A DNA stretch of 46,106 bases from Beijerinckia sp. L45. GTDB lineage: Bacteria; Pseudomonadota; Alphaproteobacteria; Rhizobiales; Beijerinckiaceae. Each line of letters starts with the position of its first letter. Within the stretch, counting starts at the first letter, position 1. A program made the translations under genes and the position numbers. This document shows, piece by piece, positions 1-46,106 of the stretch. The stretch is taken from contig NZ_LMUU01000216.1 in NCBI RefSeq assembly GCF_009765775.1, forward strand, positions 12,555 to 58,660, in the 5' to 3' direction. The notes beneath the pieces are model-generated. The model worked only from the letters and a program-made list of their open reading frames with translations. It did not search any database and was not told where the DNA came from.

Positions 1-402
1 GCTGTTCTTGATCGCGGACATCAACCAATCGCCCTGAGCCTCGTGCGGCACGCCCTTGGTGATGGCGTTCAGGGCGTCGATGCCGGCGCGGGTGTATTTC
101 TCGTAGGTGTCGTTGCCGGTTCTGCCGACATCGACGGCGGCACCGATCAAGCCTTGCGCGACGAAGTGGGGGGCGGTCGTTACCGGCCCGGTCCATGTCG
201 TGACAACGCGGAGGCAATGACCGTAGGCCTTCTGTGTTGCGCGCATGAAATGACGACGGTCGCCGCGGTCAAAGCCGCAAACGACCATCAGGTCGTCAAG
301 GCTATGACGTGGGAGTTCAGGGCGGTCGTCGGCGCTGCCGAAGAACCTCAAGGGTTTGCCGTTGATCTCGGCGACGTGGGCGGGGATGACAGCGGCGCTC
401 AT
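1..402 (-). CDS. Hypothetical element-encoded protein, 3' part cut by window edge
   Basis: An open frame runs leftward from an ATG at 402 to the window edge with no stop (134 codons visible). Its ATG overlaps the stop of the preceding leftward gene in an ATGA arrangement, which argues for translational coupling and against a chance ORF. The visible protein starts MSAAVIPAHVAEINGKPLRF and continues with a charged segment containing DDRPELPRHSLDDLM and RHFMRATQKAYG. I do not recognise a catalytic motif. The opening, with a short beta-like start and a 'DDLM..' stretch, loosely recalls N-terminal domains of phage antirepressors, but this is weak. It belongs to the leftward module of the integrated element, which continues beyond the window. 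Confidence 0.7.
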   Translation of the reverse strand, partial: MSAAVIPAHVAEINGKPLRFFGSADDRPELPRHSLDDLMVVCGFDRGDRRHFMRATQKAYGHCLRVVTTWTGPVTTAPHFVAQGLIGAAVDVGRTGNDTYEKYTRAGIDALNAITKGVPHEAQGDWLMSAIKNS

Positions 403-587
403 TGATGAGCCTCGCTCGGCATGCTTCCGACACATGCAATGCCGCGGTCCGCGAGCGTCGCGATGCGGTTCGAGAATGCCAGTTCGCAGACGAGCTGCGC
501 GGTCGAAGGTGGCAGGCGGAAGCGTCGACGGACCCACTCTTCAGGTCGCGCCGGAATCGGAGTTTGTGCGGTGTATGCTGTGATCAT
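399..587 (-). CDS. Small hypothetical protein of the integrated element
   Basis: This is a 62-residue reading starting at the ATG at 587, which has a GGAG motif about 6 nt upstream. The frame stays open upstream to an ATG at 698 (99 residues), so a longer form is possible. The protein is basic in the middle (EEWVRRRFRLPPSTAQLV) and ends MPSEAHQ. No family was recognised. The stop overlaps the start of the next leftward gene by four bases (ATGA). It lies between the excisionase-like gene and the partial gene at the window edge, so it is probably part of an early operon of the element. Function is unknown. Confidence 0.55.
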   Translation of the reverse strand: MITAYTAQTPIPARPEEWVRRRFRLPPSTAQLVCELAFSNRIATLADRGIACVGSMPSEAHQ

Positions 588-776
588 GACGTCTCCAGGT
601 TTGGGAGACGCCGCGGCAGGGAATTGTTGATTTCCACCGTGAAACAAGTCATACAGCGAGTGTCGAAGTCGCTTGTGGTCTTGTTTCGCGCCGTCCATCG
701 GGAATTCCCGTGGGCGGCGTTTCTACGAGTGGGTGGACAATTCCGGGTCGGCGTAGACGCTGATCCGATGGGCCAT

Positions 777-1001
777 TTACGCAGCCTCTTTCGGTTCGAT
801 CCCAAGCATCTTGCGAAGCGCCGTCGCCGGCACGCGGATCGAGCCGCCGACTTTGATCGTCGGGATGTCACCCTTCTTAGCGGCTGCGTAGGTCGAGTTT
901 CGCGAGATGCGAAGGGCCTGGCCCGTATGCGGCCAGAGCGGCAACGACTGTTCATTGCGAATGGCGGTTTCCAGCTCGGCTGGCGAGATGTGCGCGTTCA
1001 T
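777..1001 (-). CDS. Excisionase-like helix-turn-helix DNA-binding protein
   Basis: The 74-residue protein has the pattern of the AlpA/excisionase-type winged HTH: a helix pair around residues 28-45 (ALRISRNSTYAAAKKGDIP), then a basic wing TIKVGGSIRVPATALRKML. Such proteins act as recombination directionality factors or as regulators of mobile elements. The ATG at 1001 has GAGG about 8 nt upstream. It is divergent from the gene at 1124, and the shared promoter holds two inverted repeats (1018-1036 and 1077-1095). It is followed by two smaller leftward genes. Whether it promotes excision or represses transcription cannot be decided from sequence. Confidence 0.75.
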   Translation of the reverse strand: MNAHISPAELETAIRNEQSLPLWPHTGQALRISRNSTYAAAKKGDIPTIKVGGSIRVPATALRKMLGIEPKEAA

Positions 1002-1017
1002 AGTGGCAGCCTCATTA

Positions 1018-1036
1018 TCGTTATGCTAACTAACGA
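1018..1036. promoter_or_regulatory. Operator-like inverted repeat, copy 1
   Basis: The sequence has perfect half-sites TCGTTA and TAACGA separated by 7 bases. It lies 17 bp upstream of the excisionase-like start codon, where a bound repressor would block leftward transcription. A second copy with identical half-sites and spacing lies at 1077-1095. Function as an operator is inferred. Confidence 0.6.
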
Positions 1037-1076
1037 ATAGCAACCTGCCATGCTCAATCCCTGCTTGTCAAACTTT

Positions 1077-1095
1077 TCGTTATAGTATCTAACGA
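1077..1095. promoter_or_regulatory. Operator-like inverted repeat, copy 2
   Basis: TCGTTA and TAACGA half-sites are again separated by 7 bases, with the spacer differing from copy 1. It sits 28 bp upstream of the rightward gene at 1124. Centre-to-centre distance to copy 1 is 59 bp, so one protein could control both divergent promoters. The neighbouring ribbon-helix-helix-like or HTH protein is the obvious candidate binder. Confidence 0.6.
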
Positions 1096-1123
1096 TATTC
1101 GACAGCATGAACGGGGACGCAAT

Positions 1124-1549
1124 ATGACGGTTCTTAAGAGGAAGGGCCGGCCGCCTAAGTCCGACAACGGGACGGTGGTCGTCGGCGCGATGCGGATCGA
1201 CGCCGAGGTCTACGAGGCCCTGAGACTTGAGGCTGAAGAAAATGGGCGGTCGGTCACCGCTCAGGCGGAGCGGCGCCTTAAGCAACGCGAGCCGAACGGC
1301 ACCGACATCGGTCGAGTGATCGACATGGCGATCGACGCTATCCAGCACCGCGCCGAAGGGAAGACGTGGGCCGATGATGCTGGCGTTAGGCTTCAGTGCC
1401 GGGCTGCCATTGATCAACTCGCTGACCTGATGCTGGGAGAGCTCCCGCAAGGCGCGGCCGCCGCATTCGATCAAGACCAGATTGACGGAGCGATGACCGG
1501 AGACGAGACGCTGAGGTCCGTCAAAGGAACGACTTTCGAGTTTGATTGA
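1124..1549 (+). CDS. Ribbon-helix-helix (Arc-like) probable regulator
   Basis: The 141-residue protein has a basic N-terminus (MTVLKRKGRPPKSDNG) followed by a beta strand and two helices (residues about 18-50: VVVGAMRIDAEVYEALRLE, then ENGRSVTAQAERRLKQ). This matches the Arc/MetJ ribbon-helix-helix layout, which usually binds palindromic operators as dimers of dimers. The C-terminal half (residues 60-141) is acidic and unassigned. A GGGGA motif precedes the ATG. It is divergent from the excisionase-like gene, with two identical-half-site inverted repeats between them, so self-regulation and control of the leftward operon is the natural inference. Arc-like assignment is by eye only. Confidence 0.65.
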   Translation: MTVLKRKGRPPKSDNGTVVVGAMRIDAEVYEALRLEAEENGRSVTAQAERRLKQREPNGTDIGRVIDMAIDAIQHRAEGKTWADDAGVRLQCRAAIDQLADLMLGELPQGAAAAFDQDQIDGAMTGDETLRSVKGTTFEFD

Positions 1550-1676
1550 TGGATCCCTCACGCCCTCGTCACCGCTCACCATCTTCATCCGCCATTGCGT
1601 TAGCGCTACAATGACATTATTATGGTGGTATTAAAAGGTATCATATAGGACTGCTAGGCTTAACAGAGGAAGTTCG

Positions 1677-1982
1677 ATGGGCAGACGACAGGAGAGCGTG
1701 ATGAGAGAGGATGCTAACCGTCCGCGCACACGTCCGACCTGGCTGCCGATTGGTTGCTGGCCGGCCGAGATGCGAGCCGAGACCGCGGCCGGTTATGTCG
1801 ACGAACCCTCCGTGAACTCCTTCATGGTGAAGGTTGAGCGCGGCATCTATTGCCAGCCCGTGCGGATGACCGGATGCCTTCCGAAGTGGAATCGCGAGAA
1901 GCTGGACACTGACCTACGGCGCCGCCACAATCTCATGGCTGTCGGCGGCGAGGTCGTCGAAGACATCTCGGATCTGATCTGA
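1677..1982 (+). CDS. Small conserved protein encoded just upstream of the integrase
   Basis: The protein has 101 residues. The core (residues about 20-85) reads as a compact DNA-binding-like segment: WLPIGCWPAEMRAETAAGYV, then SVNSFMVKVERGIYCQP and LPKWNREKLDTDLRRRH. This shape, a 'layer of choice' helix followed by a basic helix, is common in small proteins encoded directly upstream of integrases in Rhizobiales elements, and they are plausible directionality factors. Its stop overlaps the integrase start (TGATG), so the two are co-translated. A start at the second methionine (MREDANRP) is also possible. No function is proven. Confidence 0.7.
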   Translation: MGRRQESVMREDANRPRTRPTWLPIGCWPAEMRAETAAGYVDEPSVNSFMVKVERGIYCQPVRMTGCLPKWNREKLDTDLRRRHNLMAVGGEVVEDISDLI

Positions 1983-3187
1983 TGCCGAAGCGCAAACCCG
2001 CCGGCTGGCCCAGGTACATGGTGCCCAAGCGTTTAGCCTCAGGAAGCGTCGCCTATTACTGGTCGATGCCGACTTGGGCGAAAAAGAATGGATGCACGAT
2101 CGGCTCGCTCGCCCTCGGCGGCGACTACGGCGTAGCCAAAGCTCGCTGCGATGAGATCATCAACCCCCAGTTCGACGCTTGGCGTTCTAAGGGGGCATTT
2201 CCGGCCAACCCCGTCTCGAACCACGGCACATTCGATTGGATGGTCGGCGTCTACAAGCGCAGCCCTCAATACAAGAAGCTGAAGCCGGGTACGCGTGCCG
2301 ACTACGATCGCGCACTTCAGGACGTCTCTCAGCTGCCCCTGAAGGACGGAAAGCGGCGCATTGGCGAGATGAGCCTCAAGAGCATAACGCCAGGCGGTGC
2401 GGACAAGATCTACGATCGCTTGAAAATCAATGCCGACGGCGAAGCGAGAGAACGCTCGGCCAAGGCATCGATCGTGTGCTGCAAGCTCGCTTGGACCACG
2501 GCGTGGCGCAGCGAACCGAAGGCGATCCCGTCCATCAATCCCTTCAAGGGTGTGAAGATGGATTACGTAGCGGAGGCAACGCGGCCGGTAACGCATGACG
2601 AGCTGTTGCGCTTCGTTGCCGCCGCCGATACGGAAGGCGAGTCTTCGATCGGCACCGCGGCCATGCTGGCGTTCTACTGGCTTCAGCGTCAGACCGACAT
2701 CCTCAACGGCCTGTCTTGGGGGCACTACAAGCCGGACGGGAAGCCGATCGCCAAGATCTGGCACCACAAGACGGGAGCCGAGGTCGACCTTCCCCTCTTC
2801 GACGACGCCGGGCTGCCACTCTGGCCCGAACTTATGGAGCGCCTGGACAGCCTCGAGCGCCGCGGGACGCTGATTGTCATGCGCGACAACGAGGACCGCA
2901 CCAGGAAGACGTTTCTGCCCTGGAAAGAGGACTATTTCCGGCATCGAGTGGCCGACATTCGCGCCGCCGCCGGGATAGACTCCGACGTGAAGTTCATGGG
3001 GCTGCGTCACGGCGGCAATACCGAGGGCGCCGACGCCGATCTATCCGACGCCCAGCTCCGCGCCTTAAGCGGGCACAAGAGCGCGGCTATGGTCCATCTC
3101 TACGCGAAGGCGACCATGAAGCAGCGGCGCGAGGGCGCCAGGAAACGGCGTGATGCGCGGGCCGAAGGCCGTTCCAGCGAAAAGTAG
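1982..3187 (+). CDS. Tyrosine-type site-specific recombinase (integrase)
   Basis: The 401-residue protein performs strand exchange between element and chromosomal attachment sites. The visible catalytic set is Arg236 (in LQRQTD), Lys263 (HHKTG), Arg342 (GLRHGG), His365 (SGHKSA) and the nucleophile Tyr374 (HLYAK). Residues about 80-180 form the helical core-binding domain. The box II position usually held by His (HxxR) is Met339 here. The gene overlaps its upstream neighbour by one base. It lies about 1.3 kb from the tRNA-Lys gene, whose 3' end faces this region, which fits tRNA-directed integration. The basic C-terminal tail (KRRDARAEGRSSEK) is dispensable-looking. Confidence 0.93.
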   Translation: MPKRKPAGWPRYMVPKRLASGSVAYYWSMPTWAKKNGCTIGSLALGGDYGVAKARCDEIINPQFDAWRSKGAFPANPVSNHGTFDWMVGVYKRSPQYKKLKPGTRADYDRALQDVSQLPLKDGKRRIGEMSLKSITPGGADKIYDRLKINADGEARERSAKASIVCCKLAWTTAWRSEPKAIPSINPFKGVKMDYVAEATRPVTHDELLRFVAAADTEGESSIGTAAMLAFYWLQRQTDILNGLSWGHYKPDGKPIAKIWHHKTGAEVDLPLFDDAGLPLWPELMERLDSLERRGTLIVMRDNEDRTRKTFLPWKEDYFRHRVADIRAAAGIDSDVKFMGLRHGGNTEGADADLSDAQLRALSGHKSAAMVHLYAKATMKQRREGARKRRDARAEGRSSEK

Positions 3188-3207
3188 GGGATCGGCCACG
3201 CTATTTG

Positions 3208-3265
3208 TTGCGAATATCGCAACTTGCGGACACTGCGCTCGTTGCGTTTATTGCGAATACGTATT
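3208..3265. promoter_or_regulatory. Operator region of the HTH/PIN toxin-antitoxin pair
   Basis: Position 3208-3224 is an inverted repeat GTTGCGA-ATA-TCGCAAC. The nonamer TTGCGAATA recurs at 3251-3259 and runs into the perfect palindrome AATACGTATT at 3256-3265. All lie within 85 bp of the antitoxin start, a typical place for autoregulation by a toxin-antitoxin complex. Binding is inferred. Confidence 0.55.
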
Positions 3266-3291
3266 AGTTTCTCTGGCCTGGGGAGATAGCT

Positions 3292-3747
3292 ATGACCGTG
3301 CCAGCCTTTGCCGAGAAGCTCGGTGATCGTCTGCCGTCCGAGAGCGAAAGGGCGGCTGCAAATCAGCTACGAAAGGTACTGGCTGCGCACGCAGCCGGTG
3401 CCGTGCTGAGCGTGCTGGACGAAGAAACCAAGAAGCCTTCTGAGATTACGCTAACGCCGGCCTTGTCCAATTTGCTTACCGAGTTGCTGCGGCATGTCGG
3501 GCGAGGCGATGCAGTCACGCTTGTGCCAGTGAGCCAGATGCTCACGACCCAGCAGGCTGCCGACATTCTGAATATATCGCGTCCGTTCTTGATCACGCTT
3601 CTTGAGAAAAACGAGATTGCGCACGTTCTGGTGGGCCGGCATCGGAGGATCAAGGCCGAACATTTATTTGCGTTTAAGCGCGCTCGAGACACCAAACGAA
3701 GCAAGGCTCTAGACGATCTCGCAGAACTGGACGGGGAGCACCTCTAA
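3292..3747 (+). CDS. HTH-domain antitoxin paired with PIN toxin
   Basis: The 151-residue protein has an N-terminal half (1-80) that is helical and unassigned. The C-terminal half holds an excisionase-type HTH: MLTTQQAADILNISRPFL at about residues 83-100, then a wing VLVGRHRRIKAEHLFAF. Proteins of this build form type II antitoxins with PIN-domain ribonucleases. The next gene starts 3 bases after this stop and is a PIN protein, so the two are an operon. The upstream inverted repeats suggest autoregulation. Location next to the tRNA border suggests a stability module for the element. Confidence 0.85.
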   Translation: MTVPAFAEKLGDRLPSESERAAANQLRKVLAAHAAGAVLSVLDEETKKPSEITLTPALSNLLTELLRHVGRGDAVTLVPVSQMLTTQQAADILNISRPFLITLLEKNEIAHVLVGRHRRIKAEHLFAFKRARDTKRSKALDDLAELDGEHL

Positions 3748-3750
3748 GTC

Positions 3751-4341
3751 TTGTTCGCCAATCGGTTCACGGCTTTCGTAGACGCCTGCGCCCTTACTGG
3801 GGCGCTGAAGCGAAACCTCCTCCTGACGCTAGCGGAAGCGGAATTCTTTCGCCTCCGCTGGTCTGGGAAGGTTTTGGACGAAACCCAAGCCGCAATCGAA
3901 AAGATACTGGTGGGCAAAGGTGCGCCGGACGCCGTCGTCAGGGCTGGCCGTGCTCGGAGCAGCATGCAGGACGCTTTTGAAGAAGCGTTGGTCGACGACT
4001 TCGATACTTTCATGTGCCTCTGTGATGGGCTTCCTGATCCGAACGACGTCCACGTCGTTGCGGCCGCACTCAAGACTCAGGCCGCGATGATCGTCACCGA
4101 CAATTTGAAGCATTTCCCCGAATCCCTCATGAGCCCACTCAACATAGAAGCGCGATCGCCAGACGCGTTTATCGCGGACACGATTGCACTCGACCCAGGA
4201 CGAGCAGTGGCCGCGATCAGCCGAATGCGACTGCGATTGAAAAGACCTGAAAAAACGCCCGATATGCTGCTGCTCGATATGGAAGCGTCAGGACTGATCG
4301 AAACCGTGGACGCGCTGAGGGCGCACGTGAGGTCCCTTTAA
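3751..4341 (+). CDS. PIN-domain toxin (probable endoribonuclease)
   Basis: The 196-residue protein starts at a TTG 3 bases after the antitoxin stop; no ATG is closer. PIN toxins cut RNA with a cluster of acidic residues binding metal. Candidates here are Asp in FVDACALTG near residue 10, Glu in VLDETQ, and the pair in LPDPNDVHVVAAAL with MIVTDNLKHF, the hallmark C-terminal half of the domain. The tail after about residue 135 is an extra helical segment typical of the longer PIN/HTH-antitoxin pairs. It is the last gene of the element before the tRNA-Lys border. Confidence 0.85.
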   Translation: MFANRFTAFVDACALTGALKRNLLLTLAEAEFFRLRWSGKVLDETQAAIEKILVGKGAPDAVVRAGRARSSMQDAFEEALVDDFDTFMCLCDGLPDPNDVHVVAAALKTQAAMIVTDNLKHFPESLMSPLNIEARSPDAFIADTIALDPGRAVAAISRMRLRLKRPEKTPDMLLLDMEASGLIETVDALRAHVRSL

Positions 4342-4410
4342 CCCGACTTCGAATAGAACAAAGAAAGCCCGTTTGTCGGAATGACCCGCTGACCTCCTGT
4401 CGGAATACGA

Positions 4411-4436
4411 CAAAGGGCGACCCGGAGGCCGCCCTT
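4411..4436 (-). terminator. Probable terminator of the tRNA-Lys transcript
   Basis: A 7-bp perfect stem AAGGGCG/CGCCCTT (4413-4419 with 4430-4436) is followed, on the minus strand, by TTTG. It lies 27 bp past the tRNA 3' end. The T-run is short, so strength is uncertain. Confidence 0.5.
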
Positions 4437-4462
4437 AAGTCTTTGATCTTGCTGGAAGAAAA

Positions 4463-4538
<76 letters not shown>

Positions 4539-5088
4539 AGCAAGATCATCCGCCGCTCGCGAAGACGTCCGCGGCGAAGGCGTGCCACATAACAAGCGGG
4601 GCGGGCCGTGTCCACCCTTGGCAGGGAAAAAGTCCGGGAAATCGCTAGGACGGCTTAGCTTCCGCTGTGACGCGGGCGAACCATGCGTCACGCGGCAGCG
4701 GGCGTCGCTGGCGCCCGTCACGATCGCGGGCGACGCGTGTCGAGCCCGGTTCGGCGCCAATGCGGTGGCGCAGACCGACGGCCACCGGACCGCTTGCGGG
4801 GGCAAACAAGTCTGTTGCGCCGATCGGTCCGGGCGGCGGGTCTTGCCTTGGCCCGGCGCGGCGCTCATCCTGGCGTGTCGCGACGGGATCGCAGGGCGCT
4901 GCAGGCGGTGACGCGTGACGCAGAGTGACACGAAAATGTCGAGTTTCGCGCCGCGGTTTTGCAAACAAGCCACACACGACGTGGCTGGATCCGGTGGGAG
5001 CCGCAAGCTGTGGCGCCCCTTGCACCGCCTTCGGCGGTCCCCCTCCCCGGCGCTGCGCGCAGGGGAAGATAAGAACCCCAGCCAGACG
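4539..5088. other. Non-coding stretch between tRNA-Lys and leuA
   Basis: About 550 bp with no supported gene. Open frames here are GC-rich artefacts, and one leftward frame simply reads through the tRNA. The only clear structure is a GC-rich palindromic repeat fragment at about 5015-5070 just past the leuA stop. Confidence 0.6.
5015..5070. repeat. Partial copy of GC-rich palindromic element downstream of leuA
   Basis: It contains the small hairpin ACCGCC-TTC-GGCGGT (5024-5038), then CCCCCTCCCC and a GC hairpin ending AGGGGAAG. The same building blocks (a CCGCC..GGCGG hairpin next to a CCCCCTCC tract) occur in the element inside ccmA (38156-38285), so this looks like a degenerate or half copy. 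It may also help terminate leuA transcription, although no T-run follows. Confidence 0.5.
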
Positions 5089-6660
5089 TCAACTGGCGAG
5101 GGTATCGGGGCGGAGCTTGGCGCGCTTGACCATCAGCTTGTTCAAGGCGGCGATGTAGGCGCGGGCCGAGGCCACCAAGGTGTCTGGATCGGCGCCCCGC
5201 GCCGTGACCTGCTTCTCGCCCTCCACGAGGCGCACGGAGACCTCCGCCTGCGCGTCGGTGCCCCGCGTCACCGCGTGGACCTGATAGAGGTCCAGCACGG
5301 CGTTGTGCGGCACCAGCGTGACGATGGCGTTGAAGATCGCATCGACCGGGCCGTTGCCCTCCGCCTTGAAGGTTTTGAGCGCGCCGTCGACGTCGAGGGC
5401 GATCTCGGCCGACTGCGGGCCGGTGGTGCCGGCGATCACGGCAAGGCTCGCCAGCGTGATGCGCTCGTTCTTGTGGCCGATTTCATCGTCGACGAGAGCC
5501 TCGATGTCCTCGTCGTAGACGATCTTCTTCTTGTCGGCCAAATCCTTGAACCGGGTGAAGGCGTCCTGAAGCGCGTTGTCGCCGAGGACGTAGCCCATGT
5601 CCTTCAGCTTCTCCTTAAAAGCATGCCGGCCGGAGTGCTTGCCCATCACCAGCGACGTCTTGGCGACGCCGACGCTTTCCGGGGTCATGATCTCGTAGGT
5701 CGAGGCATTTTTGAGCATGCCGTCCTGGTGGATGCCGCTCTCATGCGCAAAGGCGTTCCGACCGACGATGGCCTTGTTGTACTGCACCGGAAACGAGGTC
5801 ACGGCGGAGACGAGCTTCGAAGCGCGCGTCAGCATGGTCGCGTCGATGCCGCTGGAATAGTGCAGCGCGTCGGGGCGGGTCTTGATCGCCATCACCACCT
5901 CTTCCAAGGCGGCATTGCCGGCCCGCTCGCCGAGGCCGTTGATGGTGCATTCGATCTGTCGGGCGCCACCGGCGACGCCGGCGAGCGAGTTGGCCATCGC
6001 CAGGCCGAGGTCGTCGTGGCAATGCACCGAAAACACCGCCTTGTCGGCGTTGGGCACGCGCTCGCGCACGTTGCGGAACATCGCCTCGTATTCGGCAGGC
6101 ACGGCGTAGCCGACGGTATCGGGCAGGTTGATGGTGGTGGCGCCGGCCTTGATCGCGGCCTCGACGCAGCGGCAGAGGTAGTCGAGCGGGGTGCGGGTGG
6201 CGTCCATCGCCGACCATTCGACATCGCCGACGAGGTTGCGGGCCTGGGTCACCGTGCGGGAAATAATCTCCAGCACCTGCTCCTGGCTCTTGTTCATCTG
6301 GTGCGCGAGGTGGATCGGCGAGGTCGAGACGAAGGTGTGGATGCGTGGGCTCACCGCGTGCCGCACCGCCTCGCCGCAGCGGGCGATATCGCCCTCGATG
6401 GCGCGGGCGAGGCCAGCGATGGTGGCGCGCTTGGTGGCCTTGGCGATGGCCGAGACGGCTTCGAAATCACCTTCGGACGCGATCGGGAAGCCGGCCTCGA
6501 TGATGTCGACGCCCATCGCGTCGAGAAGCGCGGCAACTTCGAGCTTGTCCTCGAAGGTCATGGTGGCGCCGGGGCACTGCTCGCCGTCGCGCAAGGTGGT
6601 GTCGAAGATGACGATCGGCGACTTGGCGTCGGCAATCGGCGGTTGGGTTGCGGTGGTCAT
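5089..6660 (-). CDS. leuA: 2-isopropylmalate synthase
   Basis: The enzyme condenses acetyl-CoA with 2-ketoisovalerate, the committed step of leucine biosynthesis, in the cytosol. The 523-residue length fits the family. The TIM-barrel catalytic domain begins VIFDTTLRDGEQCPGA (residues about 17-32), carries the metal ligands in SVHCHDDLGLAMANS, and has NGLGERAGNAALEE. The C-terminal part (about 395-520) is the LeuA allosteric dimer domain that senses leucine. The ATG at 6660 has AGGA about 9 nt upstream. The leader at 6661-6860 holds a Leu-rich ORF and competing hairpins, so attenuation by leucine supply is likely in addition to feedback inhibition. Confidence 0.97.
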   Translation of the reverse strand: MTTATQPPIADAKSPIVIFDTTLRDGEQCPGATMTFEDKLEVAALLDAMGVDIIEAGFPIASEGDFEAVSAIAKATKRATIAGLARAIEGDIARCGEAVRHAVSPRIHTFVSTSPIHLAHQMNKSQEQVLEIISRTVTQARNLVGDVEWSAMDATRTPLDYLCRCVEAAIKAGATTINLPDTVGYAVPAEYEAMFRNVRERVPNADKAVFSVHCHDDLGLAMANSLAGVAGGARQIECTINGLGERAGNAALEEVVMAIKTRPDALHYSSGIDATMLTRASKLVSAVTSFPVQYNKAIVGRNAFAHESGIHQDGMLKNASTYEIMTPESVGVAKTSLVMGKHSGRHAFKEKLKDMGYVLGDNALQDAFTRFKDLADKKKIVYDEDIEALVDDEIGHKNERITLASLAVIAGTTGPQSAEIALDVDGALKTFKAEGNGPVDAIFNAIVTLVPHNAVLDLYQVHAVTRGTDAQAEVSVRLVEGEKQVTARGADPDTLVASARAYIAALNKLMVKRAKLRPDTLAS

Positions 6661-6682
6661 GGAAACGATCCTGAAAGCGGAA

Positions 6683-6751
6683 GGGGATTCTGGTTGCGAA
6701 ACAATCCCCTGAGCGCCCAGGCGAAACGCCCGGCCGGCCCTCAGGGGCGGC
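6683..6751 (-). promoter_or_regulatory. Attenuator-like alternative hairpins upstream of leuA
   Basis: On the minus strand an 8-bp stem CCCCTGAG/CTCAGGGG (6706-6713 with 6740-6747) encloses a second stem made of CCGGGCG and CGCCTGG. Segment GGGGATT (6703-6709) can instead pair with AATCCCC (6683-6689), and the two pairings exclude each other. A further stem, GGCGGC within the Leu codons with GCCGCC at 6746-6751, overlaps the first. The leader ORF stop (6741-6743) lies inside the 5' arm of the large stem, so ribosome position would decide which stem forms. Folding is by eye. The T-tract (ATTGTTT) is weak. Confidence 0.6.
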
Positions 6752-6842
6752 TAAGAAGCCCGCGCGCAAGCAGGCCGCCGGAGAGCAGGAACTGCTCCAG
6801 GACCAGACGGGCGTCGGTGGACGCCAGGATTTCGCGATTCAT
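6741..6842 (-). CDS. Leu-rich leader peptide of leuA
   Basis: The 33-residue reading from the ATG at 6842 (alternative in-frame ATGs at 6848, 6857 and 6860) contains 9 leucines, with three LL pairs near the end (FLLSGGLLARGLLSRP). Density of the codon for the end-product amino acid just before mutually exclusive hairpins is the signature of a translation-coupled attenuator. Upstream SD support is modest (GAG before the ATG at 6848). Leader-peptide attenuation of leuA is known in proteobacteria. This instance is inferred from sequence. Confidence 0.6.
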   Translation of the reverse strand: MNREILASTDARLVLEQFLLSGGLLARGLLSRP

Positions 6843-6912
6843 CCGCATGATGCTCATCATACGCCAGCAGGCGGCCTCAGGACAAGCCGGCTTTCGGCCC
6901 TGGCCGACGGAC

Positions 6913-9393
6913 TCAGCGCCGCCGCCGCCAGATGCCGCGCCGCGCCGCCTGCGCGCCTTGCTGCGCCGCCAAAAGATCGGCCGGCGCGTCGTCGGTCGCC
7001 GGACTGCCGCCATTCGTCAGGATCGTCGTGGCGAGATCGTCGCCATCGACGGTGCAGCGGTAGGTCGCGCCGGCCGCCGGCGTGCAGACGACCTCGCGGC
7101 GGCGGAGGTAGCGCGCGAGACTGCGCACCGGGCGGCCCGTCACCGGCGCAACGCCCTGCAGGCGGATCGGACGGCCATCGATATCGAAGCTGGCCGTGTC
7201 CGTCACATCGGCGTCGCCGGTGATGGCGCCGGTCTTGTCCCGGTCAGCGTCCTTGGTCTCCGCCGCGGCTTCGACGATCGGCGCGGGCGCCGTCTTGGAC
7301 GCGGCCGCCGGCACCGCGACGACGCTCTTTTTCGCCGCCGCGGTTCGGCGCGCGCCCAGGATCTTTTCCGCATCGGCGACGAAATCGTGCCAGATCTTGG
7401 CCGGGACGTCGCCGCCGGTCACGCCGTTCATCGGGCTGTTGTCGTCGTTGCCGGTCCAGACGCCGACGGTGATGTCCGGCCCGCTGCCGATGAACCAGGC
7501 GTCGCGAAAATCCTGGGTCGTGCCGGTCTTGCCGCCTGTCGGCACCGCGAGCTGCGCGGCGCGCCCGGTGCCCTCGCGGACGACGTCGGACAGCAATTCG
7601 CGCATCGCGAGTTTCGCCGCGTCGGGCTCCGTGTCGCCGGCATATTGCTGCGGCCGGTTGAACAAAACCTTGTCGCCGCTGGCGATGCGGCGCACGAGGA
7701 ACGGCTCGACGCTGTCCTGGTCGGATGCCACGGTGGCGTAGGCGCGGGTCATTTCCATCAGGCTGATGCCGGCTGTTCCCAACGCAAGGCTCGGAACATT
7801 GGGCAGATCGGACGTGACGCCGAGCTCGTGCGCGGTCTTGATGACGGTGGGGATCCCCACCTTCTGGCCGAGCTGCGCCGCGACGGTGTTGAGGGAATGA
7901 GCGAACGCGAGATGCAGCGGGATCGCGCCGCGATAGCCTTTTTCGAAATTGTGCGGCTGCCAGTCGCCGATCTCGACGGGCTGATCGACGACAGTCGTGT
8001 CCGGCGTCGCGCCCTGGCGCAGCGCGGTGAGATAGACGAACAGTTTGAACAGCGACCCAACTTGGCGCTTCGCCATCGTCGCGCGGTTGAAGCCGCTGTC
8101 GTCGTAGTCGCGGCCGCCGACCATCGCGAGGATGGCGCCGTCCGGTCCGAGCGCGACAAGCGCGGCCTGGCCGATGTTCTTGCGGACGCCTTCGCCTTCG
8201 AGATAGCGATCGATGACCCGCTCGGCGAGCTCCTGCATCGCCGGGACGATGGTCGTGCTCGCGGTAACGTCCACGGCGGCATTGCCGACAAGCGCCTTGA
8301 TGTCGCCGGCCGCGACGTCGACGGCATAGCCGGATCCCGACGGCGTTTCCGGCAGCACCTTCAGGGTCGCGGGGTGCGCGCGGGCGGCATCCGCATCGGC
8401 CTGCGACGCCACGCCTGTTTCGACCATGGCGCGGAGCACGAGGGTGGCGCGGGTCTGCGCCGCTTCGAGATTGCGATGCGGCGCCAATTGGCTCGGGGCG
8501 CGGACGAGCCCCGCCATCATCGCGGCTTCCGGCAGGGTGAGATCGCGCGCACTCTTGCCGAAATAGCGCTGGGCCGCCGCGTCGACGCCATAAGCCCCGG
8601 CGCCGAAATAGGCGGCGTTGAGATAGCGGCCGAGGATCTCCTGCTTGCTCAGGTGGTGCTCGAGCCAGAGCGCGATCATCGCTTCCTGGACCTTGCGCTT
8701 CAAGGTGCGGTCCGGCGACAGCAGGGTCAGGCGGGCCAGCTGTTGGGTCAGCGTGCTCGCGCCCTCCTTGCCGCGCCCGCGGAGGACGTCACGAAAGATG
8801 GCGCGGGCCATGCCATGCGGATCGAGCGCGCCATGGCTGAAGAACCGGCGGTCTTCGATGGCGACGATCGCGGTCTTGAGAACCTGCGGGATCTCGTCGG
8901 CGGTCAGCTTCTCGCCGCGGGGCGTGCCGCGGGTGGCGAGTTCGCTGCCATCCGCGGCCTGGACGAGAACGCCGCTGCCTGTCGCATCGCCGGACACGCC
9001 GCCGTCCGTCGGGATCTCGAAGACGCAATCGGCGAGATAGCCGAAGACCAGGATTAGCAGGACTACGGCAGCCGTCGCGACATGGGCGCGACGCGGGACG
9101 AGACGGCGTGCGGCATTCAGCTCAACAGAAGAACCCGTGCGTGGATTGATTGGCGCCGGACGCAGGCGCCGCCACACCGAAACGATCGGAACAGGAAGCA
9201 CGACAGGGCCGAGCGAGCGCCTGCGTTCCCAAAGCCGCCGCCCCGTCGCCGAGAGCCAGGCCGCCATGCGCTCCAGCCAGGCGGCATCGATCAACCGGTC
9301 GACGGCGGATTCGTGAGATTCCGGTTCGAGTTGATCAGGCAACCGGCGTATCCATCGACAGGGCTGGACGTTTATTGCCAAGCTTACGGCCAT
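6913..9393 (-). CDS. Bifunctional class A penicillin-binding protein (PBP1 family)
   Basis: This peptidoglycan polymerase and crosslinker of the inner membrane has 826 residues from the ATG at 9393. The frame is open upstream to 9537, so the start is uncertain. One TM helix lies at about 106-122 after a long basic cytosolic tail. The GT51 transglycosylase domain has its catalytic Glu180 in VAIEDRRFF and the motif EGASTLTQQLARL (about 210-222). The transpeptidase domain has SxxK at 447-450 (SLFK), SxN at 500-502 (SLN) and KTGTT at 622-626. A poorly conserved Ala-rich tail and a terminal RRR cluster follow. All catalytic motifs are intact. It is transcribed alone toward leuA. Confidence 0.92.
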   Translation of the reverse strand: MAVSLAINVQPCRWIRRLPDQLEPESHESAVDRLIDAAWLERMAAWLSATGRRLWERRRSLGPVVLPVPIVSVWRRLRPAPINPRTGSSVELNAARRLVPRRAHVATAAVVLLILVFGYLADCVFEIPTDGGVSGDATGSGVLVQAADGSELATRGTPRGEKLTADEIPQVLKTAIVAIEDRRFFSHGALDPHGMARAIFRDVLRGRGKEGASTLTQQLARLTLLSPDRTLKRKVQEAMIALWLEHHLSKQEILGRYLNAAYFGAGAYGVDAAAQRYFGKSARDLTLPEAAMMAGLVRAPSQLAPHRNLEAAQTRATLVLRAMVETGVASQADADAARAHPATLKVLPETPSGSGYAVDVAAGDIKALVGNAAVDVTASTTIVPAMQELAERVIDRYLEGEGVRKNIGQAALVALGPDGAILAMVGGRDYDDSGFNRATMAKRQVGSLFKLFVYLTALRQGATPDTTVVDQPVEIGDWQPHNFEKGYRGAIPLHLAFAHSLNTVAAQLGQKVGIPTVIKTAHELGVTSDLPNVPSLALGTAGISLMEMTRAYATVASDQDSVEPFLVRRIASGDKVLFNRPQQYAGDTEPDAAKLAMRELLSDVVREGTGRAAQLAVPTGGKTGTTQDFRDAWFIGSGPDITVGVWTGNDDNSPMNGVTGGDVPAKIWHDFVADAEKILGARRTAAAKKSVVAVPAAASKTAPAPIVEAAAETKDADRDKTGAITGDADVTDTASFDIDGRPIRLQGVAPVTGRPVRSLARYLRRREVVCTPAAGATYRCTVDGDDLATTILTNGGSPATDDAPADLLAAQQGAQAARRGIWRRRR

Positions 9394-9544
9394 GGAACGG
9401 CGGTGCCGCCTGCATTGTTCCAAATGTGTTTTTTTGAAATGCCGGGACGATCGCGTGCGTGATCTGTGAACGTCGCAAAGCAAGCGATACTCAAATGGTT
9501 CGCACCGGTCTAAACTAGGCTGATCTTGGGAGACCATCCGTCAT

Positions 9545-9877
9545 ATGACCCGCATTCTTCTTCCCCTCGCCGTCCTCAGCCTCGCCGCCATGCTCGGCGG
9601 CTGCAACGAAACCAATGGCGGCGCCGGTCCCGTTGTCTCCGCGCCAATCGGGCCGACCGCCTACAAGCTGCCGCCCGGCGCCGGATGCACCGGGGAGATC
9701 AACAAGTACCAGGACGTGCTTAGGGCCGATCTGGCGAGCGGCAACGTCGCGCAGAGCGTCTACGACGCGATCCAGCGCGATCTGACGCGCGCGGCGTCGG
9801 CCTGCGAGGCCGGGCGCGAGGGTGAGGCACGCTCGATCATCGCGGCGACGAAAGCGAAGCACGGGTACAAGGCGTAG
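9545..9877 (+). CDS. Small lipoprotein of unknown function
   Basis: The 110-residue protein has an SD GGGAGA about 9 nt before the ATG. It has a lipoprotein signal peptide (ILLPLAVLSLAAMLGGC), with the lipobox cysteine near residue 20. The mature part has two more cysteines (PGAGCTGEI and AASACEAG), which could form a disulfide in the periplasm, and a helical segment between them. No enzyme family was recognised. It is divergent from the PBP gene with a 150-bp intergenic region, and followed by AT-rich DNA. Confidence 0.8.
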   Translation: MTRILLPLAVLSLAAMLGGCNETNGGAGPVVSAPIGPTAYKLPPGAGCTGEINKYQDVLRADLASGNVAQSVYDAIQRDLTRAASACEAGREGEARSIIAATKAKHGYKA

Positions 9878-10091
9878 GGACTTGAGGCTCAGTCAGATCT
9901 GCAGAGCTAAGCCCAATGCTGGCTGAGAGCGCCTTACTTTTTTCGTGCACAACAAATGTCCACTTTACCGCCCTTCTATATGCGGCGATAAACTGCCGTA
10001 TTCAGAAGGTTCGATATCGCTGTTTTAAGATGCTTCACAGGCAACTACTGATCAGCATTTATATTCAATCCATCATTAGCCAATCACTGGT

Positions 10092-10679
10092 TTAGCCCGC
10101 CGAATCAATCATTCCATATCTTCGATTAGTTATACGCTCGAACTGTATACGCTGATCAGCAGGGTCAAGAATTTTCTGCACACAACCTACAAAGTGCCTC
10201 TTGGCTACGACAAGTTCGCGCCTGATATTCATGTTGTTTTTAGCATTCAGATAATCAATTTTTCCCAAGCATACATAGGCTTTGACCAAACCGTCTAAAA
10301 CCTCATGCCGATAGCCCTTAAATCCTTCGTCTTTATCTTTACCATGATCATCAATTTCAATATTTGGAAAAAACCATCTACCTTTATCTACCATTGTCGA
10401 CAAAGATATCCTTAAACGGTGACGGCGATCGAAATATGATTCTCCGCCAATTTTAGATGGGTCCAAATCGCACAAATGAATAGATTCAGTCAAATTATCA
10501 GCTACCTGATCCGCCCACTTTCTGAAATTATCAAAATATTTAATGCGCAAGTCAAACAGATCTCGTTCATCTTTTCGACTCGACAGTATCGAACTCACGA
10601 TTGCTGATGCGAGCGCGACCATTGCGCTTCCTAGACTTACTAAAACCGTCGGATTTTCTAGTTCTGCTAGCCAGTTCAT
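10092..10679 (-). CDS. AT-rich orphan gene, membrane-anchored protein of unknown function
   Basis: The 195-residue protein has one TM helix near the N-terminus (residues about 12-33, LVSLGSAMVALASAIVSSIL), then a basic stop-transfer SSRKDERD. The remaining helical soluble domain of about 160 residues has conserved-looking aromatic and charged positions (IKYFDNFRKWADQVADNL; RHRLRISLSTMVDKGRWFFP). No catalytic motif was seen. Base composition is clearly more AT-rich than the flanking purL and lipoprotein genes, and codon choice (ATA, TTA, AGA) differs from neighbours. This suggests recent acquisition, although no integrase or repeat borders it. Function is unknown. Confidence 0.75.
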   Translation of the reverse strand: MNWLAELENPTVLVSLGSAMVALASAIVSSILSSRKDERDLFDLRIKYFDNFRKWADQVADNLTESIHLCDLDPSKIGGESYFDRRHRLRISLSTMVDKGRWFFPNIEIDDHGKDKDEGFKGYRHEVLDGLVKAYVCLGKIDYLNAKNNMNIRRELVVAKRHFVGCVQKILDPADQRIQFERITNRRYGMIDSAG

Positions 10680-10800
10680 CCGTACTCAGGCTTGGCCTGT
10701 CCCTTGAAAGATTGGTAACGGCAACACCTTTGATTGCAGATCAGAAGTTAAGCAAGACGGCCGAACAACTTAAACCAGATTTGATTGGCCAAATGGCGGG

Positions 10801-13002
10801 CTAGTGCCCCGCCATATACCCCGGTAGCCATTCCTCGTGCGCCGCGCGGATGGCGGCGAGCGGGACGGCAGGCTCGGCGCCCAGGATCAGAAAATCCCCG
10901 CCGGTGCTGCCGATGCGCAGGAACGGCACGCTGGCGGCACCGGCTTCGATCAGCAGCGTCGCGGCCTCGGCCTCCGACGCCACCACGACGTAGCGGCCCT
11001 GGTCCTCGCCGAACAGCCAGGCGTGGGTGGCCACATCGGCCGGCACGTCGATCGACGCACCGATCTTGCCGCTCACCGCCATCTCGGCGAGTGCGATGGC
11101 GAGCCCGCCGTCGGAAATATCGTGCACGGCGCTGACCCGTTTGCCGAGAATCAGCCCGCGGACGAAATCGCCGTTGGCGCGCTCGGCCGCGAGATCGACG
11201 GGCGGCGGGGCGCCCTCTTCCCGGCCGCAAATATCGCGGAGATAGACGGACTGGCCGAGCCAGCCGGCCGTCGCACCGATCAGTAAAATGGCCTCGTCGG
11301 CGCGCTTGAACGAAGGCGACATGCTGAGCGCAACGTCACTTATGACGCCGACACCGCCGATCGAGGGCGTCGGCAGGATGCCCTTGCCAGCACTCTCGTT
11401 GTAGAGCGAGACGTTGCCGGAAACGATCGGGAAGTCGAGCGCGCGGCAGGCCTCGCCGATGCCTTGGATGCAGCCGACCAGTTGCCCCATCACTTCGGGC
11501 TTTTCCGGGTTGCCGAAGTTCAAGTTGTCGGTCGCCGCGCGCGGCGTGGCGCCGGAGGCCGTGATATTGCGCCAGGCTTCGGCCACCGCCTGCTTGCCGC
11601 CTTCGACCGGGTCGGCCTCGCAATAGCGCTGCGTCACGTCCGTGGTCAGCGCCAGCCCCTTGGGGCCGTCACCGATGCGGATCACCGCGGCGTCGCCGCC
11701 GGGGCGCTGCACGCTGTTGCCGAGGATGAGATGATCGTACTGCTGCCATACCCAGCGCTTCGAGCAGAGGTCGGGCGAGGCCAGCAGCGTCAGCAGCGCC
11801 TCGACGTCGCCCATCGGCGCCTTGACCGACGCGGAATCGAGCACCGGCAGCTTCGGCGAGGCGATATGAGGCCTGTCATACAATGGCGCCTCGTCGCCAA
11901 GCTCCTTGATCGGCAGGTCCACCTTTACCTCACCGCCATGCTTGACGACGAAGCGCAGCGTATCGGTGGTCTTGCCGATCACCGCGAAGTCGAGCCCCCA
12001 TTTGCGGAAGATCGCCTCGGCGACCGCGCGTTTGCTGGGATCGAGCACCATGAGCATGCGCTCCTGGCTTTCCGACAGCATCATCTCGTAGGCGGTCATG
12101 CCGGTCTCGCGGCAGGGCACGGTGTCGAGATCGAGCTCGATACCGAGGTCGCCCTTGGCCCCCATCTCGACCGCCGAGGAGGTGAGGCCAGCGGCGCCCA
12201 TGTCCTGGATGGCGACGACGGCGCCGGTCTTCATCAGCTCGAGACAGGCCTCCAGCAGCAGCTTTTCCGCGAAGGGGTCGCCGACCTGGACGGTCGGGCG
12301 CTTCTCCTCGGCGTCGGCTTCGAAGGACGCGGAGGCCATGGTCGCGCCATGGATGCCGTCGCGGCCGGTTTTGGAGCCGAGATAGACGATCGGATTCCCC
12401 ACGCCTGTGGCGGTGGCGTAAAAAATCTCGTCGGTGCGGGCGATGCCGACCGCCATCGCGTTGACCAGGATGTTGCCGTCGTAGCGGCTATGAAAGTTGG
12501 TCGAGCCGCCGACGGTGGGCACGCCAAAGCTGTTGCCGTAGCCGCCGATGCCGGCGACGACGCCGGCCACGAGATGACGCGTCTTGGGATGCTCCGGCGC
12601 GCCGAAGCGCAACAAATTCAAGCAGGCCACCGGCCGCGCGCCCATGGTGAAAACGTCGCGCAGAATGCCACCGACGCCGGTGCCTGCGCCCTGGTAGGGC
12701 TCGATATAGGAGGGATGGTTGTGGCTCTCCATTTTGAAGATGCAGGCATCGCCGTCGCCGATGTCGATCACGCCGGCGTTCTCGCCCGGCCCCTGGATCA
12801 CCCACGGCGCCTTGGTCGGCAAGGTGCGCAGATGCAGGCGCGAGGACTTGTAGGAACAATGCTCGTTCCACATCGCGGAGAAGATGCCGAGTTCGGTGAA
12901 GCTCGGCACGCGCCCGATCAGCGCGAGAAGGCGCTCGTATTCGTCGGGCTTGAGGCCATGGCTGGCGACGAGGTCGGGCGTGATTTCGGGTTCGACAGTC
13001 AC
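10801..13002 (-). CDS. purL: Phosphoribosylformylglycinamidine synthase, PurL subunit
   Basis: This enzyme converts FGAR to FGAM using ATP and ammonia supplied by PurQ in purine biosynthesis. The GTG at 13002 with AGAGAG upstream gives 733 residues, the usual length of small (type II) PurL. A longer open frame to 13215 has no family support. Visible motifs are [10 protein letters not shown] near residue 40, the nucleotide-binding [20 protein letters not shown], and two AIRS-like halves with the late motif [17 protein letters not shown]. purS and purQ are not in the window. The gene is flanked by an AT-rich orphan and a divergent SDR gene. Confidence 0.96.
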
Positions 13003-13237
13003 GGGGCTCTCTGGAACGAAGGGCGGGAGTCCGTGCTCTCTTAGCCAGCCGGGAGCACTTTGTCGCCCCCTCGTGGGCCGATCACCGGCCTGACGAGCGG
13101 CCGCTTTTGTGGCGCGTACCGCGATCGCGACGCGCCGCTGCATGGCAGCCGGGTGCGGCGACGATGCAGGCAACTTTGACCGGCATGTCCTGTTGGCCCG
13201 TCCAGTCACCTGCACCTGTCGTCAAAGGGAGTTTCCG

Positions 13238-14233
13238 ATGGACACCTACGAGAAGAACGCACCGTCGCGCCGCGCAATTGTCGGAGGTGCCGGGATAGCG
13301 CTTGCCGCCTCGGCCGGACAGGCCGGCGCGCAGAGCCCACCGCCCGCCGCGGCCCCGCTGCAGGACCCGACGTCGAAATATCCGAAGCCGCCGTACAAAA
13401 AACAGTCCCAGCCCTGGCCCGGCCTCGCCAACAAGATGGATCCCAAACCCGATCACGGGGAGACCTCCTACAAGGGATCCGGCCGGCTCGCCGGCCGTCG
13501 CGCGCTGATCACCGGCGGCGATTCCGGCATGGGGCGGGCTGCCGCGATCGCCTTCGCCCGCGAAGGCGCGGATGTCGTGATCAACTATCTGCCGGCCGAG
13601 CAATCCGATGCCGATGAGGTCATCGCGCTCATGAAGGCCGCCGGGCGCAACGCCTTGGCGATACCCGGCGATCTTCGTGACGAGGCATTCTGCCAGAAAC
13701 TCGTCGCCGATGCTGTGCAGGGCCTCGGCGGTCTCGACATCGTCGTCAGCAACGCCGGCCGACAGCAGGCGCACGACTCGATCCTCGACATCTCGACCGA
13801 GCAGTTCGACTGGACGATGAAGACAAATATCTACGCGCCGTTCTGGATCATCAAGGCGGCGCTGCCGCACCTGCAGCCGGGCTCCGCGATCATCGCCACG
13901 ACATCGGAACAGGCTTACGACCCGACACCCGACCTCTACGACTACGCGCAGACCAAGGCGGCGACGATGAATTTCGTGAAATCGCTGGCCAAGCAGCTCG
14001 GCCCCAAAGGCATTCGCGTGAACGGCGTGGCGCCGGGCCCGATCTGGACGCCGCTGCAGGTCAGCGGCGGCGCGTCGATGCAGAAGCTGGAAAATTTTGG
14101 CTCGATGACACCCCTTGGACGCCCCGGCCAGCCGGCCGAACTCGCGGGCATCTATGTGCAGCTGGCGTCGAGCGAGGGCAGCTACGCCACCGGGCAGGTC
14201 TATGGCGCGGCGGGCGGAAGCGGGCAGCCGTAA
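13238..14233 (+). CDS. SDR-family oxidoreductase with Tat-type signal (YghA-like)
   Basis: The protein has 331 residues, with SD AAAGGGAG before the ATG at 13238. The N-terminus has a twin-arginine motif SRRAIVGGAG, a hydrophobic stretch and AGAQ, indicating export of the folded protein. The mature part begins with the family-typical DPTSKYPKPPYKKQSQPWPG. The Rossmann motif TGGDSGMG binds NAD(P). The catalytic Ser (IATTSEQ), Tyr and Lys (YAQTK) are present, and NAG (VVSNAGR) is intact. The substrate is unknown; relatives act on aldehydes or sugars. A palindromic repeat and a strong terminator follow. Confidence 0.88.
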   Translation: MDTYEKNAPSRRAIVGGAGIALAASAGQAGAQSPPPAAAPLQDPTSKYPKPPYKKQSQPWPGLANKMDPKPDHGETSYKGSGRLAGRRALITGGDSGMGRAAAIAFAREGADVVINYLPAEQSDADEVIALMKAAGRNALAIPGDLRDEAFCQKLVADAVQGLGGLDIVVSNAGRQQAHDSILDISTEQFDWTMKTNIYAPFWIIKAALPHLQPGSAIIATTSEQAYDPTPDLYDYAQTKAATMNFVKSLAKQLGPKGIRVNGVAPGPIWTPLQVSGGASMQKLENFGSMTPLGRPGQPAELAGIYVQLASSEGSYATGQVYGAAGGSGQP

Positions 14234-14248
14234 ACCGCAGGGGTTGCA

Positions 14249-14338
14249 GTCTTCGCGAGCCGGAGGCGAAGCAACCCAGAGCCGCAAACCTCAAGTTGTG
14301 CTGAGGCTCCTGGGTTGCTTCGCTTGGCTCGCAAAGAC
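14249..14338. repeat. Palindromic repeat, family A, copy 1
   Basis: Long imperfect inverted arms of about 28-30 bp (14249-14278 and 14311-14338) end in GTCTTCGCGAGC and GCTCGCAAAGAC, with GAAGCAACCCA/TGGGTTGCTTC at the inner ends. A related copy lies at 28142-28236. No coding capacity. It resembles the REP/MITE-like intergenic palindromes spread through Bradyrhizobium-type genomes. Confidence 0.8.
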
Positions 14339-14375
14339 GTTTTAAACCAACCAAATCTCGACCATCTGCCAAACG

Positions 14376-14410
14376 AAAAGGCCGCTGCTCAGGAGCAGCG
14401 GCCTTTTTTT
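14376..14410. terminator. Strong Rho-independent terminator, probably bidirectional
   Basis: The perfect 11-bp stem GGCCGCTGCTC/GAGCAGCGGCC with a 2-base loop is followed on the plus strand by seven Ts, and preceded by AAAA, which gives a T-run on the minus strand as well. It serves the SDR gene and the convergent L,D-transpeptidase gene. Confidence 0.92.
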
Positions 14411-14430
14411 AGCAAATCAACGTCCGTTGC

Positions 14431-14967
14431 TTACGGGATCGAAACGACCGGCGTTCCGACCTTCACGCGGCTGTAGAGATCCACCACGTCTTCGTTGAGC
14501 ATGCGGATGCAGCCGTAGGAGGCCGAAGTGCCGACAGAGGCGCGCATCTTGGCGGAGGTGCCGTGGATGGCGATTTCGGATAGCTTGAGGGTGAGCGCCG
14601 CGGCACCCATCGGGTTGTTGGCGGCGCCGCCAGCGATCACCGATGGGAGCTCGGGATGGTCGCGCGAGACGCTTTCCGGCGGCGACCATGCCGGCTCGAC
14701 GAACTTGCCTTCGATGAAGGTCTGGCCGCGCCAAGCCTTGCCGGTCTTGCCGATCGCCACGGGATAGCGCAGCGCGGTGCCGTCGCCATTGGTGAGATAC
14801 AGCTTCCGCTCGCTCTGCTTGATGATGATCATGCCAGCCGGATAAGTCGGCGGCACGGCGACGGTCTGGCTCGCGCTGGCCGGCGCGGCGGCGCATAGCG
14901 TGAGGGCGACAACGCATGACGTAAGGCTCAGACCAGCCACGCGGCTGATGCTCTTCACAATGTCCAT
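14431..14967 (-). CDS. L,D-transpeptidase (YkuD domain), periplasmic
   Basis: The 178-residue protein has an N-terminal signal peptide ending near PASAS (residue about 33). The YkuD domain carries the catalytic signature IHGTSAKMRASVG with SYGCIRM, where the Cys is the nucleophile and the His and Arg are catalytic partners. Such enzymes form 3-3 peptidoglycan crosslinks or attach outer-membrane proteins to the wall in Rhizobiales. The domain is complete. It is transcribed alone, converging on the SDR gene across the shared terminator. Confidence 0.93.
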   Translation of the reverse strand: MDIVKSISRVAGLSLTSCVVALTLCAAAPASASQTVAVPPTYPAGMIIIKQSERKLYLTNGDGTALRYPVAIGKTGKAWRGQTFIEGKFVEPAWSPPESVSRDHPELPSVIAGGAANNPMGAAALTLKLSEIAIHGTSAKMRASVGTSASYGCIRMLNEDVVDLYSRVKVGTPVVSIP

Positions 14968-15202
14968 GATATCCCCACCGGACGAAAATTTACGGCAGCG
15001 CGACGGCGACCGACCTGTGGGGGAACACTAGCAAAGCGAAGTCAAAGCGGGGTTAAAACCTTAGCGAAGGCGGCAAAAGCTTGGGCGTTGTTGCCGCGGA
15101 GTCGCACATTGGCCGCGCTGCGATCACGGCTTCGTCATTTTTGCGGGTGTTCCGCAACACTGCCGGTTTTTTTACATCCGGCAGCGTCGCACGTTTTGGC
15201 CG

Positions 15203-17167
15203 CTACGCGGATTTTTGCGTCGGTTTCTGCTCGCTCGGGCGATTCGAAATCAGGTCGTCGACGACCGACGGATCGGCCAAGGTCGAGGTATCGCCCAGCG
15301 CACCGATCTCGTTTTCGGCGATCTTGCGCAGGATGCGGCGCATGATCTTGCCCGACCGGGTCTTCGGCAAGCCCGGCGCGAACTGAATGATGTCGGGCGA
15401 GGCGATCGGCCCGATGTCGCGACGCACCCAGGCGACGAGTTCTTTGCGCAATTCCTCAGACGGGCTTTGCCCTTCCATCAGGGTGACATAGGCGTAGATG
15501 CCCTGCCCCTTGATGTCGTGCGGAAAGCCGACCACCGCCGCCTCCGACACTTTGCCATGGGCTGCAAGCGAACTCTCGACCTCGGCCGTGCCCATGCGGT
15601 GGCCGGAGACGTTGATGACGTCGTCGACGCGGCCGGTGATCCAGTAATAACCGTCGGCGTCGCGCCGGCAGCCGTCGCCGGTGAAATATTTTCCGGGATA
15701 GGTCGAGAAATAGGTCTGCACGAAACGCTCGTGGTCGCCGTACACGGTACGCATCTGGCCGGGCCAGGAGCGGGCGATGACCAGATTGCCCTCGCAGACG
15801 CCGTCTTGGACGGTGCCTTCGGCATCGACCACTTCCGGCAGCACGCCGAAGAACGGCGTCGTCGCCGAGCCTGGCTTGAGCGTCGTCACGCCCGGCAGCG
15901 GTGTGATCAGGTGGCCGCCGGTCTCGGTCTGCCACCATGTATCGACGATCGGGCAACGGCCCTCGCCGACGACGTTGTGGTACCACTCCCAGGCCTCCGG
16001 GTTGATCGGCTCGCCGACCGTGCCGAGAATGCGCAGGCTCGTGCGGCTGGTCCGCTTCACCGGCTCGTCGCCTGCCCCCATCAGCGAGCGGATGGCGGTC
16101 GGCGCGGTGTAGAAGATGTTGACCTTGTGCTTGTCGACGACGTCCCAGAAGCGCGAGATGGACGGATAGTTCGGCACGCCCTCGAACATCAGCGTCGTCG
16201 CGCCGTTGGCGAGCGGGCCGTAGACGATGTAGCTGTGCCCGGTCACCCAGCCGACGTCGGCGGTGCACCAATAGACGTCGCCGTCATGATAGTCGAAGAC
16301 GTACTGGTGGGTAATCGCGGCGTAGACGAGATAACCGGCCGTGGTATGGACGACGCCCTTCGGCGCGCCGGTCGAGCCCGACGTGAAGAGAATGAACAGC
16401 GGATCCTCCGCATTCATCTCCGCCGGCGGGCAATCGGGCGAGGCAGCCGCGACGGCTTCCTCGTAAGCGACGTCGCGGCCTTCGGTCCAGGCGACCTTGC
16501 CGCCGGTCCGCTTGACGACGATCATCGTCTCGACGATCCCGCCGCTCTTTTCCGCCGCGGCATCGGCGTTGACCTTCAGCGGCACCTTCTTGCCGCCGCG
16601 CAGGCCCTCGTCCGCGGTGATGACGATCTTGGACTTGCAGCCGCTGATGCGCCCGGCCAGCGCATCCGGGGAAAAGCCGCCGAACACGATGGAATGGACG
16701 GCGCCGATCCGCGCGCAGGCGAGCATCGCGTAGGCCGCCTCGGGGATCATCGGCAGGTAAATGGTGACCGTGTCGCCCTTCTTGACGCCCTTGTCCTTGA
16801 GGACATTGGCGAAACGGCAGACGTGCTCGTGCAATTCCTTATAGGTGATGGACTTGGAGTTCTCGGGATCGTCGCCTTCCCAGATCAGGGCGACCTGATC
16901 GCCGCGCGTGGCGAGGTGCCGGTCGATGCAGTTCGCCGCCACGTTGGTAGTGCCGTCCTCGAACCACTTGATCGAGACATTTTCGGCATCGAATGAGCAG
17001 TTCATCACCTTGGTGAACGGCTTGACCCAGTCGATGCGCTTGCCGTGCTCGGCCCAGAACCCGTCGGGATCGGACAGCGAGCGGGCGTACATGTCCTTGT
17101 AGCCCGCCGCGTCGATCAGGGCATGCGCCGCGACATCGGCAGGAACAGGATAGGTTTTCTCGGACAC
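15203..17167 (-). CDS. acs: Acetyl-CoA synthetase (AMP-forming)
   Basis: The enzyme converts acetate, ATP and CoA to acetyl-CoA via acetyl-AMP in the cytosol. The protein has 654 residues from a GTG at 17167 with an ideal SD (GGGAGG, 6 nt spacing). The acyl-adenylate motifs are complete: [18 protein letters not shown] (P-loop), [31 protein letters not shown], and the C-terminal [11 protein letters not shown] whose Lys is the known acetylation site. A hairpin CTGCCGG/CCGGCAG lies past the stop. Acetate assimilation then feeds the TCA cycle, which includes acnA further right in this window. Confidence 0.97.
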
Positions 17168-17321
17168 GTCTTGCCTCCCTAACGCTTTTCACAGTGCCCC
17201 GCCGCCGACTGCGGGCGAGCGGACTATGCGCCAGACGTTAGGGGGCAAACAAGCGGCAGCAGCACCCTCTTTAGAACGTCCCAGTTGCGGCCGGAGGCCC
17301 GGCGTCGCGACGCCGGTTCGC

Positions 17322-17885
17322 TCAGCGGCATTCCTTCTGGGCGCGATCGAGCGCCTTCTTGAACCCCTCGAGGCCGTAAGTATCGGTGACCAGCGACCCC
17401 TTGAGCGGGGGCGCCTTGACGATAAGCACGCCGCCCTTCTTGAGCGTGTCGACGAAGCGGACGTCATCGGCCGGGTTCTTCATGAAGTATGCGTTCGAGA
17501 CCGCAACGAGGTCGAAGTCGATCTTGCCGGCGCGGGCCTTCGCGGCGCTTCCCTCCTTGATCGGGAAGCCCATGATGATCGACACCTCGTTGTGGACCTT
17601 TTCGGCCGGCCGATCGGCGATGAAGACATAGGCCTGATCGCGCTTGCCGTCGGGGCTGCGCTGTTTCGGCTTGGCCAGGGCATAGCAGGTCTTGGCCTTG
17701 CCGGCGGCCAGGCTCGCGGTCCAATCGCCATAGGCTTCGAGGAGCTTGCCCCCCGCCTTGTCCTCCTTGGCTGCCGGCTTTTCCGCAGGCGCGGGCTTTT
17801 CATGTTTCTTGGCCATCGCGACCGTGGGCACGAGGCCGGCCGCGACGCAGGCGAGGATCAAGCCGACAGGGTAAAGACGTTTCAT
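17322..17885 (-). CDS. IalB-family (invasion-associated locus B-like) secreted protein
   Basis: The protein has 187 residues from the ATG at 17885; the open frame extends to 17915. A signal peptide (MKRLYPVGLILACVAAGLV..AMA) is followed by a Lys/Ala/Pro-rich linker (residues about 26-45). The IalB-like domain follows: YGDWTASLAAGKAKTCYAL, VFIADRPAEKVHNEVSIIMG, and the tail GLEGFKKALDRAQKEC, with a likely disulfide between the two cysteines. The family is common in Hyphomicrobiales periplasms, and outside Bartonella its role is unclear. It is a single gene between acs and the DUF1223 gene. Confidence 0.8.
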   Translation of the reverse strand: MKRLYPVGLILACVAAGLVPTVAMAKKHEKPAPAEKPAAKEDKAGGKLLEAYGDWTASLAAGKAKTCYALAKPKQRSPDGKRDQAYVFIADRPAEKVHNEVSIIMGFPIKEGSAAKARAGKIDFDLVAVSNAYFMKNPADDVRFVDTLKKGGVLIVKAPPLKGSLVTDTYGLEGFKKALDRAQKECR

Positions 17886-18098
17886 AACGGCGGTAAACTC
17901 CGACTCAAGCCGCAACAGGTATTCGAAAACCTTGATAAACTGTCCCGATAAAGCCGTCCTCGACCATTTCGGTCGAATATCGAGCCTCGATCGGCGCCAG
18001 CCACGGCGCGAGCCGCTGCATCAGGCAGGCTTGATCCTAGCCATTCGATCCAGGCGAATTCGGGACGGGAGGTTCGGGGCCCGCGAAAGCGGCGCCGC

Positions 18099-18839
18099 TC
18101 AGAGCCCGGCGGTCTTGGCCGCCGACAGGATTACGGCGGGCTTCGCCGGATCGCCGGCCTGAAGCAGGACGACATAGCCCTCGCCGTCGGCTTTCAGCTC
18201 CAGCATGTCGAAATGCGCGGGATGCCCGTCCCAATCGCCGATCTTATTCATCGCGCGAACGACATTGGTGTAGGTGACGCTGCGGCCGGAGTTTTCCCCG
18301 CGCCCGATCTCCACGGTGCGCGAGGCCATGACGCGCAACACGTAGACGCCGGCGCCTGTCGTCTGCCCCGCACCGACGTCGACGCGAAGATAACCGTCGC
18401 TTTCCTTGATCGTCATCGGCACGCTCATGGCGCCGCCGACACCGGGCAGCGTGCCCATGTCACGCTGGATCGCCGCCTTGTCGCTGCCGATATCAGCCTT
18501 GACGCCGTCGATGACGGCTTGCGGCGTGTAGACGCGGCCGTCCTTCGTAGATCGCGCATAGGCCTGCTGACGCGCCGTAAACAGCGGCGAGGCGAAAATG
18601 TCTTTCCAGCCGATGTAATCCCAGTAATCGACGGGAAACGACAGAGCCACGGTCTCGGGATTACGCGCCAAAACGGCAAGCAGACGGTCGGCCGGCGGAC
18701 AGGACGAACAGCCCTGGCTGGTGAACAGCTCGATCACGTGCGTCATCTCGGCCGCACGCCCCGCGGCATAGGATGGCACGAGCAGCGCCGCCGCGACCAT
18801 CGCGTGATACGCCGTTCTCAACGGGTGGCTGATCATCAT
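18099..18839 (-). CDS. DUF1223 thioredoxin-like secreted protein
   Basis: The 246-residue protein has an N-terminal signal peptide (MISHPLRTAYHAMVAAALLV). The defining segment is ELFTSQGCSSCPPADRLL at about residues 38-55, a thioredoxin-fold CxxC (CSSC) motif, followed by SFPVDYWDYIGWKD and TPQAVIDG. The rest is a beta-rich C-terminal domain. DUF1223 proteins are periplasmic and probably redox-active, but the substrate is unknown. In some relatives a DUF1223 gene lies next to acnA; here it does not. Confidence 0.88.
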   Translation of the reverse strand: MMISHPLRTAYHAMVAAALLVPSYAAGRAAEMTHVIELFTSQGCSSCPPADRLLAVLARNPETVALSFPVDYWDYIGWKDIFASPLFTARQQAYARSTKDGRVYTPQAVIDGVKADIGSDKAAIQRDMGTLPGVGGAMSVPMTIKESDGYLRVDVGAGQTTGAGVYVLRVMASRTVEIGRGENSGRSVTYTNVVRAMNKIGDWDGHPAHFDMLELKADGEGYVVLLQAGDPAKPAVILSAAKTAGL

Positions 18840-19147
18840 CCTCAGGCTCCGAGGCCTCTTCGCGTCATCTGCTCGTTCAGTAAGAGACTCGTCCTATAGG
18901 CGATTCCAGTCACATAGCGGTGAAAGCCATCACGTTCCCGCGCAAGAGACGGTTGGGTTGCAGCGCTCAATCGAAGAAGCGTTTTCGGATCAACACGGTA
19001 GAGCCGCTGAGCAGAATTTCGGCGAAATCGCGCGCATCGGCGGGTTTTCGCCTTCGTAGCTCTGAAATCCCGTCGTCTTAGCCCACAGTCGCCTTGCAAC
19101 GGTTCAGCTTGCTCGTCTAACTAGCCCGAGTTCTCGGAGCCCACGCC
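18840..19147. other. Non-coding gap before lemA
   Basis: About 308 bp between divergent genes. An 85-codon leftward frame here has no start-site support or family resemblance. Presumably it carries the promoters of the DUF1223 gene and lemA; no recognisable box was found. Confidence 0.5.
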
Positions 19148-19750
19148 ATGTTCGCCATTACGCCTCGTCTTCGATCGCTTGCCGCGGTCGCTCTCCTTGC
19201 GGTTGGCCTGTCCGGCTGCGGCTACAACACGATCCCGACGCTCGACGAAGAGGCCAAGGGCAAGTGGGCCGAGGTGCAGAACCAGTATCAGCGCCGCGCC
19301 GACCTGATCCCTAACCTCGTCTCGACCGTGCAGGGCTTCGCCAAGCAGGAGAAGGACGTGCTCACCGCCGTCATTGAAGCGCGGTCCAAGGCGACCTCGA
19401 TCAACATCGACGCCTCGCAGATCACCGACCCGGAAAAGATCAAGCAGTTCCAGGCGGCGCAGTCGCAGCTGACCGGTGCGCTCGGCAAGCTGCTCGCGGT
19501 GACCGAAAACTATCCCGACCTGAAGTCGAACCAGAACTTCCTGGCGCTGCAGTCGCAGCTCGAGGGGACGGAAAACCGCATCGCGGTCGCGCGCCGCGAT
19601 TATATCAATGCCTCGCAAGCCTATAACATCGAGCTGCGCACCTTCCCGGGCTCGCTTTGGGCGTCACTCTTCTACAAGGACGCCAAGCCGATTGCGCCGT
19701 TCACCGCGACGGCCGAAAACGCCGACAAGCCGCCGGCCGTGAAGTTCTAG
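19148..19750 (+). CDS. lemA: LemA family protein
   Basis: The 200-residue protein is membrane-anchored with mostly coiled-coil helices. It has a lipoprotein-type signal (AAVALLAVGLSGC, Cys near residue 25). The family core is YNTIPTLDEEAKGKWAEVQN, QYQRRADLIPNLVSTVQGFA, and FLALQSQLEGTENRIAVARR, ending FPGSLWASLFY. LemA proteins are typically encoded with TPM-domain proteins, as here, where the next gene starts 26 bp later. The role is thought to be membrane or envelope related, and biochemistry is unsettled. Confidence 0.93.
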   Translation: MFAITPRLRSLAAVALLAVGLSGCGYNTIPTLDEEAKGKWAEVQNQYQRRADLIPNLVSTVQGFAKQEKDVLTAVIEARSKATSINIDASQITDPEKIKQFQAAQSQLTGALGKLLAVTENYPDLKSNQNFLALQSQLEGTENRIAVARRDYINASQAYNIELRTFPGSLWASLFYKDAKPIAPFTATAENADKPPAVKF

Positions 19751-19776
19751 AGCAGCAAGCCGAAAGGTCGGGCGCG

Positions 19777-20571
19777 ATGCGGCTTCAGCTGACCATCCTG
19801 CGCAACTTGGCAGTGCGCTTGGCGCTCTGCGCCGGGCTTGTCGCTCTGGCGGCAGCGCCCGGCCGTGCGGAAATCGCGCCGGAGAAGCTGCCGCTGCTGA
19901 CGGGCCGCGTCGTCGACGACGCGCATGTTCTGAAGCCAGAGGACCAGCAAGCCCTGTCGGCAAAGCTGAAGGATCTCGAAGACCAGTCCGGCATCCAGTT
20001 CGTCGTGGCGACGGTTGCGTCGCTGCAGGGCGAGGAGATCGAACCCTACGCCAACGCGCTGTTTCGCAAGTGGAAGCTCGGCCAGAAGGACAAGAACAAC
20101 GGCGTCCTGTTCCTCATCGCGCCGACCGAGCACAAGTTGCGATTCGAGGTCGGGTACGGTCTCGAAGGCACGCTGACCGACGCGACGACCAAGCTGATCC
20201 TCCACAATGCCGTCGGCCCAAAACTCAAGGCCAATGATTTTGCTGGCGGAATCAATGCCGGCGTCAACGAGGCCATCGCGGTCCTGACAACGGACAAGGC
20301 GAGCTGGCAGAAACGCCCTGCCCTGCAGACGGCACCGGCGGACCAGCCGCTCAGCACGACGGCGGTCGTGCTGATCCTGATCGGCGGCCTGATCTTTCTG
20401 ATCGTGCTCTATCGCTTCCGCGGCTCCATAAACTGGACCTCGCTGGCAGCCGGAACGATCATAGGCAACGCGGGCGGTGGTGGCGGGTCGTCGCCAGGCG
20501 GCGGCTCCAGCGACAATTTCTCCGGCGGTGGCGGCGACTCGGGCGGGGGCGGATCTTCGGACAGCTACTGA
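19777..20571 (+). CDS. TPM-domain (YgcG-like) membrane protein
   Basis: The protein has 264 residues from the ATG at 19777 with SD AAAGG. The signal peptide ends near APGRA. The TPM domain (about 32-170) contains LTGRVVDDAHVLKPEDQQAL, ALFRKWKLGQKDKNNGVLFL and RFEVGYGLEGTLTD. A TM helix follows at about 190-210 (TAVVLILIGGLIFLIVLYRF). The C-terminus is a Gly/Ser-rich tail of 30-odd residues, typical of this family. It forms an operon with lemA. Confidence 0.9.
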   Translation: MRLQLTILRNLAVRLALCAGLVALAAAPGRAEIAPEKLPLLTGRVVDDAHVLKPEDQQALSAKLKDLEDQSGIQFVVATVASLQGEEIEPYANALFRKWKLGQKDKNNGVLFLIAPTEHKLRFEVGYGLEGTLTDATTKLILHNAVGPKLKANDFAGGINAGVNEAIAVLTTDKASWQKRPALQTAPADQPLSTTAVVLILIGGLIFLIVLYRFRGSINWTSLAAGTIIGNAGGGGGSSPGGGSSDNFSGGGGDSGGGGSSDSY

Positions 20572-20687
20572 AGGTAGAGCCATTCCTCGACGGTAACGCC
20601 TAACTTTCTGATTGACCGCGGAAAGTCTGAGAAACGGCATGAGCCATCGTAAAGATCGAGCCGAGTCGGTCGATCGAGAGCGAGCCG

Positions 20688-22040
20688 CTACCGCCGCAGC
20701 GCCGTCAGCACCGACACGCTCGCCCGCCCATCCGGCTTCAGCCCGGCCTTGCCCTGAAAATCGGCGATCGCCTCGCGCGTCTTGTCGCCGATCACCCCAT
20801 CGATCTTGCCCTGCAGGTCGTAGCCGCGCTGCACCAGGCGGGTCTGGACCTCGCGGCGATCGGCCCGCGACAGGCCGGGGTCGTCCGTCGGCCATGGGGT
20901 TTTCAAGCCGGGCTGCCCGCGCAGTCGATCCGACAGCAGCGAGATCGCCAGCGCGTAACTTTCCGCGGCATTGTAGCCGTAGATCGCATCGAAGTTGCGG
21001 GTGACGAGGAAGGCCGGCCCCTCGGGTCCGGCCGGCAGCAGCAGCCCGGCGGCGCCCTCGCCGAGCGGGCGCCCGTCGACCCGCCGGATGCCGCGCCCGG
21101 CCCAGGCCGTCATCGGCTGTTTTTTGGTGCGCCCGGACGGACCGTTGTAGCCTTCCGGCAGCTTGACCTCGAACCCCCAGGTCCCGCCGGTCTGCCAGCC
21201 GGCCTTCTTCAGATAATTGGCGGTCGAGGCCAGGGCGTCCGGCACCGAATTGATGAGGTCACGCCTACCATCGCCGTCGCCATCGACGGCGATGCGCAGG
21301 AAGGTTGAGGGCATGAACTGGGTGTGGCCGAAGGCCCCCGCCCAGGAGCCCTTGAACTGGGCCGGATCGATATCGCCAGCCTGCAGGATCTTGAGAGCCG
21401 CGACGAATTCGGTGCGGAAATAGGCCTGACGGCGGCCGTCGCAGGACAGCGTCGCCAGCGACTGGACGATCGGGCGATTGCCGAAAGCCTGGCCGAAATT
21501 CGACTCGACGCCCCAGACCGCGGCCACCGTCGCGGGGTCGACGCCGAAGCGGCTCTGCGCGGAGGCAAACGCCTGTCCCCATTTACGCATATTGGCCTGC
21601 CCATCGGCGACGCGCTCGTCGTCGACGAGGCCGGCGAGATAGTCCCAGATCGGCGTCTTGAACTCCGGCTGCGACGTCGAGAAGGTGATGACCTCGGGGT
21701 TCGGCTGCAGCCCTTGGGTCGCCTGATCGAACGTCTGCGTCGACACGCCGCCCGCCGCCGCGGTGACGCGGAGCCCGGCGAGGCAGGTCTGGAAATCGGC
21801 GCGCGCCGAATGAGCAGCGAAGAAGGCAATCAGGACGGCCCCGAGACCAAGCCATTTGCTCCCCCTCCCCCTTGCGGGAAGGGGAAGGGGTGGGGGTCGA
21901 CGTGTTCCTTGGGCCACGAGGCGTCCCAAAAACGAAACCCTTGGACCAGTGAAACAGACGGATAAACCGCCACCCCTAACCCCTCCCCGCGAGGGGGAAG
22001 GGGGAGCGCCCGCGGCCGTCATGCTCAAACCCTTGCTCAT
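20688..22040 (-). CDS. Lytic murein transglycosylase (MltB/SLT_2 type) with PG-binding domain
   Basis: The enzyme cleaves peptidoglycan glycan strands in the periplasm. The frame gives 450 residues from the ATG at 22040. The catalytic Glu is 179 in AVWGVESNFGQ. SLT_2 motifs FGHTQFMPSTF and DGDGDGRRDL follow, and a PG_binding_1 domain occupies about 380-447 (TRLVQRGYDLQGKIDGVIG). The signal-peptide core is at residues 62-81 (KWLGLGAVLIAFFAAHSARA). Residues 12-61 are encoded by an inserted 150-bp palindromic element. Removing it joins MSKGLSMTAAG directly to KWLGLG, a normal signal peptide. Start is 12 bp after the ftsX stop, so it is probably co-transcribed with ftsEX. Confidence 0.9.
   Translation of the reverse strand: MSKGLSMTAAGAPPSPSRGGVRGGGLSVCFTGPRVSFLGRLVAQGTRRPPPLPLPARGRGSKWLGLGAVLIAFFAAHSARADFQTCLAGLRVTAAAGGVSTQTFDQATQGLQPNPEVITFSTSQPEFKTPIWDYLAGLVDDERVADGQANMRKWGQAFASAQSRFGVDPATVAAVWGVESNFGQAFGNRPIVQSLATLSCDGRRQAYFRTEFVAALKILQAGDIDPAQFKGSWAGAFGHTQFMPSTFLRIAVDGDGDGRRDLINSVPDALASTANYLKKAGWQTGGTWGFEVKLPEGYNGPSGRTKKQPMTAWAGRGIRRVDGRPLGEGAAGLLLPAGPEGPAFLVTRNFDAIYGYNAAESYALAISLLSDRLRGQPGLKTPWPTDDPGLSRADRREVQTRLVQRGYDLQGKIDGVIGDKTREAIADFQGKAGLKPDGRASVSVLTALRR
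21858..22007. repeat. GC-rich palindromic element inserted in frame in the transglycosylase gene
   Basis: The element is exactly 150 bp with terminal inverted arms GCTCCCCCTCCCCCTTGCGG and, at the other end, CCCCGCGAGGGGGAAGGGGG then AGC. The middle 60-odd bp is non-repetitive. It occupies codons 12-61 of the host gene precisely and leaves the frame open. It is related to the copy in ccmA (38156-38285). Confidence 0.8.
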
Positions 22041-22052
22041 CTCCGCATACCC

Positions 22053-23030
22053 TCAATTCAGTCGCCGCAGATGGCGGAACACGATGATGCGCGACACGAA
22101 GCCGGTGATGACCGCGATGGCTGCCGCAATGACGAGGATCGCCGCGTAGCCCTTGAGATGCAGGCTGAAGGTGCCAAACAACGCCTCGATCTGTTCGCCG
22201 CCGGGCGTTGCCCGCCACCAACCAATGACGTGGCCCGTGACAAAGAAGAACAGGATGGCGAGGCCACCCCCGATCGCCCCGCCGCGCAGGCCAAGGCGGA
22301 AGAAATGGCGCTGGAACTGGCCGGAAATAAAGCTGTCGGCGGCCCCGACGAAATGCAGGATCTCGATGATCTCGCGGTTGCCCGCCATCGCGCCAAGCGT
22401 GGCGAAAGCGACGGCCAACATCATCGCCGTCAAAACCAGCACGAACACCACCAGCCCGATCGCCACCGTCGCGTGGGCCATGCTGGCGAGCCGCGCCATC
22501 CACATGCGGTGATCGTCGAGGCTGACGCCCGGCACCTGCGCCTCGAGCGTTTTGCGCAGGGCACCGAGATCGAGCGATGACGCCGGATCGAGTTTTACCA
22601 CGATCAGCCGCGGCACCGGCAGGTCGCCCAGATCGAGGCCGCTGCCGAGCCATGGCTGCAGCAGCTTTTCCGACTCGGTCTTGGAATAGGGCTCGACGGC
22701 GAGAATGCCGCTCGCCTTGCGCGCGATCACGGCGGCGGCGTTGGTCTCGGCTTCGAGATCGTGGCCCGGCGTCGGGCGAACCTGGATCGTCATCTCGTGG
22801 GAGACGTCGTCCTGCCAGTCGTGCGAGGCATCGGCGATGAGGATCGCCACGCCCGCGGTCAGCGCAGCAAGGAAGGTCATGATGGCCACCACCGTGACCA
22901 GCGCCCGCCCGGCGATCGAGGCGGCCGGCACCAGCGGCATGTCGCGCCGCAAGGCGCGACCGGCCGGCTCGCTCTTGGCGCTCGATGCGCCGCCCTTGGC
23001 GCCGCGTGCATCGCCCGTCACGACGACCAT
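22053..23030 (-). CDS. ftsX: Cell division ABC-transporter-like permease FtsX
   Basis: The 325-residue inner-membrane protein works with FtsE to control septal murein hydrolases. Topology reads as a cytosolic N-terminus, TM1 at about 42-66 (ALVTVVAIMTFLAALTAGVAIL), a periplasmic domain of about 110 residues, then three TM segments in the C-terminal half (AIGLVVFVLVLTAMMLAVAF, GLAILFFFVTGHVIGWW, ILVIAAAIAVITGFVSRII). The start lies 9 bp after the ftsE stop with SD AAGGGG. The following gene is a murein hydrolase, consistent with the FtsEX theme, though a direct link is inference. Confidence 0.92.
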   Translation of the reverse strand: MVVVTGDARGAKGGASSAKSEPAGRALRRDMPLVPAASIAGRALVTVVAIMTFLAALTAGVAILIADASHDWQDDVSHEMTIQVRPTPGHDLEAETNAAAVIARKASGILAVEPYSKTESEKLLQPWLGSGLDLGDLPVPRLIVVKLDPASSLDLGALRKTLEAQVPGVSLDDHRMWMARLASMAHATVAIGLVVFVLVLTAMMLAVAFATLGAMAGNREIIEILHFVGAADSFISGQFQRHFFRLGLRGGAIGGGLAILFFFVTGHVIGWWRATPGGEQIEALFGTFSLHLKGYAAILVIAAAIAVITGFVSRIIVFRHLRRLN

Positions 23031-23039
23031 AAAACCCCT

Positions 23040-23702
23040 TCAGTCATAGATGTGCAGCCGGCTGTCGCCGAGCACGAGACGCCGCGCGCCGTCGAACTGG
23101 TCCATCAGCGCGAGGTCGTGCGTGGCGATGACCACGGATGTACCCGATTTATGCAGCTCCATGAAGAGCCGCAGCAGACGCCGCGCCAGCGTTGGATCGA
23201 CGTTGCCGGTCGGCTCGTCGGCGAGCAGCAGCTCCGGGCGCACGATCAAGGCGCGAGCGATCGCCGCCCTCTGCTTCTCGCCGCCGGAGAGCACGGCGGG
23301 TAGCACATGCATGCGCTCGCCGAGGCCGACCCAGCCGAGCAGCTCGACCACCTCGGCGCGATAGGTCGCCTCCTCGCGGCCCTGCACCCGCAGCGGCAGC
23401 CCGACGTTTTCATAGGTGGTGAGGTGATCGAGCAGGCGGAAATCCTGAAACACCACGCCGATGCGGCGGCGCAGGCTGGTGATCGCGTCCTTGTCGAGGG
23501 TCGCGGCATCGCGACCGAACAGGCTGATCATGCCGCGCGTCGGCTTTAACGAGAACAGGATCAGCTTCAGCAGCGTCGTCTTGCCGGCGCCCGACGGACC
23601 GGTCAAAAACTGGAACGACTGCGGGGCGATGCGAAAATTGAGGTCCTTGAGGATTTCGTTGCCCATGCCGTAGCGCAGGCCGACATTCTCGAACGTGATC
23701 AC
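23040..23702 (-). CDS. ftsE: Cell division ATP-binding protein FtsE
   Basis: The 220-residue ABC ATPase starts at a GTG at 23702 with GGGTGG upstream. Walker A is GPSGAGKT at 35-42, the signature is LSGGEKQRAAIARAL, and Walker B is ELLLADEPTGNVDP followed by the H-loop VVIATHDLAL. It energises FtsX at the septum. It is the first gene of ftsE-ftsX-transglycosylase, transcribed leftward. Confidence 0.95.
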   Translation of the reverse strand: MITFENVGLRYGMGNEILKDLNFRIAPQSFQFLTGPSGAGKTTLLKLILFSLKPTRGMISLFGRDAATLDKDAITSLRRRIGVVFQDFRLLDHLTTYENVGLPLRVQGREEATYRAEVVELLGWVGLGERMHVLPAVLSGGEKQRAAIARALIVRPELLLADEPTGNVDPTLARRLLRLFMELHKSGTSVVIATHDLALMDQFDGARRLVLGDSRLHIYD

Positions 23703-23867
23703 GCTACCACCCGCTGCCGATCATCCGGCGACTCAGACCTTAGAGCGCTTTCCCCGCGATGGGAATCGCACGGGCTTCCGGCAGGCATGCTTAACGCCCC
23801 TTTAAACATAAATGCGCAGGGTGGGATCGACCACCGCGATCCTGCGCCGCCAGACCGACCGAGTTTC

Positions 23868-24554
23868 ATGCAGATCGACTGCCCGACCTGTGCCCGATCC
23901 TATCACGTGGCCCTGCACGCGCTCGGCACCAGCGGACGCACGGTCGTATGCCCGGCTTGCGCCACGCGCTGGCATGTCGCGGCGCCGGATGACGATCGTC
24001 ATCCCATCGCGGCGTCGTCGCGCGGCGTCATTCGGGCGCAGACTGACGATCGGCTCTCGCGCCTTGCGATCGCGAGACCGACCGCAAACCGTCGCAAGTC
24101 GGGCGCCCTGCGGCCCGTCGCCGTGAGCCTGGCTCTGGCTTGTCTGTCGATGCTGGTCATCGGCAAGCGAACCGCCATCGTGATGGCCGCGCCGCGCACC
24201 GCGGCCCTCTATGCGGCGGTCGGCCTGCCGGTCAACATTCGCGGTCTCGAAATCGGCGGCCTCAAGACCACGCGGCTGGACGATCCGACGCAACGCGTGG
24301 AGATTTCCGGTGACATCCGCAATCTTGTCGACGCGCGCACGCCGGTGCCACGCCTCACCTTCGATATTCGCGACATTCACGGCGCGACCCTCGCCACCTG
24401 GACGGACAACGCGCCGAAGCGGATGCTCGCCGACAACGAGAGCGTGGCCTTCACCACCCAGTCGCCGGTCCTGCCAGACGGCACCAAGGACGTCGTCGCC
24501 CGGTTCGACGCCAATGCGGACCACGACACGCTGTTGATCCACAAGGCCCGCTGA
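23868..24554 (+). CDS. MJ0042-type zinc-ribbon membrane protein
   Basis: The protein has 228 residues from the ATG at 23868 (an upstream ATG at 23787 in frame is less likely). It opens with a zinc ribbon CPTC...CPAC (MQIDCPTCARSYHV and TVVCPACATRWHV), a hallmark of MJ0042/DUF3426 proteins. A single TM helix follows at about 108-125 (AVSLALACLSMLVIG). A C-terminal beta-rich domain has VNIRGLEIGGLKTTRL and ISGDIRNLVDARTPVPRL. The family often sits near ftsEX in alphaproteobacteria. The role is unknown, probably envelope sensing or assembly. Confidence 0.85.
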   Translation: MQIDCPTCARSYHVALHALGTSGRTVVCPACATRWHVAAPDDDRHPIAASSRGVIRAQTDDRLSRLAIARPTANRRKSGALRPVAVSLALACLSMLVIGKRTAIVMAAPRTAALYAAVGLPVNIRGLEIGGLKTTRLDDPTQRVEISGDIRNLVDARTPVPRLTFDIRDIHGATLATWTDNAPKRMLADNESVAFTTQSPVLPDGTKDVVARFDANADHDTLLIHKAR

Positions 24555-24635
24555 GATCCCGGACGCCGGTTGAACTCGGTCTTCCCATATCGCACAAGGG
24601 GCGCTTGATCCGCCGCCGGGCGGGGAAGGACCATC

Positions 24636-25859
24636 ATGGCGAGCGACAAGACCGAGAGCAGCGAGAAGCCCACGTTTTTCGGCCGTCTGTTCGGCCGCAA
24701 GGACCGGCCGGGCGACACGCCGGAGGTCGCTGCCGAGGCCCCGTCTGTCGCGCCTCTGGAGCCGCCGAGCGCTCAGCCTGAGGCCGAGCCGGACCTGCCG
24801 ACGGAAGCGTCGGTCAGCGATGCCGTGCTCGACGCGCTGGCGGCAGGCTCCGGCGGCGAATTTAACCTCGAGCCTCCGGACATCGCACCCGCCGGGCCAC
24901 TGGCGCCCGCAGAAGCCGCGAACGAAAAACGCTCGTGGTGGACACGCCTCAAGGAGGGCCTGACCCGCTCGTCCTCGGCGCTCGGCACCGGCATCACCGA
25001 CATCTTCACCAAGCGCAAGCTCGACGACGCGATGCTCGACGAACTCGAAGAGGTGCTGATCCGCTCCGATCTCGGCGTCGCCACGGCGACCCGCATCTCG
25101 CAGGCCGTCGGCAAGGGGCGTTACGATCGCCAGGTCTCGCCCGATGACGTCAAGACGATTTTGGCCACCGAGGTCGAGCGGGTACTGAGCCCGCTCGCCG
25201 TGCCGATCGCCATCGAGGCGGGCAAAAAACCCTTCGTGATCCTCGTGGTCGGGGTCAACGGCTCCGGCAAGACCACCACCATCGGCAAGTTGGCGGCCAA
25301 GTTCACCGGCGAGGGCAAGCGGGTGACGCTCGCCGCCGGCGACACGTTCCGCGCTGCCGCCATCGCCCAGTTGCGCATCTGGGGCGAGCGCTTCGGCTGC
25401 ACCGTCATCGCCCGAGACCAGGGGTCGGACGCGGCAAGCCTCGCCTATGAGGCGATCGTCGAGGCGCGCACCGGCGACGCCGACATCCTGCTGATGGACA
25501 CCGCCGGCCGTCTGCAGAACCGCACCGAACTGATGGCGGAGCTGGAAAAAATCATCCGCGTGATGAAGAAGGTCGATGCCAGTGCACCGCATGCCGTGCT
25601 GCTCGTGCTCGATGCCACCGTCGGCCAGAACGCGATGAACCAGGTCGAGATTTTTGGAAAGGTGGCCGGCGTCACAGGCCTGGTGATGACCAAGCTCGAC
25701 GGCACGGCGCGCGGCGGCATTCTGGTCGCCATCGCGGACAAATTCAAACTGCCGATCCACTTCATCGGCGTCGGCGAGACCGCCGAGGATCTCGAGCCGT
25801 TTTCCGCGCGGGATTTTGCCGAGGCGATCGCCGGGGTCGAGCGGGCGGATGCCGCGTAG
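24636..25859 (+). CDS. ftsY: Signal recognition particle receptor FtsY
   Basis: FtsY docks SRP-ribosome complexes at the inner membrane. The 407-residue protein has an acidic, Pro/Ala-rich A domain (about 1-100), an N domain, and a GTPase G domain with [18 protein letters not shown] (G1), [16 protein letters not shown] and [10 protein letters not shown], ending [19 protein letters not shown]. All GTPase motifs are intact. In related genomes yciB/ispZ often follows ftsY directly. Here three unrelated genes lie between them. Confidence 0.97.
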
Positions 25860-25930
25860 CACTTGAGCATCGGCCCTTTAAGTGGACTTACGGAAGCGAT
25901 GATAAGCCGCCGCTTTCGTTTCAAGGACTT

Positions 25931-25980
25931 AGAGCATCGGGTCGCACACAAAAGTCTGCAACTTTTGCGTCCGATGCTCT
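25931..25980. repeat. AGAGCATC palindromic repeat downstream of ftsY
   Basis: The 50-bp hairpin has arms AGAGCATCGG and CCGATGCTCT, with AAAAGT-CTGCA-ACTTTT as the inner stem. The pattern (AGAGCATN..AAAAGTCTGCAACTTTT..ATGCTCT) is a known dispersed intergenic repeat type in Hyphomicrobiales. It could terminate ftsY transcription. Confidence 0.8.
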
Positions 25981-26077
25981 GAGCCGAGCGCCGCCCCCGC
26001 GGTGCCCGGAAAATTTAACATTCTTATGCCCAAGCTTCTCCGCTAAAGACGGTCATGTACGCGGGGACCGTGGAGAG

Positions 26078-27160
26078 ATGCGTGTGTCGGGACGCGAGCA
26101 TTCGTTCGAGCTGCAGACGCCTGTGCTCCAGCCTGATTGCGTCCGGCCTCTGGAAGCCGACCGCAATTTCGCGGCCCTGATCGCCGATCAGGCTCGCATC
26201 ATCCAGGAGCAGACAGCCTATATCGCGCGCTACAAGAAGATGTACGACCGATCGTCGGCCCTGGCGAAGATCGGGGTCTGGGAATGCGACCTCGCCACCG
26301 AGGCCCTGACCTGGACCGACGGCGTCTACGACATTTTCGAGCTTCCGCGGGGCTTGCACATTTCCCGGGCCCTGACGCTCGATCTCTATCACGAAGCGTC
26401 CAGAATCGCGATGAGCGCGCTGCGCCAGAAGGCGATCGAGGCGTGCGGGTCGTTCCAGCTCGATATCCGCATTCGCACCGCGAAGGGCAGCGACCGTTGG
26501 GTCCGGCTCAGCGCCGACATCGAATGCGAAGACGGCCGGGCCGTCCGTATCTTCGGTTTGAAACAGGACATCACGCAGGAAAAGGAAGCCACCGACCGCA
26601 TGCGCGTCCTGGCCGAATCCGACTCGTTGACGGGGCTCGCCAACCGCAGCCTGTTCGAAGTCAAACTCGACCGGTCGTTGAATGCACAGCATCCATCTTC
26701 GCTGGCTGCGCTCGTCCTGGTCGATCTCGACGGTTTCAAACAGATCAACGATACCTATGGGCATGCCGCCGGCGACGAATGTTTGAGGCAGGTCAGCGCC
26801 CGGATCGCGCGCGCCTGCGGCCGCGACGACGTTGTGGCGCGCATCGGTGGTGACGAATTCGCGATCCTCGTCTCGGGCGCTCGGAACCGGGCGCGGGTCG
26901 AGGCCCGCGTCGCCCTTGTTCTCGCCGCCATCCGGCCGCCGATCCTCTGGCAGGCCCAGACATTCGTGATCGGCGCATCGTTCGGGATCGCGATCCCGAA
27001 CGCGGTTCCCGGGACAAAAGCGTCAACGCTTTTCAACGAAGCGGATGTCGCGCTCTACGCCGCCAAGCATGGCGGCGGCCATAGCTTTCGGATCTTCGAT
27101 ACGGATATGGCTGCCGACGCCAGGGTGCGGCGCTCAGCCTTGACGCCAGCGATCGGCTAG
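26078..27160 (+). CDS. PAS-GGDEF diguanylate cyclase
   Basis: The enzyme makes cyclic di-GMP from two GTP. The 360-residue protein has no TM helix and is probably cytosolic. A coiled-coil-like start (about 28-55) precedes a PAS_3-like sensor (about 60-168: IGVWECDLATEALTWTDGVY, ending IFGLKQDITQEKEA). The GGDEF domain (about 176-340) has the intact active site RIGGDEF at 255-261, substrate helix LTGLANR, and metal site LVDLDGFKQIND. The RxxD inhibitory site upstream of GGDEF is not conserved (GRDD). It lies alone between ftsY and a sterol-desaturase-like gene. Confidence 0.92.
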   Translation: MRVSGREHSFELQTPVLQPDCVRPLEADRNFAALIADQARIIQEQTAYIARYKKMYDRSSALAKIGVWECDLATEALTWTDGVYDIFELPRGLHISRALTLDLYHEASRIAMSALRQKAIEACGSFQLDIRIRTAKGSDRWVRLSADIECEDGRAVRIFGLKQDITQEKEATDRMRVLAESDSLTGLANRSLFEVKLDRSLNAQHPSSLAALVLVDLDGFKQINDTYGHAAGDECLRQVSARIARACGRDDVVARIGGDEFAILVSGARNRARVEARVALVLAAIRPPILWQAQTFVIGASFGIAIPNAVPGTKASTLFNEADVALYAAKHGGGHSFRIFDTDMAADARVRRSALTPAIG

Positions 27161-27217
27161 ACGCCAAACCGGCGAATTCCGCTTGTCCCCTCACCCCGGC
27201 CGCCCGTATCACAGGGC

Positions 27218-28171
27218 ATGACCACGCCGTTCCGCAGCATCGTCGCCTGGGTCGCCTGGCCCGGCATTCTGGCCGCCTGCATCGTCGCGACGCAGGCGAG
27301 CTTCGCGCTGGGCCAGCCGATCGCCGGTTTCTACGTGACCTACCTCGCCTTCGCCGTCGGCCTCCTGCTGCTCGAGCGCTGGATGCCGCACGAGCAGGCT
27401 TGGACACAGAGCGACGGGCAACTCGGCGCGGACCTCACGCACACGCTGGTCAGCAACGGCGCGATCCAGGGTCTTCTGATGTTCAGCGGCATGATCGGCC
27501 TCTCCGCCGCCGGCACCGCGCTCGGCGAACCGAACTTTGGCCTCTGGCCCCGCCATTGGCCGCTGGCGCTGCAGATCGTGCTCGGCCTGATCGTCTCGGA
27601 ATTCGCGATGTACTGGGCGCATCGCATCGCCCACGAGTGGACGCCGCTCTGGCATTTTCACGCCGTCCATCACAGCGTGGAAAAGCTCTGGATCGTCAAT
27701 TCCGGACGCTTCCATTTCGTCGACGCGGTGAAGAGCGTGCTGCCCGGCATCGCCCTCCTCCTGGCGTTGGGCGCGCCTATGGACGTGCTGACCTGGCTCT
27801 CGGCACTTGGCGCCTTCATCGGCACTCTCACTCACTGCAACGTGGCGATGCGCTTCGGCGTGCTCTCGGCGGTCTTCAACACGCCGGAACTGCACCGCTG
27901 GCACCACAGCATGGACCTGCGCGAAGGCAACAAGAACTACGGCGAGAACATCATGCTATGGGACTGGGTCTTTGGGACCTGGTTCAATGCGAACCGCCGC
28001 CCGCCGGCGACGATCGGCATCCCGGAGGCTATGCCGGTGCGGTTCCGGGATCAGATCGTATGGCCGTTCCGGCGGGCTTTTCGGGAGGCCCATGGCATGA
28101 GTGCGACGGTGGTCGAGACGGCACCCGACCTGCGCGGTCCCCGTCTTTGCGAGCGCAGCGAAGCAATCTAG
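27218..28171 (+). CDS. Sterol desaturase/fatty acid hydroxylase family di-iron membrane enzyme
   Basis: The 317-residue integral membrane protein has His-box motifs for a di-iron centre: YWAHRIAHEW, HFHAVHHSVEKLW and LHRWHHSMD, followed by NYGENIMLWDWVFGTWF. Four to five TM segments surround them. Such enzymes hydroxylate or desaturate lipids; the substrate is unknown. The last residues (about RGPRLCERSEAI) are encoded by a palindromic repeat whose left arm provides the TAG stop, so the native C-terminus has been replaced or extended. Confidence 0.9.
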   Translation: MTTPFRSIVAWVAWPGILAACIVATQASFALGQPIAGFYVTYLAFAVGLLLLERWMPHEQAWTQSDGQLGADLTHTLVSNGAIQGLLMFSGMIGLSAAGTALGEPNFGLWPRHWPLALQIVLGLIVSEFAMYWAHRIAHEWTPLWHFHAVHHSVEKLWIVNSGRFHFVDAVKSVLPGIALLLALGAPMDVLTWLSALGAFIGTLTHCNVAMRFGVLSAVFNTPELHRWHHSMDLREGNKNYGENIMLWDWVFGTWFNANRRPPATIGIPEAMPVRFRDQIVWPFRRAFREAHGMSATVVETAPDLRGPRLCERSEAI

Positions 28172-28236
28172 GAGCCGCAGAAGGCGCTCTCGAAGGAGCA
28201 GCGGCCCTGGATTGCTTCGCTGCGCTCGCAATGACG
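28142..28236. repeat. Palindromic repeat, family A, copy 2, overlapping a gene end
   Basis: Inverted arms of 27 bp (28142-28168 and 28210-28236) read CGTCTTTGCGAGCGCAGCG and, at the other end, GATTGCTTCGCTGCGCTCGC then AATGACG. It is the same family as 14249-14338. The left arm encodes the last residues and stop of the sterol-desaturase-like gene. Confidence 0.85.
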
Positions 28237-28244
28237 AAGCGGCC

Positions 28245-29600
28245 TCAACACGCCGAAACGTTCACCGCCAGCCCGCCCTGGGACGTCTCCTTATACTTGT
28301 CGTGCATGTCGGCGCCGGTCTGGCGCATCGTCTCGATGACCTGATCCAGGCTGACGTGATGCTGGCCGTCACCGCGCAACGCCAGCGACGCCGCGACGAT
28401 CGCCTTGTTGGCGCCGAAGGCGTTGCGCTCGATACAGGGGATCTGGACCAACCCGCCGATCGGGTCGCAGGTCATGCCGAGGTGATGTTCCATCGCGATC
28501 TCCGCGGCATTCTCGATCTGCTCGGTGTCGCCGCCGAGCGCTGCCGTCAGCCCGGCCGCTGCCATCGAGGCGGCCGAACCGACTTCGCCCTGGCAGCCGA
28601 CTTCGGCACCCGAAATCGAAGCGCGGCGCTTGATCAGCCCGCCGATCGCGGCGGCGCTGAGCAAAAACACCCGGCCGCGCTCGTCGGACCAGCCGGGACA
28701 AAAGTCCTTGAGATAGCGCAGCACGGCGGGGATGATGCCGGCGGCGCCGTTGGTCGGCGCGGTAACGACACGGCCGCCGGACGCGTTCTCCTCGTTGACC
28801 GCGATGGCGAACAGGCTGACCCATTCGATCGTGTCGGTGGGCGGGCGGCTGTTGCGCATCTGGTCGGCTTTCAGCGACTCGTAGAGCCGCTTGGCCCGCC
28901 GGCGCACTTTCAGTGCGCCGGGCAGCAGGCCGTCCTGGGTCAGGCCCCGCTCGATGCAGGCGAACATCGTGTCGCGGATGACGTCGAGGCTCGCCTCGAT
29001 GTCATCCTTGGTGCGCCAGGCCAGTTCGTTGCCCATCTGCACTTCGGCGACGGTCAGGCCGCGGGCATTGCAGAGGGTGAGAAGTTCGTCGGCGCTGTCG
29101 TAGGCCAAAGGCGCAACGGGCTGCGCGAGTGCCAGCGCTTCGTCGGCCTCGACGACGAAGCCGCCGCCGACGGAATAATAGACACGCTCGTCGAGCACCG
29201 TGCCATCCGCCGCAAAGGCGCGAAAGCGCATCGCATTGGTGTGCAGCGGCATCACTTCGTCAAAATTGAAGATCAGATCGGCTTCGGGATCGAAGCGCAC
29301 GCGCCGCGTCCCGGCGGTGATCGCGCGGACAACCCGCAAGCCGGCGACCAGCCCTGCCACGGCGTCGGGATCGATCGTCGCCGGCACTTCGCCGAGCAGG
29401 CCGAGGCTGATCGCGTCGTCCGTGCCGTGCCCACGGCCCGTCCAGGCCAGCGAGCCGAACAGCTCGCCGGTCACGCGGGCCGGAGTCGGTTCGAGCGTCA
29501 TGAGGCGATCGCGAAACCGTCGCGCCGCGATCATCGGGCCCACGGTATGGGAACTGGAAGGGCCGATGCCGATCTTGAAGAGATCGAAGACGCTGATCAT
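28245..29600 (-). CDS. sdaA: L-serine ammonia-lyase (iron-sulfur type)
   Basis: The enzyme deaminates L-serine to pyruvate and ammonia. The 451-residue single-chain form has an N-terminal beta domain ([20 protein letters not shown], with substrate-loop SSSHT) and a C-terminal alpha domain. The [4Fe-4S] ligand cysteines are in [13 protein letters not shown] and [20 protein letters not shown]. The length matches bacterial single-chain SdaA. It is divergent from yciB/ispZ and expressed alone. Confidence 0.96.
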
Positions 29601-29715
29601 GCTGGGACCTGGGTATCAATGGCTGAAAATGGCCATTCGAGCGTTGCACCGCAACACGTGCGTCCTATGCGCAAAAAGCCTTGCCGGCGCCATACCCATC
29701 TGAAACAGAAAGCCC

Positions 29716-30396
29716 ATGACCGAGACCATCGCCCCGACGCCAAACACCCTTCCCGCGCGCTCCATCGCGCCCTGGCTCAAGTTCACCCTCGAACTCGGGC
29801 CACTGCTCCTGTTCTTCTTCGCCAATTCGCGGCCAAAACTGTTCGCGCCGCTGGTGCACCCGTTCCTGCCGGCGAAACTGCTCGAGGGCGAAAGCGCGGG
29901 CCTGTTCACCGCCACCGCGGTCCTGATGGTGGCGGTCCTGGTGGCGCTGATCGTCAGCTATGCGATCACCCGGCGCCTGCCGATCATGCCGCTGGTGACC
30001 GCCATTCTGGTCGTGATCTTCGGCGGCCTGACCTTCTATTTCCAGGATCCGAGCTTCATCAAGATGAAGCCGACGATTCTCTACGCCTGCTTCGGCCTCG
30101 CCCTTCTCGGCGGCCTGGTGTTCAACAAGCCGCTGCTGCCGGTGGTGCTGGACAATACGATGAGCCTGACCGAGACCGGCTGGCGCATCCTGACGCTGCG
30201 CTGGGGCGTGTGTTTTCTGTTCCTCGCGGTGCTCAACGAGGTGATCTGGCGGACGATGTCGACGGATCACTGGGTGCTGTTCAAATTTCCCGGCACGATG
30301 ATCCTGATCTTCATCTTCACCTTCTCGCAGGTGCCGCTGATCATGAAGCACGAGCTGCGCGGCGACGCCGCAGCAAAAGCCCCGGAGCATTTGTAG
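29716..30396 (+). CDS. yciB: Septation protein A family (YciB/IspZ)
   Basis: The 226-residue inner-membrane protein has five or so TM helices. Family motifs are visible: KFTLELGPLLLFFFANSRP, YFQDPSFIKMKPTILYACFG, and LNEVIWRTMSTDHWVLFKFP, ending FTFSQVPLIMKHEL. YciB proteins affect septation and envelope synthesis. It is commonly next to ftsY and the ccm genes in Bradyrhizobium-like genomes, here separated from ftsY by GGDEF, desaturase-like and sdaA genes. Confidence 0.94.
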   Translation: MTETIAPTPNTLPARSIAPWLKFTLELGPLLLFFFANSRPKLFAPLVHPFLPAKLLEGESAGLFTATAVLMVAVLVALIVSYAITRRLPIMPLVTAILVVIFGGLTFYFQDPSFIKMKPTILYACFGLALLGGLVFNKPLLPVVLDNTMSLTETGWRILTLRWGVCFLFLAVLNEVIWRTMSTDHWVLFKFPGTMILIFIFTFSQVPLIMKHELRGDAAAKAPEHL

Positions 30397-30439
30397 GGCT
30401 TCGCCAAGCGTTTGCATTGTAACGGCCGACAAAGCCCCC

Positions 30440-30777
30440 CTACAAAATGACTTCGAGCCCTTTGCGGCGGATGACGTTGAGAAGGACCAGAATCGCGCCT
30501 GTCGGTCGTCTAAGGCCGCGTTCGAGTTGCAAGATGTCGTCGGCAGTAAGATTGAGATAGCCGGCAAAGGCAGCCTGGCTGAGATGATCGCGCTCCCGTA
30601 GGGAGCGGATCTCGTCGCCTGACAGCGGACTGACGCGGAAGTCCCCCCCTCGTCAGTCAGTCGCGATGCCATATCGGCATGGGCTGCCTCATCAAGCAGA
30701 CCGGTATCTCTCAAATCATCTGCGGTTTCGAGCAGCGCATCGGTCAGTCGACTGCGGCCGCTATCCTCAGGTCGCAT
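30440..30777 (-). pseudogene. Frameshifted XRE-family antitoxin (NadS/HigA-like)
   Basis: From the ATG at 30777, overlapping the toxin stop, the frame encodes a typical antitoxin N-terminus (TDALLETADDLRDTGLLDEA). After a run of seven Gs (30643-30649 on the complementary strand) the XRE helix-turn-helix continues in another frame to a stop at 30440: PLSGDEIRSLRERDHLSQAA, then NLTADDILQLERGLRRPTGA and a final GLEVIL. One extra G would rejoin both halves (DEGGDFRVSPLSG). It could be inactivation, a slippery phase-variable tract or a sequencing error. The upstream toxin frame is intact. Confidence 0.8.
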
Positions 30778-31157
30778 CACGAGACCTCCTCAGGTCCGAT
30801 CTCATGCAAAGTTCGAAGCTCGATTGCATGCCGAATGTCGCGTTCCGACGCATCGAGCCAGAGTTTACCAAGATCCCGCAGGCCATTCAATTCGCGCACT
30901 GTGATGTTGTCTCGTTCGTTCTTCGCGAAACCGAACAGAAAAACGGACCTGTCCCCGGAACGATACGCGACCAGGACGCGATAGCCGCCCGACTTGCCGG
31001 CGCCGGTCCGCGCAACGCGCTGCTTGAAGATCTCGCCACCCCGGTCGGCGTCGACAGCACCCCGGCCAATCGAGGCGATTGCCTCCACCAAGGCCCGGTC
31101 CGCGATCTGCTCCTGCCGGGCGAAGCGGTTGAACCACTTCGTCTTGAAAAGACGCAC
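30777..31157 (-). CDS. RelE/HigB-type toxin
   Basis: The 126-residue protein starts at a GTG at 31157 with GAGG upstream. It has the RelE-like pattern of the HigB/NadS pairs: KTKWFNRFARQEQIADRALV, GGEIFKQRVARTGAGKSGGY, and SVFLFGFAKNERDNITVREL. This family cuts mRNA at the ribosome. It is toxin-first in the operon, with its stop overlapping the antitoxin start (TGATG). Because the antitoxin is frameshifted, an active toxin would be hazardous, so the pair is probably inactive, rescued by slippage, or wrongly sequenced. Confidence 0.82.
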   Translation of the reverse strand: MRLFKTKWFNRFARQEQIADRALVEAIASIGRGAVDADRGGEIFKQRVARTGAGKSGGYRVLVAYRSGDRSVFLFGFAKNERDNITVRELNGLRDLGKLWLDASERDIRHAIELRTLHEIGPEEVS

Positions 31158-31211
31158 TGAAACGCCTCATGCGCGCGAGTCTTCGCACGATAGTCCAGAA
31201 GCGCGATCGTC

Positions 31212-31790
31212 TCAGCCCTTCGCTTTCTCGATGGCCGGCATCAATTGATCCCGCACGATCTCCTCGCTCAGCGGCCCGACGATCTTGGCGGTGATTGTCC
31301 CAGCGCCGTTCACCACATAGGTTTCCGGCACGCCGTAGACGCCGAAGTCGATGCCGGTGCGACCGCTCGTGTCGGCACCGATCGCTTTGTAAGGATTGCC
31401 GTCCTGGCCGAGGAAGCGGCGGGTGTTTTCCGCCTCGTCCTTGTAGGCGATGCCGACGAGGTTGACGCCCGCGCCTTGGAGCAGCAGCAGCGTCGCATGC
31501 TCCTGGTGGCAGGGCACGCACCACGAGGCGAAGACGTTGACCACAGTCACCTTGCCGGCCTTCAGCTCCGCGCTGGCGAGTCCCGGCACCGCCAGGCCAG
31601 GCACCGGGCCGAGCGCGAAGGTCGGCACCGGCTTGTCGATCAGCGCCGAGGGGATGCGCGATGCGTCGCCGGCGAAGAGACGCAGGAGAAATAAGGCCGC
31701 AAGCCCGAGAAACAGGACCAGCGGCAGGAACACGAACAATGACCGGCGCCGACGCCCCTCGACGGCCGGAACACCCTCGAAATCGCTCAT
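31212..31790 (-). CDS. ccmG: Cytochrome c maturation thiol-disulfide oxidoreductase CcmG/DsbE
   Basis: The 192-residue periplasmic thioredoxin-like protein is tethered by one TM helix (about 17-39, SLFVFLPLVLFLGLAALFLL). The active site is WCVPC in NVFASWCVPCHQE, and the family groove is GVYGVPETYVV with a cis-Pro. It keeps apocytochrome c thiols reduced for heme attachment. Its ATG overlaps the ccmD stop (ATGA), so ccmC-ccmD-ccmG are one leftward operon. Confidence 0.95.
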   Translation of the reverse strand: MSDFEGVPAVEGRRRRSLFVFLPLVLFLGLAALFLLRLFAGDASRIPSALIDKPVPTFALGPVPGLAVPGLASAELKAGKVTVVNVFASWCVPCHQEHATLLLLQGAGVNLVGIAYKDEAENTRRFLGQDGNPYKAIGADTSGRTGIDFGVYGVPETYVVNGAGTITAKIVGPLSEEIVRDQLMPAIEKAKG

Positions 31791-31939
31791 CCGCGATCGC
31801 TCTCGCGGGCGCCGAACCGTTTCAGGCTTTTCTTCAGCGCGCGATGATCGGCCAGGATCGTCACGATCATCGTGACGATGACCACCGCGGCGACGACATA
31901 GGCGGCGACGATGAAGCTGGTATGGGGATCGTGTTCCAT
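31787..31939 (-). CDS. ccmD: Heme exporter protein CcmD
   Basis: The 50-residue single-span membrane protein starts at the ATG at 31939: MEHDPHTSFIVAAYVVAAVV, TM to about residue 33, then a basic cytosolic tail DHRALKKSLKRFGARESDRG. CcmD stabilises the CcmABC-heme-CcmE complex. A longer open frame upstream overlaps ccmC and is not supported. Confidence 0.9.
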   Translation of the reverse strand: MEHDPHTSFIVAAYVVAAVVIVTMIVTILADHRALKKSLKRFGARESDRG

Positions 31940-31940
31940 C

Positions 31941-32711
31941 TCAGTTCCGCGCCAGAGCGTCGGCGAAGCCGCCGGTCGTCGCGATCGGCGTTTCCGCGGC
32001 GCTGGCCTCAAGGATCGACAGCCGGCGCAGGCGGCGGCGTAAAATCTCGTTGCGCACAGCCATCAAATGCAGGGTCAGGAACAAGGTGGTGAAAGCAACG
32101 GCCATGATCAGCAGCGGCCACAGCAACGGCCGCGAGATCGCCGGGCCGCCCATGCGGAACACCGACGCCGCCTGATGCAGCGTGTTCCACCATTGCACGG
32201 AGAAATGGATGATCGGGATGTTGACCACGCCGACGAGCGTGAGGATCGCCGCGGCGCGCGCCGCACGGCCCTGGTCCTCAAAGGTCTGCCACACCGCGAC
32301 GAGGCCGAGATAGAGCAGGAACAGCACCAAGACCGAGGTCAGCCGGGCGTCCCACACCCACCACGTTCCCCACATCGGCTTGCCCCAGAGCGAGCCGGTC
32401 GCGAGGCAGATGAAGGTGAAACCGGCGCCAAGCGGCGCGGCGGCCTTTTGGGCGGCATCGGCGACCGGATGACGCCAGACCAAAGTCCCCAGCGCCGAGG
32501 CCGTCATCACGATGTAGACGAACATCGACAGCCAGGCGGCCGGCACATGCAGGTACATGATCTTGACGGTCTCGCCCTGCTGGTAGTCGGCCGGCGCCAG
32601 GACCGCGAGGTACAGGCCGACCGCCAGCAGCCCCGCCGTGACGACGGCGAGCGGCGGAATGAGAAAGCCTGCGAGACGCAGGAAATTGGCGGGATTGGCG
32701 TAACGCAGCAT
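31941..32711 (-). CDS. ccmC: Heme-handling membrane protein CcmC
   Basis: The 256-residue protein has six TM helices. It loads heme onto CcmE. The tryptophan-rich heme-handling motif WGTWWVWDARLTS is present, with flanking histidines in YLHVPAAW and VNIPIIHFSVQWWNTLHQ. It is the first gene of ccmC-ccmD-ccmG. In many relatives ccmA-ccmB lie directly upstream; here about 4.5 kb of other genes intervene. Confidence 0.96.
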   Translation of the reverse strand: MLRYANPANFLRLAGFLIPPLAVVTAGLLAVGLYLAVLAPADYQQGETVKIMYLHVPAAWLSMFVYIVMTASALGTLVWRHPVADAAQKAAAPLGAGFTFICLATGSLWGKPMWGTWWVWDARLTSVLVLFLLYLGLVAVWQTFEDQGRAARAAAILTLVGVVNIPIIHFSVQWWNTLHQAASVFRMGGPAISRPLLWPLLIMAVAFTTLFLTLHLMAVRNEILRRRLRRLSILEASAAETPIATTGGFADALARN

Positions 32712-32765
32712 GGAATGATTTTAGGGCGCGCGGCAGGGTATGGCAAATAGGCCTTGTGGCGGGAC

Positions 32766-33065
32766 TTAGAGGAAGTCGTCGTCGCCGAAATCGAGAAACC
32801 CGCTGAGGACACGAACCACGTCAATTGTCCCTCCGTCGTCGTATCGATAGAACACGATGTACGAACCGGTCGGAAAACTTCTCACTCCGGCGCCAAGTTC
32901 GGGACGCGCTCGGCCTGCGAGCGCGTGGTCCGCAAGCATCGCGAAGACCTTATCGATCCGGTCCAATAGCCGGTCGGCGGCATCCGCATCATTGACCGCT
33001 ACGAACCTCCAGATTTCGAGGAGGTCGTTCTGTGCGCTTGTTCTTACTTTCAGCTTGAGCGTCAC
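32766..33065 (-). CDS. parE: ParE-family toxin
   Basis: The 99-residue RelE/ParE-fold protein starts at a GTG at 33065 with AAGGGG upstream. The family pattern is KVRTSAQNDLLEIWRFVA, DRIDKVFAMLADHALAGRAR, and FPTGSYIVFYRYD ending VVRVLSG. ParE toxins poison gyrase. It starts 9 bp after the antitoxin stop; together they form a ParDE addiction module lodged in the ccm region. Confidence 0.88.
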   Translation of the reverse strand: MTLKLKVRTSAQNDLLEIWRFVAVNDADAADRLLDRIDKVFAMLADHALAGRARPELGAGVRSFPTGSYIVFYRYDDGGTIDVVRVLSGFLDFGDDDFL

Positions 33066-33074
33066 GCCGACCCC

Positions 33075-33332
33075 TTATTCGGCACCGCCCAAACGCCGTC
33101 TCGCTTCGGCCTTGATCGCCGCCATATCGAAGGGCTCAGACGGACCACTCGCCAGCCCCTCTTCGATCAACGCTCGCAACGCCGCCAGCTTGGCGCCCCT
33201 GGCTTGCTCTCGCGCTTCCATGAGGCGCAAACTATCTCGAACCACCTCGCTCGCAGAGGCATAGCGTCCCGTCTCGACGAGGTTCTGGACGAAACCGTCG
33301 AAGTGATCGCCGAGCACATAGTTCGATGACAT
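33075..33332 (-). CDS. parD: ParD-family antitoxin (ribbon-helix-helix)
   Basis: The 85-residue protein has an N-terminal RHH (NYVLGDHFDGFVQNLVETGR, then YASASEVVRDSLRLMEARE) and an acidic/basic C-terminal tail that wraps ParE (FDMAAIKAEARRRLGG). SD is GAGAG before the ATG at 33332. It precedes the toxin in one operon, 19 bp after the end of the large secreted-protein gene. Confidence 0.88.
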   Translation of the reverse strand: MSSNYVLGDHFDGFVQNLVETGRYASASEVVRDSLRLMEAREQARGAKLAALRALIEEGLASGPSEPFDMAAIKAEARRRLGGAE

Positions 33333-33351
33333 GTCGCTCTCTTCATTCCGG

Positions 33352-35316
33352 CTAATGGCGGGCAGCCTCGACGCTTTTTACCGCATCCTCCGGCAACAAC
33401 AACCGCGCCGCTACCAGCGCATCGGCCGCCGCCTTGACCTTGGCCGCGTAGTCCGCGGACGAGGCATACAGCGCCGCCAGCGAAGGCCGGGCATCGCCGG
33501 CCGCCTTCTCCGCGTCGGTCTTCGCCAGCGCGATCATGCTGCCGTCGCGGTCGCAGAGTTCGCCGGTCGGGAATGGCGCGCCGTAAAAATTCCAGCCGGT
33601 ACGGGTGGCGCGCGGCGCCTCGATCTCGGGCAGGCGGATACCGGGAACATCGTCACCGACCGCATCGACCTTCGGCACCAGCGGGCGATACTGCGGGCCG
33701 GCTTCGACCACCGGATCGACATACGTGGCGAAGCGGGCGACGGCGTTGACCTTGTGCGCCACCTCGAAACCGGGGATGGCCGGAAAGCCGGTCGACTCCG
33801 GCGGCACCAGGGTGCCATCGGCGAGACGCGGCACCCGGCTCGGCGGTGGCGCCTCGCCTTTCACCACCCAATCCTCGAGATCGACAAGCAGCGCGCGCAG
33901 CGCCGGCGCCGGGCTGAGCGTGTTGCGCGGATTGGCGCAAGGACCCTTGGCATCGGTGAGGCCGGGCCGGCCGTAGTGGAAGCCGGAGGAAATCAGATAG
34001 GCGCGCACCGTCGGCGGCAGCTCGATATCTTTTGTCCCCAGCGTGTCGGTCGTGAGCAGCGAGGCGCCCTTCTGCCAATATTCCGTCTCGGTGTTGGTCT
34101 CGATCAGCAGGGGATCGAAGCCGTCGTGGCGTAGCAGCGAACCGGTCTGCCCCGTCACCGGGTCATGCAGGGTTGCCGACGAGAAGGGGAAGGCATCCTC
34201 AGGGTAGAGATGGTCCTCGTGCTGCGTGTTGGTACGCGAGGGCTGGGCGAAGCGCGCGTTCAAAAACACGCCGCCGATCCCGGAGATATGCCCGAGCATG
34301 CCGTCGAAGACTTTTTTGCCGTCCTCGTCCTGGTTGAACCCCTGGTGGATCATGTCGCGCAAAAAGCGGCCGCTCTGCGAGATGCCGATTGCGACCGTGT
34401 GCTCTATGGCGCCAGCGAGCAGCGCCTTGCCGGCCAAGCCGTCGCCGCGCAGCGACGCCACGATGTCGCGGGTCGCGGCGAAGCCGATGCCCTGCACCTT
34501 TGGGCCGATCGCCTCGTAGGTCAGTTCGTAGAGCGCGCCGGGCGACGGCTTGGTGCCGAGCGGCAGCAACGCGATATGGCGATCGTCGCTATAGATCCAA
34601 CTTGCATCGGGCACCGCCTCGGCGGGGTCCGTCTCATGGCGACGGACCGTCAGATGCGCCTTGTCCTTGTCCGGCGTCGCGACGTGGAATGCCAGGACGA
34701 ACGGCGCCTCCATGGGCCCGCGCGTCCCGCTGACCAGTTCGTCACGCACGGTGGCGGTAATCGCGGGGCCATTGGCCTTGCCGTTCTGCGTCGCGATCGG
34801 CACGTCGATCGCCATGCCGCCGACCTGGCGCAGCGCCTCCGCCTCCCATCCCGTCCACACGATGGTGTCGCCCCGCTTCAGCAGCAGCGCGTCCCCGGCG
34901 TCGGCCAGGCTTTTTGGGTCGTTGACCGCCTGCGCCGCCTGGGCTGGCGCATCGAGAACCCAGTTGAACAGAAATTTACGCCCGCGGTTCAGCACCTCGT
35001 AGACGAGGGTGTGGCTGCCCTTGGCCGGATCCTTGGGCCGCAGCATGAAGAAATCGGTGGTGTAGGCGACCATGCCCTTGGCGTTACGCGGCGCCAGGGC
35101 GATGTCGGCGATGCCGGCATTACGCGGGTCGGCGGGGTCGAGTTCGCCATGGACTTTGCCGATGACCCGCTCGTAGGCGCCGGCCTCGCCGAAGCTGGCA
35201 CCGGCAGCAAACGGCTCCGGCGGTGCGAGATCGAGGCTGGTGATCCGTGCCGACGCCGGCTGCAGCCCAAGCATCAGAGTCGTCAGGGTAGCAGCCGTTA
35301 GCGAACGCAAGACCAT
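33352..35316 (-). CDS. Large secreted alpha/beta-hydrolase-domain protein
   Basis: The protein has 654 residues from the ATG at 35316 with SD GAGGTG; the frame extends to 35370. The signal peptide ends near QPASA. The body fits the 'alpha/beta hydrolase domain' (Abhydrolase_10-like) secreted family: SFGEAGAYERVIGKVHGELD near the N-terminus, VYEVLNRGRK, and the probable nucleophile Ser in AIGISQSGRFLRDMIHQGFN. This is followed by DGMLGHISGIGGVFLN and a C-terminal lid region. Substrate is unknown. It is divergent from a small secreted-protein gene. Confidence 0.82.
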   Translation of the reverse strand: MVLRSLTAATLTTLMLGLQPASARITSLDLAPPEPFAAGASFGEAGAYERVIGKVHGELDPADPRNAGIADIALAPRNAKGMVAYTTDFFMLRPKDPAKGSHTLVYEVLNRGRKFLFNWVLDAPAQAAQAVNDPKSLADAGDALLLKRGDTIVWTGWEAEALRQVGGMAIDVPIATQNGKANGPAITATVRDELVSGTRGPMEAPFVLAFHVATPDKDKAHLTVRRHETDPAEAVPDASWIYSDDRHIALLPLGTKPSPGALYELTYEAIGPKVQGIGFAATRDIVASLRGDGLAGKALLAGAIEHTVAIGISQSGRFLRDMIHQGFNQDEDGKKVFDGMLGHISGIGGVFLNARFAQPSRTNTQHEDHLYPEDAFPFSSATLHDPVTGQTGSLLRHDGFDPLLIETNTETEYWQKGASLLTTDTLGTKDIELPPTVRAYLISSGFHYGRPGLTDAKGPCANPRNTLSPAPALRALLVDLEDWVVKGEAPPPSRVPRLADGTLVPPESTGFPAIPGFEVAHKVNAVARFATYVDPVVEAGPQYRPLVPKVDAVGDDVPGIRLPEIEAPRATRTGWNFYGAPFPTGELCDRDGSMIALAKTDAEKAAGDARPSLAALYASSADYAAKVKAAADALVAARLLLPEDAVKSVEAARH

Positions 35317-35535
35317 GGGGCACCTCATTGAAGCGAGGGAGCTACAGCGTGGTTCGAAGCCCGGCGTCAAGCCCTGCCTTTGTCAGCGGTATCAACGCGT
35401 CTCGATCGACCGTGGCAAATGCGGCGCCGCCTGACGCACACGCGTGATTGATCGAAAGCGACGACTCGGGCGCTTGAACGCGGGCCGTCTGTCGCGCCAT
35501 GGTCCGCAGGCAATTCCTCCCGCGAAAGAGCACCG

Positions 35536-36159
35536 ATGCCCTTCAAACATCCGACCTTCGCTTGCCTGGCCCTCGGCCTCGCTGTCGCCACTGCCGCGAT
35601 CCCCGCCTTGGCGCAGGACGCGGGCCCCAAGCGCCTGCGCGGTACGATCGAAAGCGTCGACGGCGCAACATTGAAAATCAAGCCCGCCGCCGGCGACGCC
35701 GTCACCTTGCATCTCGCCGATGGCTTTAAGGTCGTGGCGGCTGCAAAAGGTTCGCTCGCCGACGTGAAGACCGGCTCTTATGTCGGCATCGCCAACCAGG
35801 TGAGTGCCGACGGTAAGCAGGATGCCGTCGAGGTCCACATTTTCCCCGAGGCGATGCGCGGCACCGGCGACGGCCAGCGCCCGTGGGATCTCGGCAAGTC
35901 CAGCAAGATGACCAATGGCGCGGTCGGCTCGAAAGTGGCCGGCGTCGACGGCCAGAACCTCGAGATCACTTACAAGGGCGGCACGAGCACGATCCAGGTC
36001 AAGCCGACAACGCAGATCATGCTGTTCGGCCCCGGCACGGCAAGCGACCTGATCGCCGGCGCCCACGTCTTCGTCCGTGAGGCGAAGCCCGCCGCCGATG
36101 GCGTCCTGCAGGCCGGCTACATTGTCGTCGGCAAGGATGGCCTTGCGCCTGCGATGTAA
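35536..36159 (+). CDS. Small secreted beta-rich protein, function unknown
   Basis: The 207-residue protein has a signal peptide (FACLALGLAVATAAIPALA). Two similar OB-like segments follow: RLRGTIESVDGATLKIKP at about 33-50 and KVAGVDGQNLEITYKGGTST at about 134-153, each followed by a strand and turn (GSYVGIANQVSADGK; DLIAGAHVFVRE). This suggests an internal duplication. Proteins like this occur in Bradyrhizobium relatives, sometimes mislabelled as transport components. A 9-bp stem TCGCTCGCG/CGCGAGCGA follows the stop. Confidence 0.75.
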   Translation: MPFKHPTFACLALGLAVATAAIPALAQDAGPKRLRGTIESVDGATLKIKPAAGDAVTLHLADGFKVVAAAKGSLADVKTGSYVGIANQVSADGKQDAVEVHIFPEAMRGTGDGQRPWDLGKSSKMTNGAVGSKVAGVDGQNLEITYKGGTSTIQVKPTTQIMLFGPGTASDLIAGAHVFVREAKPAADGVLQAGYIVVGKDGLAPAM

Positions 36160-36174
36160 GGTCCTTCTCATTCA

Positions 36175-36202
36175 TCGCTCGCGGCGCCGTTGTCGCGAGC
36201 GA
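36175..36202. terminator. Hairpin downstream of the small secreted-protein gene
   Basis: Perfect 9-bp inverted repeat TCGCTCGCG/CGCGAGCGA with a 10-base loop, 16 bp past the stop. No clear T-run follows, so termination strength is uncertain. Confidence 0.45.
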
Positions 36203-36369
36203 CGACAATGTCACCGCCGGCCGCAAGCACAGCTGCACGACAAACGGTTCTTCGGCGAAAGCCAACACAGAGAAACAATCATACTTCGCAAGCGACCAGC
36301 TACCTATCTTTAGACCTAAACTAATGCTAAACTGCAACTCTGTCTCGAGCCTGTAAAGCGGAGATACTG

Positions 36370-37197
36370 ATGTGGAAATTTCTGCAAACACTGACACAAG
36401 ACGTGATTTCTACGAAATCCGCAAAGATTGCAATTTTAGCTTTTGTAATATCAACACTCTGTTTTTCTGTAATTCTTATTGTGTTTGGGTACAGCTATTC
36501 AAAGGATTACGGAATTCAAGCCGCAGAGATACCTCTTTGGCTTAGAACAACACTTTCTTTTGGCTTTCTATTGTTTTTTGTACTATTGTGGTTTATTTTG
36601 TATATTCAGATCAGCCGTGAAGCTGATGATCTATATTCTGATATTAGGATGAACCTTAAGGGGAACTGGGCCGTAAAATACCAGGCGTCGAATGGCGTTC
36701 AAGCAGATCCATTTCTTCCCCCTCTTAGGGTAGACTGCGACATTCACATCAATCCAGAAAATAAGAAGCTTGAGATGGAGTTTAACGTTTCAGACAACCC
36801 CATTTATGCGCCAGGAAAACAGATTATCAATTCAGTGGCTCTATCTCACGATTCCGGAAGTCGATATTCTCTTTTTTACTACTACAATGAAAAGCGAAAA
36901 ATTAACGGACAACTTTGGAGATACCTTATAGAGGATGATGATTTCTCAAAGGTAGAAGGTATAGAAATCGAGTTTTTTGGTATTCTTTACTTCGAACGCA
37001 GCCTGACCGAGAAACGTGTCATGCTTATGGAAGGCGAATGGTTCGATCTTAATGGCAAAGTGACGCAACTGTTTTCTCTTGTCGATTTAGTGAGGAAGAA
37101 CGAAAATCAGCTGGCACAGAAGTTGTCTGCAGCTTACATTAACAATTCAAACTTTGCAGCGAAGATGGGTAAAATTCAATATGAAAGGCTCGGCTGA
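36370..37197 (+). CDS. AT-rich orphan: two-TM protein with beta-rich cytosolic domain
   Basis: The 275-residue protein has SD GGAG 6 nt before the ATG. TM1 is at about 19-43 and TM2 at about 57-81, separated by a short loop. A soluble domain from about 96 to 230 is mostly strands: GNWAVKYQAS, DCDIHINPENKKLEMEFNV, SRYSLFYYYNEK, VEGIEIEFFGIL, then LMEGEWFDLNGK. A helical tail follows. This layout recalls S-2TMbeta/Cap15 effectors of CBASS, where two TM helices carry a small beta barrel opening with a G-x-W strand. No cyclic-nucleotide synthase is nearby. Strongly AT-rich codon use (TTT, ATA, AGA) marks it as foreign among GC-rich ccm genes. Confidence 0.75.
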   Translation: MWKFLQTLTQDVISTKSAKIAILAFVISTLCFSVILIVFGYSYSKDYGIQAAEIPLWLRTTLSFGFLLFFVLLWFILYIQISREADDLYSDIRMNLKGNWAVKYQASNGVQADPFLPPLRVDCDIHINPENKKLEMEFNVSDNPIYAPGKQIINSVALSHDSGSRYSLFYYYNEKRKINGQLWRYLIEDDDFSKVEGIEIEFFGILYFERSLTEKRVMLMEGEWFDLNGKVTQLFSLVDLVRKNENQLAQKLSAAYINNSNFAAKMGKIQYERLG

Positions 37198-37199
37198 GC

Positions 37200-37868
37200 C
37201 TACTCGTTCATCGCCCGCAGCGCCGCCGCCGCGGCAAACGGGGCGCCGGCGATCGCGGCAAGGCTGAGCGCGCAAAGCACCAGGAACGGCGTCAGAAACG
37301 GGACCGGGTTGCCCTGCCCGGCATTGGCCGCCGCGACCCCAAAGATCAGCACGGGGACGCAGAGCGGCAGGATCAGGATCGCCATCAACAAGCCGCCTTT
37401 GCGCAGGCCGACGGTGAGCGCCGCGCCGATTGCGCCCAGCATCGTGAGAGCCGGCGTGCCGGCGGCGAGCGAGGCCGTGGTCTGCCACAGCGCCTGAGGG
37501 CTCATCCCCAGCATCAGCCCGAACAACGGTGTCGCGATCACCAGCGGCAGCCCGGTCAGCAGCCAGTGCGCCAGGCATTTGACCAGGACGATGGCCTCGC
37601 CCGGCGTCCGGCTCATCAGCAGCAGATCGAGCGAGCCGTCGTCGCGGTCGGACTGGAACAGACGGTCGAGGCCGAGCAGCGTCGCAAGCAGTCCGGCGAT
37701 CCACAGGATGGCCGGGCCGATGCGCGACAGCACGTTGAGATCGGGCCCGATGGCGAAGGGCATCAGCGCGATCAGGATAAAGAAGAAAACCACCCCCATC
37801 GACGCGCCGCCGCCGAGGCGACGGCCGACGCGAAGGTCGCGCCGGAACAGCGCACCGAGGGCGTTCAT
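37200..37868 (-). CDS. ccmB: Heme exporter permease CcmB
   Basis: The 222-residue protein starts at the ATG at 37868 (overlapping the ccmA stop as ATGA). Six TM helices are visible; the start LFRRDLRVGRRLGGGASMGV and FQSDRDDGSLDLLLMSRTPG are family-typical. It forms the CcmAB transporter that releases holo-CcmE from CcmC. Its stop lies 3 bp from the end of the convergent AT-rich orphan. Confidence 0.94.
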   Translation of the reverse strand: MNALGALFRRDLRVGRRLGGGASMGVVFFFILIALMPFAIGPDLNVLSRIGPAILWIAGLLATLLGLDRLFQSDRDDGSLDLLLMSRTPGEAIVLVKCLAHWLLTGLPLVIATPLFGLMLGMSPQALWQTTASLAAGTPALTMLGAIGAALTVGLRKGGLLMAILILPLCVPVLIFGVAAANAGQGNPVPFLTPFLVLCALSLAAIAGAPFAAAAALRAMNE

Positions 37869-38602
37869 GCGAGGCCGCCGAGATCGATGCTGCGGCAAGG
37901 CAGCCCCAGCGGCGCATGCGAGGCGGCGACGATCGCGCCGCCCTTCGCGACATGCGCCGCCATGATCGCGGTCAACGTCTGCTGCGCGCCGACATCGAGG
38001 GCGATGAGCGGCTCGTCGAGCAACCAGATCGGCCGCGGGGTCAGCAACAGGCGGGCCAGCGCGACGCGGCGTTTCTGCCCGGCTGAGAGGTAGGCGGCCG
38101 GGAGATCCAGCAGCCGCGCGATGCCGAAGGCGGTGAGAGCATCGCGCGGCGAGAGATCCTCCCTTGCGAAGCGGGAGAGGGGGACCGCCGGAGGCGGTGG
38201 AGGGGGCAAGTCTGCAGCAACCTCGGGCGGCGCCCCCTCCACCACGCTGCGCGTGGTCCCGCTCCCCCGCTCTGCGGGAGAGGATGGTCCCAGCATCGCG
38301 GCCCAGAAGGTCAGGTTTTCGCCGACCGTCAACGACGGCTTCAGCGCGTCTTCATAGCCAAGATAATGCACCGTCTCGACGCCGCGCACCTCGTCGCTTG
38401 CGTCCGCAAAAACGATGCGGCCGCTTTGCATTGGGAGCAGACCGGCGAGTGTCCGCAGCAAGGTGGATTTCCCTGCACCGTTGCGGCCTGTGACCAGCAG
38501 AACCTCACCCGTTCCAAGCGAAAATGTGAGGTCGGACAGCACGATGCGCCCGCCGCGTTCGACGGTCAGCGCATCAACGGCAAGGAGGGCGGAATCGATC
38601 AA
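37865..38602 (-). CDS. ccmA: Heme exporter ATPase CcmA carrying an inserted repeat
   Basis: The 245-residue ABC ATPase powers the CcmAB step of cytochrome c maturation. Walker A is GRNGAGKST (39-47), the signature is LSAGQKRRVALARLL (172-186), and Walker B is WLLDEP with the H-loop SHAPL. CcmA proteins are usually near 200 residues. The excess lies at about 107-149, rich in Pro and charged residues (SPAERGSGTTRSVVEGAPPE ... LPPPPPPAVPLSR), and is encoded by a GC-rich palindromic element at 38156-38285 that keeps the frame. The insert lies between the Q-loop region and the signature motif, in the helical subdomain. Activity is probably kept but unproven. Confidence 0.92.
   Translation of the reverse strand: MIDSALLAVDALTVERGGRIVLSDLTFSLGTGEVLLVTGRNGAGKSTLLRTLAGLLPMQSGRIVFADASDEVRGVETVHYLGYEDALKPSLTVGENLTFWAAMLGPSSPAERGSGTTRSVVEGAPPEVAADLPPPPPPAVPLSRFAREDLSPRDALTAFGIARLLDLPAAYLSAGQKRRVALARLLLTPRPIWLLDEPLIALDVGAQQTLTAIMAAHVAKGGAIVAASHAPLGLPCRSIDLGGLA
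38156..38285. repeat. GC-rich palindromic element inserted in frame in ccmA
   Basis: About 130 bp with inverted ends ATCCTCCCTTGCGAAGCGGG and, at the other end, CCGCTCTGCGGGAGAGGAT. Inner hairpins include ACCGCC/GGCGGT and ACCACGC/GCGTGGT, with CCCCCTCC tracts. Boundaries are read from the inverted repeat and from the excess over normal CcmA length. It is related to 21858-22007 and to the fragment at about 5015-5070. Confidence 0.8.
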
Positions 38603-38715
38603 CGGCCTGGGCGTCTATCTTGCATTGCGGCAAAGGGGAGCGCATCGCTAGCGCGTCCAGTTTAGATTACCTATAAGCACGACATTCATTACGCGCTACG
38701 CCAGGAACGAAATCG

Positions 38716-41445
<2,730 letters not shown>

Positions 41446-41454
41446 CAATCAACC

Positions 41455-41574
41455 GTCATTCCGGGGCGCGCCGCTGGCGCGAACCCGGAACCGGGGTGCG
41501 CCTACCCTGCGGCGTTCCGTCTCCTAAATCGAAGAAAACCGGTTCCGGGTCCGGCTCCGCCGCCCCGGAATGAC
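41455..41574. repeat. Palindromic repeat, family B, downstream of acnA
   Basis: Inverted arms run GTCATTCCGGGGCGCGCCGC and, at the far end, GGCTCCGCCGCCCCGGAATG then AC, with inner GAACCCGGAACC/GGTTCCGGGTCC. Total 120 bp, starting 10 bp past the acnA stop. It is a known type of dispersed intergenic palindrome in Bradyrhizobium-like genomes, and may act as transcript end structure between the convergent genes. Confidence 0.85.
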
Positions 41575-41579
41575 AGCGC

Positions 41580-41882
41580 CTAAAGCGTCGATTTCTCGCG
41601 CGAAATCACGCGGCGGCTGGCCTTGCGTTCGACGACGACGGTCCGGATGCCCTTGTCGCGCGACGGCGCGGTGACGATGCGCACGGCGCGACGGTCGGGC
41701 GCCATCTTCTGCATTTCGGCTTTAACATCGGCAAGCGGCGCGCCCATCAGACCCGCGGCGATCTCGATCTGCTCGTTGACGTCGTCGGAGAGGCCCTGCG
41801 CCGCGGCGATCGCCTCGGCAAGCGTCGGCGGATCATGGCGCACCTTGCGCGACCCATATTTCGTATTCCAGCTCGCGGACAT
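41580..41882 (-). CDS. Small conserved hypothetical protein
   Basis: The protein has 100 residues from the ATG at 41882, chosen because GGAGA lies 6 nt upstream (the open frame extends to 41933). It starts MSASWNTKYGSRKVRHDPPT, continues with helices (LAEAIAAAQGLSDDVNEQIE; AAGLMGAPLADVKAEM), and ends in a basic tail (TVVVERKASRRVISREKSTL). No motif was recognised. Proteins of this look are conserved near acnA in Hyphomicrobiales. Function is unknown. Confidence 0.75.
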   Translation of the reverse strand: MSASWNTKYGSRKVRHDPPTLAEAIAAAQGLSDDVNEQIEIAAGLMGAPLADVKAEMQKMAPDRRAVRIVTAPSRDKGIRTVVVERKASRRVISREKSTL

Positions 41883-41992
41883 GCCGATCTCCATGAGCGG
41901 CCAATCTACCACGCGCTTGCTGCGCCGCAACATAGGGGAGCAAACTATTTTGTGCGCCGGTTAATCGCGGTAGTGGAAATTAGCTCTGATTT

Positions 41993-42619
41993 TCAACCCA
42001 AGCAGGCGCGAGCAAAGTCCTGGAAAGCGCGGGCGCGGTGCGACAGCGCGCGAGACCCATCGGCCGGAATGCCGTGCTTCTCCTCGGACGAGATCTCGCC
42101 GAACGTGCGATCCATGCCGTTGGGCAGGAAAATGGGGTCGTAGCCGAAACCAAGCGCGCCGCGCGGTGGGAAGACGAGTGTGCCCTGGATCGTGCCTTCG
42201 AACGTCAAGGTTTTCTCCCCGAGCCGCGACAACGCCAGGGCCGAGACGAAATGGGCGGCGTAGGGCGGCTTGGCGCCGGCTTCTTCGAGCCGTCGGTGAA
42301 TCCCATCCATCGCGGCGACAAAGCTGCCGGCTTCCTTGGCCCAGCGGGCAGAGACGATGCCGGGCTCGCCGCCAAGCGCGTCGACGCACAGCCCGGAATC
42401 GTCGGCGAACGCCGGCAACCCCGTGGCATCCGTTGCCGCTTCGGCTTTGATGACGGCGTTGGCAATGAAGGTTTTGCCGATCTCCTCGGGCTCGACGAGA
42501 CCGAGATCGGACGCCGATACCGCTTCGATGCCGTAGGGCGCCAGCAACTCGCGCATCTCTACAAGCTTGCCTGCATTGTGGGTGGCGATCACCAGCTTGC
42601 CGTCGATCAACCGTGCCAT
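41993..42619 (-). CDS. rdgB: Non-canonical purine NTP pyrophosphatase (RdgB/HAM1 family)
   Basis: The enzyme hydrolyses XTP, ITP and dITP to monophosphates, keeping deaminated purines out of nucleic acids. The 208-residue protein has KLVIATHNAGKLVEMREL at the start, LPAFADDSGLCVDALGGEPG, SARWAKE, and GFGYDPIFLPNG. It starts 1 bp after the rph stop, so it is translated with rph, a common pair in alphaproteobacteria. Confidence 0.96.
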   Translation of the reverse strand: MARLIDGKLVIATHNAGKLVEMRELLAPYGIEAVSASDLGLVEPEEIGKTFIANAVIKAEAATDATGLPAFADDSGLCVDALGGEPGIVSARWAKEAGSFVAAMDGIHRRLEEAGAKPPYAAHFVSALALSRLGEKTLTFEGTIQGTLVFPPRGALGFGYDPIFLPNGMDRTFGEISSEEKHGIPADGSRALSHRARAFQDFARACLG

Positions 42620-42620
42620 C

Positions 42621-43334
42621 TTATACCAGCGCCTGCTTCTGGAATTCGACGAGCCGGGCGATGCCCCCCTTGGCGAGGCCCAGCATGGTGTTCAGTTCGG
42701 CCTCGGTAAACACCGCACCCTCGGCACTGGCCTGCACCTCGACGAGGGCGCCGGCCCCGCTGATCACGAAATTCGCGTCGGTCTGCGCCTCGGAATCCTC
42801 GGCATAGTCGAGGTCGAGCACCGCCTCGCCGCCGACGATGCCGCAGGAGACCGCTGCCACCTTGTCGCGCAGCGGGTTCTCCTTGACGATCGAGCGCGAG
42901 CGCATCCAATCGAAACAATCGTTCAAAGCGATCCAGGCGCCGGTGATCGCGGCGGTGCGGGTGCCGCCGTCAGCCTGGATCACGTCGCAATCAATGGTGA
43001 TCTGCCGCTCGCCCATGCCCTGCAGATTGGTGACGGCGCGCAGGCTGCGGCCGATCAGGCGCTGGATCTCGTGCGTGCGCCCAGATTGTTTGCCCGAGGA
43101 CGACTCGCGGCGGGACCGCGTGTGGGTCGCGCGTGGCAGCATCGCATATTCTGCGGTGATCCAGCCGCGCCCCTGACCGCGCAGCCACGGCGGCGGCTTG
43201 TCCTCGAGCGAGGCGGTGCAGAGCACATGAGTGCTGCCGAACTTGATGAGACAGGACCCTTCAGCGTAGCGCGCGACCTTCCGCTCGATCGAGATGGTTC
43301 GCAGTTCGTCGGCAGCGCGTTTGGACGGTCGCAT
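42621..43334 (-). CDS. rph: Ribonuclease PH
   Basis: This phosphorolytic 3'-5' exoribonuclease trims tRNA 3' ends. The 237-residue length fits the family. Motifs are [40 protein letters not shown] with the phosphate-site Arg residues, the [19 protein letters not shown] segment, and [19 protein letters not shown]. It is the first gene of rph-rdgB. Confidence 0.97.
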
Positions 43335-43554
43335 GAAGGCTCCAGGGATCTCTGCGGCTGTCTAGGCGGCGCGCGTGCCGCGCGCAAGCCGTTGGGCGCG
43401 GGACGCTGTCATGGATCCATCGGTCGGCGGCGGTCGCCCAGCGCTGAACGCAACGTTATCCGCCGAATGGCGGAGGAGAATTCAATCGTTAAGATCGAAC
43501 GTTGGCGAGGCTTTCACGTTTTGAGTTGATGATCATCGCATGGGAGCACACGCC

Positions 43555-43734
43555 ATGACGCCTACCGGGGCAAACTTCGCATTGATCGGCCGCTCGTATC
43601 CGGGCGAGACGTTCGAACTTTTGTCCCAGGCGTCGTTGCCGGCGTCGGAGCGCCGGAAGGTGGCGCGGATGTCCCATCGCGCCCGTGAGCCGGAATGGTC
43701 GAAGCGATCGCGCCAGGAAGTCTCCCGCGTGTAA
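43555..43734 (+). CDS. Possible small protein between rph and an MFS gene
   Basis: The 59-residue reading starts at the ATG at 43555 with GGGAG about 8 nt upstream (alternative ATG at 43540). The sequence MTPTGANFALIGRSYPGETF continues with a basic helix (LPASERRKVARMSHRAREPE). It does not overlap a gene on the other strand, which makes it more credible than a shadow frame, but no family is recognised. Confidence 0.4.
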   Translation: MTPTGANFALIGRSYPGETFELLSQASLPASERRKVARMSHRAREPEWSKRSRQEVSRV

Positions 43735-43736
43735 CT

Positions 43737-45227
43737 TTATTCGCCGACGACCGGTGTAAAAGCCTCGGCCGATTTGGACGACGGGCCGTGTAGCGGTCGC
43801 TCTTCCATTGCGACCATCGTGCCGAACGCCGCTAAGCTTCCAAGCGCGACGAAGCCGAACACGATCTGGAAGCTTCCGGTAAGCACCGCGTGGTCGACCG
43901 CGATGATGTGGCCGACCACGTCATGGGTGCCGGCCCCGATGATGATCGCCCCAAAGATCGCGACGAACACGGCCCCGCCAAGCTGACGGCACAAGTTGGC
44001 CGTCGCGAGCGCCGTGCCGAGTTGATACGGCATGACCGCGTTCTGGATCGACAGCGTCGCGATCGGCAGCAGCGTCCCGAGCGCGATGCTGATGACGCTG
44101 AGGATCAGGCTCAGGGCCCATACCGGCAGACGACCGGCGCCCGTCATCAGCACCAACGCAGCGCAGATGGCGATGGGGAGAAGGGCAAGCGGCAGCCGCT
44201 TGTAATGCTTGAATTTCGCCATCACGCGGCCGGCCGTCAGGGATCCGCCCACCGTTCCCAGCATCAACGGCAACAGGGCGATGCCGGATTCGCTGGCGCT
44301 CAGGCCGCGCAGGGTCTCGAACAGGATCGGCGCATAGATCGCCAAGCCGAGGAACAGCCCGACGCTCAAGCTCGCGGCCAGCGTCGCCGTCAGCACGACC
44401 TTGTTGCCGAGCACTTCCAGCGGGATCAACGGTTCGGGAACCCGCTTCAGACGATAGAAGAACGCCGCCATAAGCGCCGCGAAGGCCGCGAACGTGCCGA
44501 GGATTTCCGGGCTCGACCAAGGGAAGCGCGAGCCGCCCCAGCTCAGGGCCAGTAACAGGCTCGACGTCGACGCGACCAGCAGGACCGCGCCGACGATGTC
44601 GAGCTTGTGTGGCCGCTCGTGGCGCGGCAGGCGCTTCAGCGGCCCGTTGGTCATGAAGAACGCCGCAACGCCGAGCGGGATGTTGATCCAGAAAATCATC
44701 GACCAGTGCAGATGCTGAGCGAAGAAGCCGCCGAGGATCGGCCCCGCAAGGCTGGCCGTGGTGAAGGCCGTGGCGAAATAGGCCTGGTAGGAGGCGCGCT
44801 CGCGCGGGCTCAGAATGTCGCCGGCGATGGTCTGCGACAGTGCCAGCAAACCGCCGCCGCCGACGCCCTGGACGAAGCGTGCCAAGATGAGAATGAGCAT
44901 GTTGGGCGCCAGCGCGCAGAGGATCGAGCCGACGAGGAAGGTCGAGATCGAGACCAGCAGCATCGGGCGCCGCCCATGGATGTCGCTGAGCTTGCCGTAG
45001 AGCGGTGTCGCGCTGGTGGCGGCCAGCAGATAGGCGGTGACCACCCAGGGCAGATGCGCGACATCGCCGAGATCGCGGCCGATCGTCGGCATCGCGGTGG
45101 CGACGATGGTCTGGTCGAGCGCGGCGAGCAGCATCGACATCATCAATCCGAAGATGATGCGGCGGATTTCGGCTTTGGACAAAGCTGGAGCGGGGCGACC
45201 TGTGACCGGAGATGCGATGGACGACAT
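43737..45227 (-). CDS. DHA2-family MFS multidrug exporter (EmrB/QacA type)
   Basis: The protein has 496 residues from the ATG at 45227 with SD GGAGAA (frame open to 45299). About 14 TM helices are expected. Motifs are LLAALDQTIVATAMPTIGRD in TM1 (the D1 motif), YLLAATSATPLYGKLSDIHG with GRRPMLL (motif A), and FVQGVGGGGLLALSQTI then SPRERASYQAYF. Proton-driven export of drugs or other toxic compounds is expected from the family. No membrane-fusion partner or regulator is adjacent. Confidence 0.93.
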   Translation of the reverse strand: MSSIASPVTGRPAPALSKAEIRRIIFGLMMSMLLAALDQTIVATAMPTIGRDLGDVAHLPWVVTAYLLAATSATPLYGKLSDIHGRRPMLLVSISTFLVGSILCALAPNMLILILARFVQGVGGGGLLALSQTIAGDILSPRERASYQAYFATAFTTASLAGPILGGFFAQHLHWSMIFWINIPLGVAAFFMTNGPLKRLPRHERPHKLDIVGAVLLVASTSSLLLALSWGGSRFPWSSPEILGTFAAFAALMAAFFYRLKRVPEPLIPLEVLGNKVVLTATLAASLSVGLFLGLAIYAPILFETLRGLSASESGIALLPLMLGTVGGSLTAGRVMAKFKHYKRLPLALLPIAICAALVLMTGAGRLPVWALSLILSVISIALGTLLPIATLSIQNAVMPYQLGTALATANLCRQLGGAVFVAIFGAIIIGAGTHDVVGHIIAVDHAVLTGSFQIVFGFVALGSLAAFGTMVAMEERPLHGPSSKSAEAFTPVVGE

Positions 45228-45319
45228 GGCGACGTTCTCCGCCGCGGAAGCGATCCTTGCAAGCGCCATCTGACGGACCGACCTATGCCGCGGCGCCATG
45301 TCCGAACAAAGCCGGCGCG

Positions 45320-46106
45320 CTAAAAGCGCTCCGCGTGCGAGGCGACCACGTCGAGGATCACCGCGCCATAGGTCTCGACCTTTGTCGGGCCGATCCCGTG
45401 GATGCGGGTCAGGTCGTCCGCGTCGCGCGGCCGGGCGCGCGCAATGTCACGCAAACTGCGGTCCGAGAGCACGACGTAGGCCGGCACCTTGCGCTCGCGC
45501 GCCAGATCCAGCCGCTTGGCCTTGAGCGCGGCGAAAAGGCTGGCTTCGGCTGACGTCATCTCGTCGTCGCCCGCCGAACTGCTGTAGGCCGTTCCGCGCA
45601 TAGAACCGTCGCCGTCGATCGAGCGCAGCACGTCGCGCGTGCGCCGCCCCTTCACCGGCGTATCGCCCGACAAAAGTTCGAGAGGCATCGCGCCGCTCAG
45701 CACCTTGCGGCCCTCGTCGGTGACGTGCCACCGGCCGCCATCGTCGTCGTCCTGGGCGATCAGGCCGGCGGCCTGGATCTGACGGAAGATGCTACGCCAT
45801 TCCGGGGCGCCGAACTCGGTGCCGACGCCGAAGGTCGGCAGCGCGTCGTGCCCGTGGCGCGTGATCGCCTCCGTGGTCTTGCCGATCAGCAGGTTGGCAA
45901 GGTGACCGGGAAAGAACCGGCCCGAGGTGCGGATCAGCGCCGACATCGCCTTCTGCGCCGCGACGACGCCGTTGAAGCGCGGGTGCGTGCCGTCGCAGAG
46001 ATCACAAAAGCCGCACGGCACACCCTTTTCGCCGAAGGCGGCGAGCAGCGTCTGCCGCCGACAGCGCGGCGTTTCGCAGAGCGCGAGCAACGCATTGAGG
46101 CGGGTG
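45320..46106 (-). CDS. recQ: ATP-dependent DNA helicase RecQ, C-terminal part (cut by window edge)
   Basis: The visible 260-odd residues hold the end of the helicase module: zinc-binding cysteines (ETPRCRRQTLLAAFGEKGVP with CGFCDLC), the RQC winged-helix region (GHLANLLIGKTTEAITRHGH, then WRSIFRQIQAAGLI), a linker, and a C-terminal HRDC domain (VVLSDRSLRDIARARPRDAD, then IHGIGPTKVETYG). It unwinds recombination intermediates. The ATPase motifs lie outside the window to the right, as the reading frame is still open at 46106. Confidence 0.93.
   Translation of the reverse strand, partial: TRLNALLALCETPRCRRQTLLAAFGEKGVPCGFCDLCDGTHPRFNGVVAAQKAMSALIRTSGRFFPGHLANLLIGKTTEAITRHGHDALPTFGVGTEFGAPEWRSIFRQIQAAGLIAQDDDDGGRWHVTDEGRKVLSGAMPLELLSGDTPVKGRRTRDVLRSIDGDGSMRGTAYSSSAGDDEMTSAEASLFAALKAKRLDLARERKVPAYVVLSDRSLRDIARARPRDADDLTRIHGIGPTKVETYGAVILDVVASHAERF

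Follow-up and report, generated by a model that had tools for sequence, protein, structure and literature searches.

Rickettsia palindromic elements (RPE) are alphaproteobacterial palindromes of 105-146 bp that are fused in frame within conserved proteins, where they are tolerated, e.g., in gmk (PMC2229807; PMC10969869). In a tested case, gmk with its RPE is still active and has a changed substrate affinity (PMC2229807; reviewed in PMC10969869), and just under half of the initial RPE set was intragenic (PMC10969869). GTAG and CGTC REPs are short palindromes that are mostly intergenic, are often arranged as inverted pairs and lie occasionally in genes, with the UvrABCD genes already named among their intragenic targets; in-frame insertion is described for these REPs as well, and CGTC REPs are the commonest in alphaproteobacteria and apparently have no dedicated transposase (PMC3733652). 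In-frame fusions have also been reported for some MITEs (ERIC, Correia/NEMIS and RUP) (PMC2229807; PMC10969869). Br-REP1 and Br-REP2 of Bradyrhizobium are dispersed palindromes of 3'-UTRs and intergenic regions (PMC5082802). In-frame insertion of palindromes is a known kind of event, to which the family described below adds a new member that we did not find described elsewhere. No account of the family, or of an insertion in ccmA, was found among the literature matches listed, with most subscription journals outside reach, and a text search with four pieces of the family consensus gave no bacterial repeat among the matches listed.

The element lies within ccmA, the gene of the heme exporter ATP-binding protein, in a 46,106-nucleotide stretch of Beijerinckia sp. 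L45 DNA that was analysed as a whole (the window). It is a palindromic doublet of 130 nt at 38156-38285, which corresponds to residues 107-149 of CcmA (SSPAERGSGTTRSVVEGAPPEVAADLPPPPPPAVPLSRFARED); it lies in frame and lengthens the protein by 43 residues, placed after the Q-loop region and before the LSAGQ signature. We consider it likely, at a probability of roughly 0.85, that a non-autonomous REP/MITE-like doublet was inserted in ccmA of this lineage and is translated as a tolerated 43-residue loop. Half-element 1 (38156-38207, plus strand, 52 nt, ATCCTC...GGGGGC; nhmmer 39.7 bits) and half-element 2 (38232-38285, minus strand, 54 nt; 34.7 bits) are inverted relative to each other, were both recognized with covariance model R1, and are separated by a spacer of 24 nt at 38208-38231. 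By eye, a half-element consists of a first hairpin, a second hairpin and then a tail, GGAGGGGGC; the second hairpin takes one of two forms, GACCGCC/GGCGGT or GACCATGC/GCATGGT. Both ccmA halves align with 29 other halves, with 13 invariant columns, and the consensus of the 31 halves starts with ATCCTC and ends with GGGGGC; the fold of this alignment comprises 13 pairs, made up of the first stem and three pairs from the second, and three of the 13 have double changes. The RNA fold of 38140-38300 (minus strand) has an energy of -102.8 kcal/mol (z -5.62) that was equalled by none of 200 shuffles. Mean GC content of the family is 0.746 and all six reading frames are open in the ccmA copy. Its length is not divisible by three, which means that the event included lost or gained bases or was followed by later indels.

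The host gene (37865-38602, minus strand) is listed as an ORF of 245 aa with a TTG start. TIGR01189 matches it in two separate stretches, scoring 208.3 bits (cut-off 131.6). The Walker A, LSAGQ and LLDEP motifs are all kept, as is the late histidine, and they occupy invariant columns among 49 aligned rows, so that both the equivalog profile and the ABC motifs identify the product as CcmA. The motif alignment also agrees with the first-pass annotation, which had placed an inverted-repeat element of about 130 bp between the Q-loop region and the signature with the ATPase motifs intact on either side; the element is now fixed at exactly 130 nt. Immediately downstream lies ccmB (37200-37898, minus strand; TIGR01190, 269.1 bits). 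The CcmA core has a mean identity of 53.2% to 42 other rows, compared with 51.7% and 50.0% for two genus mates (G002 and G003), and judged on this divergence, which is not above that of the mates, the core shows no sign of decay. A search of the same genome for a second ccmA gave no comparable CcmA-like match, with the next best at 6.2e-12. Core divergence no higher than in the mates, the adjoining ccmB and the lack of a rival CcmA-like match in the genome lead us to infer that ccmA is a functional gene, and the insert-bearing protein is presumably made and working.

That ccmA is decaying, or that the element arose as an artefact of assembly at a repeat, is scarcely credible on this evidence. 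The 5.67-Mb assembly is a draft with 277 contigs and several copies in related drafts lie near contig ends, as an artefact could produce, but ccmA sits on a contig of 120,791 bases, its ORF is open, its core has diverged no more than those of the genus mates, and the closest full-length doublet elsewhere shares only 81% identity with it, so the element is not a collapsed repeat.

Excess length in CcmA, put at about 40 residues in the first-pass annotation, is confirmed by comparison with relatives. Walker A and LSAGQ are 133 residues apart in this CcmA versus 100 in G002 and 95 in G003; no ccmA was detected at E<=1e-25 in a third genus mate (G001, 87% complete), and the genus comparison rests on the other two, whose loops are short rather than equally long with non-repeat sequence. 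A loop measure by tblastn of two parts of the CcmA core gave a value for all 110 loci, this one included: 40 residues here, 31-39 in four genomes of another genus (g31), and from -3 to 11 in each of the remaining 105 loci. The named CcmA loci closest to this one are mostly from Rhizobiales/Hyphomicrobiales, which is probably the order of this lineage too. Among the genomes examined, the palindromic insert occurs in this genome only; the ccmA element is a dispersed palindrome, in frame within a conserved protein and absent from its orthologues; we infer that it was gained in this lineage rather than lost elsewhere. The P-, E- and S-rich g31 loops (L061-L064) occupy the same place as the insert. 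A decayed repeat was considered as their origin and rejected, with inverted-repeat scores and fold energies not beyond those of shuffles in all four. Long g31 loops without a repeat indicate that the same loop has been lengthened by other means and is permissive, and also that length alone is no proof of insertion.

An AlphaFold2 model of CcmA, built from a 49-row alignment (pLDDT 85.2, pTM 0.82), gives block-mean pLDDT values of 49, 44, 47 and 63 across residues 111-150 compared with 93-98 for the blocks from 151 to 240. Within the insert, the model has a single four-residue helix at 142-145, and the flanking helices are at 93-104 and 152-158; residues 100-111 are the counterpart stretch in the solved CcmA structure 7vfp. 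The proline-rich 43-residue insert is therefore probably a disordered loop in a confidently predicted ATPase core. Co-option of the insert, whether in CcmA regulation, in contact with a partner subunit or as an mRNA hairpin that tunes ccmA-ccmB expression, could be read from the very stable fold and from the independent lengthening of the g31 loop at the same place, but is improbable: the low-confidence model is what disorder would give, and an insert confined to one genome among those examined leaves no conservation to weigh. Insertion of a tolerated doublet would involve the following steps: a doublet of a dispersed family would have landed in the ccmA loop between the two helices that separate the Q-loop region from the signature motif; the GC-rich element, being stop-free and net in frame, would then be read as a 43-residue loop; and selection would tolerate it because the ccmA loop is permissive. 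Such an insert would presumably be neutral.

Membership of a repeat family, also proposed in the first-pass annotation, is clear from the number of copies elsewhere in the genome. Model R1 was built from the 31 halves and 150 candidates were scored per genome, so that the counts are possibly lower bounds; it detects at least 55 half-copies in this genome and at least 17, 6 and 14 copies in three genus mates at E<=0.01. A DNA search of the same genome with the ccmA element gave 48 matches, both strands counted. Beyond the genus, R1 is carried by 17 of 149 sampled genomes of the family at E<=1e-7 and by 9 of 249 genomes of the order at E<=1e-8 (this genome included in both), and the distribution of the element is patchy. 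Within the window, there is one further copy, a single half at 5015-5070 (minus strand; nhmmer 30.9 bits) just past the stop of leuA (5089-6660, minus strand); it is non-genic by codon score and looks intergenic. No other copies of the family were found in the window, and an Rfam scan of the window at gathering thresholds gave tRNA only. Of 113 pairs of adjoining halves within 400 nt, 106 are inverted (65 +-, 41 -+, against 3 ++ and 4 --), so that neighbours are mostly opposite, as in BIME/REPIN-like doublets of REP type. Like GTAG/CGTC REPs, the family consists of mostly intergenic palindromes in inverted pairs with occasional genic copies and a uvr target, but its half-elements are 52-54 nt rather than 20-40 nt long and neither tag stands at the consensus ends; the ATCCTC...GGGGGC consensus lacks the CGTC tag. 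Br-REP1 and Br-REP2 are also dispersed alphaproteobacterial palindromes, although their consensus sequences, as printed in PMC5082802, look unlike that of the ccmA family by eye.

Mobilization by a RAYT was considered, and a RAYT was rejected as the likely mover: Y1_Tnp (PF01797) had no match in this genome and is absent from 19 of 24 genomes (this one included), with matches in the other five, four of them above the cut-off. Those 24 comprise 23 element carriers and G017, which has a repeat of its own; the carriers G111 and G182 were left out. With neither the tag nor a PF01797 match in this genome, the element differs from GTAG REPs, which are recognized by both. It resembles MITEs in its non-autonomous nature and terminal inverted symmetry, but its doublets differ in having no target-site duplication: none of 33 doublets has one of at least 3 nt (0.34 expected by chance), and one has a duplication of 2 nt (3.08 by chance). 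Insertion into pre-existing stems was also tried as an explanation and set aside, with at least five complementary flanking bases in 3 of 37 doublets (about 0.4 expected), which are few and do not include ccmA. The three, L305, L389 and L414, have 5-9 complementary bases on their flanks, as insertion into an existing stem would leave.

To compare coding and non-coding sites, a census was made of regions around copies in this genome, the genus, the family and the order, with those outside this genome mostly the best-scoring among the matches listed. A copy was counted as embedded where both flanks were coding and shared a single frame that continues across the element, under a codon model from 18 window ORFs. 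With flanks of 240 nt, 198 grouped sites were obtained, five were dropped at contig edges and 193 were evaluated. Four of these are embedded in frame (ccmA, uvrC, cobN and ureF, with copies outside this genome taken among the matches listed), 186 are of other kinds, and three have flanks that score well as coding on one strand but in different frames, and may be tandem or broken genes. The copy in cobN, the cobaltochelatase gene, is a single half (L372; TIGR02257 in two stretches) and that in ureF, a urease accessory gene, is at L396 (PF01730); they come from two other families of the order; within this genome, 2 of 38 sites are embedded. Flanks of 150 nt add one doubtful site, L281, that was kept out of the count, and a stricter earlier census of 132 sites (three at edges) retained ccmA and uvrC only. 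Bacterial genomes consist mostly of coding DNA, so genic sites are strongly under-represented among the copies. The count alone fits selection or a preference for intergenic targets alike.

Adaptation to coding insertion, in which the family would keep an open preferred frame and so spread through genes as proposed for RPE, had been raised in the first-pass annotation alongside filtering of insertions, and is very unlikely. The ccmA and uvrC copies do have the same phase at both ends (SSPA..RG..., ...PLSRFARED and ...SIPRSAGEE), the ccmA copy is open in all six frames, and 260 distinct halves have an open-frame fraction of 0.921 versus 0.857 in dinucleotide shuffles (sd 0.007), a figure inflated by related copies. 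A fixed coding phase, suspected from these two copies, is contradicted by cobN and ureF, which exit the element in another phase; moreover, 189 of the 193 sites are not intragenic in frame, the six frames of the halves are about equally open (0.91-0.94), and 55 doublets have a smaller excess (0.594 versus 0.532, sd 0.028). The copies read in coding frame seem to be rare survivors, not products of a repeat adapted to coding, and the pattern fits filtering, with rare insertions surviving in tolerant loops; the rarity of tolerated coding insertions now has a figure in the 4 of 193. The family is similar to RPE in length, in-frame fusion within conserved proteins and alphaproteobacterial host, but is set apart by description: it is GC-rich, is a two-half doublet, occurs in other organisms, and has neither a high genic share nor, with its differing phases, a conserved peptide. 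With the doublet in ccmA, a kind of in-frame insertion that is known above all from Rickettsia is now seen in a heme-export ATPase of a different alphaproteobacterium.

The uvrC copy of this genome is a doublet of 162-163 nt from the same family as the ccmA element, in frame in the UvrC hinge at residues 506-559 (uvrC at L181, 519-2675; 719 aa). The uvrC product was searched in 60 genomes of the family with matches in 58, from which 30 loci were taken and 29 hinges extracted; the hinge segment, conserved anchors included, ranges from 36 to 113 residues. Inverted-repeat scores that at most 1 of 100 shuffles reached were found for 6 of the 23 segments longer than 45 residues (L237, from this genome, and L238, L240, L246, L247 and L249), and the other 17 have no such excess. 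The insert in the G017 hinge (L247) is dispersed in its own genome, with 88 matches, both strands counted, and had no match in three other genomes tested; R1 had no match in G017 at E<=1e-7. At least two distinct palindromic families have therefore entered the UvrC hinge, in different genera, and the hinge is a second place of palindromic inserts, in other genera too. These hinge inserts are natural replicates for asking whether peptide gains are neutral. The UvrC hinge foremost, and perhaps the CcmA loop, might belong to a small number of permissive loops that are recurrent landing pads where unrelated alphaproteobacterial palindrome families independently became coding; we put this forward tentatively and at less than even odds. 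If true, short mobile palindromes could generally supply conserved proteins with new disordered peptide, far beyond Rickettsia.

Another palindromic element of the window, at about 21850-22015 (minus strand), lies near the N terminus of an SLT_2 lytic transglycosylase gene (20688-22040, minus strand; identified by profile), and the fold of 21850-22020 has a z of -6.26. The first-pass annotation took it for a relative of the ccmA element and counted two in-frame insertions of one family. Both are indeed palindromic and dispersed, but the families differ: a blastn-short comparison of the two elements gave no match at E<=10, and the 76 genome matches of the transglycosylase element (both strands counted) do not include the site in ccmA. 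They are two dispersed families of one kind. Under the ORF start as listed, the transglycosylase element is in frame and lies upstream of an apparent signal-peptide region. Inverted repeats at 28142-28236 and 14301-14339, with CGTCTTTGCGAGC at one end, resemble by eye the CGTC-tagged REPs, with the tag as named in PMC3733652.
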